NCBI RefSeq assembly: GCF_002250115.1
Contig: NZ_CP019985.1
Location: 3,658,001 to 3,722,000, forward strand
DNA: 64,000 nucleotides
Direction: 5' to 3'
Source: Shouchella clausii
GTDB lineage: Bacteria; Bacillota; Bacilli; Bacillales; Bacillaceae_D
Made by a program: the position numbers and the translations under genes
Notes under the pieces: model-generated
What the model was told of the DNA's origin: nothing
The model's database searches: none
The model's input: the letters and a program-made list of their open reading frames with translations, nothing else
Part shown: piece by piece, positions 1-64,000 of the stretch
Numbering within the stretch: position 1 is the stretch's first letter
How the letters are laid out: the number at the start of each line of letters is the position of its first letter

Positions 1-576
1 AAAATATGGCGAATTACGGAAGTGATGCAACGAAAAGCGCTTGTCCTCTTTACTTCTTATGATATGCTCAAAAAGGTATTTTATTATGTGAAGGATTTAA
101 ACGACGAAGGAAAATTGGCGTTAATTGGCCAAGGAGTGACAAGCGGCTCGCGGATGAGGCTGTTAAAATTATTTAAACAAGCTGAGCAAAGGGCAGTGCT
201 GTTTGGGACAAATAGCTTTTGGGAAGGCATCGACCTCCCAGGCAACGAATTGGAGTGCCTCATTATTGTCAGGCTTCCATTTGCGCCGCCGAACTTGCCA
301 TTAAACCGGGCGCAGATGGAGCGAGCAAAAGCAGAGGGGAAAAACCCTTTTACCGATTTGGCTCTCCCTCAAGCAGTCATTCGTTTTAAGCAAGGATTTG
401 GGCGGTTAATTCGTACTAAAGGAGACAGAGGTCTCATCTTTGTTTTTGACCGGCGGATTGTAACAACCCGTTATGGTCGGACATTCATCGATTCGTTGCC
501 GGAAGTACCAGTACACGAAGGGAAGCTGGAAAGGTTGCTTGAAGACCACCTTGATTTTAGGGAGGAACAGTCGTGA
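1..576 (+). CDS. dinG: DinG-family ATP-dependent helicase, C-terminal part (truncated by window start)
   Basis: The reading frame is open from the first base, so only the last ~190 residues are present. They look like the second RecA-like domain of an XPD/DinG-type superfamily 2 helicase. The residues FWEGIDLPG, near residue 70 of the visible part, are the typical motif V region. FGRLIRTKGDRG is the motif VI arginine-finger region. In Bacillus the protein carries an N-terminal DnaQ-like exonuclease domain, which would lie outside the window. The following ypmA-ypmB-asnS-dnaD-nth order matches the dinG neighbourhood in B. subtilis. The stop overlaps the GTG start of the next gene (GTGA), so the two are probably co-transcribed. 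Confidence 0.88.
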   Translation, partial: KIWRITEVMQRKALVLFTSYDMLKKVFYYVKDLNDEGKLALIGQGVTSGSRMRLLKLFKQAEQRAVLFGTNSFWEGIDLPGNELECLIIVRLPFAPPNLPLNRAQMERAKAEGKNPFTDLALPQAVIRFKQGFGRLIRTKGDRGLIFVFDRRIVTTRYGRTFIDSLPEVPVHEGKLERLLEDHLDFREEQS

Positions 577-1877
577 AGACGATCATCAAAAATGCAAAAG
601 TAATGACGATGAATGAAGCAAGGACGATACACGATCATGGCTATGTCGTCATTGAAGACGGCGTATTTACGGCGATTGAGCAAGGGGAGCCGGCAGAAGA
701 GGCTGCAAAAGGAGCGAATGTAGTCAATGCTGATAAAAAGTGGCTTATGCCAGGGCTAATCAACACGCACGGCCATACAGGCATGTCTTTGTTCCGTGGC
801 GTTAGCGATGACGTGCCTCTGTCTAAGTGGCTTGCAGAACACATTTGGCCACTGGAACAAAAACTTGACCAAAAAGCAGTAGAAGCAGCCCGCCTTTTAA
901 GTATGGTGGAGATGATTGAATCTGGGACAACGACGTTTTTAGAAATGTACCATTTGCATTTGGACGATTTCGCTGCGGCAATTGAAAAAGCAGGCATGCG
1001 GGCAACATTGATGCGGTCTGTGATCGGCCTCTGTTCAAAAGAAGAACAGGAAGAAAAATTAGCGGAATCTCTTGGTTTCGCAAGGAGATGGCATAAACAG
1101 GCAAATGGGCGTATTCAAACGATGCTTGCCCCTCATGCCCCGTATACATGCCCGCCTGATTACATCGAGCGCATTGTCGAAGCTGCTCGCCAAGAAGGTT
1201 TGCCTGTCCATATGCATCTTGCTGAAACACGAAAAGAAATCCATGACTATATGGATGAATACGGCATGCACCCAGTTGAGCTTTTGCAAGAAAGAGATCT
1301 ACTTAGCGGGACAGAATGGCTGTTTGCCCATGGCGTCCATATGCATGAGCAGCATTATGAACTGTTAGGCGCTCATCAAGCAGCTGTTTCCCACAATCCG
1401 AAAAGCAATTTGAAACTTGGCTCAGGCATTGCCCAAGTAGCAAGTATGCAAAAACACGGCATCGTCGTTTCCCTTGGTACTGATTCGGTTGCTTCAAATA
1501 ACGCTCTTGATGTATTTGAAGAAATGCGCACAGCCGTGTTGCTGCAGCGGGGCATTAATGAACAAGCTGACATTGTCACGACATGGGAAGGGTTGAGTAT
1601 GGCTACGTCTAACGGTGCAAAAGCATTGCGTTTTGCCAATCTAGGGACGATCGAAGTAGGCCAGCAAGCTGATTTTATTATGCTAAACCCTGAACAAGCC
1701 CACCTGCACCCAAGCAGCCAGGCTGTTTCGCATCTTGTCTTTGCCGCGAAAGGGTCTGATGTAACAGACGTGTACGTCCAAGGTGTACCGTTAATGAAAG
1801 ACAAGCAGTTGCTTACGCTTGACAAAGAGCGAATTTTAAAGGAAGCGAACGAACAGTTTCGCCGCTTGCAACAGTGA
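573..1877 (+). CDS. mtaD: Amidohydrolase, probable 5-methylthioadenosine/S-adenosylhomocysteine deaminase
   Basis: A 434-residue metal-dependent amidohydrolase of the MtaD/TrzA/AtzB type. Visible metal-site motifs are NTHGHTGMS (His66, His68), the HAPYTC segment, HLAET, and GTDS with the catalytic Asp near residue 305. SHNPKSN is also typical of the family. Members hydrolytically deaminate adenosine- or guanine-type rings; MTA/SAH deaminase is the best guess, but substrate cannot be read from sequence. The start is a GTG overlapping the dinG stop, preceded by GGAGG at about 560. Full length for the family. A strong terminator follows, so it ends the dinG transcript. Confidence 0.82.
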   Translation: MKTIIKNAKVMTMNEARTIHDHGYVVIEDGVFTAIEQGEPAEEAAKGANVVNADKKWLMPGLINTHGHTGMSLFRGVSDDVPLSKWLAEHIWPLEQKLDQKAVEAARLLSMVEMIESGTTTFLEMYHLHLDDFAAAIEKAGMRATLMRSVIGLCSKEEQEEKLAESLGFARRWHKQANGRIQTMLAPHAPYTCPPDYIERIVEAARQEGLPVHMHLAETRKEIHDYMDEYGMHPVELLQERDLLSGTEWLFAHGVHMHEQHYELLGAHQAAVSHNPKSNLKLGSGIAQVASMQKHGIVVSLGTDSVASNNALDVFEEMRTAVLLQRGINEQADIVTTWEGLSMATSNGAKALRFANLGTIEVGQQADFIMLNPEQAHLHPSSQAVSHLVFAAKGSDVTDVYVQGVPLMKDKQLLTLDKERILKEANEQFRRLQQ

Positions 1878-1900
1878 ACACGCGGAGTACGCGCAGTTAA

Positions 1901-1928
1901 AAAACGCTGCGGCGTCCGCAGCGTTTTG
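1901..1928 (+). terminator. Rho-independent terminator after mtaD
   Basis: A perfect 12-bp stem (AAAACGCTGCGG at 1901-1912, CCGCAGCGTTTT at 1916-1927) with a 3-nt loop. The A/T-rich foot on both sides lets it work in either direction, and it lies between mtaD and the opposing small gene at 1948-2127. Confidence 0.85.
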
Positions 1929-1947
1929 AGGTGTGGGTAGAAGGTTT

Positions 1948-2127
1948 TTAGTCAGTTTCAGCCTGCGTGTCTGCTCCTTGAGCAGAGGATGCGACAAACA
2001 TCGCCGGAAATGCGGTTTGTTTTAGTGTGAACGGCCAGACGTCTTCAATGGACTCATTGGCCCGACAAAGCAAAGAAGCTTTGTCTTTGTTCTGCTGAAA
2101 CCACTCGGCTAAGCCATATTGATTCAT
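1948..2127 (-). CDS. Small uncharacterised protein (59 aa)
   Basis: A 59-codon frame on the minus strand starting MNQYGLAEWFQQ. Its ATG follows a G-rich Shine-Dalgarno sequence (GAAGGGGGG) about 7 bases away. The N-terminal half looks like a folded helical segment (GLAEWFQQNKDKASLLCRA); the C-terminal tail is polar and Ala/Thr/Asp rich. There is no signal peptide or membrane segment. It converges on mtaD and shares the terminator at 1901-1928. I do not recognise the family. The good ribosome site, protein-like composition and placement between two transcription units support a real gene. Confidence 0.55.
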   Translation of the reverse strand: MNQYGLAEWFQQNKDKASLLCRANESIEDVWPFTLKQTAFPAMFVASSAQGADTQAETD

Positions 2128-2252
2128 TTAAAAACGCCCCCCTTCAACTGGCGTATCCTTAGTATGGCACGAAGGATCGGGGCTATGTTTAGCAATGATT
2201 GTGGGCGAGTGTAGATATTGGCGTGTATAAACGAAGGAAGGGGCGTGTCGTT

Positions 2253-2432
2253 TTGGAGCGTTCAGAAATGAAAATGAAAGTGCTGTCGACTGTGACAGTG
2301 GAGAAAACAGATGATTTTTATAAAGTAGTGGACCAACTAAATCGAACCTTAAAAGACAAGGGTTTGACATTTGGCTACGCGCTTGATGAAAAAGATCATT
2401 CAAAAATAACAATGACGATTTATGAAGTGTGA
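2253..2432 (+). CDS. ypmA: YpmA-like small conserved protein (DUF4264 type)
   Basis: A 59-aa protein of unknown function that matches Bacillus YpmA in length, in position (between dinG and ypmB) and in the segment YKVVDQLNRTLKDKGLTFGYALD. The open frame reaches back to a TTG at 2199, but that start has no ribosome site. The TTG at 2253 follows AAGGAAGGGG (2234-2243) with good spacing and gives the family length, so I chose it. It is the first gene of a small run with ypmB. Confidence 0.72.
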   Translation: MERSEMKMKVLSTVTVEKTDDFYKVVDQLNRTLKDKGLTFGYALDEKDHSKITMTIYEV

Positions 2433-2442
2433 GTGGAAGCGA

Positions 2443-2934
2443 ATGAAAAAAAAGCTAAGCATCATTTTTTCTGTTGTTTTACTTATTGTAATCGGGCTTG
2501 GGATATACCTATATACGGCGATTCGTAGTCCATTAACGGAGGGAGCAAAAGAAGCGACTGCTTTTGTGACTGAACAAGGGATGATGGCCGAAGTAGACGA
2601 CGTGTCTTTTTACCATGGAGAAGAAAGCTATTGGGTCGTATCTGGCACAAGCGATGAGGGAGAACCACTGTTTGCGTGGGTGAACGACGATTCAGAGAAA
2701 CGGGAGTCAACGCTTGTGCTCCCTCAACATGCAGGTGTGCCTCTAGAGGAAATGGAAGAAACGGTTGCCAAAGAATTAGGCGTGACCGCTTTTGATTCTG
2801 TGCGCCTCGGGTATGAAAACGGACAAGCGGTTTATGAGTTTACGTATACATCGGAGACGCAAGGGAAATTATTTTATTACACCGCTTTTGAAACAGGCGA
2901 ATATATGAAAAGCTTTAGTATTCGCACGAATTAA
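2443..2934 (+). CDS. ypmB: YpmB-like membrane-anchored protein (DUF5590/PepSY-like)
   Basis: A 163-aa protein with one N-terminal membrane segment after a Lys-rich start (MKKKLSIIFSVVLLIVIGLG). The rest is an extracytoplasmic domain rich in acidic residues, resembling the YpmB fold with PepSY-like repeats. An earlier in-frame ATG at 2422 would overlap ypmA and put charged residues before the signal anchor. The ATG at 2443 gives the family length (B. subtilis YpmB is about 160 aa). Function is unknown. The next gene in B. subtilis would be aspB, which is absent here. Confidence 0.75.
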   Translation: MKKKLSIIFSVVLLIVIGLGIYLYTAIRSPLTEGAKEATAFVTEQGMMAEVDDVSFYHGEESYWVVSGTSDEGEPLFAWVNDDSEKRESTLVLPQHAGVPLEEMEETVAKELGVTAFDSVRLGYENGQAVYEFTYTSETQGKLFYYTAFETGEYMKSFSIRTN

Positions 2935-2954
2935 ACCGTTAACGGATTCGTTAA

Positions 2955-2984
2955 TTGACGGCGAAAAACGGATGAAGGTATAAT
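2955..2984 (+). promoter_or_regulatory. Sigma-A promoter for asnS
   Basis: TTGACG at 2955-2960 and TATAAT at 2979-2984 are separated by 18 bases, about 50 bases before the asnS start. The leader is too short for a T-box, so asnS seems to be driven directly from this promoter. Confidence 0.7.
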
Positions 2985-3037
2985 AATGAAGTCTTTTTTA
3001 GATAACGGAAAATGTCGTTTGGCAGGAGGAGTCACGA

Positions 3038-4330
3038 GTGAAAACAACAATCGCCCAAGTGGGACGTTATGTCAATGAACAAGTAACGATCGGCGCATGG
3101 ATTGCCAACAAACGGTCAAGTGGAAAAATTGCATTTTTGCAACTGCGAGATGGGACAGGCTTTATTCAAGGAGTCGTCGTCAAAGCGGAAGTGCCTGAGG
3201 ACGTATTTGCATTAGCGAAATCGATCACGCAAGAAAGTTCTCTTTATGTGACAGGCACCGTTCGTGAAGATGAACGCTCGCCGTCAGGCTATGAGCTTTC
3301 GGTAGAACAGATCGAACTCATTCACCAAGCGACTGACTACCCGATCACACCAAAACAACATGGAACCGAGTTCTTAATGGATCACCGCCATTTATGGCTG
3401 CGTTCAAAACGGCAACATGCGATTATGAAAATTCGCAGTCAAATCATTCGTTCGACGTATGACTTTTTCAGTGAGCGTGGCTTTACAAAGCTGGATTCGC
3501 CGATTTTAACAGGCAGCTCGCCTGAAGGGACGTCAGAGCTTTTCCATACAAAGTACTTTGATGAAGATGCGTACTTGTCCCAAAGCGGCCAACTATACGC
3601 TGAAGCAGGAGCGATGGCGTTAGGGCGCGTTTTTACATTTGGCCCGACGTTCCGCGCTGAAAAATCAAAAACACGACGCCATTTAATTGAGTTCTGGATG
3701 ATTGAGCCAGAAATGGCGTTTGTGGAACATGAGGAAAGCTTAGAGATTCAAGAGCAGTATGTGGCCCACTTGGCCAAAGCTGTTCTTGACCATTGTCAAC
3801 TGGAATTGAAGCAACTTGGCCGGGATGTAACGAAACTGGAAGCAATCAAAGCACCGTTTCCGCGGATCACCTATGATGAAGCCCTTGATTTGCTCAAAGA
3901 AAAAGGGTTTGATGACATTTCATGGGGCGATGATTTTGGCTCCCCGCATGAAACAGCGATTGCCGAGCATTTCGACAAGCCGGTGTTTATTACACGTTAC
4001 CCAAGGTCATTAAAGCCGTTTTACATGCAGCCTGCCCCTGACCGTGACGATGTCGTCCTTTGTGCAGACTTAATCGCTCCAGAAGGATATGGAGAGATTA
4101 TTGGCGGGTCTGAACGGATTCACGATTATGGTTTGCTTAAGCAAGAACTGGAAAAGCACAACTTGCCGTTAGATGCCTATGGATGGTATTTGGATTTGCG
4201 CAAATACGGGTCTGTTCCCCATTCAGGCTTTGGCTTAGGACTCGAACGTACGGTAGCGTGGCTGTCCGGCACGGAACATGTCAGGGAGACGATTCCGTTT
4301 CCACGGTTATTGAACCGCCTGTACCCATAA
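3038..4330 (+). CDS. asnS: Asparaginyl-tRNA synthetase
   Basis: A full-length class IIb aminoacyl-tRNA synthetase (430 aa) that charges tRNA-Asn. The N-terminal OB-fold anticodon-binding domain spans residues ~1-105 ([24 protein letters not shown]). The catalytic domain shows motif 2 ([15 protein letters not shown]) and motif 3 ([13 protein letters not shown]) near the C terminus. The GTG start at 3038 follows a strong AGGAGGAG. In B. subtilis asnS follows aspB and precedes dnaD; here it follows ypmB directly. Asn rather than Asp specificity is judged from length, the missing GAD insertion domain and the dnaD neighbour. Confidence 0.95.
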
Positions 4331-4339
4331 ACAGAACGA

Positions 4340-4380
4340 GGCTGGCCTTGGATTTTTTCAAGCCAGCCCTTTTGTTTTTT
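4340..4380 (+). terminator. Terminator after asnS
   Basis: GGCTGGC (4340-4346) pairs with GCCAGCC (4362-4368), extended by CTTG/CAAG, and is followed by a T-rich run. Confidence 0.7.
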
Positions 4381-4431
4381 CCCAACCGTCCCCCAGCCCA
4401 TGGTATACTATAGCTTCAAGAGGTGGTTTGA

Positions 4432-5133
4432 ATGAATCAGCACGTATTTTTAAAATGGGCGCAGCAAAAGCATTTATCGATCCCTTCGCTGCTATTAGAA
4501 CATTATACCGATCTACAACTAGACGAGTATGAATTCGTTGCAATTTTGCATATTCAGTCGTTTTTAGATGGAGGCGATGCGTTTCCAACTCCACAGTTAT
4601 TAAGCGAACGCATGTCAATCAACCTCGATGAATGCGCCAAACTAATCGGCGCACTCGTGAAAAAAAAGCTGCTTGCCATTGAGAATCGCCTTGATGATTC
4701 AGGGGTTTTTTATGAAAACTATACGCTTGAACCGTTGTGGGCCGCGTTGATCCGTTTGCTCGAACAAAAAGGCAGAGACGTGCAGGCAAACACGCAAAAA
4801 AAGCAAGAAGGGGAGCTGTATCAACAGTTTGAACAAGAATTTGCCCGACCGCTTTCACCAATCGAGGCTGAAACATTGTCCATGTGGCTTGACGAAGACA
4901 AGCACTCGGCTGAATTAATTAGCGCCGCTTTGCGAGAAGCCGTCGTTTCTGGAAAGCTCAATTTCCGTTATATTGACCGAATCCTGTTTGAATGGAAACG
5001 CAATAGCATTAAAACGGTCGAAGACGCCAAAGCCCATAGCGAGCGCTTTCGCAAAAAAAGTGCCCCTAAACCACGAAAAGAAACGGCCAATACGCAAGAC
5101 ATTCCTGGTTTCCATTGGCTCGAAAATTTATAA
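4432..5133 (+). CDS. dnaD: Primosomal replication-initiation protein DnaD
   Basis: A 233-aa DnaD protein. The N-terminal winged-helix (DDBH1) region covers residues ~1-100, with YEFVAILHIQSFLDGG typical of DnaD. The C-terminal DDBH2 domain (~130-200) contains the YxxxIRxW-like segment (FRYIDRILFEWKRN). It helps load the replicative helicase with DnaB and DnaI at oriC and at restart sites. The ATG at 4432 follows AAGAGGTGG. A TATACT box lies at 4403-4408, so it may have its own promoter. nth follows after a few bases with its ribosome site overlapping the dnaD stop, as in B. subtilis. Confidence 0.92.
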   Translation: MNQHVFLKWAQQKHLSIPSLLLEHYTDLQLDEYEFVAILHIQSFLDGGDAFPTPQLLSERMSINLDECAKLIGALVKKKLLAIENRLDDSGVFYENYTLEPLWAALIRLLEQKGRDVQANTQKKQEGELYQQFEQEFARPLSPIEAETLSMWLDEDKHSAELISAALREAVVSGKLNFRYIDRILFEWKRNSIKTVEDAKAHSERFRKKSAPKPRKETANTQDIPGFHWLENL

Positions 5134-5144
5134 GGAGTTTCGCG

Positions 5145-5804
5145 ATGTTGTCAAAAAAAGATACACAATATGCAATTGATCAAATGGGAGAGCTTTTTCC
5201 AGAAGCTGAATGCGAGCTAACCCATTCCAATCCGTTTGAGTTGTTAATTGCCGTTGTTCTTTCTGCTCAGTGTACCGATGCACTCGTCAACAAAGTAACG
5301 CCGAAGTTGTTTGCCAAATATAAAACGCCAGAAGACTACGTGCAAGTTCCTTTAGAAGAACTACAAGAAGATATCCGTTCCATTGGCCTCTATCGGAATA
5401 AAGCAAAAAACATTAAAAAGTTGTCCCAATCACTGCTTGAGCATTTTAATGGACAAGTGCCTAGAGAGAGGGAACAGCTTGAGTCCCTTGCTGGTGTCGG
5501 TAGAAAAACAGCAAATGTCGTGACGAGTGTCGCTTTTGGCGAGCCGGCCATTGCCGTTGACACCCATGTAGAGCGAGTCTCAAAACGCCTCGGCATTTGT
5601 CGTTGGAAAGACAATGTACGCCAAGTTGAAGAGACGCTAATGAAAAAAATTAAAAAAGAAGATTGGTCCGATGCCCACCATCGACTGATTTTTTTTGGCC
5701 GCTACCATTGCAAAGCGCAAGCGCCTAAATGCCCGACATGTCCTCTGCTAGACATGTGTAGGGAAGGGAAGAAGCGCATGAAAAAAAGCATGGTCGAAGC
5801 ATGA
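5145..5804 (+). CDS. nth: Endonuclease III (DNA glycosylase/AP lyase)
   Basis: A 219-aa base-excision repair enzyme that removes oxidised pyrimidines and cleaves abasic sites. The helix-hairpin-helix with the catalytic Lys (LAGVGRKTANVV) and the catalytic Asp in VDTHVERV are present. The C terminus has the [4Fe-4S] ligands spaced C-x6-C-x2-C-x5-C. The open frame begins upstream at 5115, but the ATG at 5145 follows AAGGAG and matches the known Nth length. It is translationally close to dnaD. Confidence 0.95.
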   Translation: MLSKKDTQYAIDQMGELFPEAECELTHSNPFELLIAVVLSAQCTDALVNKVTPKLFAKYKTPEDYVQVPLEELQEDIRSIGLYRNKAKNIKKLSQSLLEHFNGQVPREREQLESLAGVGRKTANVVTSVAFGEPAIAVDTHVERVSKRLGICRWKDNVRQVEETLMKKIKKEDWSDAHHRLIFFGRYHCKAQAPKCPTCPLLDMCREGKKRMKKSMVEA

Positions 5805-5883
5805 ACAAAAGCACACGCATAAACGCGAGAACGGATGCGCTAAATTTGCAAATACGATAGAGAAAATGGAAAGGAAGACACAA

Positions 5884-8800
5884 GTGAGCGGAATGACTGG
5901 AACGACGACTGTAGAGTGGACAGAAAAAGAAAAGCAAAATTGGCAAGCGATTGAGACGAAGCAATCGTTTCGCCTCGCTTTTAGTGGCCATTTTTCCGCC
6001 GGAAAATCGACGCTTTTGAATGAGCTTCTCGGTGCGCCTCTGTTGCCGACAAGCCCCATTCCGACAAGCGCAAACCAAGTGATCATTGGCCAAGGCGACA
6101 TTCGTGTTGTATTAGAAAAAGCAAATGGTGAAGAGGAAAACTGGCAAGGGGCAATTGATTGGGATGCTGTCAAACGTTCAGGCATGGACGGCACCGAAAT
6201 CAAACGGCTGCGCATTTATGCCCCTGTTCCTTTTTTAAAACATGGCAGCGAACTTATGGATACACCTGGCGTCGACTCGACTGACCCTACGCATCAACGT
6301 GTGACATTAGATGCCCTTTATACAACCGATGCGATTGTATTTGTCATGGATTATAACCATGTAAAAGCAGAAACGAACCTCTATTTTTTAAAACAACTTA
6401 GCACAGAAGGAAAGCCTCTGTTTTTAGTGATTAACCAAATTGATAAACATGAAGAAGGAGAACTTTCGTTTGCTGCATACAGGGAAAGTATTGAAAACAC
6501 ACTTAAAGAATGGGGCATCCGTTATGTAACGATTTATTATACGAGCATGAAAAAAACAGGTATACATGAAAACGAACTAGTCCGGTTTAAACAGGAAATG
6601 AAAGCATTGCTTTTAGCTGGCAACCGCTTAGCTGAAGCAAGCAAAAACCGGTTGAAACACAGTTTTTATAAATCTGTACAGCGGCGTCTTCAGGAAGAAA
6701 AAGACGAAGCGGTTCATCTCCTTGATGAACAGGCAGCTGCCCAAGGCGCCTCTTTCGATACGCTGCTTTCTTACCAAGAAAAGTACGAGCGCCTTGAGCG
6801 CTTAAAGGATGCTCATCAAAACAGGCAGAGGCAATTTCAGGGTGAGTGGCAATCGCTTTTCCGACAAGCGACATTGTTTAATGCTGCGCTTATGGAACAA
6901 ACGCAACAATGGCTGGAAACCCTTCAGCCAAACTTCCGTGTCGGTTGGTTTTTTTCTAAAAAGAAAACCGAAGAAGAGCGGATGCGGCTCCTTACACAGC
7001 TAACACGAGCGTTAGACGATCAAATCCAGTCTCAGCTTGTTTTTCATGTCAAACGTTCTTTGCAAACGATTCCAGTAGACCGTTTAGCGAATAAAGAAGC
7101 ATTTCTTGAAGCAGTTGAGCACACCGCTTTCCACATTGATGAGTCGTTTTTAAGCAAGCATGCACCCAAGGAAACCGTCGGGAGAGAGTACGCCTACCAG
7201 TTTGCGAAAGAACGCACAGATGAGATTATCCGTGAAGTAAAAAAACGGGCTAATGCTGCTTTGGAAAAAGCACAAACTGGCTTGCGAAAAACAGATGAGG
7301 CGGCGTTGGAAAAAGGCAAGGCTGAACTTGAACAGCATCAACGCTTGAAACCACTTGTCGAAAAATGGGTACACCTTAACGAAACATATGCGCATCAAGC
7401 GGAAAGCCTTGAAAGTGCTGCGAAAAGAGTGAGCGACAACGGTGCATTTGAACAGGCGTTGCAGCAGGCCCGAAAACAGCAGCAGCCAGAAGACGAGCAA
7501 CAGACAAATTGGGTAAAAGACATCGTCTTTTCAGATGAGACGCTTTTAGCTGCAGAAGAGCAAGCAAAGCCAACAGAGCGGCTGCGCTTTAGCCATGAAC
7601 CAAACAAAGATGTTTTGCGTACGCTGCTCCGTCAATATCAAGCGAACATATGGGGCAGCGAGTGGCGAGAGCGCCTTGAACGTCGCCTCAAGCAAATGGA
7701 AAGACAGCAGTTCACCATTTCTTTGTTTGGTGCTTTTAGCGCTGGCAAATCGAGCTTTGCCAATGCCCTTCTTGGAGCGGATGTCTTGCCAACATCCCCA
7801 CATCCAACAACGGCGACGATCACACGTGTGCAGCAAGCAACCGCTTCATTTAGCCACGGCACTGTCCAAATTCGGTATAAAGGCTATCAAGAGCTCGAAC
7901 AAGAGGTTGCCTCGATCGGCAAACTATTGTCGCTCACTCTTACACCAGAAACATTAACATCGTTTAGGCTGGCAGGTGTCAAAACTGAAACAGCTGCCAA
8001 GAAGCAAGCGCTTGCCTATTTACAGACGCTTGCTGCTAGCTTGAAGCAAAGAGAAATGTTGTTATCGACAACAGCTACTGTCCCATTAACAGAGCTGAGT
8101 GAACTTGTTGCTAATGAAGCTCATGCCTGTTTAATTGCCGATGTCTGTATTTACTACGATTGTCTTTTGACAACGCAAGGGCTGACGCTCGTTGATACAC
8201 CTGGCGTCAATTCCATTCATGGCCGTCATACAAATGTCGCTTATGAACAAGTAAGGCGTTCTGATGCAATTTTTTATGTAACATACTACAACCATTCCTT
8301 TTCTAAAACTGATGCTCGCTTTATTGAACAACTTGGCAAAATTAATAAACAATTCACAAGCAACAAGCTTTACTTCGTTTTAAATGCGGTTGATTTAGCC
8401 GCTAATCAAAGCGAGCGAAAAGGGGTGGAGGCGTATGTGTTACGTTCGTTGCAAAGCGCAGGGGTAGAAAATGCTGCTTTGTACCCACTATCGAGCAAAA
8501 TCGCCTTGGCCGAAAAGCAAGTAGGTGAGCCTGTAACTGGATTGTTTGCTGCATTTGAAAATGAATTGTACGGAGGAATGCTCCAAACGTTTAAACAGCT
8601 GAATGTCGACATTCTTTATGAAGAAGTCGCAGCATATAGCCGCTATTTACAACAAATGGCTACTTATGCAAAAGCGGGAGCAGGGAGCCAAAAACAGCAT
8701 AAAGACGAAATGAGCGAATCGCTTGCGCAAATGTACGATGCGTTTTGCCGGGAAGCAGGGGAACCACTTAAACAGCGGCTCCAGCAAGAAGCTAGCGAAT

Positions 8801-9468
8801 TGTTTCTTTATTTGCGCGAACGGATGCAATACATGTTGCGTGATGGGTTTGGCGAACATGTAAATGTAGCGACTGTACAGGGAACGACCAAAAAAGCACA
8901 GCGTGAATCACTAGCAAAAGCGTTGCGCGAGTGGGGAGAAGACAGCAGTTCGTTTCTTGCCCAAGAAGCGAGGGCCACTGCCGTTCGTTTGACGCTATCG
9001 TTTAAACGCCATTATAGACGCTGGCTGAAAGAGTGGGAGCAGGCGATTCAGCAAGCTTATGAAGCATTTTATTTGGAAGAGCAAGAAACAATTCCGTTTG
9101 CTCTTCAAGTGGAACCGGCTGATATTCGATTTGATGCTGAGCGACATGCAAAGAACTTCCAATCGCTTAAATCGCTGTTTGAAGGCGGAGAATTGGACAA
9201 TGTAAAAGAACAAGCGGCAGCAGAACTAGCTGCTTCAGCTGTTGTTTATGTACGCGATGAGGAAGCACGTTGCAAGGAAGCGATCACCCAAGCGGTACAG
9301 ACGGCCTTTATGACAGAGAAAGCTCGGATGGAAAGCGCGATTGCATTACAATTGCAACGCCTTGAAACCGTTAGTAGCCGGGAGTTTGCAAAGCAAATGG
9401 AACAAGAAAACACCGCATTACAAAACTGGCTCGAACAAGAGACGGCAAACCAAAAGGCGCAGCCATAA
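5884..9468 (+). CDS. dynA: Bacterial dynamin-like protein with two fused dynamin units (DynA/YpbR type)
   Basis: About 1195 residues, made of two tandem dynamin-like GTPases, as in B. subtilis DynA (YpbR), which has almost the same length. Unit 1 has a P-loop GHFSAGKST near residue 40, DTPGVDS and NQID. Unit 2 has GAFSAGKSS near residue 620, DTPGVNS and an NAVD-type motif. Long helical stalk regions follow each GTPase. Family members tether and fuse membranes and protect against membrane damage and phage. The GTG at 5884 follows AAGGAAG at 6-base spacing. The in-frame ATG at 5866 has a poorer ribosome site but is possible. The gene lies just downstream of nth and ends inside the terminator shared with ponA. 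Confidence 0.9.
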   Translation: MSGMTGTTTVEWTEKEKQNWQAIETKQSFRLAFSGHFSAGKSTLLNELLGAPLLPTSPIPTSANQVIIGQGDIRVVLEKANGEEENWQGAIDWDAVKRSGMDGTEIKRLRIYAPVPFLKHGSELMDTPGVDSTDPTHQRVTLDALYTTDAIVFVMDYNHVKAETNLYFLKQLSTEGKPLFLVINQIDKHEEGELSFAAYRESIENTLKEWGIRYVTIYYTSMKKTGIHENELVRFKQEMKALLLAGNRLAEASKNRLKHSFYKSVQRRLQEEKDEAVHLLDEQAAAQGASFDTLLSYQEKYERLERLKDAHQNRQRQFQGEWQSLFRQATLFNAALMEQTQQWLETLQPNFRVGWFFSKKKTEEERMRLLTQLTRALDDQIQSQLVFHVKRSLQTIPVDRLANKEAFLEAVEHTAFHIDESFLSKHAPKETVGREYAYQFAKERTDEIIREVKKRANAALEKAQTGLRKTDEAALEKGKAELEQHQRLKPLVEKWVHLNETYAHQAESLESAAKRVSDNGAFEQALQQARKQQQPEDEQQTNWVKDIVFSDETLLAAEEQAKPTERLRFSHEPNKDVLRTLLRQYQANIWGSEWRERLERRLKQMERQQFTISLFGAFSAGKSSFANALLGADVLPTSPHPTTATITRVQQATASFSHGTVQIRYKGYQELEQEVASIGKLLSLTLTPETLTSFRLAGVKTETAAKKQALAYLQTLAASLKQREMLLSTTATVPLTELSELVANEAHACLIADVCIYYDCLLTTQGLTLVDTPGVNSIHGRHTNVAYEQVRRSDAIFYVTYYNHSFSKTDARFIEQLGKINKQFTSNKLYFVLNAVDLAANQSERKGVEAYVLRSLQSAGVENAALYPLSSKIALAEKQVGEPVTGLFAAFENELYGGMLQTFKQLNVDILYEEVAAYSRYLQQMATYAKAGAGSQKQHKDEMSESLAQMYDAFCREAGEPLKQRLQQEASELFLYLRERMQYMLRDGFGEHVNVATVQGTTKKAQRESLAKALREWGEDSSSFLAQEARATAVRLTLSFKRHYRRWLKEWEQAIQQAYEAFYLEEQETIPFALQVEPADIRFDAERHAKNFQSLKSLFEGGELDNVKEQAAAELAASAVVYVRDEEARCKEAITQAVQTAFMTEKARMESAIALQLQRLETVSSREFAKQMEQENTALQNWLEQETANQKAQP

Positions 9469-9484
9469 GCTGCGCCTTTTGTTA
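9452..9484 (+). terminator. Bidirectional terminator between dynA and ponA
   Basis: A perfect 12-bp stem (AAAAGGCGCAGC 9452-9463; GCTGCGCCTTTT 9469-9480) whose loop holds the dynA stop codon. It serves both convergent genes. Confidence 0.88.
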
Positions 9485-12319
9485 TTCTTCAGAACTGCTG
9501 TCGCCTTGAGTTGATGAACTTCCATCGGATGAATCGTCTGGCTCATTACTAGGCGGCGTTTCGTTTCCGCCATTATTGTTGGTGTTTTCGCCGCCATTTG
9601 TATTGTCGTTGCCGTTCCCGCCGCTGTTTCCATTATCATTATTTCCATTATCGGAACCAGGGCTAGAATCGCCATCACCGCCGTTGTCCGTTCCGTCTCC
9701 GTTGCCAGCATTATTGTCATTGCCACCATCTGCTGGGTCCGTATCTGAATCTGCATCTGAATCTGAGTCTGAATCTGAATCTGAATCTGAGTCTGAACCA
9801 TCGTTCTCATCATTGTTGTTTTCATCATCGTTGCCTTCATCTTCATCAGGCGGTGTTTCCTCGCCATCGTTTGGCTCTTCTTCCTCTTCTACTGGCTCTT
9901 CCTCTTCTTCTTCTGGTTCTTCTTCCTCTTCTTCTTCGGTCCCACCTGGAATCGTTGCTGTTACCGAAACAGCCGCACTTCGTAGGCCTGTTCCGTCCGT
10001 TGCCTGGGCTCGGACTGTAAAGGTATAAGATTCACCTGGTGTGACACCCGTTAAGACAGCTTTCATGCTACCTTCGTCTACATTTAGGGAGCCGCTGCTT
10101 ACAGAAGTGGAGAACTTGACGTTATCGACTTCATCTCCAGGGTAAGACCAAGAGAACGTCACACTGTTTGATTCTTCGTTATACGAGTAGCTGACGTTGG
10201 TTGGGTCAGAAATACTAGCAAATTCCTGGGACACTTGTGTAGGACCAGTGCCTTTGACAAACAGCTCTGTGACAATTTCACTGCTTGGCGTCCCTGCGCT
10301 TGGCAGCTTGCCAGTGCTCCGTTCAACACGCATCTCCACAACCGAGTCTGGCTTCACAAAATCAGGTGTATCTAAGCCTTGATGGACTTCCGTCATAATG
10401 TGTTTAAACATTCTTTGTGCTGTTTTGCTATGGTTGCTCGACAAATAGTTGCCTTCTCCATTTTGAGAAAAGCCGATCCAAACAGAGGCAGTATAATTGG
10501 TGCTATAGCCTGTAAAGGAAGAAGCCGGGAATCCCCCAGAAGGGATATTGTATTTCTGCCTCGTATCATCTGTATAGTTCGTCGTTCCTGTTTTTCCGGC
10601 AATCGGCACGCCAGGAATTTGTGCTTCTGTGCCTGTGCCGGCAGTGACGACCGTTTTTAACATATCAGTAATCATGTAGCCTGTGTAGTCTTCCATCACT
10701 TGCGTTGGTTCAGGCTCTGTATTGAGTTCTCGGCCGTCTGGAAACACGATTTTGCGAATCGTATACGGTTCATGGTATTCGCCATTGTTTCCAAATGCAG
10801 CATAGGCGCCGGCCATTTCTTTCGTAGAGACCTCAGCTCCACCGAGTGCTGCTGATTCGTAGCGCTCATTGTCATTTACGACAAACATTTTATCAAGGAA
10901 AGCAAAGGCATTGTCGACGCCTTCTTCATTGATGGCTTTTACAGCCGGGACATTTCGTGATTCTGCCAATGCTTGCCGCATCGTCATCGGCCCTTTATGC
11001 GTCCGGTCATAGTTGCGGACCTCTTTTTCGGCTTCAGATTGATAGTGGTATTCTTCATCAACAAAGATTTTAGCTGTTGACCATTGTTGATCGTTAATAC
11101 CAGGTGCGTAAGAGAGCAGTGGCTTCATTGCTGAACCTTGCTGTCTACGGATAGTCGCATAGTTTTCTACACGGGGATCGTTTTCGTCAATGCCATTTCC
11201 CATTGCGCGAATTGCGCCTGTTTGCGTTTCAAGCAGCGTAACACCTGCACGGAAGTCTTCGCTTTCTGGGAAGACGAGATCGGCATATTCTCCCGATTTC
11301 ATGACATGGTCGACATGTTCTTGCGCATCCATATCAAGTGTTGTGTATACTTTTAAGCCTGAATTGTAAATGTCATTTGTAGACAAGTCGCTCATTTCTT
11401 CCAGTTCGGTTAACACTTCATCGTAAAACGTTAAATACTCGGTGTCCTCGCCTTCAACATAATCCAGTTGCTCTTCAATCGGTGTATTGCGTGCTTCTTC
11501 TGCTTCCGCAGCTGTGATAAAGCCTTCCCGTTCCATCCGGTCAATGACGACATTGCGCCGCTTTTCGTTGTTTTCCGGGTTTCGGTGGGGATCAAAGTAG
11601 CTCGGCCGCTGTGGAATGGCTGCAAGCACGGCGGCATCGGCAACGGTCAAATCGTTTAAGTCTTCTTTGTTGAAATACTTTTCCGCTGCTAATTGCACGC
11701 CGTAACCAGCTGAAGGCCCAAGGTTGATTTGGTTTAAGTACATTTCCAAGATTTCATCTTTTGTATAACGGCGCTCAAGCTGAATGGCCAAATACTGTTC
11801 TTGAATTTTCCTCGTCAATGCTTTTTCATTAGACAAAAATAAATTTTTAACAAGTTGCTGGGTAATCGTTGATGCACCTTCAGCGCCAAAACCTTCGCGG
11901 AAATTGGCTACAACTGCCCCGCCGAGGCGCCGCAAGTCGACTCCAAAATGGTCATAGAAGCGATGGTCTTCTACAGCAATAAAGGCATTTTTTAAATGGT
12001 CAGGCATTTCGTCAATATTGGCATTTATCCGCTTTTCCCCAGAGGCTAGCGTATAAACTTGCTCATCATTCATATCAAAAATCTGTAACGATTGTGGTAG
12101 TGTCAATCGCTCTTCGTCAATATCAGGAGCTCCAGATATAATAGATGCAACGGTAATCCCGCCGCCAATAATAGCTAAGCCGATTAAAATCGCCATAGTG
12201 ATAAAGATTTTTTTCCATATGCTTCGTTTTTTCTTTCCACCATTTTTTGGCGGTTTGCCATTTTTGCCGCGATTTTGGGCTTTTTTACGCTCCTGCCTTG
12301 ATTTATACTCATCTGACAT
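9482..12319 (-). CDS. ponA: Class A penicillin-binding protein 1 (transglycosylase/transpeptidase)
   Basis: A 945-aa bifunctional peptidoglycan synthase. It has a basic cytoplasmic N terminus with one membrane anchor (~residues 33-58) and a GT51 glycosyltransferase domain with VEDHRFYDHFGVD and the GASTITQQLVKN motif. The transpeptidase domain carries SAMK (GSAMKPLLSY), SRN and KTGT. A fibronectin type III-like domain (~715-800) follows. The tail of roughly 150 residues is disordered: Glu-rich blocks, a Ser-Asp run and Gly/Asn/Asp-rich sequence ending in Ser and Glu. Similar tails occur on B. subtilis PBP1, but this one is long and very acidic, which would suit an alkaliphile's surface. Its start is 3 bases from the recU stop; the pair is an operon. 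Confidence 0.95.
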   Translation of the reverse strand: MSDEYKSRQERKKAQNRGKNGKPPKNGGKKKRSIWKKIFITMAILIGLAIIGGGITVASIISGAPDIDEERLTLPQSLQIFDMNDEQVYTLASGEKRINANIDEMPDHLKNAFIAVEDHRFYDHFGVDLRRLGGAVVANFREGFGAEGASTITQQLVKNLFLSNEKALTRKIQEQYLAIQLERRYTKDEILEMYLNQINLGPSAGYGVQLAAEKYFNKEDLNDLTVADAAVLAAIPQRPSYFDPHRNPENNEKRRNVVIDRMEREGFITAAEAEEARNTPIEEQLDYVEGEDTEYLTFYDEVLTELEEMSDLSTNDIYNSGLKVYTTLDMDAQEHVDHVMKSGEYADLVFPESEDFRAGVTLLETQTGAIRAMGNGIDENDPRVENYATIRRQQGSAMKPLLSYAPGINDQQWSTAKIFVDEEYHYQSEAEKEVRNYDRTHKGPMTMRQALAESRNVPAVKAINEEGVDNAFAFLDKMFVVNDNERYESAALGGAEVSTKEMAGAYAAFGNNGEYHEPYTIRKIVFPDGRELNTEPEPTQVMEDYTGYMITDMLKTVVTAGTGTEAQIPGVPIAGKTGTTNYTDDTRQKYNIPSGGFPASSFTGYSTNYTASVWIGFSQNGEGNYLSSNHSKTAQRMFKHIMTEVHQGLDTPDFVKPDSVVEMRVERSTGKLPSAGTPSSEIVTELFVKGTGPTQVSQEFASISDPTNVSYSYNEESNSVTFSWSYPGDEVDNVKFSTSVSSGSLNVDEGSMKAVLTGVTPGESYTFTVRAQATDGTGLRSAAVSVTATIPGGTEEEEEEEPEEEEEEPVEEEEEPNDGEETPPDEDEGNDDENNNDENDGSDSDSDSDSDSDSDADSDTDPADGGNDNNAGNGDGTDNGGDGDSSPGSDNGNNDNGNSGGNGNDNTNGGENTNNNGGNETPPSNEPDDSSDGSSSTQGDSSSEE
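9743..9797 (-). repeat. Tandem 6-bp repeat coding Ser-Asp in the ponA tail
   Basis: On the plus strand the unit TCTGAA/TCTGAG repeats about nine times with few changes. It codes for alternating Ser-Asp on the minus strand. Neighbouring Glu codons at 9880-9945 form a second low-complexity block. Both are prone to length change by slippage in multiples of three, so the frame would be kept. Confidence 0.8.
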
Positions 12320-12322
12320 GTC

Positions 12323-12946
12323 TTACGTCCTCTCCTTTGCATCCCCATTAAAGTAAACGGCGTCAAGCGTCCGCAAATAATCAATGGGCGGATGCAGGCC
12401 CGTTTTTACTTGGTGTCCAAGTCGTTCAATCTCTGTTTTTTTAATCGACTTCCGTACGTCCTGATTGTCATAATAATCAATTAAATGTTTGGCATCAAGT
12501 AAAAAAACTTCTGCCGATTGAAAAAAACGAATGAGCACAAAACAAATGCCGCCGTGTTTGCTGACTTCCCGCATGTGATCAACTTGGTGCGGGTGAATGT
12601 TTTTCAGCGGGAACGACGTTTTGTTTTTTGTTTCCTTTGCCTCGAAATCGATATAGGCGCCTCGGTAAACGCCATTATAATCTGTCGTTGAAGCTTGCTT
12701 AAAATAAGCTTCACGGATGACAGCTGCGCTTCGTTTTGGGTAATCAACTTTGACAATTTGTACCGGTGTCGGTTTTTTATGGACGACTGCCCGCTGTTGG
12801 TTCAAATAGTATACATTCGCCTCATCAATGTCGTGCTCGAGTGTCATACCGCGGCCGCTATATGTATCGGCTGGTAGTGGCTTTTTCGCCTGCCCTTGTT
12901 TAGGGCTTCGTGAGTAGGGCTGTCCATTCGGGTAGCGAATCGGCAT
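12323..12946 (-). CDS. recU: Holliday junction resolvase RecU
   Basis: A 207-aa RecU, the Firmicute resolvase that cuts Holliday junctions and acts with RuvAB. The start [11 protein letters not shown] is typical of the family. Catalytic residues lie in [32 protein letters not shown] (the central D-x-E-x-K region) around residues 95-125. It is upstream of ponA with 3 bases between them, as in B. subtilis, tying repair and segregation to cell-wall synthesis. The ATG at 12946 follows a GGAAAGGATG stretch. yppC diverges from it after ~160 bases. Confidence 0.93.
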
Positions 12947-13109
12947 TTGCCCACATCCTTTCCAAATCGCTTTTGTATGTTTTTTGTTTATATGCGGAAA
13001 GGTAACAAAGCATAGTCATTCTTTCATTTTAGCATATTTGTCGTCTGAGTAGCGGAACAGAACGCGCGATCTGTTGAAAAATTAACGAAAAAATGAGGGA
13101 AAGCATGGG

Positions 13110-14012
13110 ATGAAAGGGATCATTCGCTTTAACAATGTCGATAATATTGCCAGGACAAAAGCATACGAGGCATTTGGCAGGCGCCATCCTGAAATTCGCT
13201 GGGCACGGCTTGCTGGAATCGTGTCCAGGAATGCAGGCTGGAATATGACTGACCTTGCAGGTGGTCCACTAGCTGCGATCGTGCCAAAAGAGACGAGACA
13301 AGCGATTGTCTCTGTTTATGAGCGTGCCAACTGGCTGATCTTTGCAGATGCCTTTCCTCAATTGCAATTATATGCAAAATGGAAACGAACGAAGAACCCT
13401 TGTTTTCAAGAGTTGGAACATTTCTTTGTGTCTCGTTTTATGATCGAAGAATGGCGTCGTTTTTGGGAAGAACGTGATGAAATCAGGTTAATGACTGCCT
13501 TGATTATCAATGAACAGCTCATGTTGCAGACGCGTTTTTTAAATGAACCAGCATTGGAATCTTTTTTCCATTCTGTTTTTTATACGTTAAACGAGCTAGC
13601 CCATTTCAGCCATGTCATCTTGCCAACGCCAACTAGCTCAGGATACGCTGAGCCGGTGACGAATTTTGCCGATCCAACAGCGCGTATTACCCTTGGCAAG
13701 CGAATTGGCGCGGTCCTTTACCATGAAGAGACCGAGTCAACCATTTTCCAATTCACAAACCAACAAGAGCCAACTGGGTCGCGGAAAGAGTATGACCGAT
13801 TGGAGAATGCGTTGCCGCTACGGCTTGTTTATCCGCGCTTTCGTCACAAAGCAGCATCTCGCAACGATTGGGCCGATAGCCAGGACCTAGAGGAAGTGGA
13901 ATCGTTCTTTAAACCAATTCGTGTTAAGCCTGTATTGGCAGAGAAACAGCGGAAATGGGCGAAATGGGAATTGGCATTGTTAGCCCAAGTTGCTCGCTGG
14001 CAAACAAAATAA
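13110..14012 (+). CDS. yppC: YppC-like protein (DUF2515)
   Basis: A 300-aa uncharacterised protein matching Bacillus YppC (DUF2515) by position, divergent from recU, and by N-terminal sequence (NVDNIARTKAYEAFGRRHPEIRWA). It is largely helical with many Trp and aromatic residues. There is no signal peptide or membrane segment, so it is probably cytoplasmic. The ATG follows GAGGGA at 13095-13100. It converges with sspM and shares its terminator. Function unknown. Confidence 0.78.
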   Translation: MKGIIRFNNVDNIARTKAYEAFGRRHPEIRWARLAGIVSRNAGWNMTDLAGGPLAAIVPKETRQAIVSVYERANWLIFADAFPQLQLYAKWKRTKNPCFQELEHFFVSRFMIEEWRRFWEERDEIRLMTALIINEQLMLQTRFLNEPALESFFHSVFYTLNELAHFSHVILPTPTSSGYAEPVTNFADPTARITLGKRIGAVLYHEETESTIFQFTNQQEPTGSRKEYDRLENALPLRLVYPRFRHKAASRNDWADSQDLEEVESFFKPIRVKPVLAEKQRKWAKWELALLAQVARWQTK

Positions 14013-14013
14013 A

Positions 14014-14040
14014 AACTGCACCTTTTTCCGGTGCAGTTCA
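14014..14040 (+). terminator. Shared terminator of yppC and sspM
   Basis: AACTGCACC (14014-14022) pairs with GGTGCAGTT (14030-14038). On the minus strand the stem is followed by a T run, so it best serves sspM and also closes yppC. Confidence 0.75.
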
Positions 14041-14056
14041 TTATAGATCGCGCTAG

Positions 14057-14170
14057 TCATTCAGCTGGTCGGTTTGGACCGCCTAGTTTTTTATCGCCTG
14101 TATAGCGTGTTTTTTCACCGTTGGTTTGGGTCTTGTCGTTCGTTTTTCCTTGGCGATGATCTTTTTTCAT
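14057..14170 (-). CDS. sspM: Small acid-soluble spore protein, SspM-like (37 aa)
   Basis: A 37-codon gene too short for most gene finders. The C-terminal residues DKKLGGPNRP match the end of B. subtilis SspM, a minor small acid-soluble spore protein made in the forespore. The N-terminal part is Lys/Thr/Gln/Asn rich, as expected. The ATG follows a full AAAGGAGG at 10-base spacing. Its position between yppC and yppE agrees with the B. subtilis map. Confidence 0.82.
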   Translation of the reverse strand: MKKDHRQGKTNDKTQTNGEKTRYTGDKKLGGPNRPAE

Positions 14171-14370
14171 TACGGAAAACCTCCTTTCTTTCAGTATGGA
14201 TAAAAACCGATTCGTTTATGTGTTGTCGAAAAGACATGAATGGCCGCCGCTAATTCCAGAAGAGAACGACTTTCTTTGTTGAATCTGTTCTAGTTTTGTC
14301 AACGGTGTAGGAGAAACAGAATGTAGGGCGAATCCGTTTTTAAACAAATGGAGTTAAAGGAGGTCATTGT

Positions 14371-14880
14371 ATGAAAACGAAAGAAATGTCAGAGGCGATT
14401 GGCGTAAATCCGACCACGATTCAAAGGTGGACCAAATATTTTAAAATTGATTGCGACGTAACGGAACAAGGGCATTTTCTTTATACCGAAAAACATCTGC
14501 AACTATTTAAAAAAATAAAGCGTGAGCTTGACGAAGGGAAGCGCATGAAGGACATCAACTTGAATGAACGCCAAGGGGTGCCAAGTGTACCTACAAAGCA
14601 ATATGAAGCAAAGCTTGAAAAGATGTTGGTGCAAGTGGATGCACTCGAAGAAAAGCTAGCGACAAAGGCCGATGACGTTGTCAGCTACCAATTGCTCAAG
14701 CATCGAAGCGAGCTTGATGAAATGATGAAACTGGTCGGAACCCTTGAAGACAGGCTGTCGTTAATTGAAAAACGGATGATGAGCCATCACCACCAGGAAA
14801 AGCAAGTAGTCAATGAACATGCGCCGAAGAAGGTAAAGCGCGGACCGTGGAGATCGTTTATGAACTTGTTTGCCTTTTAA
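14371..14880 (+). CDS. racA: RacA-like chromosome-anchoring protein
   Basis: A 169-aa protein with an N-terminal MerR-type helix-turn-helix ([20 protein letters not shown]) and wing, residues ~1-65. A coiled coil (~80-140) and a basic C-terminal tail follow. This layout is that of RacA, which links the chromosome origin region to the cell pole during sporulation through DivIVA. The ATG follows AAAGGAGG. The genuine RacA is about 180 aa, so length fits. An anonymous MerR-coiled-coil regulator is the alternative. Confidence 0.75.
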
Positions 14881-14923
14881 ACGAAAAGATATGCTACACT
14901 TTTTGCTGTGGGAGGTGTAGCCA

Positions 14924-15298
14924 ATGGATACTTTAAAGTCATTAACAGAGGAGCTCCTTGCTTTAACAGAGGAAGCCGAACAATACTATATTGAAGTGGT
15001 GAAACAGGACCCGACCTATGAAGTCGATTTTCATAATCAGGTCAAGCCGTTTGCCGATAAAGTTCAGCCTTTAGCGTCAAAATGGCTGCCAATCGCAAAA
15101 GCATTCTTAGTGAAAACCAATCCTCGGGATTTGCATGTCAGTCAGCTTGAACAAACGGTTGAGAACTTAGATGTGGTTGCAATTAAGTCCTTTTATCCTT
15201 CATCTGGAATGAAGCGCCAGCGTGAAACGTTTAAATCGGTTCGTTATGTGCTAAGCGGTCTATTGGCTGAAATGGAACGAGCTGCGTCTGAACAATAG
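14924..15298 (+). CDS. yppE: YppE-like protein (DUF1798)
   Basis: A 124-aa all-helical cytoplasmic protein matching Bacillus YppE (DUF1798), whose structure is a helical bundle of unknown function. Features such as the acidic N-terminal helix (LTEELLALTEEAEQYY) and the final helix with FKSVRYVLSGLLAEME fit. The ATG follows GGGAGG. It sits in the usual yppC-yppE neighbourhood and ends at a strong terminator. Confidence 0.75.
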   Translation: MDTLKSLTEELLALTEEAEQYYIEVVKQDPTYEVDFHNQVKPFADKVQPLASKWLPIAKAFLVKTNPRDLHVSQLEQTVENLDVVAIKSFYPSSGMKRQRETFKSVRYVLSGLLAEMERAASEQ

Positions 15299-15336
15299 AA
15301 CGGGCTTGGTTGTAATGAACCCAAGTCGACAAATTG

Positions 15337-15373
15337 AAGCAAGCCCACACATTTGTGTGAGCTTGCTTTTTTT
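15337..15373 (+). terminator. Terminator after yppE
   Basis: AAGCAAGC plus CACACA pairs with TGTGTG plus GCTTGC, followed by seven T. Complementary A residues make it usable for the opposing gene at 15379-15579. Confidence 0.85.
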
Positions 15374-15378
15374 CGCAT

Positions 15379-15579
15379 TTAGCCTTTATCAGTGATGGTT
15401 AAAAAAGCGAGAAAGGCAAGTGTAGCGACAGACAAAATGTTAAGGATGACGCGTAAAAAACCGTCATTCTCTTCAACTTGTTCAGTTGATTCCGCCGCAG
15501 CGGCAAGCACAGCAGGCTCATAAGCAAGCACAACAATGGCTACTATAAGAGCGGCAGCAAAGAGTCCTTTCTTTAACAT
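15379..15579 (-). CDS. Small membrane or exported protein (66 aa)
   Basis: A 66-aa protein with an N-terminal hydrophobic segment after two lysines (residues ~5-30, possibly a cleavable signal with AVLAAAAES) and a second hydrophobic segment at ~43-61. A short acidic linker (TEQVEENDG) lies between. The ATG at 15579 follows AAGGAGAGG; the open frame upstream lacks a ribosome site. I do not recognise it. It could be a small two-span membrane protein or a processed exported peptide. Confidence 0.6.
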   Translation of the reverse strand: MLKKGLFAAALIVAIVVLAYEPAVLAAAAESTEQVEENDGFLRVILNILSVATLAFLAFLTITDKG

Positions 15580-15775
15580 CAGACCTCTCCTTTTCCAATA
15601 AAAACGGATATGTATCAACTGCAAACGTTCTCACTTCTATTATAAAAGATCGTTTGAGCTTGTGCAAGAACTCCTTAGCTAAGGGTTTCAGAATTGGTGG
15701 ACGTATGTTAGAATTAATACCATTGTATCTATACACATACCCGAGGGAATGTGCACGACGAAAGGACGTTTTGTA

Positions 15776-17020
15776 ATGACCACGCATTTACAGGATATTA
15801 TTCGAGCAAATCAACAAATTAAAGATGTCGTGACGCATACACCTTTGCAAAAAGATCAGGTTTTGTCTGAACGATATGATTGCACAGTTTACTTAAAACG
15901 GGAAGACTTGCAAGTTGTCAGATCTTTTAAAATTCGCGGCGCCTATTACCAAATTTCTTCGCTATCAAAAGAAGAACTTGCCGCTGGCGTTGTATGCGCA
16001 AGCGCTGGAAACCATGCACAAGGGGTTGCCTATTCATGCCGCGCTTTAAAAGTCAAAGGTGTTATTTTCATGCCGACTACCACGCCAAAGCAAAAAGTCG
16101 CACAAGTGAAATTTTTTGGCAGGGACTATGTAGACGTCAGGTTAATTGGCGATACGTTTGATGATTCTTATGCGGACGCCATTCAATATTGCGAAGAACA
16201 GGAAATGACGTTCATCCATCCATTTAACCAAGACAAAGTGATTGCCGGGCAAGGAACAGTCGGACTTGAAATTATGAATGACATCGAGGAAACGCCAGAT
16301 TTTGTGTTTTCATCAATCGGCGGCGGTGGGCTTATTAGTGGGATGGCCACGTATATAAAAAGCGTTAGCCCAACTACGAAAATGATTGGTTGTGAACCTG
16401 CTGGTGCTGCATCCATGACGGAATCAATTAAGCAAGGCAACGTTGTTGAGTTAGACGAAATCGACAAATTTGTCGATGGAGCGGCTGTGAAAAAAGTCGG
16501 CGACAAAACACTGGAAATTTGCAAAGAACTGCTAGATGACATTATTGTTGTGCCAGAAGGCAAAATTTGCACGACGATTTTAAACCTTTACAATGAGAAT
16601 GCGCTAGTTGCCGAACCGGCAGGGGCTATGCCTATTGCCGCTCTCGATTTGTATGCTGAACAAATTAAGGGAAAAGTCGTTGTTTGTATTGTTAGTGGCG
16701 GCAACAACGATATCGGGCGGATGGAGGAAATCCGGGAACGTTCGCTCATCTATGAAGGATTGCAGCATTATTTTATCGTCGAATTTCCACAGCGAGCGGG
16801 GGCGCTACGTGAGTTCATTACTGATGTGCTCGGCCCAGAAGACGACATTACTCGCTTTGAATATACAAAGAAAAACAATAAATCGAACGGTCCAGTATTA
16901 ATTGGGATTGAACTGAAATGCAGCAAAGATTATGATGGGTTAATCGAAAGAATGGAGAAGATTGGTTTTGCCTATAATGAAGTCAACAAGGATGAAAATT
17001 TGTTTTCTTTGCTTATTTGA
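15776..17020 (+). CDS. ilvA: Threonine dehydratase (threonine ammonia-lyase)
   Basis: A 414-aa PLP enzyme that converts threonine to 2-oxobutanoate, the first step of isoleucine synthesis. The PLP lysine lies in RSFKIRGAYYQ; SAGNHAQGVA binds the substrate/phosphate and SIGGGGLISG is the glycine loop. The C-terminal ~80 residues form an ACT-like regulatory domain, present once as in B. subtilis IlvA (about 420 aa), rather than twice as in E. coli IlvA. The ATG at 15776 follows GAAAGGACG; the upstream in-frame ATG at 15749 is too close to its purine-rich site. No T-box is visible. It stands alone, away from any ilv-leu operon. Confidence 0.92.
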   Translation: MTTHLQDIIRANQQIKDVVTHTPLQKDQVLSERYDCTVYLKREDLQVVRSFKIRGAYYQISSLSKEELAAGVVCASAGNHAQGVAYSCRALKVKGVIFMPTTTPKQKVAQVKFFGRDYVDVRLIGDTFDDSYADAIQYCEEQEMTFIHPFNQDKVIAGQGTVGLEIMNDIEETPDFVFSSIGGGGLISGMATYIKSVSPTTKMIGCEPAGAASMTESIKQGNVVELDEIDKFVDGAAVKKVGDKTLEICKELLDDIIVVPEGKICTTILNLYNENALVAEPAGAMPIAALDLYAEQIKGKVVVCIVSGGNNDIGRMEEIRERSLIYEGLQHYFIVEFPQRAGALREFITDVLGPEDDITRFEYTKKNNKSNGPVLIGIELKCSKDYDGLIERMEKIGFAYNEVNKDENLFSLLI

Positions 17021-17078
17021 CTTCGCCGTTTACACGCAAAGTACGAATTAGAATTGGATTTTAGAGGAGGAATGGCCC

Positions 17079-17603
17079 GTGCGTTTAAAAGGAAAGCGCG
17101 TTTTAGCTGCAGTTGATGCAGAATTTGAGGATTTGGAACTTTGGTATCCAGTCATCCGGTTGCAAGAAGAAGGGGCGGATGTCGTTTTTGCAGGGGCTGA
17201 AGCGAACAAAACGTATATAGGCAAATACGGAGTACCGGCAACGAGTACGATTGCCTTTAACGAAGCATCAGTTGACGAATTTGACGGTGTTTTAGTTCCT
17301 GGCGGTTGGGCGCCAGACAAGCTCCGCCGTTACCCAGAGCTTCTTTCCTTCATTAAGGAAATGGACAAGCAGAAAAAGCCGATTGGGCAAATTTGCCACG
17401 CTGGTTGGGTGCTCATCTCAGCAGGTATTCTTAATGGCAAGCGAGTGACGAGCACGCCAGGCATTCGCGATGATATGGAAAACGCTGGCGCTATTTGGCA
17501 TGATGAGCCAGTTGTCGTTGACGGGCATTTAATTTCAAGCCGCCGCCCTCCAGATTTGGCTCCTTATGGCAAAGCATTTGCCGACGCACTTGTAGGCCGA
17601 TAA
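17079..17603 (+). CDS. DJ-1/PfpI family protein (glyoxalase III/protease-like)
   Basis: A 174-aa single-domain class I glutamine amidotransferase-like protein of the PfpI type. The nucleophile elbow is GQICHAGW, with the Cys followed by His. An early Glu (AEFEDLE) is the usual conserved acid. VLVPGGWAPDKLRR is also typical. Relatives are described as cysteine peptidases, deglycases or stress proteins (YraA and YhbO in B. subtilis and E. coli). The GTG at 17079 follows GAGGAGG. The stop is 1 base before the RNase Z start, so the two are co-translated. Confidence 0.85.
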   Translation: MRLKGKRVLAAVDAEFEDLELWYPVIRLQEEGADVVFAGAEANKTYIGKYGVPATSTIAFNEASVDEFDGVLVPGGWAPDKLRRYPELLSFIKEMDKQKKPIGQICHAGWVLISAGILNGKRVTSTPGIRDDMENAGAIWHDEPVVVDGHLISSRRPPDLAPYGKAFADALVGR

Positions 17604-17604
17604 A

Positions 17605-18543
17605 ATGGAACTGCACTTTTTAGGAACAGGCGCCGGTGTGCCTGCAAAAAAACGCAATGTCAGCGCCTTGGCAATTCGTTTTTTAGGGCGCAACGGGACG
17701 GTATGGTTGTTTGATTGCGGAGAAGCGACACAGCATCAGTTTCTTCATTCTCCGTTGTCTCTGGCGGCTGTTGAAGCGATTTTTATTACCCATTTGCATG
17801 GCGATCATATTTTGGGGTTGCCAGGTTTGTTAAGTTCCCGTTCTTTTCAAGGTGCGGAAACACCGCTAGATATTTACGGGCCAATAGGGCTAGAAGCATT
17901 CGTTATGCAAGCATTGGAAACGACCAAAACGAAATTGCGTTTCCCGATACGCTTCCATGTGCTTACAGAAGGCTGTATTCGTAACGAAGAAAAGTTGACG
18001 GTTGACGCATTGGCGCTAGATCATCCTGTGGAAAGTTACGCCTTTAGGATAAAAGAACAAGATAAGCCTGGAACTCTTGATGCAGAAGCACTAAAAGCAA
18101 TCGGTGTGCCCCCTGGCCCTCTTTATGCGCAACTAAAAAAAGGGGAGACGGTCAAACTTGCTGACGGCCGCATCATTAACGGGAGTGCGTTTTTAGATGA
18201 ACCGATTCGTGGACGGACAGTCGTCATTGCTGGAGACACGGCGCCTATAAAGGCAATGGAGGCGTTTGCCTCTGGTGCTGATGTTCTAGTCCACGAAGCG
18301 ACATTCGCCTCGAACAAAAAAGACGATGCTCATCTATATGGCCACTCGACAATTGCCGATGCATGTAGGTTGGCTAAACGCGCAGCCGTTGGCCAGCTCA
18401 TCTTAACCCATGTTTCCTCTAGGTATGCCCGAAATGAAAATGAATACCGCGAAGAAGCGGCAACGCTCCTTCCTAATGTGATCATTGCTGAAGATCTGTT
18501 CGTGTTTGAACTGGAAAAGGCGGGGCGAAAAAAACGTGATTAA
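17605..18543 (+). CDS. rnz: Ribonuclease Z (tRNA 3'-end processing)
   Basis: A 312-aa metallo-beta-lactamase-fold endonuclease that trims tRNA precursors lacking an encoded CCA. Zinc ligands are HLHGDH at residues ~61-66, a His in the middle region, AGDTAP with the bridging Asp, and LTHVSSRY for the last His. The sequence HEATF is the RNase Z HEAT motif, and an exosite arm spans ~150-180. Length matches the short RNase Z form. Its ATG follows the PfpI-like stop almost directly. Its own stop overlaps the GTG of the next gene. Confidence 0.95.
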   Translation: MELHFLGTGAGVPAKKRNVSALAIRFLGRNGTVWLFDCGEATQHQFLHSPLSLAAVEAIFITHLHGDHILGLPGLLSSRSFQGAETPLDIYGPIGLEAFVMQALETTKTKLRFPIRFHVLTEGCIRNEEKLTVDALALDHPVESYAFRIKEQDKPGTLDAEALKAIGVPPGPLYAQLKKGETVKLADGRIINGSAFLDEPIRGRTVVIAGDTAPIKAMEAFASGADVLVHEATFASNKKDDAHLYGHSTIADACRLAKRAAVGQLILTHVSSRYARNENEYREEAATLLPNVIIAEDLFVFELEKAGRKKRD

Positions 18544-18862
18544 TATTCGTTATCCCGAGCTCCGAGCAGCCCTTGATGCAGGCAAAGATGGATGGGTCTA
18601 TGTCCATTCACCTTTTTGCGGTGCTTGCATAAAGGCAGAACGGATGCTGTCGGTCATCGAGGAAAGCAAAGAAACGTTTTCGTTTTGGCAAGTCAACATC
18701 CAACTTGCGCCGGAGTGGGCGAGGAGCGCACAAATTGAAAGTGTGCCTGCGTTGCTTTATTATAAAAAGGGGCGCTTGCAAGCGAAAGTATACCGACTTT
18801 TCTCCGTGATGGAGATCCTATCGAACATGAAGGAGGTAGAAAACGATGTCAATGGCTTATGA
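18536..18862 (+). CDS. Thioredoxin-fold protein (YusE/YtpP-like)
   Basis: A 108-aa cytoplasmic thioredoxin-like protein with the active-site sequence CGAC near residue 27 (SPFCGACIKAERM) and cis-Pro in SVPALLYY. The frame is open further upstream inside rnz. The GTG at 18536, which overlaps the rnz stop and follows AAGGCGGGG, gives a normal thioredoxin length. The stop overlaps the start of the bacilliredoxin gene by 17 bases. The two probably form part of a thiol-redox unit. Confidence 0.8.
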   Translation: MINIRYPELRAALDAGKDGWVYVHSPFCGACIKAERMLSVIEESKETFSFWQVNIQLAPEWARSAQIESVPALLYYKKGRLQAKVYRLFSVMEILSNMKEVENDVNGL

Positions 18863-19283
18863 AGAATATATGCGCCAAGTTGTGCTGCCAATGCGCCAAG
18901 AACTGACTGATGCAGGATTTAAGGAATTGACTACCGCCGAAGCAGTGGAAGACTATATGGCTGACGCTGAAGGTACGACGCTTGTTTTTATCAACTCCGT
19001 TTGCGGTTGCGCTGCTGGTCTAGCACGACCTGCTGCGATTTACTCTTTGCAACATGACCATACGCCTGACCATTTGGTAACAGTCTTTGCTGGCCAAGAT
19101 AAAGAAGCGACAGCGGCTATGCGCAGTAAATTTCCTGACTACCCGCCGTCTTCACCGTCGATGGCGTTATTAAAGGGGACAGAAGTTGTCCATTTTATTC
19201 CCCGTGAAGACATTGAGGGCGCAGAACCAGAGGCGATTGTCCGTAATTTAGCACTCGCATACAACGAACATTGCCAAAAATGA
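18846..19283 (+). CDS. brxA: Bacilliredoxin (BrxA/BrxB, YphP/YqiW family)
   Basis: A 145-aa DUF1094 protein with the active-site sequence Cys-Gly-Cys (NSVCGCAAGLARP) near residue 54. Bacilliredoxins remove bacillithiol from S-bacillithiolated proteins after oxidative stress. The start MSMAYEEYMRQVVLPMRQELT is diagnostic. The ATG follows AAGGAGG within the preceding gene. BrxA and BrxB cannot be told apart with certainty here; the YpgR (CvfC) neighbour suggests YphP/BrxA. Confidence 0.88.
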   Translation: MSMAYEEYMRQVVLPMRQELTDAGFKELTTAEAVEDYMADAEGTTLVFINSVCGCAAGLARPAAIYSLQHDHTPDHLVTVFAGQDKEATAAMRSKFPDYPPSSPSMALLKGTEVVHFIPREDIEGAEPEAIVRNLALAYNEHCQK

Positions 19284-19329
19284 TGTTGTCGACAAACGGA
19301 AAGAGCGTTTTTCCTAAGGAGGGAAGGCG

Positions 19330-19740
19330 ATGGATTTTTCATTGCCGCAACTTTCAACAAACCAAACATGGCAATTAAGTAAAGAAGCGGCAGGACGTGC
19401 GGTGATGCTAACATTTTGGACGAGTTGGTGCCCCGATTCTGAACGGGATTTAGCGGCAAAAATGCCACTAGCTGCCCATGCTGATCAAAACAAGCTGCAA
19501 TTTGTCACAGTCAATGTAACAGGCCGTGAAGGCGATGTCGATTTACAAGCTTACTTACAAAAAAGAGGATGGGACTTTTTAGTTTTGCAAGATCGTGGCA
19601 CTGCTTTGTACGACCATTTCAACTGCAAAGGCGTGCCGACGACGGTCCTGCTTAACAACCGCCATGAACAAACAGCGCAGTTTGGAGAACAGGCGAAGTT
19701 ACCTGACATTCTTGCTGAACTAGCATCGCTAATCGATTAG
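19330..19740 (+). CDS. TlpA/ResA-like thioredoxin-fold protein with a single active-site Cys
   Basis: A 136-aa protein that begins directly at the redoxin fold (FSLPQLSTNQTWQLS) with no signal peptide, so it should be cytoplasmic. The active site reads WCPDSE: the first Cys is kept but the second is Ser, so it cannot use the normal dithiol mechanism. The cis-Pro is in GVPTTVLL and a further Cys lies just before it (FNCKGVP). The ATG follows AAGGAGGG. It closes the thiol cluster and runs into a bidirectional terminator. Confidence 0.75.
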   Translation: MDFSLPQLSTNQTWQLSKEAAGRAVMLTFWTSWCPDSERDLAAKMPLAAHADQNKLQFVTVNVTGREGDVDLQAYLQKRGWDFLVLQDRGTALYDHFNCKGVPTTVLLNNRHEQTAQFGEQAKLPDILAELASLID

Positions 19741-19748
19741 CTCCTATT

Positions 19749-19780
19749 AAAAAAAGCAAGCCATTCGGCTTGCTTTTTTT
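19749..19780 (+). terminator. Bidirectional terminator
   Basis: AAAAAAAGCAAGCC (19749-19762) and GGCTTGCTTTTTTT (19767-19780) form a perfect 14-bp stem with a 4-base loop between two convergent genes. Confidence 0.9.
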
Positions 19781-20504
19781 AATTAGGCCGCACCGCGTAA
19801 TAAATGACTGCGCTCATTGCTTCAATATTCGGATAGCCGCTTTGCTTGTAAATTTCGACAACATGTTCACGGTTATAAGGGACGCGATTTAATTGGACGG
19901 AGTGGCTGCCGTCCTCTATGTCCAAAATAATATAAGAAGCAAGAGGATGACCATCGAATGGCATGCCAACGCTACCAGTATTAATGACATTTTTGCCATG
20001 GAGCGAGCGGACATAAGGATGGTGGGTATGACCGTAAACATAAATGTCTGCTTCATCACGGACCATAAGCTCATTTTCGATTTTTTCTGTTTCATCCCCA
20101 TCAATGGCTGTAAATAAGCCAGACGGGCTTGCATGGAAAGCGTGGATGACCAAATCTTGCCCATCGTCAATGACAAGTTCTGTCGGAAGGTTTTTTAAAT
20201 AGTCCAAGTCTTCTCGGCTTAGGCGGCCAAGTGTCCAATCTCTCTCTTTGTTAAACATTTCAAGGCGCTCAACAGGCACTTCGCCATCTTTAAAGCCCCG
20301 CACGAGCCACTCATCTGCATTTCCTTTGATGACACGTGCGCCAGAAGCTTGTACGAGTTCTAGCACCCGTTTTGGTTCTGGGCCACGAAAGCAAAGGTCT
20401 CCTAATATGTACGTCTGATCAATTTGCTTCGTTTGCAAGTCATTCAAGACAGCTTCAAGCGCTGTAGCATTTCCATGAATATCCGATAAAAAAGCAAATC
20501 GCAT
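19779..20504 (-). CDS. Calcineurin-like metallophosphoesterase (YfcE/MJ0936 type)
   Basis: A 241-aa two-metal phosphoesterase. Motifs run in order: SDIHGN (residues 7-12), GDLCFRGPEP, KGNADEW (in place of GNHD), HAFHASP, and YGHTHHPYV. Enzymes of this type act on small phosphodiesters; some relatives hydrolyse Ap4A or cyclic nucleotides. The ATG at 20504 follows AAGGAGG at 9-base spacing; the longer open frame has no ribosome site. It is monocistronic and diverges from cvfC. Confidence 0.82.
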   Translation of the reverse strand: MRFAFLSDIHGNATALEAVLNDLQTKQIDQTYILGDLCFRGPEPKRVLELVQASGARVIKGNADEWLVRGFKDGEVPVERLEMFNKERDWTLGRLSREDLDYLKNLPTELVIDDGQDLVIHAFHASPSGLFTAIDGDETEKIENELMVRDEADIYVYGHTHHPYVRSLHGKNVINTGSVGMPFDGHPLASYIILDIEDGSHSVQLNRVPYNREHVVEIYKQSGYPNIEAMSAVIYYAVRPN

Positions 20505-20651
20505 AATTTTAAGCCTCCTTTTATCATATTGTAACAGATGTGGTGCAAAAATGTGTACTAGAACATTTAAAGCATATCGTCGCGCTAGCAATCGCTTTTT
20601 AGGCTGTGGTAGTATGGAAAAGAGGAAATGGTGACAAAGGAGGAAACAAGG

Positions 20652-21770
20652 ATGTATATTCGCTCAATTGAGCCGACACCAAGCCCGAATACAATGAAAA
20701 TCAACTTAAGTGAAGCAGCAGCCGGTACAAGCACCACGTACCAAGAAAAAAACAAAGCAGAGGCGCCGACTTTTATTCAACAGCTTTTTGACATAGAAGG
20801 GATCAAGCAAGTTTACCATGTTGGTGACTTTTTAGCAGTGGATCGATATCCAAAAGCGGATTGGAAAGCGATTTTGCCGCAAATTCGCAAACAATTTGGC
20901 GAAGAACCAGACGAGCAAGCGAATGCCAACAACCTACATGATGGCTATGGCGAAGTTCAAGTGCAGATCCAAATGTTTAAAGGCATTCCCATGCAAGTAA
21001 AGGTATCAGACGGCGAAGAAGAAGTGCGAGAAGGACTTCCTGACCGCTTTGCCCAAGCTGTAGCGCAAGCACAGCTTCCAAACGACAATGTGGTGCTAGA
21101 GCGGAAATGGGAAGAGCAAGCGCCCCGTTATGGCGAGCTAGCAACCATTGCGAAAGAAGTAGCTGCTGAAATAAGCGCTGCTTACCCTGAAGCAAGGCTC
21201 GACAGCTTAATCAAGCTTGCTAAAGGAGAAAAAGCGGCAGCGGAAAGCTTTGCCGCCCGCTTCAAAGAAGTGACACTGGAAATGTTGCAAGCAGAAGATT
21301 GGCGTGACCGTTATGCTGCGCTTGAACAGATGGATCCAAAAGAGAAAGACTTGCCGGTGTTGGAAAAAGCGCTCACCGATGAAAAAGCGTCGATTCGTCG
21401 TTTGGCTACGATGTATTTAGGGATGATCGAGACAGAATCTGTTTTACCATTGCTTGAAAAAGCGTTGAAAGACCCTTCTGTCACTGTACGCCGTACAGCT
21501 GGCGATTGTATGTCAGACATCGGATCTGAAAAAGCGATTCCAGCAATGATTGAGTCTTTAAAAGATGAAAGCAAAATCGTCCGTTGGCGGGCGGCAATGT
21601 TTTTGTATGAAGTAGGCACGGAAGAAGCGGTCCCTGCCTTGAAAGAAGCAGAAGACGACTCTGAATTTGAAGTTGCGCTGCAAGTAAAAATGGCGTTGGC
21701 ACGGATTCAAGGTGGCGAAGAAGCAAAAGGTTCTGTTTGGAAACAAATGACAGAGGCGCGTAAAGGGTAA
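20652..21770 (+). CDS. cvfC: Conserved virulence factor C-like protein: Nfu N domain plus HEAT repeats
   Basis: A 372-aa protein resembling Staphylococcus CvfC and Bacillus YpgR. Residues ~1-90 form an Nfu/NifU N-terminal-like domain (SPNTMKINLSEA, FDIEGIKQVYHVGDFLAVDR). Residues ~215-360 carry PBS-lyase/HEAT-like repeats (ALTDEKASIRRLATMYLGMI and similar, ~31 residues each). The NifU catalytic Cys-x2-Cys domain is absent, so an iron-sulfur scaffold role is not supported. The ATG at 20652 follows AAAGGAGG. A one-gene-plus-small-ORF unit follows. Confidence 0.82.
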   Translation: MYIRSIEPTPSPNTMKINLSEAAAGTSTTYQEKNKAEAPTFIQQLFDIEGIKQVYHVGDFLAVDRYPKADWKAILPQIRKQFGEEPDEQANANNLHDGYGEVQVQIQMFKGIPMQVKVSDGEEEVREGLPDRFAQAVAQAQLPNDNVVLERKWEEQAPRYGELATIAKEVAAEISAAYPEARLDSLIKLAKGEKAAAESFAARFKEVTLEMLQAEDWRDRYAALEQMDPKEKDLPVLEKALTDEKASIRRLATMYLGMIETESVLPLLEKALKDPSVTVRRTAGDCMSDIGSEKAIPAMIESLKDESKIVRWRAAMFLYEVGTEEAVPALKEAEDDSEFEVALQVKMALARIQGGEEAKGSVWKQMTEARKG

Positions 21771-21785
21771 GGAAGGAGGATGGAA

Positions 21786-22004
21786 GTGGGGACGACCATT
21801 GAAGATTTAGTGGAAAAGCTTGAAAAAGAAGGAAAAGAAGATATCCTTGAGCTCATTGAAGATGCAAAAAACGGCGAGCTTGAAGAAATCGAGTTGGTCG
21901 AATCGATTGGGCTGCTTGTCGATTTAGAGGACAACAATCGGCTGTTAAACTGGTTTGAACAACAAGGTGTCAATCTCATTTATGTAACAGATGATGAAGA
22001 GTGA
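21786..22004 (+). CDS. Small acidic protein resembling sigma-70 region 1.1
   Basis: A 72-aa very acidic protein. The C-terminal part (LLNWFEQQGVNLIYVTDDEE) aligns by eye with the end of region 1.1 of the housekeeping sigma factor (YEFLGEQGVELI followed by acidic residues), and the N-terminal helix DLVEKLEKEGKE also fits. Region 1.1 masks sigma's DNA-binding surface. No other sigma domain is present. The GTG at 21786 follows AGGAGG at 6-base spacing; the ATG at 21780 abuts it. It lies 15 bases after cvfC and upstream of ydbST. The likeness is an eye alignment only. Confidence 0.6.
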   Translation: MGTTIEDLVEKLEKEGKEDILELIEDAKNGELEEIELVESIGLLVDLEDNNRLLNWFEQQGVNLIYVTDDEE

Positions 22005-22050
22005 CCAACTTGCCAGCCGGCACGTTGGTCAAAAAGGAGGTATCAGAAGC

Positions 22051-22533
22051 ATGAGAGGGCAACCGCAATTGCGACTGCCGAGAAAGGCGATCAACGTGTG
22101 GCGCCTGCAACATGCAATCGATACGCTGCTGCTAGCTCTGGTCCCGATCGGCTATTATTTTGCACAAAGATACATATTTCTGTCCTTTTATGAATGGCTA
22201 ACATGGTGGTTAGCAGGAGCTGTTGTGATATATGGCATCGTGCGCATCGGGATTTGGCCGCTCGTGCAGTGGCGTCGTTTCCGCTATGAAATTTTTGATG
22301 ATGAAATTGATATTCAGCAAGGCGTATTAGTGGTGAGACGGACGCTTGTGCCAATGGTGCGGGTCCAACATGTCGACACGGAGCAGGGGCCGATTCTTAG
22401 GCGTTACAAAATGGCCACAGTTTCGATTACGACTGCTGCGACCACACATCGCATTCCAACTTTATTTTTAAACGATGCGGACTCGTTGCGTGACCAAATT
22501 TCTAAACTTGCCGCGGTGCATGAAGATGAATGA
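22051..22533 (+). CDS. ydbS: YdbS-like membrane protein with bacterial PH domain
   Basis: A 160-aa protein with two membrane segments (~28-46 and ~54-75) followed by a bPH2 (YdbS-like) domain: FRYEIFDDEIDIQQGVLVVRRTLVPMVRVQHVDTEQGP. The ATG at 22051 follows AAAGGAGG; the upstream in-frame ATG at 21991 overlaps the previous gene. It overlaps ydbT, as in B. subtilis. YdbS/YdbT of Bacillus have been linked to resistance to membrane-active bacteriocins such as amylocyclicin, and in B. subtilis the pair belongs to the envelope-stress response. Confidence 0.85.
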   Translation: MRGQPQLRLPRKAINVWRLQHAIDTLLLALVPIGYYFAQRYIFLSFYEWLTWWLAGAVVIYGIVRIGIWPLVQWRRFRYEIFDDEIDIQQGVLVVRRTLVPMVRVQHVDTEQGPILRRYKMATVSITTAATTHRIPTLFLNDADSLRDQISKLAAVHEDE

Positions 22534-23983
22534 GCTAAAGCGCCAACATATTGCCGCGATTCCGATCCAGTCCGCAAAAGGGGTTTGGCAGATTGCGGTG
22601 CCTTTTGCCATTATTGCGTTGTTGCAGCAAATGCTGTTTTATTTTTTCCTCGCCTTGTGTGCGCTCATCCTCATCTCTACTGTTTTTAGTTGGCTAAGTT
22701 GGTTCAAATTCCGCTACCGCCTTGAAGCAGGAGAGCTATACGTAGAACGGGGCGTTTTCGTCAAGAAAAAACGCTATATCCAAAAAAAACGAGTGCAAGC
22801 GATTCATATTTCCGCAGGTTTGTGGCAACGATTATTTGGACTTGTGAAAGTAAGCATTGATACTGCCGGCGGAGGAATGGAAGCAGAAGCTGAGTTTGTT
22901 GCGGTAACGAGGGCAGAGGCGGTCCGTATTCGGGCTGAGCTGTTAAAGGAGTTAAAAGAAGAAGAACATAGCGGCCAAAACGACGGGGAACTTAACGAAG
23001 CACAAGGCGAAATGGAAACTGAAACAGAAACCAAACCGTTAACAGTTTGGCATTTGGGTACAAAACGGCTCATTTATGCTGCCTTAACATCAAGTGGAAT
23101 CGGCCTCGTCATTTCTGCAGTGGCAGCAGTATTGTCGCAAGTTGGCCAGTTTATACCAGATGACATATACGAAAATACGTTTGATTATGTGATCGGTTTA
23201 AGTCTTATTCTCCTGCTCATTCTGGCTGTCGCCGTGCTGCTCCTATCGTGGATCATTTCAAGTGTGCTAACGATTTTAACATATGGAAATTTTAAAGTGA
23301 GCACCTATAAAAAGGAAATGGTGATTGAGCGAGGGCTAATTGAAAAGCGTCAACTCACGTTAGCTTATCGTCGTATTACGGCCGTTCGGATCATCAAAAG
23401 CATCATTCGCCAACCGTTTGGCTTTGTTTCTGTGTATGTCGAGTCGGCAGGGGGAGGCACGAACAAAGAACAAGGCTCTACTTTGCTCGTCCCGTTAATC
23501 CACGAACGTGACTTGCCTGCTTTTTTGGAACAGACACTGCCTGAATATGTGTTTGAACGCCCAATCGAATCAGCTCCTAAACGAGCGGCGATCCGCTTTT
23601 TTTTGCGGATGCTTATCGTTCCGGTTATAGCCACTTGTGTAGCAAGTTATTTTTTCGGTGCAATTGGACTGATCGGAGGAATGGGAGTAGCAGCAATTGC
23701 GGCGCTGTTTGCTTGGCTCCAATACCGAGATGCTGGAGCGGGCAGCAATGACACGTTTATTTGGCTGCGCTCTCGGACAATTGGACAAACGCTCGTCATC
23801 TCGCCTAAACAAAAAGTCCAGTCAGTAACAAAACGAGTCTCCTTCCTGCAAAAGCGGAGCAAGCTGGCCCATTTTGAAATGTTTGTCCAGTCGAGCTTGG
23901 CTGGCAAGTCCTTTTACGTGCCAAATGTAAGCGATGAAAACGCTGACGCGTTGTTCCGCTGGTACTCTTATCAATCAGACTAG
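22520..23983 (+). CDS. ydbT: YdbT-like membrane protein with multiple PH domains
   Basis: About 487 residues. It alternates membrane segments (near ~20-50, ~190-255 and ~370-405) with three bPH2 domains (LEAGELYVERGVFVKKKRYI; YKKEMVIERGLIEKRQLTL; and a C-terminal one with IGQTLVISPKQKVQS). It is the partner of YdbS. The start is uncertain: ATG codons at 22520 and 22526 both overlap the ydbS end and neither has a strong ribosome site, which suggests translational coupling. A strong terminator follows. Confidence 0.85.
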   Translation: MKMNELKRQHIAAIPIQSAKGVWQIAVPFAIIALLQQMLFYFFLALCALILISTVFSWLSWFKFRYRLEAGELYVERGVFVKKKRYIQKKRVQAIHISAGLWQRLFGLVKVSIDTAGGGMEAEAEFVAVTRAEAVRIRAELLKELKEEEHSGQNDGELNEAQGEMETETETKPLTVWHLGTKRLIYAALTSSGIGLVISAVAAVLSQVGQFIPDDIYENTFDYVIGLSLILLLILAVAVLLLSWIISSVLTILTYGNFKVSTYKKEMVIERGLIEKRQLTLAYRRITAVRIIKSIIRQPFGFVSVYVESAGGGTNKEQGSTLLVPLIHERDLPAFLEQTLPEYVFERPIESAPKRAAIRFFLRMLIVPVIATCVASYFFGAIGLIGGMGVAAIAALFAWLQYRDAGAGSNDTFIWLRSRTIGQTLVISPKQKVQSVTKRVSFLQKRSKLAHFEMFVQSSLAGKSFYVPNVSDENADALFRWYSYQSD

Positions 23984-24031
23984 AATGCACGAGGTAACAA
24001 CGAAAGATGGGGGCGTTTTTTTCCACAGTTT

Positions 24032-24067
24032 AAAGCCAAGAACCTTTGTCAGGTTCTTGGCTTTTTT
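24032..24067 (+). terminator. Bidirectional terminator after ydbT
   Basis: AAAGCCAAGAACCT (24032-24045) pairs with AGGTTCTTGGCTTT (24051-24064), followed by T. It separates ydbT from the convergent gene at 24066. Confidence 0.88.
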
Positions 24068-25070
24068 AAAACCGAAATGCGTTCGTATATAGGGAGATGG
24101 TGCGTTTGCCTTTATCGGTTGTAAACTCAAAGCGGTCGTACACAGGCTGTCCGCTTTCCAATGTCAAATTTCGTTTAAAATGATGCTGCACAAGAACAAA
24201 ATGTTCATCTGTTTGAAATGTGAGGAAGTTGACTCCTTGGAAGGAGGTTTCATTTTCTCCATTCAACAGTTGTTCCAACAAGGAATTATAGCAATGAATC
24301 AAATCGCGGTGTGAAACATCGTGAAGCTGTAAATTGTATTCAAACCCTTGCAAGGCGACAGGATCGAGTTCCTTGCGCAAAATGTAATAAGGGTCGAATT
24401 GTTTTTGGTCAATTAACATAACGGAATTCTCTTCAGGGATATAGCGGACGCCATTGTCGCGGACAAACACGCCATCGCCTTCATAGCGGCCTGAAACGAG
24501 TTTGCCTTGTTGGTGCCAAACATACTCAAAATGGGAAGGAGTCAAATAAAGGCTTTCCCCTTTGCTGTCAATAAGCACATAGTGGTTATCGCGAAAATGG
24601 AATGTGTATTCATTATAAAAGGGCGCTTCGTCATTTCCAGCGTTATGGCCTTTCGTCCGCTCTGTACGCCGCTTTTGGCTAGTCAACGTTTTGATGTATA
24701 CTTCCAACGCCTCTAGTTCAGCTGACGGTGCAGAAGCATCATTTTTCAAGCGGATGTAGCGCCGTTTCAAATCAGTTAAAACGGAATCCAAGTAAGGCTC
24801 AATTTGGATTTGCTGTGGTCTTTTTTTTAGCTGTTGGCTTCTGAAAAGGTCAATATCGCCTTCGTCGTATGGAACTTCGTGCAAGGCAATCGTATCATCT
24901 CGAAAGATGGAATCAGGCAACGACAAAACAGAGAATATCCGGACTTCCCCACGCCAAGGCTTTTTCGGTTCTGTAACAACGTTGACGAGTTCGCCTAAAT
25001 AAACGCCGTCGACCCCAAGATCGACGATAAGCAACTGGCCAACCAACTGTTGGGCTTCCTTGCGGTCCAT
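24066..25070 (-). CDS. Uncharacterised protein, possibly DUF2777
   Basis: A 334-aa soluble protein with many beta-strand-like segments (FHFRDNHYVLIDSKGESLYLTPSHFEYVW) and an N-terminal Sm/Tudor-like stretch (LLIVDLGVDGVYLGELVNVV). It resembles the Bacillus DUF2777 proteins from memory, but I am not sure of the family number. There is no signal, membrane segment or recognisable catalytic motif. The ATG follows AAAGGTGAGG. It is last in a minus-strand run after telA and the 307-aa gene, but a terminator at 25126-25154 separates it, so it is probably an independent unit. Confidence 0.6.
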   Translation of the reverse strand: MDRKEAQQLVGQLLIVDLGVDGVYLGELVNVVTEPKKPWRGEVRIFSVLSLPDSIFRDDTIALHEVPYDEGDIDLFRSQQLKKRPQQIQIEPYLDSVLTDLKRRYIRLKNDASAPSAELEALEVYIKTLTSQKRRTERTKGHNAGNDEAPFYNEYTFHFRDNHYVLIDSKGESLYLTPSHFEYVWHQQGKLVSGRYEGDGVFVRDNGVRYIPEENSVMLIDQKQFDPYYILRKELDPVALQGFEYNLQLHDVSHRDLIHCYNSLLEQLLNGENETSFQGVNFLTFQTDEHFVLVQHHFKRNLTLESGQPVYDRFEFTTDKGKRTISLYTNAFRF

Positions 25071-25125
25071 ACAATCCTCACCTTTTAGCTTGTTTTAAAT
25101 ACTGTGCTGCGATTTCATTATAGCG

Positions 25126-25154
25126 AAAAAAACCACGCTTCTGCAAGCGCGGCC
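25126..25154 (-). terminator. Terminator of the telA operon
   Basis: Read on the minus strand: CCGCGCTT, a 4-base loop, AAGCGTGG, then seven T. It lies just after the stop at 25156. Confidence 0.82.
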
Positions 25155-25155
25155 T

Positions 25156-26079
25156 TTATTCGTTTCGTTGGTCGCTTTGTGCTCCATAGCGGAGTTCCTG
25201 CAATCGCATCACATGTTCCATGCGCTCTATTTTCGTTTGTTCAAGTTCATCTTGCAAATGGATTAAAGTAAGTTCCATTTGCGACAACGAAACAAACACA
25301 TTATCGCGCTGTTCGAGTTGGTTCTTTTTCGATAAAGCGAAATAGGCGCCCATTAAGTTAGGAAGGTCATCACGAAGCAATCTCCTAACCGTGTGTTTTT
25401 GTTCATAACCAAAAAGCGGAAAGTCGTCTTCTAGTTTTTCGACATGGGCAAGGATTCGTTTTAAGCGGTTGTCGAGCAGCGGATCGATCGATAATGTGTC
25501 CATTGCTTGAACGTAACGTCTCGCTTCTTGGGCAAGCACTTTAATGTCATTTGCTTGTTCTCGTTTTAACTGTTTTTCTTGTCCGTTTAATCGATCAAGA
25601 GAGACATCGTCTGTCAATTTCGTCCCTACGTAGGCCAAATCAAGACGGTGAATGCCGTGAAAAATTCCTTGAAAAGCAGGGACATTGAGGAGCGAGCGTA
25701 CGTGCATGCGCCCGTCCTTCAAGTAATGGATTGTCGCTTCTTTTATTTTCCCAACCCCATCAGAAGCCTTGACGTATTTACGAAAACAGACGATACGAAG
25801 CCGTTTGTGGACAGGCGAACTCGATTGTTTCGTGTCGGCGACTACTAGCCGAATCTGATTATAGGTAATTTTAATGCGAATATCCCAATCTTTTTGCCGC
25901 CTGCGTACATTTTTGCGTTCATTTTTGCCTGTGGCATTGTCTGCCATGCGTTTTAGTAAGCGTTCCGTATCGTTGATGAAACGGATCGTTGTGTCATCTT
26001 GGATAATATGATCATCAACAGGACGCTTATGCGCTGGTGTGAACAACTCAACCAAGCGAGATGTTGAAAAAAACTTCAA
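25156..26079 (-). CDS. Uncharacterised protein co-transcribed with telA
   Basis: A ~307-aa basic, helical protein with a coiled-coil-like C terminus (LEQRDNVFVSLSQMELTLIHLQDELEQTKIE). There is no membrane segment, so it is not XpaC, the usual TelA neighbour in some bacilli. The TTG at 26079 follows AGGAGG at 9-base spacing; an earlier TTG at 26088 abuts that site. It is 20 bases downstream of telA and shares its promoter and terminator. Function unknown. Context suggests a partner of TelA in envelope stress. Confidence 0.62.
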   Translation of the reverse strand: MKFFSTSRLVELFTPAHKRPVDDHIIQDDTTIRFINDTERLLKRMADNATGKNERKNVRRRQKDWDIRIKITYNQIRLVVADTKQSSSPVHKRLRIVCFRKYVKASDGVGKIKEATIHYLKDGRMHVRSLLNVPAFQGIFHGIHRLDLAYVGTKLTDDVSLDRLNGQEKQLKREQANDIKVLAQEARRYVQAMDTLSIDPLLDNRLKRILAHVEKLEDDFPLFGYEQKHTVRRLLRDDLPNLMGAYFALSKKNQLEQRDNVFVSLSQMELTLIHLQDELEQTKIERMEHVMRLQELRYGAQSDQRNE

Positions 26080-26098
26080 CGGAGTCAACCTCCTGCTG

Positions 26099-27106
26099 CT
26101 ATCGATTTAACAATTTCGTTTGCATTTCGGAATTGAGCTGATCCATTTCTTTAATGAATTGTTTTCCGCTCGTGACAATCCGTTCATTGGATTGTTCCGT
26201 CAACTCAATTGCTTTAAATACATTATCATATGCTTTTCGGAACGCATCAAGTGCAATTGCTGGCTCTTCAAGTGTTTTTAATGTTTCCTCTGTATTTTGC
26301 TTCAACAATTCTGCGTTTGAAAGAAGCATGGATTCAGTCGCTTGGTTTACGTTTTGGACCGCTGTAATCACTTTTTTCTGGTTTGTGAGTGCTAGCTGGA
26401 TCGAAGCCGTTACCGTAATAATGTTTTTCGTCATCGTGATCGCGTTGAAAATCGCTTCTTCCAACTTTTCATTGTTTTCCATGATCAAGTCGACGGAGGC
26501 GAGGGATTGCTGGAGGACCATGACAGCTTGCTGCATATTTTTAATCCGCGTCGTCACTTTTAATTGTCCTTTTTTCAGTTCGTTCGCGTTATCGGCCCAG
26601 CGTTCTGAAGTCATCTCTTGTTCCAACATCTCGTGCAGTTCTGTCCCAACCGCAATTTGATTGTTCAAATTTTCAATCCGTTCTTTTGCAACAACTTTTA
26701 GCTCTTGGAGCATGACATTGTCTTCTTGCAGTTTATCTTTTCCGGTTAACAGCCCCTCAATAATGTGGTCGACTTGTGCTTCAACCGTTTGGTACTTTTT
26801 AGCGTATTGCTCGATGGGGTCTTTCTTTAAAAGTTTGTTTAAAAATTTTTTAAACGAAGAATCATGTAAGTAGTCCGGTTCAAGCTGGCCAACAACTTCA
26901 CGCAATTCATGCAATTGCTTTGGAAGTGTATTGGCTTCGTCATTCATCATTTGTTTGACAGGGCGTTTAAGTGCCTCGAGTGATTCGCCTGCTTGTTTTT
27001 GCTCCGTTTCTCCTAGCGAGTCTAGTTTTTGCAAAAGAGTGTGAATATCGGTTTCGTTTTTATACACGTCTATTTCATTGTCTTGTGTATTGTTATGTTC
27101 GGTCAT
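26099..27106 (-). CDS. telA: TelA/KlaA-family toxic-anion resistance protein
   Basis: A 335-aa protein of the TelA family (YaaN/YceH in B. subtilis), long, helical and cytoplasmic. Family markers include the segment KLLKKDPIEQYAKKYQTVEAQVDHIIEGLLTGKDKLQEDN, followed by long coiled coils with ITVTASIQLALTNQKKVITAVQNVNQATE. Members are associated with resistance to tellurite, cell-wall antibiotics and bacteriocins; the mechanism is not settled. The ATG at 27106 follows GGAGG at good spacing. A sigma-W-like promoter lies 48 bases upstream. Confidence 0.88.
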   Translation of the reverse strand: MTEHNNTQDNEIDVYKNETDIHTLLQKLDSLGETEQKQAGESLEALKRPVKQMMNDEANTLPKQLHELREVVGQLEPDYLHDSSFKKFLNKLLKKDPIEQYAKKYQTVEAQVDHIIEGLLTGKDKLQEDNVMLQELKVVAKERIENLNNQIAVGTELHEMLEQEMTSERWADNANELKKGQLKVTTRIKNMQQAVMVLQQSLASVDLIMENNEKLEEAIFNAITMTKNIITVTASIQLALTNQKKVITAVQNVNQATESMLLSNAELLKQNTEETLKTLEEPAIALDAFRKAYDNVFKAIELTEQSNERIVTSGKQFIKEMDQLNSEMQTKLLNR

Positions 27107-27153
27107 TCGCTTAACCTCCAACAAGTAATCGGATTTATCGGTTCTAGTTTATA

Positions 27154-27180
27154 TACGTTGGATAAATGAAATATGTTTCA
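27154..27180 (-). promoter_or_regulatory. Sigma-W-like (ECF) promoter for telA
   Basis: On the minus strand TGAAAC (27180-27175), a 17-base spacer, then CGTATA with core CGTA at 27157-27154. This is the sigma-W consensus (TGAAAC, 16-17 bases, CGTA). It lies 48 bases before the telA ATG. The -35 region is also part of an imperfect palindrome (TGAAACATATTTCA). Confidence 0.75.
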
Positions 27181-27273
27181 GTTTTCTCCTTTCTATTATG
27201 AACGAAATTTCCTTCAGTGGCAATTTATTTGCAGGCGAAACGACAAAATTATAAGCAAAAATGAGGTTCAATC

Positions 27274-27528
27274 TTGACGGATGCCAAAATTATCGCTAAA
27301 CTTCTAACACGGAATATTTTTTTAGGCCGTATCGGAATGTTCGTCTATAAACGAATGTATGGCGAGGCGGGCATTGGTTTTCGCACATATCGTTGGATTT
27401 TTATTCATAGTATTGTTTTTATATTCGTTTTTTGCCTATTGGGGACATGGACATTTGCAGTTGCTGTTTTCCACCGTTTTTTCAAAAATGAACATAAAAA
27501 CAAGACGGCAATGCCTGTTTTTAAATAG
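27274..27528 (+). CDS. Possible small membrane protein (84 aa)
   Basis: An 84-codon frame starting with TTG at 27274, with a hydrophobic segment at residues ~40-68 (WIFIHSIVFIFVFCLLGTWTFAVAVF) and a basic C terminus. GAGG lies upstream, but the site is weak. A second hydrophobic frame (27359-27541) overlaps it, which lowers certainty because A/T-rich DNA often gives such frames. It is divergent from telA and upstream of gltA. No family recognised. Confidence 0.35.
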   Translation: MTDAKIIAKLLTRNIFLGRIGMFVYKRMYGEAGIGFRTYRWIFIHSIVFIFVFCLLGTWTFAVAVFHRFFKNEHKNKTAMPVFK

Positions 27529-27634
27529 GGTGGTTGCATAACTATGAATTTAGAAACAAAACGACAGTTTCCGCTGAAAACGAAGTCCGGCCTTTAGAGA
27601 GAGAAGAATTGAAATGGAGGAAAGGGTGGTGTCT

Positions 27635-30600
27635 ATGCGTAATGTAGGTTTTCCACAAAAGCAAGGGTTATACGATCCGGGGTTTGAGCACGATAACTGC
27701 GGAATAGGTTTCCTTGCGCAAATGAAAGGAAGGAAATCTCACAAACTTGTAGAGGATGCTTTGTTGATGCTTGAAAACCTTGAACATCGGGGCGGACAAG
27801 GAGATGAAATCAACACCGGCGATGGTGCTGGCATTTTAGTCCAGCTGCCAGACCGCTTTTTTAGAAAAGTGCTCCCTTTTGATCTTCCGGCAGCAGGAGC
27901 GTATGCAGTTGGGATGCTGTTTTTGCCCCGAGCAGAGGCAGCACGAAAAGCGTGCAAACAAAAAGTGGAAGCCGTGTTTGCAAAAGAGTCGTTGGTGCTA
28001 TTAGGCTGGCGCAATGTGCCAACAGACCCGTCTATGCTTGGAAAGGCAGCGCGTGGCTCCATGCCTGTCATTGAGCAAGTATTTGTAAAGAGCGCCAAGC
28101 CTCTTGATCAATTGGCGTTTGAGCGTAAGCTTTATGTAGCTCGGAAAGTAGCGGAACACGAAATTGAACCAACGATTTTGCCAGAAGAGTCATTTTATTT
28201 CGCCAGCTTCTCTAGCCGGACGATTGTGTATAAAGGAATGCTGACAACGGCCCAAGTAAGTATGTTTTATTTGGATTTGCTCGATGAAGCATTTGAGTCG
28301 GCGCTGGCGCTTGTCCATTCCCGTTTTAGCACGAACACATTTCCGAGCTGGGAACGTGCCCATCCAAATCGGTATATGATCCATAATGGCGAAATTAATA
28401 CGATTAAAGGAAACGTCAATTGGATGCACGCGAGGGAAGCGAAATTTGCTAGTGCCGCATTTGGAAGTGACCTTGAAAAAATCCATCCCGTTATCGACAA
28501 AAATGGCAGTGATTCCTCCATGTTTGATAACACGCTTGAGTTTTTGTCATTATCTGGGCGTTCTTTAGCTCATTGCGCGATGATGATGGTCCCAGAACCT
28601 TGGCAAAATAATAAACAGATGGACGAAAAGAAACGGGCGTTTTACGAATACCATAGCACACTTATGGAACCATGGGACGGACCAACCGCCATTGTGTTTA
28701 CGGACGGAGAAAAAATCGGGGCCACCCTTGACCGTAATGGCTTGCGCCCATCGCGCTATTATGTAACGAAAGATGATTATATTGTGATGAGCTCTGAAGT
28801 CGGCGTACTTGATTTCCCGCCAGAATCGATTGTTAAAAAAGACCGGCTTCATCCTGGACAGCTGTTGCTTGTTGATCTCACAGAAGGGCGCATTATTCCA
28901 GATGGGGAAGCCAAACAAGCAATTGTCGAAGAAAAACCTTATGGAAAGTGGGTCAAAGACCATTTAATTCATCTTGATGATGTGCTGGAAACAGCTGACG
29001 TGTTTGATACGGAATTTGAGCGCATCCATGAACGCCAACTTGTCTATGGGTATACGTATGAAGAACTAACAAAAATGCTAATGCCGCTTATTAAAGATGA
29101 AAATGACCCAGTCGGCTCGATGGGCTATGATTCGCCACTGGCAGTGCTATCGAAAAAGCCGCAGCTTCTCTATAACTATTTTAAGCAGCAATTTGCCCAA
29201 GTGACGAATCCGCCTATTGATGCGATTCGTGAAAAAGCGGTAACGGCTGTAGGTACGACAATTGGCGCAGAGCGGAACCTCCTTGAGCCGGAGCCACTAA
29301 GTTGTAGGCATATTTATTTGCCTTCGCCGATTCTGAATAATGAAGAATTAGCAAAACTTCGCTCAAACAAAATGGACGGCTTTAAAGCGGAAACGCTTGA
29401 AATCGTTTTTGACGCGCAAAAAGGCGGCCAAGGACTTGAAGAGGCTCTTGACACATTGTTTGCCAATGCTGATAAAGCCATTTCAAACGGCGCGACATTG
29501 CTGATTTTAAGCGACCGTACTATTTCAGCAGAGAAAGCCCCAATTCCAGCGCTTCTGGCTGTGTCCAGCTTGCATCACCATTTGATCCGCAGCGGCACGC
29601 GCACAGAAGTTAGCTTGCTAGTGGAGTCAGCCGAGCCCCGTGAAGTCCATCATCATGCATTATTGATCGGATACGGCGCGGAAGCAATCAACCCGTACTT
29701 CGTGTTCGACACAATTGACGACTGGATTCAAAAGCAGCTCTTAACAGATTACAGTTATGTAGAAGCTTGTACACGTTACGTGAATGGTACAACCAATGGA
29801 ATCATGAAAGTTCTGTCTAAAATGGGGATTTCAACAATTCAAAGTTATAGAGGCGCACAAATTTTTGAAGCCATTGGCATTGATCCACAGTTAATTGACC
29901 GCCACTTCACGTGGACAGCATCTCGTATAGGTGGAATCGGCTTCTCGACGATTGCGAACGAAGTTCTCGCCCGCCATGAACGCGCTTATTCACCTCGTGA
30001 AGGCGATGATGGTGAGCTTGATCCAGGGGATGATTTGCAGTGGCGCCGTAATGGGGAAGAACATCAATACAACCCACATACGATTCACATGCTCCAGCAT
30101 GCGTGCCGCACGAACAATTATGAGCTTTACAAACAATATACGCATGCGATCAATGAGCAAACAGAAAAGCAGACAAGTTTGCGTGGTCTTTTCCGCTTCA
30201 AAAAAGGCAACGCAATTCCGCTAGACGAAGTCGAACCGGCAGAATCGATTGTAAAGCGGTTCCGGACAGGTGCGATGTCATACGGGTCGATTTCGAAAGA
30301 AGCCCATGAAACGCTTGCGATTGCCATGAACCGCTTAGGCGGCAAAAGCAATACTGGCGAAGGTGGAGAAGATCCACGCCGCTTTACTCCTGATGAAAAT
30401 GGCGATTTGCGCCGCAGTGCTATTAAACAAGTAGCGTCCGGTCGATTTGGAGTTACTAGCCATTACCTTGTAAATGCAGATGAAATCCAAATTAAAGTCG
30501 CACAAGGAGCAAAGCCAGGGGAAGGGGGGCAACTTCCAGGCGAGAAAGTTTATCCGTGGGTGGCAGAAGTGCGTGGCTCGACGGCAGGTGTTGGCTTGAT

Positions 30601-32203
30601 TTCGCCACCACCTCACCATGACATTTATTCAATCGAGGATTTAGCTGAGCTTATCCATGATTTGAAAAACGCCAACCCGACTGCGAAAGTGAGCGTTAAG
30701 CTTGTGGCTGGAACAGGCGTCGGTACGATTGCGGCAGGCGTGGCAAAAGGAAGCGCTGATGGCATTATTATTAGCGGCTACGATGGCGGTACAGGAGCAG
30801 CGGCGCGGACAAGTATCAAGCACACTGGATTACCGTGGGAAATTGGCTTAGCAGAAACGCACCAGACACTGTTGCTGAACAATTTGCGTGACCGGGTGAC
30901 GTTGGAAACAGACGGCAAGCTCATGACGGGCAAAGACGTAGTCGTTGCTGCGCTATTAGGTGCTGAAGAATATGCGTTTTCGACTGCTCCTTTAGTTGTG
31001 CTCGGTTGTGTGATTATGCGCGTGTGCCATTTAGACACGTGCCCAGTTGGAATCGCCACTCAAAATCCAGAATTACGGCGAAAGTATACAGGAGAAGCCG
31101 ACTATATCGTCCGCTTTATGACATTCATTGCTGAGGATATGCGTGAACTGATGGCAGAGCTAGGTGTCCGCACGGTAGATGAGTTGGTAGGCAGAACCGA
31201 CTTGCTAGAAGTAAACGAACATATCAACAATGAAAAGGCGAAACAACTTGATTTATCGAACCTTCTCTTCAAACCGGAATCAAGTGGCGCAAAAGCTTGT
31301 ATCAAAACAAAAGCGCAAGATCATAAATTGGAACAGTCACTCGATGCAAGAGAGCTGCTAGAGGCAGCCAAACCAGCACTTCTCAATGGCGCGAAAGTAA
31401 CGTACGCAACGACCATTCGTAACACAGACCGGGTAGTCGGCACGATTGTCGGTAGTGAAGTGAGCAAAAAATACGGCGCAAAAGGCTTGCCGGAAAATAC
31501 GCTCTCTTTCTCATTTAATGGGTCGGCCGGGCAAAGCTTCGGTGCATTTATCCCTCAAGGCATTACCCTTCGGCTGGAAGGCGATGCAAACGACTATATC
31601 GGCAAAGGCTTATCAGGTGGAAAGATTGCCGTCTTTCCTGCGAGAAATGCGGCATTTGCCGCAAAAGACAACGTAATTGTCGGCAATACGTCTTTTTATG
31701 GCGCTACGTCTGGCAAGGCGTTTATCGCAGGTCAAGCAGGCGAACGGTTTTGCGTTCGGAATTCTGGAGCGCAAGTTGTTGTCGAAGGAATGGGTGACCA
31801 CGGGCTTGAGTATATGACAGGTGGCATTGTTGTCACACTTGGTGAAGTCGGCAAAAACTTTGCAGCTGGCATGTCAGGCGGCCTTGCCTTTGTCAATGAT
31901 GCAAATGGGACGTTTATAGACAAGTGCAACCAAGGAATGGTGTTGATCGAAAACGTTACAGCTGAGGACGAGAGGCTCTTGCACGCTCTTTTAACAGAGC
32001 ACGTTGAAGAGACAGGAAGTGAACAAGCGCAAAGGATTTTGAATAACTGGGAGCAAGTAAAAACAGACTTCGTAAAAGTCATTCCAAAAGACTATAAAAA
32101 CATGGTAATTGCGATCGAGAGATTGAAGCAGCAAGGCATGACTGAAGAAGAGGCTGCAATGGCTGCATTTGACGAATCAAAGCGAGACCGATCAAAAGTT
32201 TGA
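27635..32203 (+). CDS. gltA: Glutamate synthase (NADPH), large subunit
   Basis: A 1522-aa GOGAT large subunit. The class II glutaminase domain comes first, with catalytic Cys22 (EHDNCGIGF) exposed after removal of the N-terminal propeptide. The central domain, the FMN-binding synthase domain (GEGGEDPRRF, KPGEGGQLPG, GYDGGTGAA) and a [3Fe-4S] site (C-x5-C-x4-C in CVIMRVCHLDTCPVG) follow. The C-terminal GXGXG beta-helix domain is last. It makes two glutamates from glutamine and 2-oxoglutarate with GltB. The ATG at 27635 matches the B. subtilis GltA start. In-frame ATG 27614 would add seven residues. Confidence 0.95.
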   Translation: MRNVGFPQKQGLYDPGFEHDNCGIGFLAQMKGRKSHKLVEDALLMLENLEHRGGQGDEINTGDGAGILVQLPDRFFRKVLPFDLPAAGAYAVGMLFLPRAEAARKACKQKVEAVFAKESLVLLGWRNVPTDPSMLGKAARGSMPVIEQVFVKSAKPLDQLAFERKLYVARKVAEHEIEPTILPEESFYFASFSSRTIVYKGMLTTAQVSMFYLDLLDEAFESALALVHSRFSTNTFPSWERAHPNRYMIHNGEINTIKGNVNWMHAREAKFASAAFGSDLEKIHPVIDKNGSDSSMFDNTLEFLSLSGRSLAHCAMMMVPEPWQNNKQMDEKKRAFYEYHSTLMEPWDGPTAIVFTDGEKIGATLDRNGLRPSRYYVTKDDYIVMSSEVGVLDFPPESIVKKDRLHPGQLLLVDLTEGRIIPDGEAKQAIVEEKPYGKWVKDHLIHLDDVLETADVFDTEFERIHERQLVYGYTYEELTKMLMPLIKDENDPVGSMGYDSPLAVLSKKPQLLYNYFKQQFAQVTNPPIDAIREKAVTAVGTTIGAERNLLEPEPLSCRHIYLPSPILNNEELAKLRSNKMDGFKAETLEIVFDAQKGGQGLEEALDTLFANADKAISNGATLLILSDRTISAEKAPIPALLAVSSLHHHLIRSGTRTEVSLLVESAEPREVHHHALLIGYGAEAINPYFVFDTIDDWIQKQLLTDYSYVEACTRYVNGTTNGIMKVLSKMGISTIQSYRGAQIFEAIGIDPQLIDRHFTWTASRIGGIGFSTIANEVLARHERAYSPREGDDGELDPGDDLQWRRNGEEHQYNPHTIHMLQHACRTNNYELYKQYTHAINEQTEKQTSLRGLFRFKKGNAIPLDEVEPAESIVKRFRTGAMSYGSISKEAHETLAIAMNRLGGKSNTGEGGEDPRRFTPDENGDLRRSAIKQVASGRFGVTSHYLVNADEIQIKVAQGAKPGEGGQLPGEKVYPWVAEVRGSTAGVGLISPPPHHDIYSIEDLAELIHDLKNANPTAKVSVKLVAGTGVGTIAAGVAKGSADGIIISGYDGGTGAAARTSIKHTGLPWEIGLAETHQTLLLNNLRDRVTLETDGKLMTGKDVVVAALLGAEEYAFSTAPLVVLGCVIMRVCHLDTCPVGIATQNPELRRKYTGEADYIVRFMTFIAEDMRELMAELGVRTVDELVGRTDLLEVNEHINNEKAKQLDLSNLLFKPESSGAKACIKTKAQDHKLEQSLDARELLEAAKPALLNGAKVTYATTIRNTDRVVGTIVGSEVSKKYGAKGLPENTLSFSFNGSAGQSFGAFIPQGITLRLEGDANDYIGKGLSGGKIAVFPARNAAFAAKDNVIVGNTSFYGATSGKAFIAGQAGERFCVRNSGAQVVVEGMGDHGLEYMTGGIVVTLGEVGKNFAAGMSGGLAFVNDANGTFIDKCNQGMVLIENVTAEDERLLHALLTEHVEETGSEQAQRILNNWEQVKTDFVKVIPKDYKNMVIAIERLKQQGMTEEEAAMAAFDESKRDRSKV

Positions 32204-32231
32204 CGGGGTGGGCAACCTAGCCCAGCCCGTC
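32202..32231 (+). promoter_or_regulatory. Hairpin between gltA and gltB
   Basis: GACGGG-TGGGC (from 32202) pairs with GCCCA-CCCGTC (to 32231) across a short loop. There is no T run after it, so it is more likely a processing or stability element within the gltAB transcript than a full terminator. Confidence 0.5.
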
Positions 32232-32258
32232 AGGTTTAACAGCAGGGAGTGAAGAACA

Positions 32259-33743
32259 GTGGGGAAGCCGACAGGTTTTTTAGAATATAAGCGGGAAGCA
32301 CCGCACAAGAGAGACCCGTTTGAACGGACGAAAAATTGGCAGGAATTCCAGGTTTTTATGCCGGAAGACAAACTGCGGCAACAAGGGGCACGATGTATGG
32401 ACTGTGCAATCCCATTTTGCCAAGCGGGAACGACAATGGCAGGTTCAGGAGAAATCGGATGTCCTGTTTACAACCTCATTCCAGAATGGAATGACTTAGT
32501 GTACCGGGGAAAATGGCGTGAAGCGCTGGACCGACTCCATAAAACGAACAATTTTCCCGAATTTACAGGTCGTGTCTGCCCGGCACCTTGTGAAGGTTCC
32601 TGTACGGTTGCTCTTAACGGCGATGCCGTAACGATTAAATCAATTGAATACCATATCGTTGAGCGTGGCTTTCAAGAAGGCTGGATTCAACCGGAGCCGC
32701 CAAAAACGCGGACCGGAAAACACGTTGCTGTTGTCGGTTCTGGCCCCGCTGGTTTAGCTGCGGCAGCACAGCTCAACAAAGCCGGTCACACGGTAACGGT
32801 ATTTGAACGCGATGACCGCATTGGCGGCCTGCTTACTTATGGCATTCCTGATGTGAAGTTGGCGAATGAGGTGGTCGAGCGACGTGTTCAGCTTCTTGAG
32901 GCAGAAGGCATTACCTTTAAAACAGAAGTTGAAATCGGTGTAGACATTACAGCCGAAGAACTTGAAGCTTCATTCGATGCAGTCATTTTAGCGACAGGGG
33001 CAACAAAGCCACGAGAAGTCCAGGCGCCTGGCAAAGAGTTAAAAGGCATTCATTACGCGATGGACTTTTTGACCGCTAACACAAAAAGCCTATTAAACTC
33101 CCAACTCGCTGACGGAGAGTTTATTTCCGCCAAAGGCAAACATGTCATTGTCATTGGTGGCGGCGACACCGGCGCAGACTGCATTACTACCTCTATTCGT
33201 CATGGGGCCGCGTCCGTTACCCAATTTGACATTAATAAGCAAAAAGGCGCTATGAGAAGCGGAGATAACGTATGGCCATTGTACCCGATTATTCATACAG
33301 TTGAAGATGCTCATAAAGAGGCGATGGCTGTTTACGGAAAAGACCCCCGCTCCTACATGTTGCAAACAAAGGCGTTTTTCGGAAATCAAGACGGCCAAGT
33401 GACTGGCTTACAAACAGTCGAAGTGACGACTGAAATCAAAGACGGTCAGAAAATCAGGACGGAAATCCCTGGCACCGAGCGGACGTGGAAAGCAGATCTC
33501 GTTCTCCTTGCCATTGGCTTTACTGGCCCAGAGCAAGAATTGTTGCAACAACTTGGTATTGAAACGACAAGTAGGACGACTGTAAAAGCGCCATACGGTA
33601 AATATACGACCTCGAAGCCTGGCATTTTTGCTGCAGGCGACAATCGCCGCGGCCAAAGTCTCGTCGTTTGGGCTATACATGAAGGGCGTGAAGCAGCACG
33701 AGAGTGTGATCGCTATTTAATGGGAAGTACACGTTTGCCGTAA
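32259..33743 (+). CDS. gltB: Glutamate synthase (NADPH), small subunit
   Basis: A 494-aa flavoprotein that passes electrons from NADPH to GltA. The N-terminal region has the two Cys clusters for [4Fe-4S] centres ([18 protein letters not shown]). The FAD site is [13 protein letters not shown] and the NADPH site is [10 protein letters not shown] second FAD contact is [19 protein letters not shown] near the end. It starts with GTG at 32259, 55 bases after gltA, and is expected to share its transcript. Full length. Confidence 0.95.
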
Positions 33744-33838
33744 TTTTTTTAGCTTTTTTCCTATTTTCCTATAGGCAAAGCAGGTGGATGCGTGCGATAA
33801 TGAGGAAAAAATGGGACATGTGAAAGGCTGGTGTAGGC

Positions 33839-34450
33839 ATGATTCGTCGTCTAAAAAGCATGATGATGGTCATGCTAACCTTTCTATCTTTTCATCTACC
33901 AATATTTGATCCTTTGTTTGACCGTGAGACAAAACAGAGAGCTGATGCAAAAGCGCTAGTTCAGAAAGCTGACGCCAAAGAGTACCATTTGCTTGATGTA
34001 GTAGTCGGCTATTCGGATCAATACGAAGACATTGAACTTACTCATTATTGGCTTACGGAACGTTTTATTATGGATGAAGCGTACAAACAAGGCTTGCAAA
34101 AATTTGGACAAGCGATTTCGCCTAAAATTGAGCCTGCTTATAAGGAAATCATTATGCCTAGCTTAAAACAAGCAGTCTCACAATTGCTAAGCAGTGTACA
34201 AATTGATGATTTAGCTGAAATCACCGTTTCCCACGCACCAGCTCCAGGGCGCGGAGAGAAAATCATGCATATTTACAATAAAAAAACAGGCGATGATTTG
34301 CTCCGATTCCATGTGCGCTTGAACCGACCGCCCAAAAAAGGCCACGTGTTTCAATTTCATTACCATGTGCTACAGGACAATTTCCACGGCCACTATGAAC
34401 TTGGAACCATTTATTGGGGTAAAAATGAACCTCCGCTTTACTCAGCCTAA
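33839..34450 (+). CDS. ypjP: YpjP-like protein
   Basis: A 203-aa protein that matches Bacillus YpjP in length and in the segment FIMDEAYKQGLQKFGQAISPKIEPAYKEIIMPSL. An N-terminal hydrophobic segment (MMMVMLTFLSFHLPIF) suggests an exported or membrane-anchored protein. The C-terminal half is rich in His and aromatic residues (HVFQFHYHVLQDNFHGHYELG). The ATG follows AAAGGCTGG. Function unknown. Confidence 0.75.
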   Translation: MIRRLKSMMMVMLTFLSFHLPIFDPLFDRETKQRADAKALVQKADAKEYHLLDVVVGYSDQYEDIELTHYWLTERFIMDEAYKQGLQKFGQAISPKIEPAYKEIIMPSLKQAVSQLLSSVQIDDLAEITVSHAPAPGRGEKIMHIYNKKTGDDLLRFHVRLNRPPKKGHVFQFHYHVLQDNFHGHYELGTIYWGKNEPPLYSA

Positions 34451-34485
34451 GGTTAAGGGCAAAATTACACAGACAACAGTCTGGA

Positions 34486-34517
34486 ACCTCCGCTTCTATT
34501 TAGCGTGAGGTTTTTTT
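34486..34517 (+). terminator. Terminator after ypjP
   Basis: AACCTC-CGC pairs with GCG-GAGGTT around a T/A-rich loop, followed by seven T. Confidence 0.7.
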
Positions 34518-34615
34518 GTTACTAGAATTGTCGTCAATTAGTAGATTTTCAATTCCCTTATCCGCTCATTCTTTGGTACAGTAGAGAAAGAGACGAGTGA
34601 TGGAGGAATCGTTAG

Positions 34616-34870
34616 ATGGAAGCTGAGAAAAAATTCAGAAAGCCCCGTCCATTTTGGCTAAAATGGCTAGTCCGCCTTGTGGGCGCCTATATTGGGTTGC
34701 TCGTTGTCGTGCTAGCTGCCGCGATTTTGTCTATGAGTGGCACGTTTTTGCTTGTCGTTCTAGAACTATTTGTTGAAAATGACCGCCTGCAGGAATTTAA
34801 TTACCAATACTTTGTGCCCATGTCTGAGTTTCTTTGGAACTTATTCACGGCACTTGTGCCTGGTTTATAA
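34616..34870 (+). CDS. Small membrane protein (84 aa)
   Basis: An 84-aa protein with a Lys/Arg-rich N terminus, a strong hydrophobic helix at ~17-50 and a second weaker one at ~66-82. The ATG follows GGAGG at 10-base spacing. Its stop overlaps the ATG of the next small membrane gene (TAATG), so the pair is translationally coupled. Family not recognised. It may act with its neighbour as a two-part membrane unit. Confidence 0.65.
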   Translation: MEAEKKFRKPRPFWLKWLVRLVGAYIGLLVVVLAAAILSMSGTFLLVVLELFVENDRLQEFNYQYFVPMSEFLWNLFTALVPGL

Positions 34871-35052
34871 TGGGCGCGTCAGATCTGGCCTACATGGTTG
34901 CCTTGCTGGGCTGTTTTTTCGCGGCAGGCCTTTTTGGCGGGCTAGCGCTCCTTGGAGTTATGCGAAATAAAAAGCCGTTGCTGTATTGGACTGCCCCTTG
35001 TGCACTTTGTAGCGCCATTGCTTTTTTGGTGTTGATGTTTCAACTTGTTTGA
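34870..35052 (+). CDS. Small membrane protein (60 aa), coupled to the previous gene
   Basis: A 60-aa protein with two predicted membrane spans (~4-24 and ~37-58) joined by a short basic loop (VMRNKKPLLY), hence probably a hairpin in the membrane. The ATG at 34870 overlaps the preceding stop as TAATG. kapB follows 15 bases on with its own AGGAGGG. Family not recognised. Confidence 0.6.
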   Translation: MGASDLAYMVALLGCFFAAGLFGGLALLGVMRNKKPLLYWTAPCALCSAIAFLVLMFQLV

Positions 35053-35067
35053 GAGGAGGGAGATACG

Positions 35068-35436
35068 ATGGAACTGTCACAAGCAAAGTATAAATCGGGT
35101 ATTTATATAGGCAACGTGCTAGAGGTAAGGAAGGAAGAAAATAGGGCGCTGTTTCAAGTGCTTGCTGTCCTTACCCATCCGAACCAAGGTGATTTGCATC
35201 ATCCTAAACAAATAGACGTTCCCTTTTTCCACGAGCGGAAAGCGCTTGCCTATTTGGAAAAGGCATGGGTGCCGTTTTCGACTGTGAAACCGTATGAAGG
35301 GGAGCTGCCAGACTATGAGCTATCATTAAAAGCTGCCTGGGAAGCTGCTTGCGAACGTTTGCAAAACGACGACAGTGACTGGGCTGTTAAAAGTTTGCAG
35401 CTGCTTAAAGAACTTAGGAAGGAATACAGTTTTTAA
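35068..35436 (+). CDS. kapB: Kinase-associated protein KapB
   Basis: A 122-aa protein very close to B. subtilis KapB: GIYIGNVLEV, VLTHPNQGDLHHPKQIDVPFFHERKALAY and VKPYEGELPDY are shared landmarks. KapB was described as a lipoprotein needed for KinB signalling into the sporulation phosphorelay, but this copy has no lipobox or signal peptide and looks like a compact cytoplasmic beta protein. In B. subtilis it neighbours kinB; here kinB is not next to it. The ATG follows GAGGAGGG. A strong terminator follows. Confidence 0.88.
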   Translation: MELSQAKYKSGIYIGNVLEVRKEENRALFQVLAVLTHPNQGDLHHPKQIDVPFFHERKALAYLEKAWVPFSTVKPYEGELPDYELSLKAAWEAACERLQNDDSDWAVKSLQLLKELRKEYSF

Positions 35437-35452
35437 AAATGGCTAACGACAT

Positions 35453-35492
35453 AAAAAAGTTCCCTCATGTACGAATGAGGGAACTTTTTTTC
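35453..35492 (+). terminator. Bidirectional terminator between kapB and dapA
   Basis: AAAAAAGTTCCCTCAT (35453-35468) and ATGAGGGAACTTTTTT (35475-35490) form a perfect 16-bp stem with a 6-base loop. Confidence 0.9.
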
Positions 35493-36396
35493 ATGAAGAG
35501 GCAACCGAACGGCTCGTTATTGGCAAAAACGGTTCAAGTACTGCTTCGAGCTCAATGCTTTCCGCTTCATTAAGGCCAATTAGCGGCAAACGCACTCCGC
35601 CGCCTGGTAACTGATAACGAGCAAGCGCTGTTTTGACAGGAGCAGGGCTCGGTGCCATAAACATCGCTTTCATGACAGGGAAAAGCTTATGATGGATCGA
35701 GGCAGCTAGCTGCAGCTCGCCACTTGCAAAAGCATCGATCATTTGCTTCATTTCACGGCCAACAATATGGGAGGCGACGGAGACAACGCCTCTAGCGCCA
35801 ACTGCCATCATTGGCAGCGTTAACGAATCATCGCCGCTGTATACCGAAAAGCCTTCCGGTGCTAGACGCAGAATCTCCGTGACTTTATCGATATTTCCAC
35901 TCGCTTCTTTAATGGCAAATACTTGGTTGATCGCAGCCAGCCTCAATGCCGTTTCCGCACTCATGTCAGCACCTGTACGGCCTGGCACGTTATAAAGCAT
36001 GACCGGTAGCGGCGTGGATTGAGCCACTTGGGCAATATGTTGGTAAATCCCTTCTTGGGATGGCTTGTTGTAATAAGGAACAACGACCATCAGCCCATCC
36101 GCTCCTGTTTGCTCAGCTGCCTGTGCCATTTGTACCGCCTGTTCAGTACTGTTTGCGCCAATGCCGGCAATTACCTTTATGTTTGCATTGGCTGCTTCTT
36201 CCACCGCGACTGAGAGGAGCGTTTGTTTTTCTTCAAGTGTTAGTGTTGGGGCTTCGCCTGTAGTGCCATGGATGACGACTGTATCCGTCCCATTTTTTGC
36301 TAAATGGTTTATAAGCGTACGTATGCCGTTCACATCTAAGGCATTTTCGTTTGTAAAAGGTGTGACCATTGCCGTCATCAGGTAGCCAAAATCCAT
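35491..36396 (-). CDS. dapA: 4-hydroxy-tetrahydrodipicolinate synthase
   Basis: A 301-aa DapA that condenses pyruvate with aspartate semialdehyde in lysine and diaminopimelate synthesis, which also feeds dipicolinate in spores. Motifs are GTTGEAPTLT, the catalytic Tyr in YNVPGRTG and the Schiff-base Lys in AIKEASG. The open frame extends upstream, but the ATG at 36396 follows AGGAGG at 6-base spacing. A lysine riboswitch and terminator precede it, so expression should fall when lysine is plentiful. It stands apart from an asd-dapG operon, as a lysine-controlled dapA paralogue would. Confidence 0.93.
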   Translation of the reverse strand: MDFGYLMTAMVTPFTNENALDVNGIRTLINHLAKNGTDTVVIHGTTGEAPTLTLEEKQTLLSVAVEEAANANIKVIAGIGANSTEQAVQMAQAAEQTGADGLMVVVPYYNKPSQEGIYQHIAQVAQSTPLPVMLYNVPGRTGADMSAETALRLAAINQVFAIKEASGNIDKVTEILRLAPEGFSVYSGDDSLTLPMMAVGARGVVSVASHIVGREMKQMIDAFASGELQLAASIHHKLFPVMKAMFMAPSPAPVKTALARYQLPGGGVRLPLIGLNEAESIELEAVLEPFLPITSRSVASS

Positions 36397-36430
36397 GGGA
36401 ATCCTCCTAAATAGGTGGCGAGTAGAGACA

Positions 36431-36463
36431 CAAAAAAACAACAATGACAGAGGCTCATTGTTG
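36431..36463 (-). terminator. Riboswitch-controlled terminator before dapA
   Basis: On the minus strand CAACAATGA, a 7-base loop, TCATTGTTG and then seven T. It lies between the lysine aptamer and the dapA ribosome site, the expected place for the OFF-state terminator. Confidence 0.88.
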
Positions 36464-36489
36464 CACTAGGCAAACGGGTCGTTTTCCAA

Positions 36490-36667
36490 GTTTGAGATAG
36501 CCCCCCATACGTCCGTATGACAGTGCTGCCCTTGTTCAGAAACAGCCCCAATGGCACGGCCTTTGGGAAAGCCGCCCATTTCGGCATAAACCCCTTTCCG
36601 GCTGGTTCAAACAGATCCCAATTCCTCAGCAGCCGTACTGATCGTTTACGCGCCTCTACTCTCACAT
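36490..36667 (-). ncRNA. Lysine riboswitch (L box) of dapA
   Basis: The minus-strand leader carries the conserved L-box landmarks in order. These are GTAGAGGCGCG near 36655, AGTA in the loop-E region, GGAAAGGGG and GCCGAAATGGG in the middle, TTGGGGCTG, and CACTGTCAT with ATGGGGGGCTATC at the end. The outer stem closes GATAG (36495-36499 plus strand) against the first strand. Lysine binding would favour the terminator at 36431-36463. Open frames across this stretch on both strands are artefacts of the RNA's base composition. Confidence 0.92.
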
Positions 36668-36687
36668 CTGTTCAATTTTATGGCTTA

Positions 36688-36716
36688 ACCTTACCAGATT
36701 TTATTCCGGTTTGCAA
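36688..36716 (-). promoter_or_regulatory. Promoter of the dapA riboswitch leader
   Basis: On the minus strand TTGCAA (36716-36711), a 17-base spacer, TAAGGT (36693-36688). Transcription would start about 12-20 bases before the aptamer. It overlaps the end of the Spo0E-like gene. Confidence 0.6.
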
Positions 36717-36717
36717 A

Positions 36718-36873
36718 CTATTTATCGGTCTTTCTATAACGGTGGGATTCCAAGCAATTTAATAAAACGTCTAGTTCCTGTGAACATTGAACGGTTTTTT
36801 TAGAAGTCATGCCATATTTGCCGGCCATTAAATGCATTTCGTTCCGTTTCACTTCAATATCAATATAAATCAT
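36718..36873 (-). CDS. Spo0E-like aspartyl-phosphate phosphatase (51 aa)
   Basis: A 51-codon gene with the family signature SQELD (KKTVQCSQELDVLLN) on the second helix of the expected helical hairpin. Spo0E, YisI and YnzD proteins of this size and motif dephosphorylate Spo0A~P and hold back sporulation. The ATG at 36873 follows GGAG at 8-base spacing. A TATAAT lies upstream on the minus strand around 36910-36920. It is read in the same direction as dapA but is a separate unit. Which response regulator it acts on is inferred. Confidence 0.82.
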   Translation of the reverse strand: MIYIDIEVKRNEMHLMAGKYGMTSKKTVQCSQELDVLLNCLESHRYRKTDK

Positions 36874-36998
36874 TTCTGCCACTCCGCCTTTACATTTTCA
36901 TTTTCCATTTCGTATTATAGCGAAAATCAGGCAAGAAGAAAAATGCTTTAACAAAACTAGTCAAATAAAAGGAAAAAGAGTCAAGCTTCGACAAAATG

Positions 36999-37514
36999 CT
37001 ATGAGGGGCTAGCTTTAATGCCATATTCCGTAATAAGTGACTCATATTCACGCCTCATTAATCGAAATGATAAGGAAGCATTGCTGTAATGTTGTTGCTC
37101 GGCCTCATAGGAACGGGTATTTAGTGCCTGTTCAAGCTCGCCTAAGCTTACCGTATAGGAATGGTGGATATCCTCAAACCCTCCGGCAAATGGCGGCGGA
37201 AACGTGTTTGTTTGCTCGTGTTCTTTTGCTTTGTCGGCTAGAAGTTCTGTGAGCGCGGCTGCTTCGCTGTTATTTCCTGTCATGACCGCCTCTTGCAATT
37301 GTACCAGGACAGGGGCAGCTTCATCAACATACTGTTCAAAGGCACGGGCATAGGTTTCAGCTGCTTTTGAATGTTCTTTTTGTGCATGATTGACATCCAA
37401 TTGACTGGAGAGCCCTTTGATTTCATCAGATGCTTTGCCAGGAGAAGTTCCATCGACGCAAGCGGATAAAGCAAGTATTGCAAATAAGAGAGCGACAAAC
37501 GGTTTTTTTCCCAT
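36999..37514 (-). CDS. Putative lipoprotein (171 aa)
   Basis: A 171-aa protein starting MGKKPFVALLFAILALSAC: a signal peptide with lipobox LSAC, so it should be lipid-anchored on the outer face of the membrane. The mature part is helical and resembles a four-helix bundle of the DUF3053/cytochrome-c'-like shape, but no family is recognised. The ATG at 37514 follows AAAGGATGG, preferred to the ATG at 37523 that overlaps that site. Monocistronic. Confidence 0.7.
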   Translation of the reverse strand: MGKKPFVALLFAILALSACVDGTSPGKASDEIKGLSSQLDVNHAQKEHSKAAETYARAFEQYVDEAAPVLVQLQEAVMTGNNSEAAALTELLADKAKEHEQTNTFPPPFAGGFEDIHHSYTVSLGELEQALNTRSYEAEQQHYSNASLSFRLMRREYESLITEYGIKASPS

Positions 37515-37648
37515 TTTGACCATCCTTTCTTTCGCTCTGTGTTGCCTGTAGTATGTCGCGTAAACACAAAACTATTCCTTTAGGCAAAAGCACTTATTTG
37601 CAAATAGCAATTGGTTTCCCTTAAAATAAATGGGAAAGGAGTGAGCGC

Positions 37649-38518
37649 GTGAAGCTAATTGTCACTGATATGGATGGGACGCTACTTGATGAAAAACGCT
37701 CTGTATCGAAAGAGAACGAAGAAGCGATCAAGGCAGCACAAAAGCAAGGCGCGATTGTCGCGATTGCAACAGGGAGAGATCTTTACGAGGCAACAGTCCC
37801 TTTGAAAAAAACAGGGTTATCATTGCCGATCATTAGTGCGAATGGCGCGCAAATCCATGATGAACAAAAACGACTTCTCCATGAAGCCGTTCTAAATGCA
37901 GACCAAGTCCGCCATGCGATGGCAGTCTTAAAAGATGAAAATGTGTATTTTGAAGTGTATACGAATGAAGGCGTTTATTCCGACGATTTTGAAGCGGGCC
38001 TTGCCGTAGTAGTCGATGTCTTAAAATCGACAGGCGCGAAATTGTCTGAGCAAGAAATCATGACATTCGCCAAGGATCGTTTTGACAACGGCTCAATCAA
38101 ATTGATCGATTGTTACGAGAAACTGCTCGAAGACGGAGCCGTTGTGCTTAAACTCCTTGCTTTTTCACTCAATGCAGAACGGCTTATGAGTGCTAGAGAC
38201 AGGCTAGAGTTAGACAAAAGCCTTGCCGTCAGCGCTTCTGCAGCAGACAATCTTGAAATTACCGATGTGAATGCCCAAAAAGGCATTGCAGTCTTGCGAT
38301 TAGCACAATCGCTAGGCTTTTCTCCAAAAGATGTGATGGCAGTTGGCGACAATTTTAATGATGTATCGATGTTTCAAAAAGCAGGCTTGGCCGTTGCAAT
38401 GGGAAATGCGCCAGGGGAGATTCAAAAACAAGCCGATCTTGTTACGAAAACAAATGATGAGCATGGCGTTGCTTACGCCATTCGAAACTATGCGCTAAAA
38501 AAACAATCCCTTCTCTAA
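37649..38518 (+). CDS. HAD-superfamily Cof-like phosphatase
   Basis: A 289-aa HAD type IIB (Cof) hydrolase. Motif I is DMDGTLLD (residues 6-13), motif II is the Ser in ISANGAQ, and motif IV is GDNFNDVSMF. The C2 cap lies between. B. subtilis has many paralogues (YkrA, YwpJ, YxeH, YitU and others) acting on sugar phosphates or flavin precursors; the substrate cannot be named. The GTG at 37649 follows AAAGGAG. The stop lies inside its own terminator. Confidence 0.85.
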   Translation: MKLIVTDMDGTLLDEKRSVSKENEEAIKAAQKQGAIVAIATGRDLYEATVPLKKTGLSLPIISANGAQIHDEQKRLLHEAVLNADQVRHAMAVLKDENVYFEVYTNEGVYSDDFEAGLAVVVDVLKSTGAKLSEQEIMTFAKDRFDNGSIKLIDCYEKLLEDGAVVLKLLAFSLNAERLMSARDRLELDKSLAVSASAADNLEITDVNAQKGIAVLRLAQSLGFSPKDVMAVGDNFNDVSMFQKAGLAVAMGNAPGEIQKQADLVTKTNDEHGVAYAIRNYALKKQSLL

Positions 38519-38532
38519 GGGGTTGTTTTTTT
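38498..38532 (+). terminator. Terminator overlapping the end of the HAD gene
   Basis: AAAAAACAATCCC pairs with GGGGTTGTTTTTT around an 8-base loop that contains the stop codon. Confidence 0.85.
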
Positions 38533-38567
38533 ATTTGTTATTTGTTATAAAACAATAAAAAAATATG

Positions 38568-38596
38568 TTGACTGTTATGATACAATGACATATACT
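38568..38596 (+). promoter_or_regulatory. Sigma-A promoter of the 27-codon peptide gene
   Basis: TTGACT (38568-38573), a 17-base spacer, TATACT (38591-38596). The predicted start is near 38603, ~40 bases before the peptide ATG. Confidence 0.75.
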
Positions 38597-38643
38597 ATTG
38601 CTATAGAGAGAAACAGCTTACAACCATTCAAGGAGTGTGAATC

Positions 38644-38727
38644 ATGGGAGAGCAAACCAAACAAGTAGAACAAGAACGGGAAGAAGAGATGACCATTCTA
38701 GAGATGATTAACGATTACCATGCATAG
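38644..38727 (+). CDS. 27-residue acidic peptide in its own transcription unit
   Basis: A complete mini-gene: promoter at 38568-38596, AAGGAG ribosome site, ATG at 38644, 27 sense codons, TAG, and a terminator that begins at the stop. The peptide starts MGEQTKQVEQ and is an amphipathic, acidic helix (EREEEMTILEMINDYH). It has no signal peptide, so it is unlikely to be an exported Phr-type signal. I do not recognise it. Possible roles are a small regulatory protein that binds a larger partner, or a leader peptide, but nothing is transcribed past the terminator for it to lead. Confidence 0.7.
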   Translation: MGEQTKQVEQEREEEMTILEMINDYHA

Positions 38728-38749
38728 GGCAGATGCCCTGTTTTTTTTT
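38726..38749 (+). terminator. Terminator of the 27-codon gene
   Basis: AGGGCA and TGCCCT form a tight stem (GGGC-AGAT-GCCC) followed by nine T. Confidence 0.82.
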
Positions 38750-38848
38750 GCCCTTGAACTTGCATCTGTTGTAATACAAGCGGACGTTTTACTTTTTTTG
38801 CAACGGGAATGGAATCGTAAGAAGGAGAATTGGTTGGGAGGGAACATA

Positions 38849-39013
38849 ATGGAACAGCGCCGGCCTTCGAAAGAAGAACTAAAGCATAAAATCGAGGAGA
38901 TGAAGGAAGAAGAAAGACAATACCGCCGCGAAGCGTTTATTGAAATATATGAACAATACGTGGCGCTATTGGAAGATGAGATTGCTCATTTGAAATCAGT
39001 AAAGCGACCTTAG
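38849..39013 (+). CDS. Small charged helical protein (54 aa)
   Basis: A 54-aa protein starting MEQRRPSKEELKHKIEEM, almost entirely Glu/Lys/Arg-rich helix and likely a coiled coil. The ATG at 38849 follows GGGAGGG at 6-base spacing; the open frame upstream of it reads through the preceding terminator and is not real. A terminator follows at 39024. No family recognised. Confidence 0.6.
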   Translation: MEQRRPSKEELKHKIEEMKEEERQYRREAFIEIYEQYVALLEDEIAHLKSVKRP

Positions 39014-39023
39014 AAAATCTCGT

Positions 39024-39062
39024 GCGAGCCATGTTGTTCTATGAATAGCGTGGCTCGTTTTA
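39024..39062 (+). terminator. Terminator after the 54-aa gene
   Basis: GCGAGCCATG (from 39025) pairs with CGTGGCTCG (to 39057) across a 14-base loop, then TTTT. Confidence 0.7.
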
Positions 39063-39203
39063 GTTGCAACACGCCCGTATAATGGTAAACTGAAAAGGAG
39101 AAAAAGGGGAATAACAAGGTGAGTGATTCGGGTAATTGAATGTGTTCATCTTTCTGTACCGAAAAAAATGTTAGGGCGGAAGCGCTGAAAAAGGAGACGA
39201 GCA

Positions 39204-40166
39204 ATGGACATGCTCCCATTAATAGGTCATCATCATGTGTCAGCGATCACGGCTGATGCTAAAAATAATGTAGATTTTTACACAAACGTGCTAGGGATGC
39301 GGCTTGTGAAAAAAACAGTTAATCAAGACGATCCTTCTATGTACCATTTGTTTTATGCAGATGAAAGGGGCAATCCTGGCACAGAGTTGACGTTTTTTGA
39401 AATCCCGCTGGCAGGGAGAACGTATCGTGGCACAAATAGCATCTCGCGAACAGGGTTAAGGGTTCCTTCCTATGAAGCGCTGTCCTATTGGAGTGAGCGG
39501 TTTAGTAGACTAGGTGTTAGCCATGAAGGAATTCAAACGGAAGGGGAGAGAAGCAGCCTTTTATTTGAAGACTTTGAAGGCCAGCGTTTGTTGCTTGTGG
39601 CCGATGAGCGGACCGACAACGATGGAAAACCATGGGTGCACAGCCCTGTACCGGAACAGTATGGCATTTATGGACTGGGCCCTATGGAAATAACCGTTTC
39701 TGATCGAACCATCACGGCGAACGTACTTACAAATATTTTTGGCTTCCGATTAGATCGTGAAGTAAGCAACAGCACTTCACTCTATGTCACAGGTCGAGGC
39801 GGAGCAGGGGCAGAAATCTATTTAAAAGAAGACACAGAATCACATAAGGAACGCCCTGGTCGGGGGAGTGTCCACCATGTTGCTTTCCGCGTGCGATCAG
39901 AAGAGGAACTTGGAAAATGGGAAAACTGGCTTTCGGCGAACCGGGTAGCTCATTCAGGCATTGTCGAACGCTACTACTTCCAATCCATCTATACACGTGA
40001 CCGGAATGGCATTTTGTTCGAGCTAGCGACAGACGGTCCAGGATTTGAAGCGGACGAACCATATGAGTCCCTTGGCCAACGCCTTGCACTTCCACCCTAT
40101 TTAGAGGCGAAGCGCGGAGAAATAGAGGCGAAATTACGGCCGTTATTTGTAAAACGAGAGGAGTAG
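39204..40166 (+). CDS. VOC-family ring-cleaving dioxygenase (MhqO/MhqA-like)
   Basis: A 320-aa protein with two glyoxalase/VOC modules. The first metal His is in GHHHVSAITAD near residue 9, and the second module begins near LGPMEITVSD (~153). HHVAFRV and ILFELATDGPGF supply further metal ligands. B. subtilis MhqA, MhqO and MhqE of this type are induced by hydroquinone and catechol through MhqR. The next gene is an MhqD-like hydrolase, as in the mhq operons. No MhqR-type palindrome is evident upstream. The ATG at 39204 follows AAAAAGGAG. Confidence 0.85.
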   Translation: MDMLPLIGHHHVSAITADAKNNVDFYTNVLGMRLVKKTVNQDDPSMYHLFYADERGNPGTELTFFEIPLAGRTYRGTNSISRTGLRVPSYEALSYWSERFSRLGVSHEGIQTEGERSSLLFEDFEGQRLLLVADERTDNDGKPWVHSPVPEQYGIYGLGPMEITVSDRTITANVLTNIFGFRLDREVSNSTSLYVTGRGGAGAEIYLKEDTESHKERPGRGSVHHVAFRVRSEEELGKWENWLSANRVAHSGIVERYYFQSIYTRDRNGILFELATDGPGFEADEPYESLGQRLALPPYLEAKRGEIEAKLRPLFVKREE

Positions 40167-40173
40167 GAAACAA

Positions 40174-40794
40174 ATGGCTGACCACAAACATATTTTCCAA
40201 CAAGCGAAAACCAGTGCTGCTCCCACATTGGTATTGCTTCACGGCACGGGAGGAAACGAGCGAGACTTAATGCCAATTGCGGAAATGATTGACGAGCGAG
40301 CGGCTGTTTTAGGCGTGCGTGGCAATGTAAGTGAAAATGGGATGCCTCGTTTTTTTAAGCGATTGGCTGAAGGCGTGTTTGACAAGGACGATTTACAAAA
40401 GCGGACAGGTGAATTGTATACCTTTCTTGATCAAGCAGCAGCAAAGTACAATTTTAACCGTGACGATGTTATTGTCATCGGCTATTCTAATGGCGCAAAT
40501 ATTGCCGCTAATTTAATGTATGAATACAGCAACCCGTTTAAAGGGGCCATGTTGTTCCACGCGATGGTACCTCAAGAAAAAGAGGCGTTGCCTTCCTTGG
40601 AGAATACCGCTGTATTTCTAGGGGCAGGCAAGCGTGACCCGCTAATACCTGCACCTTTGACAGAACAATTGCGAGCGGATTTGCAAACAGCTGGCGCGAC
40701 CACCGATGTTCATTGGACAGAAGGAGGACACGAGCTGACTGTTGAAGAAATCCATGCAGCAAAAACATGGTACAAGCGAATGTGTCCAGAATAA
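40174..40794 (+). CDS. MhqD-like alpha/beta hydrolase (carboxylesterase/phospholipase type)
   Basis: A 206-aa single-domain hydrolase. The oxyanion region is LLHGTGGNERDL, the nucleophile elbow GYSNGAN (Ser ~109), the catalytic Asp in GKRDPLIP and the catalytic His in GGHELT. It matches MhqD (YodD) of the B. subtilis quinone-stress regulon. It is 7 bases after the dioxygenase gene with its own GAGGAG, so the two form an operon that may detoxify quinones or ring-cleavage products. Confidence 0.85.
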   Translation: MADHKHIFQQAKTSAAPTLVLLHGTGGNERDLMPIAEMIDERAAVLGVRGNVSENGMPRFFKRLAEGVFDKDDLQKRTGELYTFLDQAAAKYNFNRDDVIVIGYSNGANIAANLMYEYSNPFKGAMLFHAMVPQEKEALPSLENTAVFLGAGKRDPLIPAPLTEQLRADLQTAGATTDVHWTEGGHELTVEEIHAAKTWYKRMCPE

Positions 40795-40795
40795 A

Positions 40796-40821
40796 CGGCA
40801 GGTTACTCTGCCGCTTTTTTT
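40796..40821 (+). terminator. Terminator after the mhqD-like gene
   Basis: CGGCAG (40796-40801), 6-base loop, CTGCCG (40808-40813), then C and seven T. Confidence 0.85.
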
Positions 40822-40828
40822 GATAATC

Positions 40829-40863
40829 TTTGTCTAGACAAACATGGGCGAACCCGCTAGAAT
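40829..40863 (+). promoter_or_regulatory. Promoter with an overlapping perfect palindrome
   Basis: TAGACA (40835-40840), 17 bases, TAGAAT (40858-40863) form a promoter for the next gene. A 14-bp perfect palindrome, TTTGTCTAGACAAA (40829-40842), covers the -35 box and may be an operator for a dimeric repressor. Confidence 0.55.
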
Positions 40864-40895
40864 GCAAAAAAGATGGGCGAGAAAAGTGAGGTCGA

Positions 40896-41618
40896 TTGAA
40901 ATTGACTACAAATCATAAAGGAAAATACTCTACAAGCTCTTATATTTTTGCAGGGATTGCTCTTGTAGCCATTATCGTTGTTGCCATCTGGAGCGATATT
41001 TGGTACAGGATTGTTGTGTTGGCAAGCCTAGTTGCTCTTATGTATGTGTTCATTGTCAAAACGAAAAATATTGAGCGTGAACTGGAAGAAATGAAAAGAA
41101 AGCAGGCTTCAACAGCTGAGCTTGCCCGACAGGAACAAACGGAGCTTGAGAAAACAAAAGAACACGATTTAAAAGCATTGGAAGAAAAAGAATTCCAACT
41201 GCAAAAATTAGACCTTGACCGGACGCAGCTATTTGAAGAGCTGTTAAATAAGTCCGAGCTAGAAGAAGCTGAGAAATCAACAATGCGCGAACGTCTTCAG
41301 CAAGCCGATACGGAAACGTCGCGAATCCGCCAAGAATGGCTGACAGCGTCGAGCCGGCTCATGACGTTGATGCGCGGCACAAAACGTTTTTTTGTCCGTG
41401 AATCGCCGATGAAAGAAATTGCTGCTTCCATCGACCAAGATGTATTGGAAACAGGGTCTTTTACAGCATTGAACGAAGAAATTCAGCGCTTGATTCCGCG
41501 TCTTTCTAAAGAAAGTGCCGAAGCATTAGCGAAATCAGACTTTATTGATGAAGACAACCAGTTAACGCGTTCCGGCTATAAAGCATTGTTGCAGGCAAGT
41601 GAAGACAAGCAAACGTAA
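40896..41618 (+). CDS. Membrane-anchored coiled-coil protein
   Basis: A 240-aa protein with two adjacent N-terminal membrane spans (~15-33 and ~36-53), a long coiled coil (~57-150, rich in Glu, Lys, Leu and Gln) and a small C-terminal helical domain. The domain ends in a region resembling a short winged/helical motif (LAKSDFIDEDNQLTRSGYKALLQ). It has two TTG start candidates at 40896 and 40902; GTGAGG upstream fits either. Function unknown. It ends inside a 20-bp hairpin shared with gerC. Confidence 0.68.
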   Translation: MKLTTNHKGKYSTSSYIFAGIALVAIIVVAIWSDIWYRIVVLASLVALMYVFIVKTKNIERELEEMKRKQASTAELARQEQTELEKTKEHDLKALEEKEFQLQKLDLDRTQLFEELLNKSELEEAEKSTMRERLQQADTETSRIRQEWLTASSRLMTLMRGTKRFFVRESPMKEIAASIDQDVLETGSFTALNEEIQRLIPRLSKESAEALAKSDFIDEDNQLTRSGYKALLQASEDKQT

Positions 41619-41643
41619 CGACGTTTGCTTGTCTTCACTTTAT
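41597..41643 (+). terminator. Long bidirectional terminator containing two stop codons
   Basis: A perfect 20-bp stem (41597-41616 with 41621-41640) and a 4-base loop. The stop of the coiled-coil gene (41616-41618) and the stop of the opposing gerC gene (41635-41637) both lie in the hairpin. Confidence 0.88.
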
Positions 41644-42765
41644 TTGCGGATTATTGCGACGGCTAGCTTTTGCCCCTAAGTCAATCACTTCAATTGTTAG
41701 CTCATAGTCAAAAGAAGCATTGGCAAAATAAACATCATCCCAATCGGCCCGAATTTGTTGCCATAATTTCGGGTAAGCAAGTTGCGCTTCCAAATAGAGC
41801 CGTGCTGCGTCCGCTTTGTATTCCTTTTGCAACCGCTCCATCATGTTTGACGCCCCGTCTTCGACCGTCTTTTTTACAGCGGCTATACATGTGTGCAAGT
41901 AATCATCGGAAAAACTTTCATCCCGTGTGTCCCAGTTTTCAGAAATTCGCCCTGAAAAATGCTGGTGAATATGGAAGTGAAAGTGGCCGTTTTGATACGT
42001 TGGTTCGATGTCAGGGGTAGCGACTTCAAGAATTTCAAATGTAAGGGGGTCGCCATTGCATTCGGAAACGATGATGCCGCCTTCTAGTTCCCCTGAAAGC
42101 CAGTTAAGGCGGACGTTGTCTTGCTCGTTCAACAACGGTTTTAACAGATGGCCCTTTTTAAAGATGCCCGAACCGCTTAATGAGGCACTGCCGTTATCAC
42201 TGACGACCATTTGCATAGGAAACGTCAAATCCTCTTGCAAGTCGGATGAAATGGAGCTTAACGTAGACTCTTTTAAAATCGCAGACGAGTGGGTGCGGTT
42301 TCCAAATAGCTCAGTAATAAAACGGGCTGGAATCGTCGATTCGTCGGGAGCAACAAGCACCTCTTTTGTAGGCTCATTTGTAAGGAGCACGAGTGAACTG
42401 CGGCGTACATGATCGTCGCGAATCATTTGGTTAATCAGACTTTCTAACGTCCGTTTGCCCCGTAAAACACCTTCATTAAAAACGGCGATCGACTGATGTT
42501 GGGTATAAACAGGGAATTCCAACGTTGTGACATCACGGATTGCAGCGTGATAGGTCGGGCCTTCACCAATGACGTTGTTATAGCTTGAAGAGCCGCCTTG
42601 TTGAGCTGGAGGCACGACCACTTGGTTTAAGACCGAAATAAGCCCTTCTTCTGTTACATCAACGCCAATGCCAAGGCTTAACGTCACATCCTCCATATTC
42701 CGGCTATCCCAACAGCCTGACAATAACAAGATAATTGAGACGCTTGCTAAAAACAGGCGTTTCAT
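41635..42765 (-). CDS. Ger(x)C-family spore germination lipoprotein
   Basis: A 376-aa GerAC-type protein. The signal peptide ends in lipobox LLSGCWDSRNMED, so it is a lipoprotein, as germinant-receptor C subunits are. The body has the three-domain GerAC pattern with characteristic stretches such as LGIGVDVTEEG and QHQSIAVFNEGVLRG. It is last in a gerA-gerB-gerC operon and overlaps gerB by 4 bases. The germinant is unknown. Confidence 0.9.
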   Translation of the reverse strand: MKRLFLASVSIILLLSGCWDSRNMEDVTLSLGIGVDVTEEGLISVLNQVVVPPAQQGGSSSYNNVIGEGPTYHAAIRDVTTLEFPVYTQHQSIAVFNEGVLRGKRTLESLINQMIRDDHVRRSSLVLLTNEPTKEVLVAPDESTIPARFITELFGNRTHSSAILKESTLSSISSDLQEDLTFPMQMVVSDNGSASLSGSGIFKKGHLLKPLLNEQDNVRLNWLSGELEGGIIVSECNGDPLTFEILEVATPDIEPTYQNGHFHFHIHQHFSGRISENWDTRDESFSDDYLHTCIAAVKKTVEDGASNMMERLQKEYKADAARLYLEAQLAYPKLWQQIRADWDDVYFANASFDYELTIEVIDLGAKASRRNNPQIK

Positions 42766-43850
42766 CGGACCACCTTCCTCTTAATCGAGTAAATGAGAAA
42801 ATAGACAAATGGAAGCAACAACACCACTTCGAACCCATAGAAACTTATCAGACTGAGGATCCTTGTATCGAGCGTATGTTGGAAACATAAGGAAATGATC
42901 ATGCTAATAGCGACGGCAACAGCCATCCCAGGAAAAGACTTTTTTAGCTTTGTATATTTACTAAGGGAATACCCTGACAAAAAGCTATAAATGACGCTCG
43001 TGGAAAAAAATTGCATGATCCATGTGCTTAGCAAAAATCCTTCCATTCTTTCGATGAAAATTCCCTCAGTTTCAAACGATTGGATAAACGAAATCGTTGG
43101 CCATACAAGTGTTTTAACTTCCCGTTCCCCTAAATTTAAGACAACGATTAAATACGTAATAATGTAAACGATGGAGATAAGCACAAGTGTGCTAAAAACA
43201 GCCAGTTTTGGTTTGGCTTTTTTGTTGACAAACGGAAGCAAGAAATAGATTACTTCAATTCCTTCAAACGGAAAAAAGACACCATTAGGATTAAAGATCA
43301 CATTGGCAACGCCGTTCGTAAAAGGCGGGTTCATATGACCGATGTCCATTTCTTTAAAGCTAAACACCAAAATCGTCCCTGCCACTAAAAGAGTGAGTGG
43401 AAAGATAATCGATGAGACGCGTAAAATCGTTTGCAAGTTTCCGCTTAGCAAATAGGCAATTAATAAAAAAGTGAGCACTTTTATTAGTGATGTCGGTGTT
43501 GATGGCAGCAAATAAAATCGGACCATCTCTGCCATAGCGGCAATTTGATAGCTTGAAGCTACCCAAAAGTAAACGTTGATTAAAAAAAGAAGCAACGTGC
43601 CGCCGATTTTGCCAAAAGTCATATACCCGTAAGTATAAAGGTCATTTGCATGATGGCGGCCTATGAAGTAGAGCGCTAAGCAAGTGAGAATGAACGTATA
43701 GAGCGCTCCAGCCACAATCGTTAGCCAGCCGTCTGTTGAATTTGCCGTTACCGTCAGCACGCGGGGCAGAATCAAAAATTGCACGCCGAGTAATGTGATC
43801 GCAGTTAAGACGGTTAACTGTACAGTAGATAGCGTCTGTTTGGGAATCAT
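42762..43850 (-). CDS. GerAB-family germination permease
   Basis: A 362-aa integral membrane protein with about ten hydrophobic segments, of the spore germination (amino acid/polyamine/organocation transporter-like) family. Typical sequence includes FEGIEVIYFLLPFVNKK. In germinant receptors the B subunit is thought to bind the germinant in the spore inner membrane. It sits between gerA (3 bases upstream) and gerC, all on one transcript. Confidence 0.9.
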   Translation of the reverse strand: MIPKQTLSTVQLTVLTAITLLGVQFLILPRVLTVTANSTDGWLTIVAGALYTFILTCLALYFIGRHHANDLYTYGYMTFGKIGGTLLLFLINVYFWVASSYQIAAMAEMVRFYLLPSTPTSLIKVLTFLLIAYLLSGNLQTILRVSSIIFPLTLLVAGTILVFSFKEMDIGHMNPPFTNGVANVIFNPNGVFFPFEGIEVIYFLLPFVNKKAKPKLAVFSTLVLISIVYIITYLIVVLNLGEREVKTLVWPTISFIQSFETEGIFIERMEGFLLSTWIMQFFSTSVIYSFLSGYSLSKYTKLKKSFPGMAVAVAISMIISLCFQHTLDTRILSLISFYGFEVVLLLPFVYFLIYSIKRKVVR

Positions 43851-43852
43851 GG

Positions 43853-45286
43853 CTAAGCTCCGCTCCCTTTTGGCTTTTTAAGCGCCCTCTTTTTTGATAA
43901 CAACAGGAAAATTTGCTTCCATTTTTGGTTGTAAAAAAAGAACTTGCCTGACAAGTAAGGCTGGTTAAAGCTTGTCAGTTTTGACAAATGGATTAACACG
44001 AACAAAAAGAAGAACATCACGCCAACGAGCCCTAAAATCGCTGAAATGATAATCGCCCCAAAACGAAGGAGCCGAAACGATAGGCCAAAGCTGTAGCTCG
44101 GTACGGTAAACGATGTAATTGTAGTAATTGAGACGATAATGACCATGAGCGAACTGACGATATTGGCCTCTACTGCCGCTTGGCCGATGATAACGCCACC
44201 GACTAGGCCAATCGTTTGCCCGAGTGGCGTGGGCAAGCGGATGCCCGCTTCACGCAGCAATTCAATTGTCACTTCCATAATCAACACTTCCAAAATAGGC
44301 GGGAAAGGAATGTCTTCCCTGGTGGCGATGATCGTCATGGCTACGTCTGTTGGCAAAAGCCCATGGTGAAACGAAACAAATGAAATGTACAGCGATGATA
44401 GGAACACGGTTATAAACAAGGACATATAACGAAGGAGGCGGAGAAAACTGCTAGCAATCCAACGTTCATAATAGTCATCTGGAGACTGCAACAACATATC
44501 GAACGTAGTCGGCAAAATCAAGGCAAACGGCGAATTAGCGACAAAAAGAACAAGGCGGCCATCATTTAAGGCTGCGGTAACACGGTCAGGACGCTCTGTG
44601 CTTTGCATTTGGGGAAAAGGGGAAAAAGGCGCATCTTCGATCAACTCTTCAATCATGCCTGAATCTTGAATTTCGGTTGTTTTAATTTTATGGAGGCGAT
44701 CGGTAATATCAGCGATAATCCCTTCATCGGCGACCCCTTTGATATAAAGGAGCGACAATGTTTTAATGCTCTCATTTTCTTTAATTTGGTGCTCTTCTAC
44801 TTTTAAATTTTTGCTGTTCACCATTTGCCTTGTTAGGCCGATGTTATCGTCTAAGTCTTCTATGTAAGCGAGCTTTGGCCCACGGACGACTTTTTCAGTT
44901 GTCGACTCAGCAAAACTTCTTTTTTTAGGCGCATGTGTACGGAGAATAAAGGCAATTGATAAGTGTTCGGCTATCACAACTGTATTGCCTTCAAAAATGG
45001 CCATCACCATTTCATCTTGAAATAGAGTCGTTTTGCTTAATGTCGGCGCAAGCAAAGAACAGAAAGCGGCGTCGAAACGTTCGGAACCACTCAGTTTCTC
45101 AATATTTAAGCCGACTTCGGCAATGACTTTCCAACTTATTTGTGATCCGAGAAAGAATAAGCAACATTTCCGCCCATAACCAGGAATGGTAATCTCTTTG
45201 CTAACAAAATCGCCTTGTTCTTGAAAGGCGGCCTGGATGTTGCTTTTGATATCGTCATATGAAATGCCTATATAATCTGTTGCCAC
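43853..45286 (-). CDS. GerA-family spore germination protein (GerAA type)
   Basis: A 477-aa GerAA-type subunit. A large N-terminal soluble region (~1-270) contains the two GerA subdomains, with SIKTLSLLYIKGVADEGIIADI in the middle. Four to five membrane segments follow (~280-460), including FPPILEVLIMEVTIELLREAGIRLPTPLGQTIG, a hallmark of the family. The GTG at 45286 follows AAGGAGG at 8-base spacing. A sigma-G-like promoter lies just upstream, which fits forespore expression. Confidence 0.92.
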   Translation of the reverse strand: MATDYIGISYDDIKSNIQAAFQEQGDFVSKEITIPGYGRKCCLFFLGSQISWKVIAEVGLNIEKLSGSERFDAAFCSLLAPTLSKTTLFQDEMVMAIFEGNTVVIAEHLSIAFILRTHAPKKRSFAESTTEKVVRGPKLAYIEDLDDNIGLTRQMVNSKNLKVEEHQIKENESIKTLSLLYIKGVADEGIIADITDRLHKIKTTEIQDSGMIEELIEDAPFSPFPQMQSTERPDRVTAALNDGRLVLFVANSPFALILPTTFDMLLQSPDDYYERWIASSFLRLLRYMSLFITVFLSSLYISFVSFHHGLLPTDVAMTIIATREDIPFPPILEVLIMEVTIELLREAGIRLPTPLGQTIGLVGGVIIGQAAVEANIVSSLMVIIVSITTITSFTVPSYSFGLSFRLLRFGAIIISAILGLVGVMFFFLFVLIHLSKLTSFNQPYLSGKFFFYNQKWKQIFLLLSKKRALKKPKGSGA

Positions 45287-45311
45287 AACCAGAGCCTCCT
45301 TCTTTTACTGT

Positions 45312-45341
45312 TAGTGTGCAATAATTAGCTGTGCTTATGCA
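45312..45341 (-). promoter_or_regulatory. Sigma-G-like promoter of the ger operon
   Basis: On the minus strand TGCATA (45341-45336), 17 bases, CACACTA (45318-45312). The sigma-G consensus is close to TGnATA and CATnnTA, so there is one mismatch in the -10. It lies just upstream of the gerA ribosome site. Confidence 0.55.
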
Positions 45342-45343
45342 TG

Positions 45344-45376
45344 AAAAAACCCGCCTCCATAGCAGGCGGGTTTTTA
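45344..45376 (-). terminator. Terminator of pepF
   Basis: AAAAACCCGCCT, a 7-base loop and AGGCGGGTTTTT form a near-perfect symmetric hairpin downstream of pepF and upstream of the ger promoter. Confidence 0.85.
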
Positions 45377-45427
45377 AACTGTAGCCAAAACCTTACGTTT
45401 GACTCAGCTAACAGCGTGAGTAATGTG

Positions 45428-47221
45428 TTAGTAACTTTGCTCAAGTTTTTCGATGAGGCGTCCGACATAGGCAACTGCATCGCGAATCGTTTCTTTGTTT
45501 TCCATGTCGACTCCGGCGGTTTTAAATAAATCCAGTGGTTTTTTGGTACCACCAGCTTTGAGCATGTCTAGCCAGCGGTCAATGACTACCTGGCCGTTTT
45601 GTTCATAAAGGGAGTACGCTTTGGTGGCTGCCGTTAAACCAGCAGAATACGTATACGGATAAAGGCCTTTGTAGTAATGAGGCTGCCTCATCCATGTCCG
45701 GCCGGCACGCTCGTCAATGTGAACGGCATCGCCCCAGAAACCGGAGATGACTTCTTGCTTGGTCTGGCGAAGCAATGCAGCAGTCAGTGGCACGCCTTCC
45801 TCAGCATAGCGATAGACACGGTGTTGGAAAACTCCTTCAAGCAGGTGCGTGACAAAGTTATGATAATACGTCCCAATAAATTGCAACAGCACCCAGCGTT
45901 TCATCCGAGGATCGTCTGTCTGTTTAAGCAAGTGGTTCCCTAAAAACAATTCGTTGATTGTGGACGGCGCTTCAATGCAATACATCGATGGGCGAGTGGC
46001 GCTGAGAGGTTGATGGGCATTGGCAAGATAAAAATGGCCAGCATGCCCTAGTTCATGTGCAAGAATAAAACCGCCGCGCATCGTATTTTTCCAAGTCAGC
46101 AAGATGTAGGGGTGTGCCCCATAAGGGCTTGAACAGAAAGCGCCTGTTGCTTTGCCGATATTGTCAGCGCGGTCAACCCAACGGTCTGTTTTTGCCGTTT
46201 GCAACATGTCTACATAGTCGTCACCAAATACGCGAAGTGCGTCAATGATAGTGGCAAAGGCGTCGTCATAGGTTGTTTCTGGTTCAAACTCTGGGTCAAG
46301 TGGCGCTTTTAAATCTTCAAAACGAAGCTCAGAAAGGCCAAGGACCTCTTTTTTTAGCGTTGCAAAGCGGCGCATATGAGGAGCAAGTTCCTCATAAATC
46401 GTGTCCAACTGGTTATGGTACATCGTTTCGTTGACGTTCTGATCGTGAAGAAGCATGGCTTCGGCCGACTTAAATCCTCTGAGGCGAGCGACTGTGACAT
46501 TCTTCGACACTTCGGTTGCAAACAATTTCGCGTACGTATGTTCATATGCTTTCAGCGTGTCATCGAAAACGTGAAAAGCATTTCTTCGTTCTTCTGTATT
46601 TGGCGAAAGCTCATACTGGTCTTCAAAACGGGCGAATGAAAGGGGCTTATCCTGGCCGTCTGCCCCTTTAAAAGCAGGAAACGACATATCAGCAGCTTTG
46701 CTTTGTGAATACGTGCTGTATGGCGCTGACAAAACAGGCGACAGAGCGGCAAGGGCTTCTTCCGTTTCAGCAGAAAGGGTATAGGGCTGATTCGCTAACA
46801 GCTTGTCCAAATAGACGCTAAACCGTTCAAGCTCCGGAAGGGACTTGCGGAATTGCTCGATTAGTCCAGTCGGCAAGGCGATAATATCAGCTTCTAGCTT
46901 TGCTAATTTCGCTTGGATAAGTGCCTGTGCTTCTTCAACGCGGCTCGCATTTGCTTGTGCGACCTCATCAGCCCCATTTCCTGCTAAAGAAAGAGAAGCA
47001 TATGTTATCACTAGAACCGCTTTTTCTAATAGCGCTTCTCTCGCTTGGAGACCGTTTAGCAAATGTTCAGGGCGTTCCCCGAGTTTTTCGCCAACAGGAA
47101 GTTTGGCGCTTTGTTCTTTTACTTCGGCAAGCGCTGCTTGCCATGCTTCATCATTAGGGAACAGGGCCGATAAGTCCCACGTTTCCACTACAGGGACATC
47201 TTGACGTTTTGTTAAATCCAT
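45428..47221 (-). CDS. pepF: Oligoendopeptidase F
   Basis: A 597-aa M3B-family zinc peptidase that degrades oligopeptides in the cytoplasm. The zinc motif is HELGHAGH near residue 385, followed by the downstream Glu ligand region (EAPSTINELF). Helical N-terminal domain and overall length match PepF. The ATG at 47221 follows an AGGAGG-type site (plus-strand CCTCCT at 47228-47233). It is monocistronic, diverging from mrfA. Confidence 0.93.
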   Translation of the reverse strand: MDLTKRQDVPVVETWDLSALFPNDEAWQAALAEVKEQSAKLPVGEKLGERPEHLLNGLQAREALLEKAVLVITYASLSLAGNGADEVAQANASRVEEAQALIQAKLAKLEADIIALPTGLIEQFRKSLPELERFSVYLDKLLANQPYTLSAETEEALAALSPVLSAPYSTYSQSKAADMSFPAFKGADGQDKPLSFARFEDQYELSPNTEERRNAFHVFDDTLKAYEHTYAKLFATEVSKNVTVARLRGFKSAEAMLLHDQNVNETMYHNQLDTIYEELAPHMRRFATLKKEVLGLSELRFEDLKAPLDPEFEPETTYDDAFATIIDALRVFGDDYVDMLQTAKTDRWVDRADNIGKATGAFCSSPYGAHPYILLTWKNTMRGGFILAHELGHAGHFYLANAHQPLSATRPSMYCIEAPSTINELFLGNHLLKQTDDPRMKRWVLLQFIGTYYHNFVTHLLEGVFQHRVYRYAEEGVPLTAALLRQTKQEVISGFWGDAVHIDERAGRTWMRQPHYYKGLYPYTYSAGLTAATKAYSLYEQNGQVVIDRWLDMLKAGGTKKPLDLFKTAGVDMENKETIRDAVAYVGRLIEKLEQSY

Positions 47222-47380
47222 AATAGCCTCCTATGTTTCGTTAATCGAAATATGTTTCCATTATACATGAATGCCCGGCCTTTGCCAGCTATCTTTCAGA
47301 ATTTTTTTATGAATGGTTACGTATAGCCAAGAGAACAACCATTCGCTAAAATGGGGATAGACAATAAATGAGGTGGTTCC

Positions 47381-49651
47381 ATGTTTAAACGGCGTTTGCC
47401 ACAGTTACTGAACCAGTTAAAGAAAGATGAACATGTGTCTTACTGGAAAGAAATTGCTCCACTAGAAGCGAAGACAGTGCCTTTTCCAGCTGAATTGGAT
47501 TTTAACATTTGCCAAGCCTTGCGAAAAAAGGGGATTGGTGAACTGTATACACATCAAGCAGAAGCCTTTCAAAAGGCATTAGCAAACAAACATTTTGTTG
47601 CTGTTACCCCAACAGCGTCTGGAAAGTCGCTATGCTACAATTTGCCTGTCCTACATGAGATTGCTGCTTCTCCACATAGCCGGGCGCTGTATCTATTTCC
47701 GACAAAGGCGCTTGCACAAGACCAAATGAGCGATTTGCATGGCATGATTGCCGATATAGGGATGGATATTAAATGCCATACATACGATGGCGACACAGCT
47801 CCGCAAATCCGTACGTCGATTCGCAAAGCAGGCCATATCGTATTAACAAACCCGGATATGCTACATGCGGCGATTTTGCCCCATCATACAAAGTGGGTAT
47901 CGTTTTTTGAGCACTTGCGCTATATCGTCATTGATGAACTTCATACGTACCGCGGCGTTTTTGGCAGCCATGTCGCCAATGTCATTGCTCGGCTTAAGAG
48001 AATTTGCGCATACTACGGCGCTAACCCTCAATTTATATGCACTTCCGCCACGATTGCGAATCCGAAAGAGCTGGCTCAAGAGTTGACTGGGTCAACGTTT
48101 GACTTAATTGATGACAATGGGGCGCCGCGTGGAAAAAAGCACTTCTTGTTTTACAATCCGCCGTTCGTGAATGAGCCTTTGCAAATTCGGCAAAGCGCTG
48201 TTGCGAAAGTGAATGAGCTGGCAGGAATGTTTTTGAAAGAAGGAATCCAAACGATTGTGTTTGCGAAAAGTAGAGTGCGTGTTGAATTGATTTTAAGCAG
48301 GCTCCAAGAATTGACGAAACGGACATTTAATCGTTCAGCAATCCGAGGCTACCGTGGCGGCTATTTGCCGAAACAACGCCGTGAGATTGAAAGAGGGCTC
48401 CGTTCAGGGGAGATTAAAGGCGTCGTATCCACCAATGCGTTGGAGCTTGGCGTTGACATTGGCCAACTGGAAGTTTGCATCATGACGGGCTATCCTGGTA
48501 GCATCGCCAGCTCTTGGCAGCAGGCAGGCCGTGCTGGGCGGAGGCAAAAAGAGTCGTGTGTGATCATGGTGGCCGCCTCTACGCCACTCGACCAATATAT
48601 GATCAAAAATCCACACTACTTTTTTGAACGGCCGCCAGAAACAGCAAGGTTAAACCCTCATAATCTTGTTATTTTTATCGATCATTTAAAATGTGCTGCC
48701 TACGAACTGCCGTTTTCAACGGGAGATGTCTTTGGCGGTGAGGTCGTTGATGACTATTTAGATTACTTGACAGAGCAGCATGTACTCCATGCTAACAATG
48801 GCAAATGGCATTGGATGAGCGATGCTTTTCCAGCCCATGGGATCAGTTTGCGCTCAGCTTCACAAGAAAATGTCGTCATCATTGATCAATCGGATGTCAC
48901 CAATCATCGCGTTATTGGCGAAATGGACCGCTTTAGTGCAATGACGCTCTTGCATGAGGAAGCGATTTATTTACATGAAGGTGTTCAATATCAAGTGGAA
49001 CAGTTAGATTGGGATGAAAAAAAAGCGTTTGTCCGTGAAGTAAGCGTTGAATATTTTACAGACGCGAACTTGGCTGTCTCTCTCCGCGTTCTTGAAGAAG
49101 ACGAGAGCCGGGAAGAGGGCGATGTCCAGCTTTCATTTGGCGATGTTAGTGTGACAGGAAAAGCAACGATTTTTAAAAAGCTACGCATTAGCACGTTGGA
49201 AAATATCGGTTCAGGGCCGATTCATTTGCCAGAGGAAGAGTTACACACGAACGGGATGTGGTTATCGTTTAAAAACGAGTTAGTAGAGGCAATCGGCGAG
49301 AGCGACTTTGACGAAGCATTAGTAGCTTTGGCTCATTTGCTTCATCACGTTGCGCCTGTGCGCATTATGTGTGACCGAGGCGATATTCATGTTGTGCCGC
49401 AACGGAAGGCGACCCATTCCGGCTTGCCGACAATATTTTTATACGATTCTTACCCAGGAGGAATCGGGCTTGCCAAGGAAGTATATGAGCGGACAAGTGT
49501 CATTTTAAACGATGTCGCGGCACTCCTTGATTCATGCCAGTGCGAATCCGGCTGTCCGTCTTGTGTTGGCAGCGCCTCTTCAGCAAAAAACATAAAAGTT
49601 CTCGTCAAAACGCTTGTTCAGCAATTGCAAAAGGGGAGTATGACTGTATAA
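47381..49651 (+). CDS. mrfA: MrfA (YprA) DEAD/DEAH-box repair helicase
   Basis: A 756-aa superfamily 2 helicase. It has Walker A TPTASGKS (~residue 79), DEAH-like box IDELH, SAT-type motif TSATI, and motif VI QQAGRAGRRQKES. A C-terminal MrfA zinc-binding domain carries four Cys (CQCESGCPSC). In B. subtilis MrfA works with MrfB to repair mitomycin C lesions independently of UvrABC. mrfB follows after 34 bases. The ATG follows GAGGTGG. Confidence 0.93.
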   Translation: MFKRRLPQLLNQLKKDEHVSYWKEIAPLEAKTVPFPAELDFNICQALRKKGIGELYTHQAEAFQKALANKHFVAVTPTASGKSLCYNLPVLHEIAASPHSRALYLFPTKALAQDQMSDLHGMIADIGMDIKCHTYDGDTAPQIRTSIRKAGHIVLTNPDMLHAAILPHHTKWVSFFEHLRYIVIDELHTYRGVFGSHVANVIARLKRICAYYGANPQFICTSATIANPKELAQELTGSTFDLIDDNGAPRGKKHFLFYNPPFVNEPLQIRQSAVAKVNELAGMFLKEGIQTIVFAKSRVRVELILSRLQELTKRTFNRSAIRGYRGGYLPKQRREIERGLRSGEIKGVVSTNALELGVDIGQLEVCIMTGYPGSIASSWQQAGRAGRRQKESCVIMVAASTPLDQYMIKNPHYFFERPPETARLNPHNLVIFIDHLKCAAYELPFSTGDVFGGEVVDDYLDYLTEQHVLHANNGKWHWMSDAFPAHGISLRSASQENVVIIDQSDVTNHRVIGEMDRFSAMTLLHEEAIYLHEGVQYQVEQLDWDEKKAFVREVSVEYFTDANLAVSLRVLEEDESREEGDVQLSFGDVSVTGKATIFKKLRISTLENIGSGPIHLPEEELHTNGMWLSFKNELVEAIGESDFDEALVALAHLLHHVAPVRIMCDRGDIHVVPQRKATHSGLPTIFLYDSYPGGIGLAKEVYERTSVILNDVAALLDSCQCESGCPSCVGSASSAKNIKVLVKTLVQQLQKGSMTV

Positions 49652-49685
49652 TTTCACATACCGTATTAGATGAAAGGAGGCGGCT

Positions 49686-50891
49686 ATGTCGATCAAGGCG
49701 AAATTAAAACGGTTTGAATCTCATATGTCGACCACCGAAAAAGAGAAGGAATCGGCGACGACTAACAACAACGAACATGGAAGTTGGGAACAAATGAATA
49801 CCGAGGCTTGCTCGTTTGACGGTATGGTTTGTTATATTCGGACGACGCGGATGTCTTTGCAAGAAAAACATGGCCCTAAAACATTTGCTGAAATGAAAGC
49901 AGCAATTGATCGTTGGGATACAAGTGCTTTCGCTCATCCTTTGTCAAAGAAGGGCATTCCTACTGAAAAACTGTTGTTTTTTGATACGGAAACGACTGGA
50001 TTAAGCAGTGGGGCAGGCACGCAAATGTTTTTGCTTGGATTTGCTTCTTTTACAGAAAAAGAAGTGGAGGTTAAACAGTATTTGCTGTCTAAACCTGATG
50101 CCGAGGTGGCTTTGTATCACTTTTTTCTTGCCGATGCCAAAAAGCTTGACCATCTTGTCACTTTTAACGGCAAGGCGTTTGATTGGCCAAGGTTAAAAAC
50201 ACGCCATTCGTACTTGCGGGAAGCAGTGCCTGCATTGCCGAAGTTCGGTCATTTTGACTTGCTCCACGGTTCACGCAGGCTGTGGAAAAACGAACTTCCC
50301 TCGTGCAACTTGAGTACGCTTGAAGCAGAAAAGCTTGGCATCAAGCGTACAGCGGATACACCGTCCTACCTAGTGCCAATGCTTTATTTTGACTTTGTCA
50401 GGGAAGGGAACCCAGCATTCATGGAATCTGTGTTTGCCCACCACGAAGCAGATATGCTGTCTTTAATTGCTTTGTATGCCAAGTTAAGCGACTTGATTTT
50501 AGATGCAAAGGGGCAAGCGAGTGACGCGGAACGCTTCCAAATTGCTAGATGGCATGAAGCAGCCGGCCAGCAACAAGCTGCGTTTTCTTTATATGAAAGC
50601 TTATTGGATAGCAAAGACTTTCCCCTTTTAGCGAGGCGCCACCTTGGCGACTTATTGAAAAAACAACGGCGCTACGCAGAAGCGGCAGAGCAGTTCCATG
50701 CTTGTGTGCGGGAAGGATTTGCCAGCTACGATTGTTGGACAGAGCTGTCGCTTATTTATGAACATTATTTAAAAGAAAGGGACAAAGCGGAAATTTATGC
50801 CTACCGGGCATTAGAGTCTTCTACCACTAACAAGGAAAGGGAGGCTGCGTTAAAGCGGGCAGCACGCATAAGCGGGAAATTAAAACGATAA
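49686..50891 (+). CDS. mrfB: MrfB (YprB) 3'-5' exonuclease
   Basis: A 401-aa DEDDh exonuclease fused to TPR-like helices. Exo motif I is FFDTETTGLSSG (~residue 97), motif II lies in LVTFNGKAFDWPRL, and motif III has HHEADMLSLIALY. TPR-like repeats occupy ~residues 285-395. It is the nuclease partner of MrfA in mitomycin lesion repair. The N-terminal ~55 residues are polar and probably disordered. The ATG follows AAAGGAGG. Confidence 0.92.
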   Translation: MSIKAKLKRFESHMSTTEKEKESATTNNNEHGSWEQMNTEACSFDGMVCYIRTTRMSLQEKHGPKTFAEMKAAIDRWDTSAFAHPLSKKGIPTEKLLFFDTETTGLSSGAGTQMFLLGFASFTEKEVEVKQYLLSKPDAEVALYHFFLADAKKLDHLVTFNGKAFDWPRLKTRHSYLREAVPALPKFGHFDLLHGSRRLWKNELPSCNLSTLEAEKLGIKRTADTPSYLVPMLYFDFVREGNPAFMESVFAHHEADMLSLIALYAKLSDLILDAKGQASDAERFQIARWHEAAGQQQAAFSLYESLLDSKDFPLLARRHLGDLLKKQRRYAEAAEQFHACVREGFASYDCWTELSLIYEHYLKERDKAEIYAYRALESSTTNKEREAALKRAARISGKLKR

Positions 50892-51017
50892 GCATTTCCC
50901 GGGGAAGCGCAATAGTCGACGGTTTTCGCTGTAAAATGCGCAAGCATGCGACGTTTTTTGACTTCGATTGCAAAATGCCGACGGCTAGAGGGCGTAAAAA
51001 TAGGTAATCGAACTAGT

Positions 51018-51045
51018 ACACCTGCTGATAGTCTGACATAAGGTA
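51018..51045 (+). promoter_or_regulatory. Sigma-K-like promoter of cotD
   Basis: CATAAGGTA (51037-51045) fits the sigma-K -10 pattern CATAnnnTA, with ACA at 51018-51020 as the -35, 16 bases upstream. B. subtilis cotD is a sigma-K gene. Confidence 0.65.
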
Positions 51046-51081
51046 TTAGTGACTCTAATATTAAAAGGAGGAACTTACTTT

Positions 51082-51573
51082 ATGTTTCATAAACGTCCAC
51101 CGCATTGCTGCCCGCCGCCTAGGCCAGTATGCAAACCAAACGTAAAGCCTGCCGCAGACTGTGGGTGTGAGGCGCCAAATTTGCCGAATATGACGTTGCC
51201 AACGCAAACGCATGAGCTTCCAGCAGTTGTCCATCCGACGAAGCACAATGTTGTTGAAAGCACGAACGAATACATTGTGCCAGAAATCCATCCAACCCAT
51301 ACGACACATGTCAATAATCATGTGTACAAACACATTCATAAATTCCCGCATAGCGAAAGCGTGAAAGAGAATGTGCAAAATTTGCAGTTCTGCGAGAAGC
51401 CGCAAGCGACGATGCCAGCAAACGTTATGCCATCAAATGTAAAGCCGAGCAATGTAATGCCAAGCAATGTGATGCCAACCAATACAAAGCCGGCAAGCAC
51501 AAAACAAACCGCAAAAACAAAATCAGATATGAAGCCTAGTGGCATGATGCCATTTAATGGCTACGAGTACTAA
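51082..51573 (+). CDS. cotD: Spore coat protein CotD-like, with a repetitive C-terminal extension
   Basis: A 163-aa coat protein. The N terminus is Cys/Pro/His rich (MFHKRPPHCCPPPRPVC). The middle (VVHPTKHNVVES through VPEIHPTHTTHVNNH and HIHKFPHSES) matches B. subtilis CotD, which is only ~75 aa. The last ~55 residues add degenerate repeats of N-V-M-P-S/T with Lys, ending in a Gly-Tyr-rich tip. The ATG at 51082 follows AAAAGGAGG. Position after mrfB fits the B. subtilis map. It would be made in the mother cell late in sporulation. Confidence 0.88.
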   Translation: MFHKRPPHCCPPPRPVCKPNVKPAADCGCEAPNLPNMTLPTQTHELPAVVHPTKHNVVESTNEYIVPEIHPTHTTHVNNHVYKHIHKFPHSESVKENVQNLQFCEKPQATMPANVMPSNVKPSNVMPSNVMPTNTKPASTKQTAKTKSDMKPSGMMPFNGYEY

Positions 51574-51577
51574 GGTT

Positions 51578-51613
51578 AATACGTTGGGCGGGCGCGAGCC
51601 TGCCTTACGTATT
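51578..51613 (+). promoter_or_regulatory. Hairpin between cotD and ypsA
   Basis: AATACGT plus GG(C)GGGC on the left and GCCTGCC plus ACGTATT on the right form a 16-bp imperfect stem with loop GCGA. It lacks a T run, so it may be a weak cotD terminator or a leader structure. The only canonical upstream start codon of ypsA (TTG 51612) falls at its end. Confidence 0.6.
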
Positions 51614-52178
51614 GAATAAGGAGGGACGAGCTATCCATTCACTGCTTGTAACAGGTTATAAAGCCCATGAATTGGGGATATTCCAGGAAAGTCATCAGGG
51701 GGTTCACTATGTAAAAAAAACGATTGAAAACCGGTTGCGCCCTTTTATCGAAGAAGGGACGGAGTGGATCATTACAAGCGGCCAACTTGGCGTTGAACAG
51801 TGGGCGGCGGATGTGGTCTTCTCCTTAAAGGAGACCGCTTATCCACACATAAAACTGGCGATATTGCCTCCTTTTGAAGGGCAAGAGGCGAATTGGGCCC
51901 AAGCAGCACAAGAACGCTACGCGGCAAGGCTAGCAATGGCTGATTTTGTAGAGTGTATCTCGAAGCGCCCATATGAGCATGTCGGCCAACTTAGGCAAAA
52001 AAATGATTTTCTAGTTCAACGGACGGACGGTCTGCTTGTTCTTTATGATGAAGAAAAGCAAGGTTCGCCATTATACTATATTGCTAGCGCCAAAGCTCAG
52101 GGAAAGCCGATTTTTTACATTTCTCCCGAAGAAGTCGAGGAAACGGTTCGCCAAGACCAATATGACGACTTTCTTTAA
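51612..52178 (+). CDS. ypsA: YpsA (DUF1273, SLOG/DprA-like fold)
   Basis: A ~182-188-aa protein close to B. subtilis YpsA: LLVTGYKAHELGIF, EWIITSGQLGVEQWAADV, and QKNDFLVQRTDGLLVLYDEEKQGSP. The SLOG fold binds nucleotides or ligands. YpsA affects cell division in Firmicutes and neighbours gpsB, as here. The start is odd: the TTG at 51612 is the only canonical codon but has no ribosome site and lies in a hairpin. AAGGAGGG at 51619-51626 points to ATC at 51633, which also matches the family N terminus. I list from TTG as the outer limit. Confidence 0.88.
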   Translation: MNKEGRAIHSLLVTGYKAHELGIFQESHQGVHYVKKTIENRLRPFIEEGTEWIITSGQLGVEQWAADVVFSLKETAYPHIKLAILPPFEGQEANWAQAAQERYAARLAMADFVECISKRPYEHVGQLRQKNDFLVQRTDGLLVLYDEEKQGSPLYYIASAKAQGKPIFYISPEEVEETVRQDQYDDFL

Positions 52179-52282
52179 AGCGTTGTAAAAGTTTGTGAAT
52201 TGACTCGGTTTAAATTGACTTTAGCCGCGAGTTTTGAAAAAATAGAAGTAGTAACGTGGAATAGGACATGAGGTGATCTGAG

Positions 52283-52600
52283 ATGAGCCAAATGGAGATT
52301 AAGCTTACAGCAAAAGAAATCTTAGATAAAGATTTTAAACAAAGCATGAGAGGGTACAACCAAGACGAAGTCGATAAATTTCTCGATACCGTCATTCAAG
52401 ATTATGAAGCATTTCAAAAAAAAATCGAGCAACTTGAACGAGAAAATGAACTGTTAAAACAAGATTTAAAAAAGCAAACAGAACGTCCGCAACGGAGCCA
52501 AACCGTTACGGCGCCTTCGGCTGGCAGTACCAATTATGACATTTTGCAACGTCTATCCAATTTGGAGAAAAAAGTGTTTGGCAGCAAAATGTACGAGTAA
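52283..52600 (+). CDS. gpsB: Cell division regulator GpsB
   Basis: A 105-aa DivIVA-related protein. The N-terminal lipid/partner-binding domain has [36 protein letters not shown] coiled coil (~40-70), a disordered Thr/Gln linker and a C-terminal trimerisation helix ([16 protein letters not shown]) follow. GpsB shuttles PBP1 (ponA product) between side wall and septum. The ATG follows GAGGTGATCTGAG. Its stop overlaps the next start (TAATG). Confidence 0.94.
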
Positions 52601-53001
52601 TGATCCATGTCTATACGGATGGCGCCAGTGCTGGCAATCCAGGTCCTTCTGGAGCTGGGCTTGTTTTTTTAAAGGACGGCGAAGCACAAGAATTTCGTTT
52701 TCACCTTGGTGACAAAACGAACCATGAAGCTGAATTTGCAGCAGTTGATATTGCCCTTGAAATATGCCTTCAAAAGGAAGGGCAACAAGTGGCGGTACGT
52801 ACGGATTCAAAGCTTGTCAGTGACAGTATCGAAAAGGGCCATGTGAAAACAAAAGCATATGCTGGCTATCTTTGTTCCATTTTGGATAAAATTGCACAAC
52901 TGGAGCTTTTTTTTATTATGTGGGTGCCAAGCAAACAAAACAAAAAAGCGGATGAACTTGCACGCTTGGCCATTCGGGAACCAAAGCGGTTATTTCGATA
53001 A
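52600..53001 (+). CDS. RNase HI-like protein (YpeP/reverse-transcriptase-associated RNase H type)
   Basis: A 133-aa RNase H fold protein. It has the first Asp in YTDGASAGNPGPSG, the Glu in NHEAEFAAV, the second Asp in RTDSKLV and the final Asp in KADELARLA. All four carboxylates are present, so catalysis is plausible. B. subtilis YpeP is the likely counterpart; it is not the main RnhB/RnhC. The ATG overlaps the gpsB stop. Note that a rnpB promoter starts 4 bases after its stop. Confidence 0.85.
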   Translation: MIHVYTDGASAGNPGPSGAGLVFLKDGEAQEFRFHLGDKTNHEAEFAAVDIALEICLQKEGQQVAVRTDSKLVSDSIEKGHVKTKAYAGYLCSILDKIAQLELFFIMWVPSKQNKKADELARLAIREPKRLFR

Positions 53002-53004
53002 TGA

Positions 53005-53033
53005 TTGCCAAGTTGGCGCAAATGTGTTAAACT
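53005..53033 (+). promoter_or_regulatory. Promoter of rnpB
   Basis: TTGCCA (53005-53010), 17 bases, TAAACT (53028-53033), seven bases before the predicted RNA 5' end. Confidence 0.75.
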
Positions 53034-53039
53034 GAACAA

Positions 53040-53468
53040 GTCGCTTATGACAGATACATGTCTTCAGACAACCGCTGCGCATTTTATGCGTAGAGGAAAG
53101 TCCATGCTCGCACCGGCTGAGAGGCCGGTAGTGTTCGTGCCTAGCTAATCCATAAGCTAGGGCAGCTGCCTTGCAGCTGACGGCAGGAGAGATGCCTACG
53201 TCCAAATGGATAAGGCATGCACTCCTTGAAAGTGCCACAGTGACGTAGTCTGCTTGGAAACGGGCAGAGTGGAACGCGGTAAACCCCTCGAGCGAGAAAC
53301 CCAAACAATGGTAGGGGCATTTTTCAGTCTGAAAATGAACGGAACTGAAAAAACGAAGCAATTCGTAGATAGATGGTTGTCGCCGGAGTACGAGGCTCAT
53401 CACCGTTTGTAGTACAAAGGTACAGAACATGGCTTATCGATGGCATGGAGATGAACGTTATAAGCGAG
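53040..53468 (+). ncRNA. rnpB: RNase P RNA, Bacillus type (class B)
   Basis: The RNA component of RNase P, which cuts 5' leaders from tRNA precursors. Conserved stretches appear in order. These are AGAGGAAAGTCCATGCTCGC at ~53092, GTGTTCGTGCCTAGC, GACGGCAGGAGAGATGCCTACG, CTTGAAAGTGCCACAGTGAC, GAGTGGAACGCGGTAAACCC, CGAGCGAGAAACCC, and AGTACGAGG near the end. The 5' end (GTCGCTTATGAC) pairs with GTTATAAGCGAGC near 53465 to form P1. The layout is the B type. Open frames crossing it are not genes. Confidence 0.97.
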
Positions 53469-53470
53469 CC

Positions 53471-53494
53471 AAAACCCTTTACAAGGGTTTTTTT
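53471..53494 (+). terminator. Terminator of rnpB
   Basis: AAAACCCTT, a 3-base loop, AAGGGTTTT and further T residues. Confidence 0.88.
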
Positions 53495-53548
53495 TATTGG
53501 AATCTGTTAGAATAAACGGGGAACACTGTTTGGCAGGAGGGAAGAAAA

Positions 53549-53812
53549 ATGGACAACCAAGCAAAAACGATGTATCTCATAGGCGTTGTGCTTTTCCTGT
53601 TAACTGGAATTGGCTTTACGATTCAAGGTGATTTACTTGCAGGTGGGGTATTCCTTGTCTTGTTTTTTGCGTTATACATGCTGATTGTCTTTTTGCACCA
53701 CCGCTCCTTACGTACGCAAAAGCTCGCGACATTTTTAATGTTTGCTTTTGGCGTCATCGCTGCTGCAGGAGCTGTTTTTGCTTATACGCAAGGCGGCTAT
53801 TTATGGCATTAG
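53549..53812 (+). CDS. Small membrane protein with three predicted spans (87 aa)
   Basis: An 87-aa hydrophobic protein with spans near ~8-24, ~28-50 and ~60-80, a short HHRSLRTQK basic loop and little extramembrane sequence. The ATG follows AGGAGGG. It lies between rnpB and the RlmL-type methyltransferase gene. No family recognised. Its composition and ribosome site support a real gene. Confidence 0.65.
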   Translation: MDNQAKTMYLIGVVLFLLTGIGFTIQGDLLAGGVFLVLFFALYMLIVFLHHRSLRTQKLATFLMFAFGVIAAAGAVFAYTQGGYLWH

Positions 53813-53845
53813 CGCCAGTGAAGAGAAGAGAAAGGGGCATGAACG

Positions 53846-54985
53846 ATGAAAAAAGTGACGCTCATTGCCACAACCACAATGGGGCTGGAAGCAATTGCTG
53901 CAAGGGAAGTACGCCAGCTTGGCTATGAAAACGTAACAGTTGAAAACGGCCGTGTGTTGTTTGAAGCAGCAGTTGAAGCGATTCCAAGGGCAAATTTATG
54001 GCTGCGCACAGCGGATCGGATCAAAGTCCGCATTGGCGAATTTAAAGCCATGACATTTGATGAATTGTTTGAGAAAACAAAGGCGCTCCCGTGGGCGGAT
54101 TTGTTGCCGCCTCATGCGGAATTCCCTGTTATTGGGCGCTCCGTCAAATCAAAGCTATTTAGCGTTTCAGATTGCCAAGCGATTGTAAAGAAAGCAGTCG
54201 TCGAAAACTTGAAAAAACGTTATAAACGTAGCTGGTTTGATGAAAATGGGCCGCTATACCGTATAGAAGTAGCGTTATTAAAAGATGTAGCTACATTAAC
54301 ATTAGATGCAAGCGGAACAGGTTTGCATAAGCGGGGGTACCGTGTTTTACATAATCAGGCGCCGTTAAAAGAGACGCTCGCTGCGGCGATGATCCAATTA
54401 ACAACATGGACGAAAGACCGTCCTTTCGCAGATCCTTTTTGCGGATCGGGGACGCTTGCGATCGAAGCAGCCATGATCGGTCAGAACATTGCGCCGGGGT
54501 TTAACCGTGACTTTGTATCTGAGGAGTGGCACTGGATTGGGGAAGAGCGATGGAGACAAGCACGTGAAGAGGTCGAAGATTTGGCTAATTATGACCAGCC
54601 TCTTGATATCATTGGATCAGATATTGACCACCGAGCCGTTGAACTAGCAAAGGGGAATGCACTGGAAGCAGGGTTAGGCGATGTGATCCAATTTAAACAA
54701 ATGCAAATGAAAGATTTTCGCCATAAGCGCCCATACGGAATTTTAGTTGGCAATCCCCCCTACGGCGAACGGTTAGGGGAGCGAAAAGAAGTTGAGCATT
54801 TGTACAAAGAAATGGGACAAGTCATGGCTTTACATGATACGTGGTCTGTTTATGTGTTAACTTCCCACGAGGAGTTTGAACAGCTATATGGCAAAAAAGC
54901 GAACAAAAAACGCAAACTTTATAACGGCAACATTAAAACAGACTTCTATCAATTTTTTGGGCCACGTCCACCAAAACAAGATTAG
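53846..54985 (+). CDS. ypsC: THUMP-domain 23S rRNA guanine-N2 methyltransferase (YpsC, RlmL type)
   Basis: A 379-aa methyltransferase. The N-terminal ferredoxin-like/THUMP region (~1-160) binds RNA. The Rossmann domain has FADPFCGSGTLAIEAAMIG (SAM motif I, ~190-208) and the catalytic NPPY motif (GNPPYGERLGE, ~310). This is the YpsC/RlmL type that modifies a guanine in 23S rRNA (G2445 in E. coli). The E. coli RlmK second domain is absent. The ATG follows AAAGGGG. Confidence 0.9.
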   Translation: MKKVTLIATTTMGLEAIAAREVRQLGYENVTVENGRVLFEAAVEAIPRANLWLRTADRIKVRIGEFKAMTFDELFEKTKALPWADLLPPHAEFPVIGRSVKSKLFSVSDCQAIVKKAVVENLKKRYKRSWFDENGPLYRIEVALLKDVATLTLDASGTGLHKRGYRVLHNQAPLKETLAAAMIQLTTWTKDRPFADPFCGSGTLAIEAAMIGQNIAPGFNRDFVSEEWHWIGEERWRQAREEVEDLANYDQPLDIIGSDIDHRAVELAKGNALEAGLGDVIQFKQMQMKDFRHKRPYGILVGNPPYGERLGERKEVEHLYKEMGQVMALHDTWSVYVLTSHEEFEQLYGKKANKKRKLYNGNIKTDFYQFFGPRPPKQD

Positions 54986-54991
54986 TTTTAC

Positions 54992-55020
54992 CGAAAGCCC
55001 GCGCATAAGCGGGCTTTTCG
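54992..55020 (+). terminator. Terminator after ypsC
   Basis: CGAAAGCCCGC, 6-base loop, GCGGGCTTTTCG. Confidence 0.8.
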
Positions 55021-55048
55021 ATACGAAGACTTATCAGGGAGGAACAAG

Positions 55049-56032
55049 ATGAAAATAGGAACGATTGGCACTGGCTCGATTGTAGATTTATTTTTAACCG
55101 CTTTAAAAGACATAGACGGGGCTGAATGTGTTGCCATGTACTCCCGTAAAGAAGAAACAGCGAGGCCATTAGCTGAGAAACACAAAATAACGACGATCTA
55201 CACTGATTTAGCAAACATGTTAGCTGACCCAGCAATTGACTTTATTTACGTAGCCTCGCCAAACAGTTTCCATTTTAGCCATACGTACCAGGCATTACAA
55301 AATGGAAAACACGTTATCTGTGAAAAGCCATTTACGTCGACCGTACGAGAATCAGAACGAGTAATGGAACTTGCTCGCAAAAAACAATTAATGGTGTTCG
55401 AAGCGATTACAACGATTCATTTGCCAAATTATCAACTTATTAAAGAACAGATTGGCAAATTGGGCCAGCTTAAGCTTATTCAATGCAATTATAGTCAATA
55501 TTCTAGCCGCTATGATCTCCTAAAGGCTGGTGAAACCCCAAATGTGTTTAATCCGCAATTTTCTGGCGGTGCATTAGCCGATATCAATATTTACAATCTT
55601 CATTTTGTCCTTCATTTATTTGGAGCGCCTGAGTCAGTTGCCTATACTGCAAACAAACATCCAAATGGAATAGACACTTCAGGAGTCGTCGTATTAAAAT
55701 ACCGTGATTTTGTCGCTGAGTGTGTGGGCGCTAAAGATACAAGAAGCAAAAATTTTGTTTTGATACAAGGAGAAAAAGGGTACATTCATGTTGAAAATGG
55801 CGCAAATGGGTGCCGCAATGTGAGTGTGCATTTACAAGACCAAGTAATCGATTTGAATGAACAAACGAGTAGTAACCTGATGTATTACGAACTTCTTGCA
55901 TTCAAAGATATCTATGACAAACAGCAATATAACCGTTGTGAAGAATTACTAAAGCATTCTTACTCTGTTATGCAAGTATTTGAAAAAGCAAGACAGTCGG
56001 CAAATATTGTTTTTGCGGCTGATCAGCAATAA
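55049..56032 (+). CDS. Gfo/Idh/MocA-family oxidoreductase
   Basis: A 327-aa NAD(P)-dependent oxidoreductase. The N-terminal Rossmann motif is GTIGTGSIVDLF and the family EKP motif is ICEKPFTSTVRE (~residues 91-102). The C-terminal domain carries the alpha/beta sheet with FSGGALADINIYNLH. It resembles the YulF/dehydrogenase subgroup acting on sugars or inositol-like substrates; the substrate is not known. The ATG follows AGGGAGG. It is monocistronic, ending before a ~400-base non-coding stretch. Confidence 0.85.
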   Translation: MKIGTIGTGSIVDLFLTALKDIDGAECVAMYSRKEETARPLAEKHKITTIYTDLANMLADPAIDFIYVASPNSFHFSHTYQALQNGKHVICEKPFTSTVRESERVMELARKKQLMVFEAITTIHLPNYQLIKEQIGKLGQLKLIQCNYSQYSSRYDLLKAGETPNVFNPQFSGGALADINIYNLHFVLHLFGAPESVAYTANKHPNGIDTSGVVVLKYRDFVAECVGAKDTRSKNFVLIQGEKGYIHVENGANGCRNVSVHLQDQVIDLNEQTSSNLMYYELLAFKDIYDKQQYNRCEELLKHSYSVMQVFEKARQSANIVFAADQQ

Positions 56033-56429
56033 ACAGGATTAGGACTTATTCCAGCCGATAGCGCCTACTTCAACAACGATAAGAGGCGTCGTCGGCTATT
56101 TGTGTGAATAAAAGTGGCAAGCTATTTTTCCATATACCTGCTCGATAGGACCATCGCAGAATTTCCTTCGTAATGCCTTACTTTTTTACAATCTGTTCAC
56201 AGGTACTGCCTTAAAGGATAGCGGTTCGTTTCCGATATAAAAGGGGAGTGTGGTTTAAACATGACCAAATGAGGTGTAATGAAGGTGGTGTATACAAAGA
56301 TTTAATTACCATAAGAAATAATATGTAAATAAGTTCGGCAATGACCCCCACTTATCTTGGGCGTTACATGTGTCGAGATTTGTTTGATAGGTACCAATGA
56401 AGCTGTAGAAGTGCGTAGGGGGAGTATGA
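56033..56429 (+). other. Non-coding stretch before the TPP enzyme gene
   Basis: No gene is supported here. Near 56060-56100 an interrupted hairpin (GCCGA...GCGCC with GGCG...TCGGC) may be a weak terminator for the oxidoreductase gene. At 56323-56369 there is a nested inverted repeat: ATGTAA then ATAAGT on the left, ACTTAT then TTACAT on the right. It is the best candidate for a regulatory element of the downstream operon. No clear sigma-A promoter was found. Confidence 0.5.
56323..56369 (+). repeat. Nested inverted repeat upstream of the TPP enzyme operon
   Basis: ATGTAA-ATAAGT (56323-56334) mirrors ACTTAT (56350-56355) and TTACAT (56364-56369), with an 8-base bulge on the right arm. It lies 60 bases before the coding start and could be an operator or an RNA leader structure. 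Confidence 0.45.
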
Positions 56430-58064
56430 ATGCCAAAAGTTGCGTCAATGATGGTGAAATTTATGAAGGAAAAAGGTTGCGAGACGGTTTTTGGCGTTCC
56501 TGGAAAACCGGTTGTTCCACTGATCTTGGCAATGGAGGAAAGTGGAATATCGTTTGTCCTGGCTAGACATGAAGGTGGCGCAGGCTTTATGGCTACTGGA
56601 TATGCCTTGCAAACAGGTGGACTAGGAGTGGCAATCGGGACGTCTGGTCCAGGGGGCACAAACATGATCACTGCGGCTGCCCAGGCCCAAGCCTTCCATG
56701 CGCCCGTTTTATTCATTACAGGACATCCGCCACTTTCACAATCAGGGATGGCGCTTGGCCAGGATTCAAGCATGTTTGGCACTGACTTAGTAGCTTTGTT
56801 CAAGCCTGTAACAAAATTCAGCGCGAAAGTCGAAAGCAAAGGAATGCTCAAACGCTATTTACAGCATGCGGAAGAGCAGGCGTTGACCGGAGCAAAAGGG
56901 CCGGTCCATTTGTCCGTTCCGTTGGATATTTTGATTGAGGAAGTGGACGAATTTACGCTTTCTCGTTTACCGGTGCAAGACCATCTACGCTCAGGAAACA
57001 TTCAACTAGCAATTAAAGCATTAAATAGAGCAAAACGTCCACTCATGTTAGTTGGAAAAGGGGCCCATCTTTCTGGTGCTTATAAGGAAGTTGAACAAGT
57101 AGCAGAAAAGTGGAGTATACCTGTTGTGACGACTCCTGGTGGAAAAGGGACGTTTGTGACCGATCATCCTCTTTCTCTTGGCAGTCTCGGATTAGGCGGT
57201 ACAGAAGGAGCTGCTGCTTATGTAAAAGATAAGCAGATTGACCTGCTTCTTGTAGTAGGCTCAAAACTAAGCGATATGTCAACAGTAGGGCTTACAGCAG
57301 GAGGAATGCCAAGTCAAGTGCTCCATTTTGATTATCAAGGGCTGTTTGTCGGGAAATCGCTGCCTGCTGATACGCTGTTTGTCCAAGGAGACGCCAAAAT
57401 CAATTTACAGCAACTGCTGCTTGAGGCAAAGGAATTTCCACAACGGCAACAGGTTGATTTGCGAGAGTACAGAGACAGGAACCGCGCGCCAGTCGATGTT
57501 TGTGATCGACTTTCTACCGCGCAAATAATGGGCGTACTTCGGGAAGTGCTGCCAGCAGACACCGTTGTTTATGGAGATGACGGCAGCCATACGTTTTATG
57601 CAATTAAGCATTTTCGAACATTGGTTCCGGGAACGTTTTACTTCGATGATGTGTTTGGTGCAATGGGCCATGCGATCGGTCTTTCAATAGGGGCAAAGCT
57701 GGCTCAGCCTCAACAACCAATTGCTTGTTTTACTGGAGATGGCTGCTTATACATGCACGGGACAGAAATAGCCACAGCAGTCGACCAAAAAGCGAATGTC
57801 ATATTCGTTGTCTTTAATAATGGCATGCTTGATATGGTTGATAAAGGAATGAAGCATAATTTAGGTCGGACAGCAGGAACAAGGTTTGAACAGGAAATCA
57901 ATGCTGCTCTATTTGCAGAATCTTTAGGGGCAAAAGGGTTTCGTTGCAAAACTGCGGCAGAAGTGAAAGAAGCGGTGCAGAAAGGTAACCAATTTGAGGG
58001 GCCAGTAGTGGTAGAAGTCATCGTCAGCAAAGAAGAGACGCCGCCAACGCTCGGACGAGGGTAA
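56430..58064 (+). CDS. Thiamine-diphosphate-dependent enzyme (acetolactate synthase-like)
   Basis: A 544-aa enzyme with the full Pyr, central and PP domains of the acetohydroxyacid synthase/decarboxylase family. The catalytic Glu is in ARHEGGAGFMATGYA (~residue 47). The central Rossmann region has RPLMLVGKGAHLSG. The TPP-Mg motif runs from GDGCLYMHG to VFNNG. The branched-chain AHAS small subunit is absent, and lengths fit a glyoxylate carboligase, sulfopyruvate or oxalyl-type decarboxylase, or catabolic ALS; I cannot choose. The ATG follows GGGGGAG. It heads a four-gene run. Confidence 0.82.
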   Translation: MPKVASMMVKFMKEKGCETVFGVPGKPVVPLILAMEESGISFVLARHEGGAGFMATGYALQTGGLGVAIGTSGPGGTNMITAAAQAQAFHAPVLFITGHPPLSQSGMALGQDSSMFGTDLVALFKPVTKFSAKVESKGMLKRYLQHAEEQALTGAKGPVHLSVPLDILIEEVDEFTLSRLPVQDHLRSGNIQLAIKALNRAKRPLMLVGKGAHLSGAYKEVEQVAEKWSIPVVTTPGGKGTFVTDHPLSLGSLGLGGTEGAAAYVKDKQIDLLLVVGSKLSDMSTVGLTAGGMPSQVLHFDYQGLFVGKSLPADTLFVQGDAKINLQQLLLEAKEFPQRQQVDLREYRDRNRAPVDVCDRLSTAQIMGVLREVLPADTVVYGDDGSHTFYAIKHFRTLVPGTFYFDDVFGAMGHAIGLSIGAKLAQPQQPIACFTGDGCLYMHGTEIATAVDQKANVIFVVFNNGMLDMVDKGMKHNLGRTAGTRFEQEINAALFAESLGAKGFRCKTAAEVKEAVQKGNQFEGPVVVEVIVSKEETPPTLGRG

Positions 58065-58081
58065 AGAAAGGAACTCAAACC

Positions 58082-58453
58082 ATGGAAAAAGCACAATTAG
58101 GATGGAAACAAATTGAAGAAATGGCGGGTGAAGCAGGGATCGAGGCGATGAAGGCAGTCGAAGCGTTTTCACCGCGCCTTGCGAAGCTAGCGCTTGAGTT
58201 TGGTTATGGCGATGTATATGCGGGAGAAGCACTTGACTTAAAACAACGGGCGTTAATTACGCTTTCTTCTTTAATTACACAAGGGGACCAAGGCAGGGGG
58301 CTAACCTATCATTACAAAGCAGCATTGCGTGTCGGGGTGTCAAAGGAAGAGATTTTGGAAGTCATTAATCATTGCAGTGCGTATGCCGGATTTCCAAAAG
58401 CAATCCATGCGTTATTTGTATTTAAGCAAGTATGTGATGAATACACACCATAG
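58082..58453 (+). CDS. Carboxymuconolactone decarboxylase-family protein
   Basis: A 123-aa AhpD/CMD-fold protein. The typical C-terminal motif ILEVINHCSAYAGFPKAIHAL has one Cys and the conserved His but not a CxxC, so it is of the decarboxylase type rather than AhpD peroxidase reductase. The helical N-terminal region has the usual LDLKQRALITLSSLI. The ATG follows AAAGGAACTC, 17 bases after the TPP enzyme stop, so the two are co-transcribed. It may act on a product of that enzyme. Confidence 0.82.
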   Translation: MEKAQLGWKQIEEMAGEAGIEAMKAVEAFSPRLAKLALEFGYGDVYAGEALDLKQRALITLSSLITQGDQGRGLTYHYKAALRVGVSKEEILEVINHCSAYAGFPKAIHALFVFKQVCDEYTP

Positions 58454-58516
58454 CAATTAGCCACATACCAAGGCTCGTTTTTCGGTTTTACAACATTTGA
58501 ATTGGGGGAAGCAAAA

Positions 58517-58894
58517 ATGGCAAAATTTGAAACGAAAATAAAAGGTGACGTTTTTTACTTCAAGTATTTGGAAATGGCTGCGACTGTGGAGGAAGCGAAA
58601 GAACAAGCTGCTTTTGTCAAAAGCGAACTAAGCAAGCCAGGCATAAAGAAATTCCTAAATGACAATAGCCATATTAAAACGGTTGCCAAACCAGAAGTGA
58701 GCGAAATATGGGGAGAATTAATGGAGTGGGTAGCCAGCAATGTTGATAAGAATGCCACAATTACGCCGAATGTTACATTGAAAATGCAGTTAAACCGCTT
58801 GTCAAAAAAGGCGGGAACGTATGAAAGCGTGCGGGCATTTACTGATTTAGACCAGGCACTTGCGTTTATTGGCGCTCCCGATTTTAAAATGTAA
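58517..58894 (+). CDS. Uncharacterised 125-aa protein, possibly STAS-like
   Basis: A 125-aa soluble protein with alternating strands and helices (KGDVFYFKYLEMAATVEEAKEQAAFVKSEL; final RAFTDLDQALAFIGAPDFKM). The last part resembles the end of SpoIIAA/STAS-type signalling domains, in which a residue-marked 'DLDQALAFI' helix closes the fold. This is an eye impression, not a family match. It sits between the CMD-like gene and a chemoreceptor gene, so a signalling role is a reasonable guess. The ATG at 58517 follows GGGGGAAG. Confidence 0.6.
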   Translation: MAKFETKIKGDVFYFKYLEMAATVEEAKEQAAFVKSELSKPGIKKFLNDNSHIKTVAKPEVSEIWGELMEWVASNVDKNATITPNVTLKMQLNRLSKKAGTYESVRAFTDLDQALAFIGAPDFKM

Positions 58895-58925
58895 ATGAGA
58901 AGATAGAAAGGCGCGGTTAGCAAAT

Positions 58926-60155
58926 ATGAAAAGAAAAAATTCAGTTTATAAGCAACTGCGAATTCGATTAGCTGGCTGCACCCTTATAGCGATGATTGTC
59001 CCGGTTGTCGTACTGGCAATTGCTGGGCAACTTAGTTATCCCTTTTCGTTTGCTCGTTTTGAACTGTGGGTGAGCCTTATAATTGCCGGAGGAATCACCG
59101 TGCTCCTTGCTGGCTATTTCTCCAAGCGCATGTTTGCCCCTTTAAAAAAAGCAGAACAACAGATCAATCTTGATGCAATTAAAGAAGGGAAAGCTGCGAG
59201 TCAGCTCGAGAAGCTGCTTGAGGCGCTTACGGTAAAAGACAATCAAGAAAAGAACAACCAGCTAACTGCAAAAACAACTACCGTTTCCGCACAATTGCAA
59301 GCATCTGCCGCTGAAACAAGCGAAGGGGTAGCGGAGATTGCAGAAGTGATGCAGGAAGTAGCGGCAGGCAACACAGGACAAGTAGAAGCTATCCAAAACG
59401 TGAACAGCACAGCTGCGGAAATTGTCTTTAACGTAAAAGAAGTATTAGAAAGCACGGAATTTGTCGCCCAATCTTCGCAAACCGCTTTAACTCATACTAA
59501 AAACGGGAACAAAGCCGTCGAAAATATTGCAGCCCAAATTGATCTGATTGGTGATCATGTCCAGCATTCCCACGAAGTCATTCGTGAGCTTGGAAAAAAG
59601 ACAGAGCAAATTGAACAGATTCTGACATTTATTATCGGGATTTCGAAACAAACCAATTTGCTAGCCCTTAATGCCGAAATTGAAGCAGCGCGGGCAGGCG
59701 AACATGGAAGGGGATTTGCTGTGGTCGCCAACGAAGTACGATCATTAGCAGAACAAACAAATGTAGCGACAAGCGATATTCAAGAGATCATTTCTGAAAT
59801 TCATCAGCAAAGCAGACAAGCAGCCGAAGTGATTGAAAAAAGCACAGTTTCTGTGGAAGACGGAATAACGATGAGCCGTGAAGTTGGCACTGTCTTTAAA
59901 GACATTTACGACAATGCTCTTGAAGTCGATGAGTTTATCCAAGATGTCTCAGAATCTATTCGCGACGTCTCTAGCCATATGGACCGCATTTCGGGCACGA
60001 TTGCTGATATTTCTGCGATAGCGGCACAAGCAAATGGCAGCATACAACATGTAGCGGCAGTAGTGGAAGAACTGAGCGCATCGATGCAAGAAATCTCTGC
60101 TTCAGCGACTGTTTTAACAGATGTTGTTTACGAACTCGATACGCAGTTAACTTAA
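58926..60155 (+). CDS. Methyl-accepting chemotaxis protein without a large sensor domain
   Basis: A 409-aa MCP-like protein. Two adjacent membrane spans (~15-35 and ~44-62) enclose only a short outside loop. There is no ligand-binding domain and no clear HAMP. The cytoplasmic signalling tip is intact: [37 protein letters not shown] (~residues 240-275). It may sense the membrane, or take input from a partner such as the 125-aa protein upstream. It ends the four-gene run; its terminator is at 60166-60200. Confidence 0.88.
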
Positions 60156-60165
60156 TGAATGAATT

Positions 60166-60200
60166 GGCGACAGCCCTTTATCGGTGCTGTTGCCGTTTTT
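60166..60200 (+). terminator. Terminator after the chemoreceptor gene
   Basis: GGCGACAGC (60166-60174) pairs with GCTGTTGCC (60186-60194), then GTTTTT. Confidence 0.8.
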
Positions 60201-60246
60201 AGTTGGCTATTTTGCATGAAAAAGTTTCCTTAGGTCAATTTTTTTG

Positions 60247-60275
60247 TTTACAGTAAAAATATGATTCGTTATAAT
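60247..60275 (+). promoter_or_regulatory. Sigma-A promoter of small RNA candidate 1
   Basis: TTTACA (60247-60252), 17 bases, TATAAT (60270-60275). No coding gene of normal size follows before a terminator. Confidence 0.78.
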
Positions 60276-60281
60276 GCAGTT

Positions 60282-60347
60282 ATCTCCCTTCTTTCTGGTA
60301 GTGGGGTGAGCCATGATTGGAGCTGACTTTTGGTCAGCTCCTTTTTT
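60282..60347 (+). ncRNA. Small RNA candidate 1 (about 65 nt, promoter plus terminator)
   Basis: The predicted transcript runs from the promoter at 60247-60275 to a strong terminator (GGAGCTGAC 60319-60327, GTCAGCTCC 60333-60341, then six T). The 5' part is an unpaired pyrimidine-rich stretch (TTATCTCCCTTCTTTC), as found in base-pairing small RNAs that mask ribosome sites. A 15-codon frame from ATG 60313 overlaps the terminator and ends at TAG 60358-60360; GGGGTGAG lies too close to it to be convincing. Confidence 0.55.
60319..60347 (+). terminator. Terminator of small RNA candidate 1
   Basis: A perfect 9-bp GC-rich stem with a 5-base loop and six T. Confidence 0.88.
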
Positions 60348-60382
60348 AAAGGCATTTTAGAGAGGATAGTACGAAAAAGGAC

Positions 60383-60412
60383 TTGACAACGAGAATGATA
60401 TTCATTATCATT
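60383..60412 (+). promoter_or_regulatory. Promoter with overlapping Fur box
   Basis: TTGACA (60383-60388), 17 bases, TATCAT (60406-60411). The 19 bases 60391-60409 match the Fur box consensus GATAATGATAATCATTATC at 17 positions and cover the spacer and the -10. Iron-loaded Fur would block this promoter. Confidence 0.85.
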
Positions 60413-60417
60413 TGATT

Positions 60418-60488
60418 TGTAAGATCCCCCTTATCCCTTTTCAAAATTTTCCTTTGAAGCCTTTGCCATTGTGGCAAAGGCTTTTTTT
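60418..60488 (+). ncRNA. fsrA: Fur-controlled small RNA, probable FsrA counterpart
   Basis: A ~71-nt transcript is predicted between the Fur-controlled promoter and a terminator (GCCTTTGCC 60459-60467, GGCAAAGGC 60473-60481, seven T). The single-stranded 5' region contains two C-rich blocks (ATCCCCCTTATCCC). FsrA of B. subtilis is a Fur-repressed RNA of similar size with C-rich single-stranded stretches that silences iron-rich enzymes by pairing to ribosome sites. The assignment rests on this architecture; I could not align it to a reference. Confidence 0.72.
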
Positions 60489-60509
60489 GCTTGCAGAATC
60501 CATTTTCCA

Positions 60510-62041
60510 GCCTGTCGACAAAGTCTCGGTTTTCCCGAGACAGTCGACAGGCTTTTTTGTACAATAAAAAAGAGAAAAAGGGTACGGGGTGAGAGGAAAC
60601 ATGTTGTCCAAACAGCTGGAAGATAAACGGATGCAGATGGAGATGGTCTGGATTGAAAAGCTGGTGCCAGAGGATCATCTCGTTCGGAAGCTTGATGCGG
60701 CGATTGACTTTGATTTCATTTATGACCTTGTCGAAGACCTTTATTCAAAAGACAGGGGCCGGCCGAGTGTCGATCCCGTGGTGTTAATCAAAATGGTTTT
60801 CATTCAATACATCTTTGGGATTCGTTCGATGCGCCAAACGATTAAAGAAATCGAAACCAATGTGGCCTACCGTTGGTTTTTAGGATTTGGCTTTGAGGAC
60901 AAGATTCCCCACTTTTCTACGTTTGGGAAGAACTACGTTCGTCGTTTCCGGGACAGTGACGTGTTTGAACAACTCTTTTATCGGATTCTGAAACAAGCTA
61001 TGGACAAAGGATTTGTGAGTCCAGAGGTGGCTTTTATCGACTCGACTTCCATTAAAGCCAACGCCAATAAACGAAAGCATCGTAAAAAGGTCGTACGCAC
61101 CGAGACGCGTGCCTATCAAAACCAACTAGAAGAAGAAATCAATGGGGAACGGGTGAAAAACGGAAAAAAGCCCCTGCCTCCCTCGAAAAAAGATCCTACG
61201 AGGGAGGTCAAGGAGAGTACCACGGATCCTGAGAGCGGTTATTACGTCAAAAGCGAGCGGGAAAAGATGTTTGCCTACAGTTTCCATACCGCTTGTGATG
61301 CCAATGGATTTGTTTTAGGTACGATCGTAAAACCGGGGAATGTCCACGACAGCCAAGTATTCCACGAACTGTTTGACCAATTGAAAGACAAGGTGTGCCG
61401 ACCGAAGGTCGCCGCTGTGGATGCGGGCTATAAAACGCCTGCCATTGCCAAAAAACTTCAAGAAGAAGGCGTTCATCCGGTTATGCCGTATAAACGCCCG
61501 ATGACCCCTAAAGGCTATATCCGAAAAAACGAGTTTGTCTATGATGAATACTACGATTGTTTTCTCTGCCCACAAAACCAGGTGCTTTCTTACCGAACGA
61601 CGAATCGAGAGGGGTACCGGGAATATGTCTCCGACCCTCGGATTTGTGAGACGTGCCCACTGCTCGCTCAATGTACAAAGAGCCAAAACCACCAAAAGCT
61701 CGTTCTTCGCCATATTTGGCAAGATGCTCTGGATGAGGCAGAACATCTGAGGCATACGGAACGGAACCGAGACATCTATGCCAAGCGAAAAGAAACGATT
61801 GAGCGTGTCTTTGCCGATCTGAAACAGAAGCATGGTCTGCGTTGGACCAACCTGAAAGGGTTGGAAAAAAATGCAATGCAGGCGATGCTTGTTTTCGCTG
61901 CGATGAACTTGAAAAAATTAGCCACCTGGAGTTGGAGGAAGAACACCCCTCCAACTTCAAAGTCTCCAAAGTCCACCCACCTTTTTATCATCAACAAAAC
62001 GCCTTTGAGAATCATTTTCTCAAAGGCGTTTTGTCTACGCT
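60510..62041 (+). mobile_element. IS1182-family insertion sequence
   Basis: An IS element of about 1.5 kb with one transposase gene. Bounds are approximate. Both ends carry a long hairpin with terminator character. The left one is GCCTGTCGAC/GTCGACAGGC with GTCTCGG/CCGAGAC at 60510-60552, then T residues. The right one is AACGCCTTTGAGAA/TTCTCAAAGGCGTT at ~61998-62030, then GTCTACGC. A short shared end sequence GT(C/A)GACAAA (60514-60522 and, inverted, 62030-62038) may be the core of the terminal repeat. Such hairpins shield the transposase gene from outside transcription. No clear target duplication was found. Confidence 0.75.
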
Positions 62042-62052
62042 CTGTTTCTTAA
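60601..62052 (+). CDS. IS1182-family transposase
   Basis: A 483-aa transposase. The N-terminal helix-turn-helix domain (DUF772 type) has SVDPVVLIKMVFIQYIFGIRSMRQTIKEI. The DDE catalytic core begins at AFIDSTSIKANANKRKH, the second Asp is in VAAVDAGYKTPAIA, and the Glu lies in KETIERVFADLKQKHGLRW near the C terminus. The zinc-like Cys cluster CxxC-x...CETCPLLAQC is also typical of IS1182. The frame is uninterrupted, so it may be active. The ATG at 60601 follows GAGAGG. The last ~20 codons run through the right-end hairpin and past it. Confidence 0.9.
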   Translation: MLSKQLEDKRMQMEMVWIEKLVPEDHLVRKLDAAIDFDFIYDLVEDLYSKDRGRPSVDPVVLIKMVFIQYIFGIRSMRQTIKEIETNVAYRWFLGFGFEDKIPHFSTFGKNYVRRFRDSDVFEQLFYRILKQAMDKGFVSPEVAFIDSTSIKANANKRKHRKKVVRTETRAYQNQLEEEINGERVKNGKKPLPPSKKDPTREVKESTTDPESGYYVKSEREKMFAYSFHTACDANGFVLGTIVKPGNVHDSQVFHELFDQLKDKVCRPKVAAVDAGYKTPAIAKKLQEEGVHPVMPYKRPMTPKGYIRKNEFVYDEYYDCFLCPQNQVLSYRTTNREGYREYVSDPRICETCPLLAQCTKSQNHQKLVLRHIWQDALDEAEHLRHTERNRDIYAKRKETIERVFADLKQKHGLRWTNLKGLEKNAMQAMLVFAAMNLKKLATWSWRKNTPPTSKSPKSTHLFIINKTPLRIIFSKAFCLRSVS

Positions 62053-62137
62053 TCGCAGTAGAAAAATCGACATTTTTCTTGCTTTTTTGCTACAATGATA
62101 TGAAACAGTATCAATGAATAAATGGAGGCTTGTTTTT

Positions 62138-62347
62138 ATGGATAGCAGAATTGAAATCACATACGACGTATTTGAGGCAATGTGGCTGATTACGCTCATT
62201 GATGAAGCAGGGCAGCGGGTAGGCAAGCCTGAGTATTACAAGAAAAAGGAAAAAGCGTTGCAACAAATTCCTTCTTTAAAAAAAGAGTATCCTGATATTC
62301 CAATCCGAGTATACAGTAAGAGCGATTTTTTAGTTGCAGTTTATTAA
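62138..62347 (+). CDS. Small uncharacterised protein (69 aa)
   Basis: A 69-aa protein starting MDSRIEITYDVFEAMWLITL with a compact alpha/beta look, Lys-rich in the middle (YYKKKEKALQQ). It loosely resembles DUF2188-type proteins, but I would not assign it. The ATG at 62138 follows TGGAGG at ~9-base spacing; TACAAT near 62090 could be its -10. It follows the IS element directly. Confidence 0.6.
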   Translation: MDSRIEITYDVFEAMWLITLIDEAGQRVGKPEYYKKKEKALQQIPSLKKEYPDIPIRVYSKSDFLVAVY

Positions 62348-62389
62348 ATCAACAAGCTGTATCCAAAGACCAGATACGATTTTTGCGCT

Positions 62390-63463
62390 TTAATCTGTAA
62401 TGCCGCTTCCGATCACGGTTAGATCGACGTTGACATCAATATCAAGAGATGGGTAGGTGTCATGCCATTGCTCCATATTCAAATGGCGGATTTTGCTACT
62501 GGCCACGTCGCCAAGGCCAATCGGATCGATGCCGCGCTGTTGGAACCTGTTAACTAGTGTTTGCATTTGCTCTTCGAACTGTTGAATGCCGAGCTCTTTT
62601 ATTTTAGTGAGGTCTTTGGCACTCATGCTTAAATCGCCACTTTCACTAACAACGCCTTTCATGTAGACGAGAATAGAAACATGTAAGCCGTTATCGTCTT
62701 TGGTAATCGTGTATTGAGGTGTTGCTTGGACATTCTCAAGGCTTGCAAACGAATCGCTGCTAATTTGCACTTGGTAAAAACCACCTCGGAACGGTTCTGA
62801 AAGCAATTTAAAAAAGGAAGCTTCACTGACATTTAGCTTATCGACACAACGGTCCTTTTTAAACAAGGCCAGGCCTGTTACACGAGCGTGATCATCATTG
62901 CCTTTGATGATGGGCAAAAACATATCAGTGCCTTCTGCGTAATATTGGTATAAGGCGGTATGCAGCGTGACACGTGGGTAAATTTCCCGTTCACTCTGTT
63001 CAAGTAATTCACTTAAATATTGATAAACAGTCGTGTCCAAATGGTAATTTTTAGAGAGCAAATCGAATGTTTTTCCTTCAACAATCGCAGGGCGAAGATT
63101 GCGTCCGATCATTGAATCCCGTTGGTGGACATTTAAAAAATAAAAAATGCCGTCTTCGGCAAGGCGGTCTTGAAACAACATGAGCCCAATCCGGCCAACA
63201 ACCATATATTTGGATGACTTTGCTTGTATTTTTTTTTGTGTGATCCGGGAAGTATTTCCGGTAGCAGTAAATATTTTTGTTTGCGGCAGCGTTTCCTCGC
63301 TAGGAAGGACGATGAGTGAACTCGCTACGCTCCTGAATTCGTTTTTATTCACATAATCATAGCCAATTGCTTGAATGAGCTGAATGTCTTCAATCACTTT
63401 TGTACGAGGCGCGCATCCTCCTAGCACTAAAACGCAGCAAAGGGCAAGCAGCCATTTTTTCAT
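62390..63463 (-). CDS. Ger(x)C-family spore germination lipoprotein (second ger locus)
   Basis: A 357-aa GerAC-type lipoprotein. The signal peptide ends in lipobox LGGCAPRTKVIED. Family pattern residues include LIQAIGYDYVNKNEF, HQRDSMIGRNLRPAIVEG and TGLALFKKDRCVDKLN. It overlaps the upstream gerB-type gene by 4 bases (ATGA), so they form an operon. It differs clearly from the GerC at 41635-42765, so this is an independent receptor. It ends ~40 bases from the small gene on the other strand with no strong terminator seen. Confidence 0.88.
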   Translation of the reverse strand: MKKWLLALCCVLVLGGCAPRTKVIEDIQLIQAIGYDYVNKNEFRSVASSLIVLPSEETLPQTKIFTATGNTSRITQKKIQAKSSKYMVVGRIGLMLFQDRLAEDGIFYFLNVHQRDSMIGRNLRPAIVEGKTFDLLSKNYHLDTTVYQYLSELLEQSEREIYPRVTLHTALYQYYAEGTDMFLPIIKGNDDHARVTGLALFKKDRCVDKLNVSEASFFKLLSEPFRGGFYQVQISSDSFASLENVQATPQYTITKDDNGLHVSILVYMKGVVSESGDLSMSAKDLTKIKELGIQQFEEQMQTLVNRFQQRGIDPIGLGDVASSKIRHLNMEQWHDTYPSLDIDVNVDLTVIGSGITD

Positions 63464-64000
63464 CGTTTGTTCTCTCCTTTAATAACAGCAAGCTTTACTT
63501 TTTGGGCAATGTATAAAAACGGGATGTAAGTGATAATGGTCCAAAAGCCAATTTCGGCTGTCACATCATTCAATTGATTGACTTCTTTACGCCCTACGAC
63601 GAAAAAGGAGCAAACAAATAGCAAAGCAATTAATAGACGCAATCCGGTGCGTTGCTTGATGAAAAATGCTTGGTTTGCAATGCGGCTTGCTGCCCAAAGC
63701 AGCAAGCAAATGGTAGGCAACACAACAAATAGCCAAGTCGAAATACCAATGTACTCAAACCGTTCGATGACGGACAAATCGACGACTTTCCATAATGTAA
63801 TTGTGGCCCAAATCGTTTGATTAAGTTGATTTTGATTAAAATAGATAGTCGTTAACACAATCGCAAGCGTGTAGATGAGAGTGGTCGTAAAGACCGCTAA
63901 ATGGCTCCATTTTTGCGAGGCAGGACCGTTTTTTAAAAAGGGATAGGCAACCAATAAAACCTCGAAGCCGAGCATATTAAGCGTCATTGCTTTGCTGCCG
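63460..64000 (-). CDS. GerAB-family germination permease, C-terminal half (cut by window end)
   Basis: The frame is open to the last base on the minus strand; only ~180 C-terminal residues are visible. They contain LGFEVLLVAYPFLKNGPASQKW, the same family landmark seen in the other GerAB protein (EGIEVIYFLLPF), and about five membrane segments. The gerA-type subunit is expected further upstream, outside the window. Confidence 0.85.
   Translation of the reverse strand, partial: GSKAMTLNMLGFEVLLVAYPFLKNGPASQKWSHLAVFTTTLIYTLAIVLTTIYFNQNQLNQTIWATITLWKVVDLSVIERFEYIGISTWLFVVLPTICLLLWAASRIANQAFFIKQRTGLRLLIALLFVCSFFVVGRKEVNQLNDVTAEIGFWTIITYIPFLYIAQKVKLAVIKGENKR

Follow-up and report, generated by a model that had tools for sequence, protein, structure and literature searches.

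FsrA-type control is best known from Bacillus subtilis, in which the fsrA gene lies between ykuI and ykuJ and FsrA acts together with FbpA, FbpB and FbpC. A passage of a 2021 review describes FsrA as a Fur-repressed RNA that inhibits the translation of gltAB, citB and sdhCAB, and states that its base pairing in vivo was shown only for gltAB (PMC8464778). Other described systems bear comparison: IsrR of Staphylococcus aureus, an iron-repressed RNA with C-rich regions and predicted action on iron-enzyme mRNAs, as part of PMC9410917 has it; PrrF1/PrrF2 and the duplicated RyhB, in which two Fur-repressed iron-sparing RNAs occur per genome (the duplication is described in a section of PMC9410917); and RoxS/RsaE, a C-rich RNA acting on central metabolism, placed under ResD and Rex, not Fur, in a passage of the 2021 review (PMC8464778). 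Among the literature matches listed, no title dealt with a small RNA under Fur control in either Shouchella or B. clausii.

The window analysed here, a 64,000-nucleotide stretch of the genome of Shouchella clausii (4.5 Mb, genus Shouchella), contains a predicted Fur-controlled RNA, called RNA A below; a second RNA with a Fur promoter, RNA B, is encoded in the same genome (Table 1). RNA A resembles FsrA in the Fur box lying over the promoter, the C-rich unpaired region, the terminator and the predicted pairing with the gltA and citB ribosome sites; it differs in length (about 70 nt, compared to the 84 nt of FsrA), in neighbourhood, in giving no match to the FsrA covariance model, in having no preference for sdhC or leuCD, and in sharing its genome with a second Fur RNA. 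The likeness to IsrR is one of description only, IsrR being 174 nt long and having three stem-loops as well as three C-rich regions. Unlike the PrrF1/PrrF2 and RyhB pairs, the two RNAs of Shouchella are dissimilar in sequence, predicted fold and predicted targets, and the match of RNA A to RoxS/RsaE is weak and sub-threshold (RF01820, 34.3 bits, gathering score 79). We consider it likely that RNA A is a trans-acting, Fur-controlled RNA of the S. clausii clade, FsrA-like but separate, which pairs with gltA and more weakly with citB, RNA B being the older FsrA counterpart.

Table 1 Positions of RNA A and its elements, the adjoining insertion sequence, the predicted target gltA and RNA B (window positions unless a genome position is given).
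Feature	Position	Strand	Details
RNA A promoter	60383..60411	+	TTGACA 60383-60388, 17-nt spacer, TATCAT 60406-60411; 11/12
Predicted Fur box GAGAATGATATTCATTATC	60391..60409	+	17/19; 2 mismatches to the 19-mer
RNA A (predicted transcript)	about 60419..60488	+	~70 nt; start inferred from -10 spacing
C-rich block GTAAGATCCCCCTTATCCCTTTTCAA, proposed seed region	60419..60444	+	C runs 60426-60430, 60435-60437
Intrinsic terminator	60456..60488	+	stem 60456-60484, 13 pairs; T run to 60488
IS element, ~1.54 kb	60508..62048	+	DDE transposase; TTTC before each junction; later insertion, outside RNA A
gltA leader and start region	27591..27639	+	predicted pairing with RNA A nt 1-41, -34.4 kcal/mol
gltA, glutamate synthase large subunit (predicted target)	27635..32203	+	1522 aa; GATase_2, Glu_synthase, Glu_syn_central, GXGXG
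RNA B in the window's own genome (G000)	G000:C1:153650-153759 = L052 5651-5760	-	between ABC-transporter ATPase gene and pcrB

Promoter, fold and coding potential of RNA A

Within the RNA A promoter, the Fur box spans 15 of the 17 bases of the spacer as well as four of those in the -10 hexamer. Matches to the Fur-box pattern at up to 3 mismatches averaged 0.01 in 100 shuffles of the window, and the whole of G000 holds 12 on the forward and 12 on the reverse strand, compared to 0 for the reversed pattern. The minimum free energy of RNA A was -21.3 kcal/mol, versus -9.2 ± 2.2 kcal/mol for its shuffles (0 of 200 as low, z -5.5), the fold consisting, in order, of a weak 5-bp hairpin with a C run in the loop, an unpaired CCC and the 13-pair terminator stem. 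Inspection by eye showed no start codon preceded by a ribosome site inside RNA A. The initial annotation had described a promoter with a 17/19 Fur box over spacer and -10, followed by about 70 nt with two unpaired C-rich blocks, a strong terminator and no gene: the coordinates and the shuffle test bore out the former, and the fold and reading of the sequence the latter. The sequence features of the Fur-repressed C-rich iron-sparing RNAs, a class defined by function and not by homology, are present at the locus: a predicted Fur promoter, then a short RNA that is non-coding by inspection, with unpaired runs of C and a terminator. RNA A is probably a non-coding RNA with a putative Fur promoter, its transcription and its control by Fur being read from the sequence.

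Distribution and relationships of RNA A and RNA B

Full-length matches to RNA A were absent from nine of the 13 Shouchella genomes; the RNA was present in four (G000, G006, G010, G011), that is, near full-length and about 91% identical in three of the 12 genomes other than the window's own. A pattern scan of named genomes placed it in S. clausii AKU0647, S. rhizosphaerae and S. tritolerans; one of the seven pattern matches of that scan, in Aeromonas sanarellii, was inspected and taken as chance. In the alignment of the four genomes (G010 and G011 have the same sequence across promoter and RNA), the identical columns were: 26 of 26 in the C-rich block, 26 of 29 in the promoter plus Fur box, 28 of 33 in the terminator (relatives with shortened terminator arms still keep the stem), and 18 of 35 in the spacer 5' of the promoter. 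The C-rich block anticipated in relatives was present there unchanged, with its flanks conserved too: since the 19 bases 3' of the terminator (18 identical) and the transcript upstream of RNA A (61 of 72 columns) are also conserved, conservation is not limited to the block.

The genes around RNA A (an MCP gene, an IS transposase gene and a GerAC-family gene) place it outside the ykuI-ykuJ neighbourhood and beside an IS element, both as annotated initially. The same annotation considered the spread of the RNA worth studying on this account; spread with the IS is not supported by the three relatives, which hold RNA A in the same neighbourhood, followed by the same two genes, with the IS missing. 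These relatives rule out the IS as the carrier of RNA A, and the IS therefore arrived beside a pre-existing RNA A. The stop codon of the IS transposase, TAA at 62050-62052, sits in flanking target DNA.

RNA B (about 80 nt), as read at Fur sites across the genus, follows a Fur promoter and has a hairpin at its 5' end, then AGACCCC(C), then a terminator. The pattern detected it in nine of the 13 Shouchella genomes, and reading added G009 and the diverged copies of G003 and G007, giving 12 of 13; it was not found by pattern in G012, where two Fur sites were read, one inside a gene start and one before a gene. A PcrB-family gene lies 3' of RNA B in the six genomes whose flanks were read (the own genome, G002, G003, G004, G008 and G009), with one frame between the two in G008. 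Part of the 5' hairpin of RNA B shows complementarity to the region around the sdhC start. RNA B is probably the older FsrA counterpart in Shouchella, and fits the FsrA role better than RNA A.

The Rfam model of FsrA (RF02273, gathering score 80 bits) gave no match at RNA A, nor at RNA B (own-genome search and five RNA B loci). The positive controls, seven of seven loci (L020-L026) of genus g48 in family f43, which is presumably the B. subtilis group, scored 109-116 bits. The best RF02273 match elsewhere in G000 (20.8 bits) was rejected, the 701 bases around it holding a gene end and an ordinary hairpin with no Fur box, and the sub-threshold Rfam matches at RNA A (FsrA, RoxS, PyrR and others) were set aside, all being under their cut-offs.

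The initial annotation had taken RNA A to be the same regulator as FsrA, a claim given up here in view of the missing RF02273 match and the better fit of RNA B to the FsrA role. That RNA A might be a true FsrA orthologue, relocated and diverged past recognition, is very improbable: it shares the promoter/Fur-box layout and the C-rich unpaired region of FsrA, and gltA and citB are among its predicted partners, but the covariance model passes over it, 258 to 302 of 500 shuffles were equally similar to an f43 FsrA, and its full-length match is missing from nine of 13 genomes of a genus in which RNA B was seen in 12. Descent from the other Fur RNA of the genome, the RNA B gene having been duplicated in the S. 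clausii lineage or earlier, seems rather unlikely. Scored with an RNA B model, the RNA A of the window reaches 21.4 bits (E 0.03) and that of its relatives 24.7 and 26.2 bits, and only 0 to 3 of 500 shuffles attain the similarity, mostly in the terminator, that RNA A shows to the RNA B of G003 and of G007. In that scoring, however, the model's 5' part falls on the Fur box of RNA A and not on the RNA, and RNA A lacks the 5' hairpin of RNA B; with the own genome's RNA B, between 39 and 205 of the 500 shuffles did as well (three RNA A variants), and with the RNA B of G001 and G009 between 83 and 351 of 500. We give almost no credence to the Fur box and promoter driving the downstream IS transposase in place of a small RNA: in its favour, the transposase frame begins about 100 bp 3' of the terminator, but that 13-pair terminator stands in between, and the RNA A unit is conserved in the three relatives with no IS at the site.

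Predicted targets of the two RNAs

Pairing energies were obtained with RNAduplex on gene starts of the own genome: a first set of 424, from 24 stretches including the window and stretches picked for sdh, leu, citB and nad, and an extended set of 773, covering about 19% of the genome, found with a simple gene caller of our own and with the iron-enzyme stretches chosen, not random. Among the 424 starts, the best partner of RNA A, used as its nt 1-41, was gltA (-34.4 kcal/mol, the next being -29.0 kcal/mol), and the other ranks were citB 29, sdhC 124, nadA 198, leuC 288 and leuD 396; RNA B ranked sdhC 1, citB 2, leuD 89, gltA 98, nadA 209 and leuC 336. None of 120 shuffled versions of RNA A reached the A-gltA or the A-citB energy on these starts, and 95 to 115 of 120 reached the real energies with sdhC, leuC, leuD and nadA; for RNA B, one of 120 shuffles reached B-citB and three reached B-sdhC. 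With accessibility costs on the same starts, the ranks were gltA 1, nadA 11, citB 31, sdhC 255, leuC 381 and leuD 420 for RNA A, and citB 1, sdhC 10, nadA 122, leuD 137 and leuC 420 for RNA B. Among the 773 starts, gltA was again first for RNA A, with a poly-G-leader ORF without Pfam match 0.1 kcal/mol behind and citB at 56, and RNA B gave sdhC 2, citB 3 and gltA 177. The rank of gltA depends on how much of RNA A is used: it drops to 6 when nt 1-28 are taken and to 8 or 25 for the complete RNA, for which citB comes at 210 or 107. The gltA gene of the window had been put forward initially as a possible target and kept this place, by computation only, as the first of 424 and then of 773; among the further candidates named with it, citB was moderately favoured and sdhC and leuCD were not.

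The neighbouring C-rich transcript RNA2, run as a control on the 424 starts, ranked gltA 121, sdhC 300 and citB 387. On the same leaders the ranks for non-cognate RNAs were: sdhC 1, gltA 70 and citB 123 (FsrA of L024); nadA 1, leuC 34, sdhC 37, gltA 86 and citB 146 (an f31 RNA); citB 20, sdhC 22 and gltA 54 (an f22 RNA); and sdhC 15, gltA 19 and citB 26 (the RNA B of G007). Because non-cognate RNAs also rank sdhC high, the sdhC leader draws C-rich RNAs in general, and the B-sdhC pairing therefore rests mainly on the cross-species shuffle test. Ribosome sites of the type AAGGGGGA are common in the genome (118 matches, versus 40 for the reversed pattern), so that any C-rich RNA pairs widely; the pattern "AAGGGGGA before a start" was dropped as a target finder, being too common. 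A 13-base perfect match to the C-block before a dksA/traR zinc-finger gene (3354799) was also discarded, as the gene is not an iron enzyme.

The cross-species pairing test, with 500 shuffles each, included RNA B in eight of 12 genomes (G002, G006, G010 and G011 were omitted, being the same over the stretch used as one tested) and only the 3' part of this RNA in G003. In G000, G006 and G010, respectively, the A-gltA energy was reached by 0, 0 and 5 shuffles (z -4.2, -3.8 and -2.7), A-citB by 0, 16 and 20, and A-sdhC, which was not favoured, by 458, 466 and 446 (z +1.1 to +1.3). For RNA B (G000, G001, G004, G009, G005, G008, G007 and G003, in this order), the counts were 0, 8, 4, 15, 0, 1, 6 and 54 with citB (z -1.3 to -4.0, and -2.1 or lower in seven of the eight genomes); 12, 0, 0, 0, 80, 16, 211 and 142 with sdhC; and 291, 325, 330, 165, 325, 404, 100 and 143 with gltA, which was not favoured in any of the eight (z -0.8 to +0.9). 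RNA A and RNA B therefore differ in their favoured partners. The energy of RNA A with gltA leaders was -30.7 to -34.4 kcal/mol where RNA A is present and -17.6 to -25.1 kcal/mol in seven species without it; because the latter leaders also pair, part of the gltA complementarity predates RNA A, and because the four RNA A genomes are closely related, conservation of the A-gltA pairing is weak evidence. A matched change was found in G003, where RNA B has AAGAUCCCC and the citB leader GGGGAUCUU, compared to AGACCCC and GGGUCU in the others; the change comes from a single lineage, in which the B-citB energy also stands out least from its shuffles.

RNA A could also be a Fur-repressed C-rich RNA with other main targets, gltA being one of many ribosome-site matches. 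The first rank of gltA among 773 starts with the unpaired part of RNA A, the energy reached by none of the 120 shuffles, and the naming of gltA as a candidate ahead of the pairing test make this unlikely, even with the points that speak for it: the commonness of the AAGGGGGA ribosome sites, the drop of gltA to ranks 6-25 at other RNA A lengths, the rank of 11 of nadA, an iron-sulfur gene, when accessibility costs are included, and that of a gene for a hexapeptide transferase (resembling cysE by eye; Pfam Hexapep only), third for RNA A and within the top 4 for RNA B among the 773. This last gene (L248 8190-8855, minus strand; G000:C1:1208189-1208854) has GGAGGGGGATCAG before its start. In E. 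coli, cysE is a target of RyhB.

In the reading that we prefer, RNA A as an FsrA-like but separate RNA with gltA as its main partner, iron-loaded Fur would silence RNA A by occupying the spacer and -10, and iron shortage would lead to its production. The C/U-rich 5' part (about 41 nt) would pair with the ribosome-binding region of gltA, the gene of the iron-using glutamate synthase, and more weakly with that of citB, blocking translation and sparing iron. By analogy with FsrA, we infer that RNA A covers the gltA ribosome site in low iron. The predicted partners of RNA B, in the pcrB neighbourhood, are citB and sdhC. As a tentative extension, two structurally different Fur-repressed RNAs may divide the FsrA regulon, with citB and sdhC falling to the old RNA B, and gltAB and part of citB to the newly gained RNA A. 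If true, the job done by a single RNA, FsrA, in B. subtilis may be split between two RNAs here. Shouchella offers a clean case, with one old, near genus-wide RNA and a later one that is confined to a clade and differs in predicted target; the gain of a small RNA and its takeover of a target can be put to the test in such a pair. Since S. clausii serves as a probiotic, iron control of its nitrogen assimilation is of practical interest.

Other Fur-promoter loci and further features of the window

C-rich RNAs with Fur promoters occur outside f43 in families f7, f11, f22, f31 and f33. Among the Fur-promoter loci searched with RF02273, the matches comprised all seven of f43 and none from five other Bacillales families, whose C-rich RNAs with Fur promoters at L015-L018, L233, L238 and L239 gave no FsrA match. 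Another Fur-promoter C-rich RNA outside f43 is found at L234, and a genome of f22 (G263) holds two different ones (L037 and L227). A gene with a Fur box, seen in several families (L043, L044, L228-L231, L235-L237), encodes a small protein whose start looks signal-like and which contains an AYSYGDPNEEK-like motif (by eye).

Just 5' of RNA A, the window contains a separate transcript (60247-60347, plus strand) with TTTACA-17-TATAAT, TCTCCCTTCTTTCTGGTAGT and a terminator. Indels across the four genomes break any short reading frame in it, and no Fur box was seen at this transcript. A role as a sponge of RNA A was rejected, as 156, 179 and 232 of 300 shuffles paired equally well. Two further RNA elements of the window scored above their Rfam cut-offs: an RNase P RNA of class B (53060-53441, plus strand) and a lysine riboswitch (36490-36666, minus strand).
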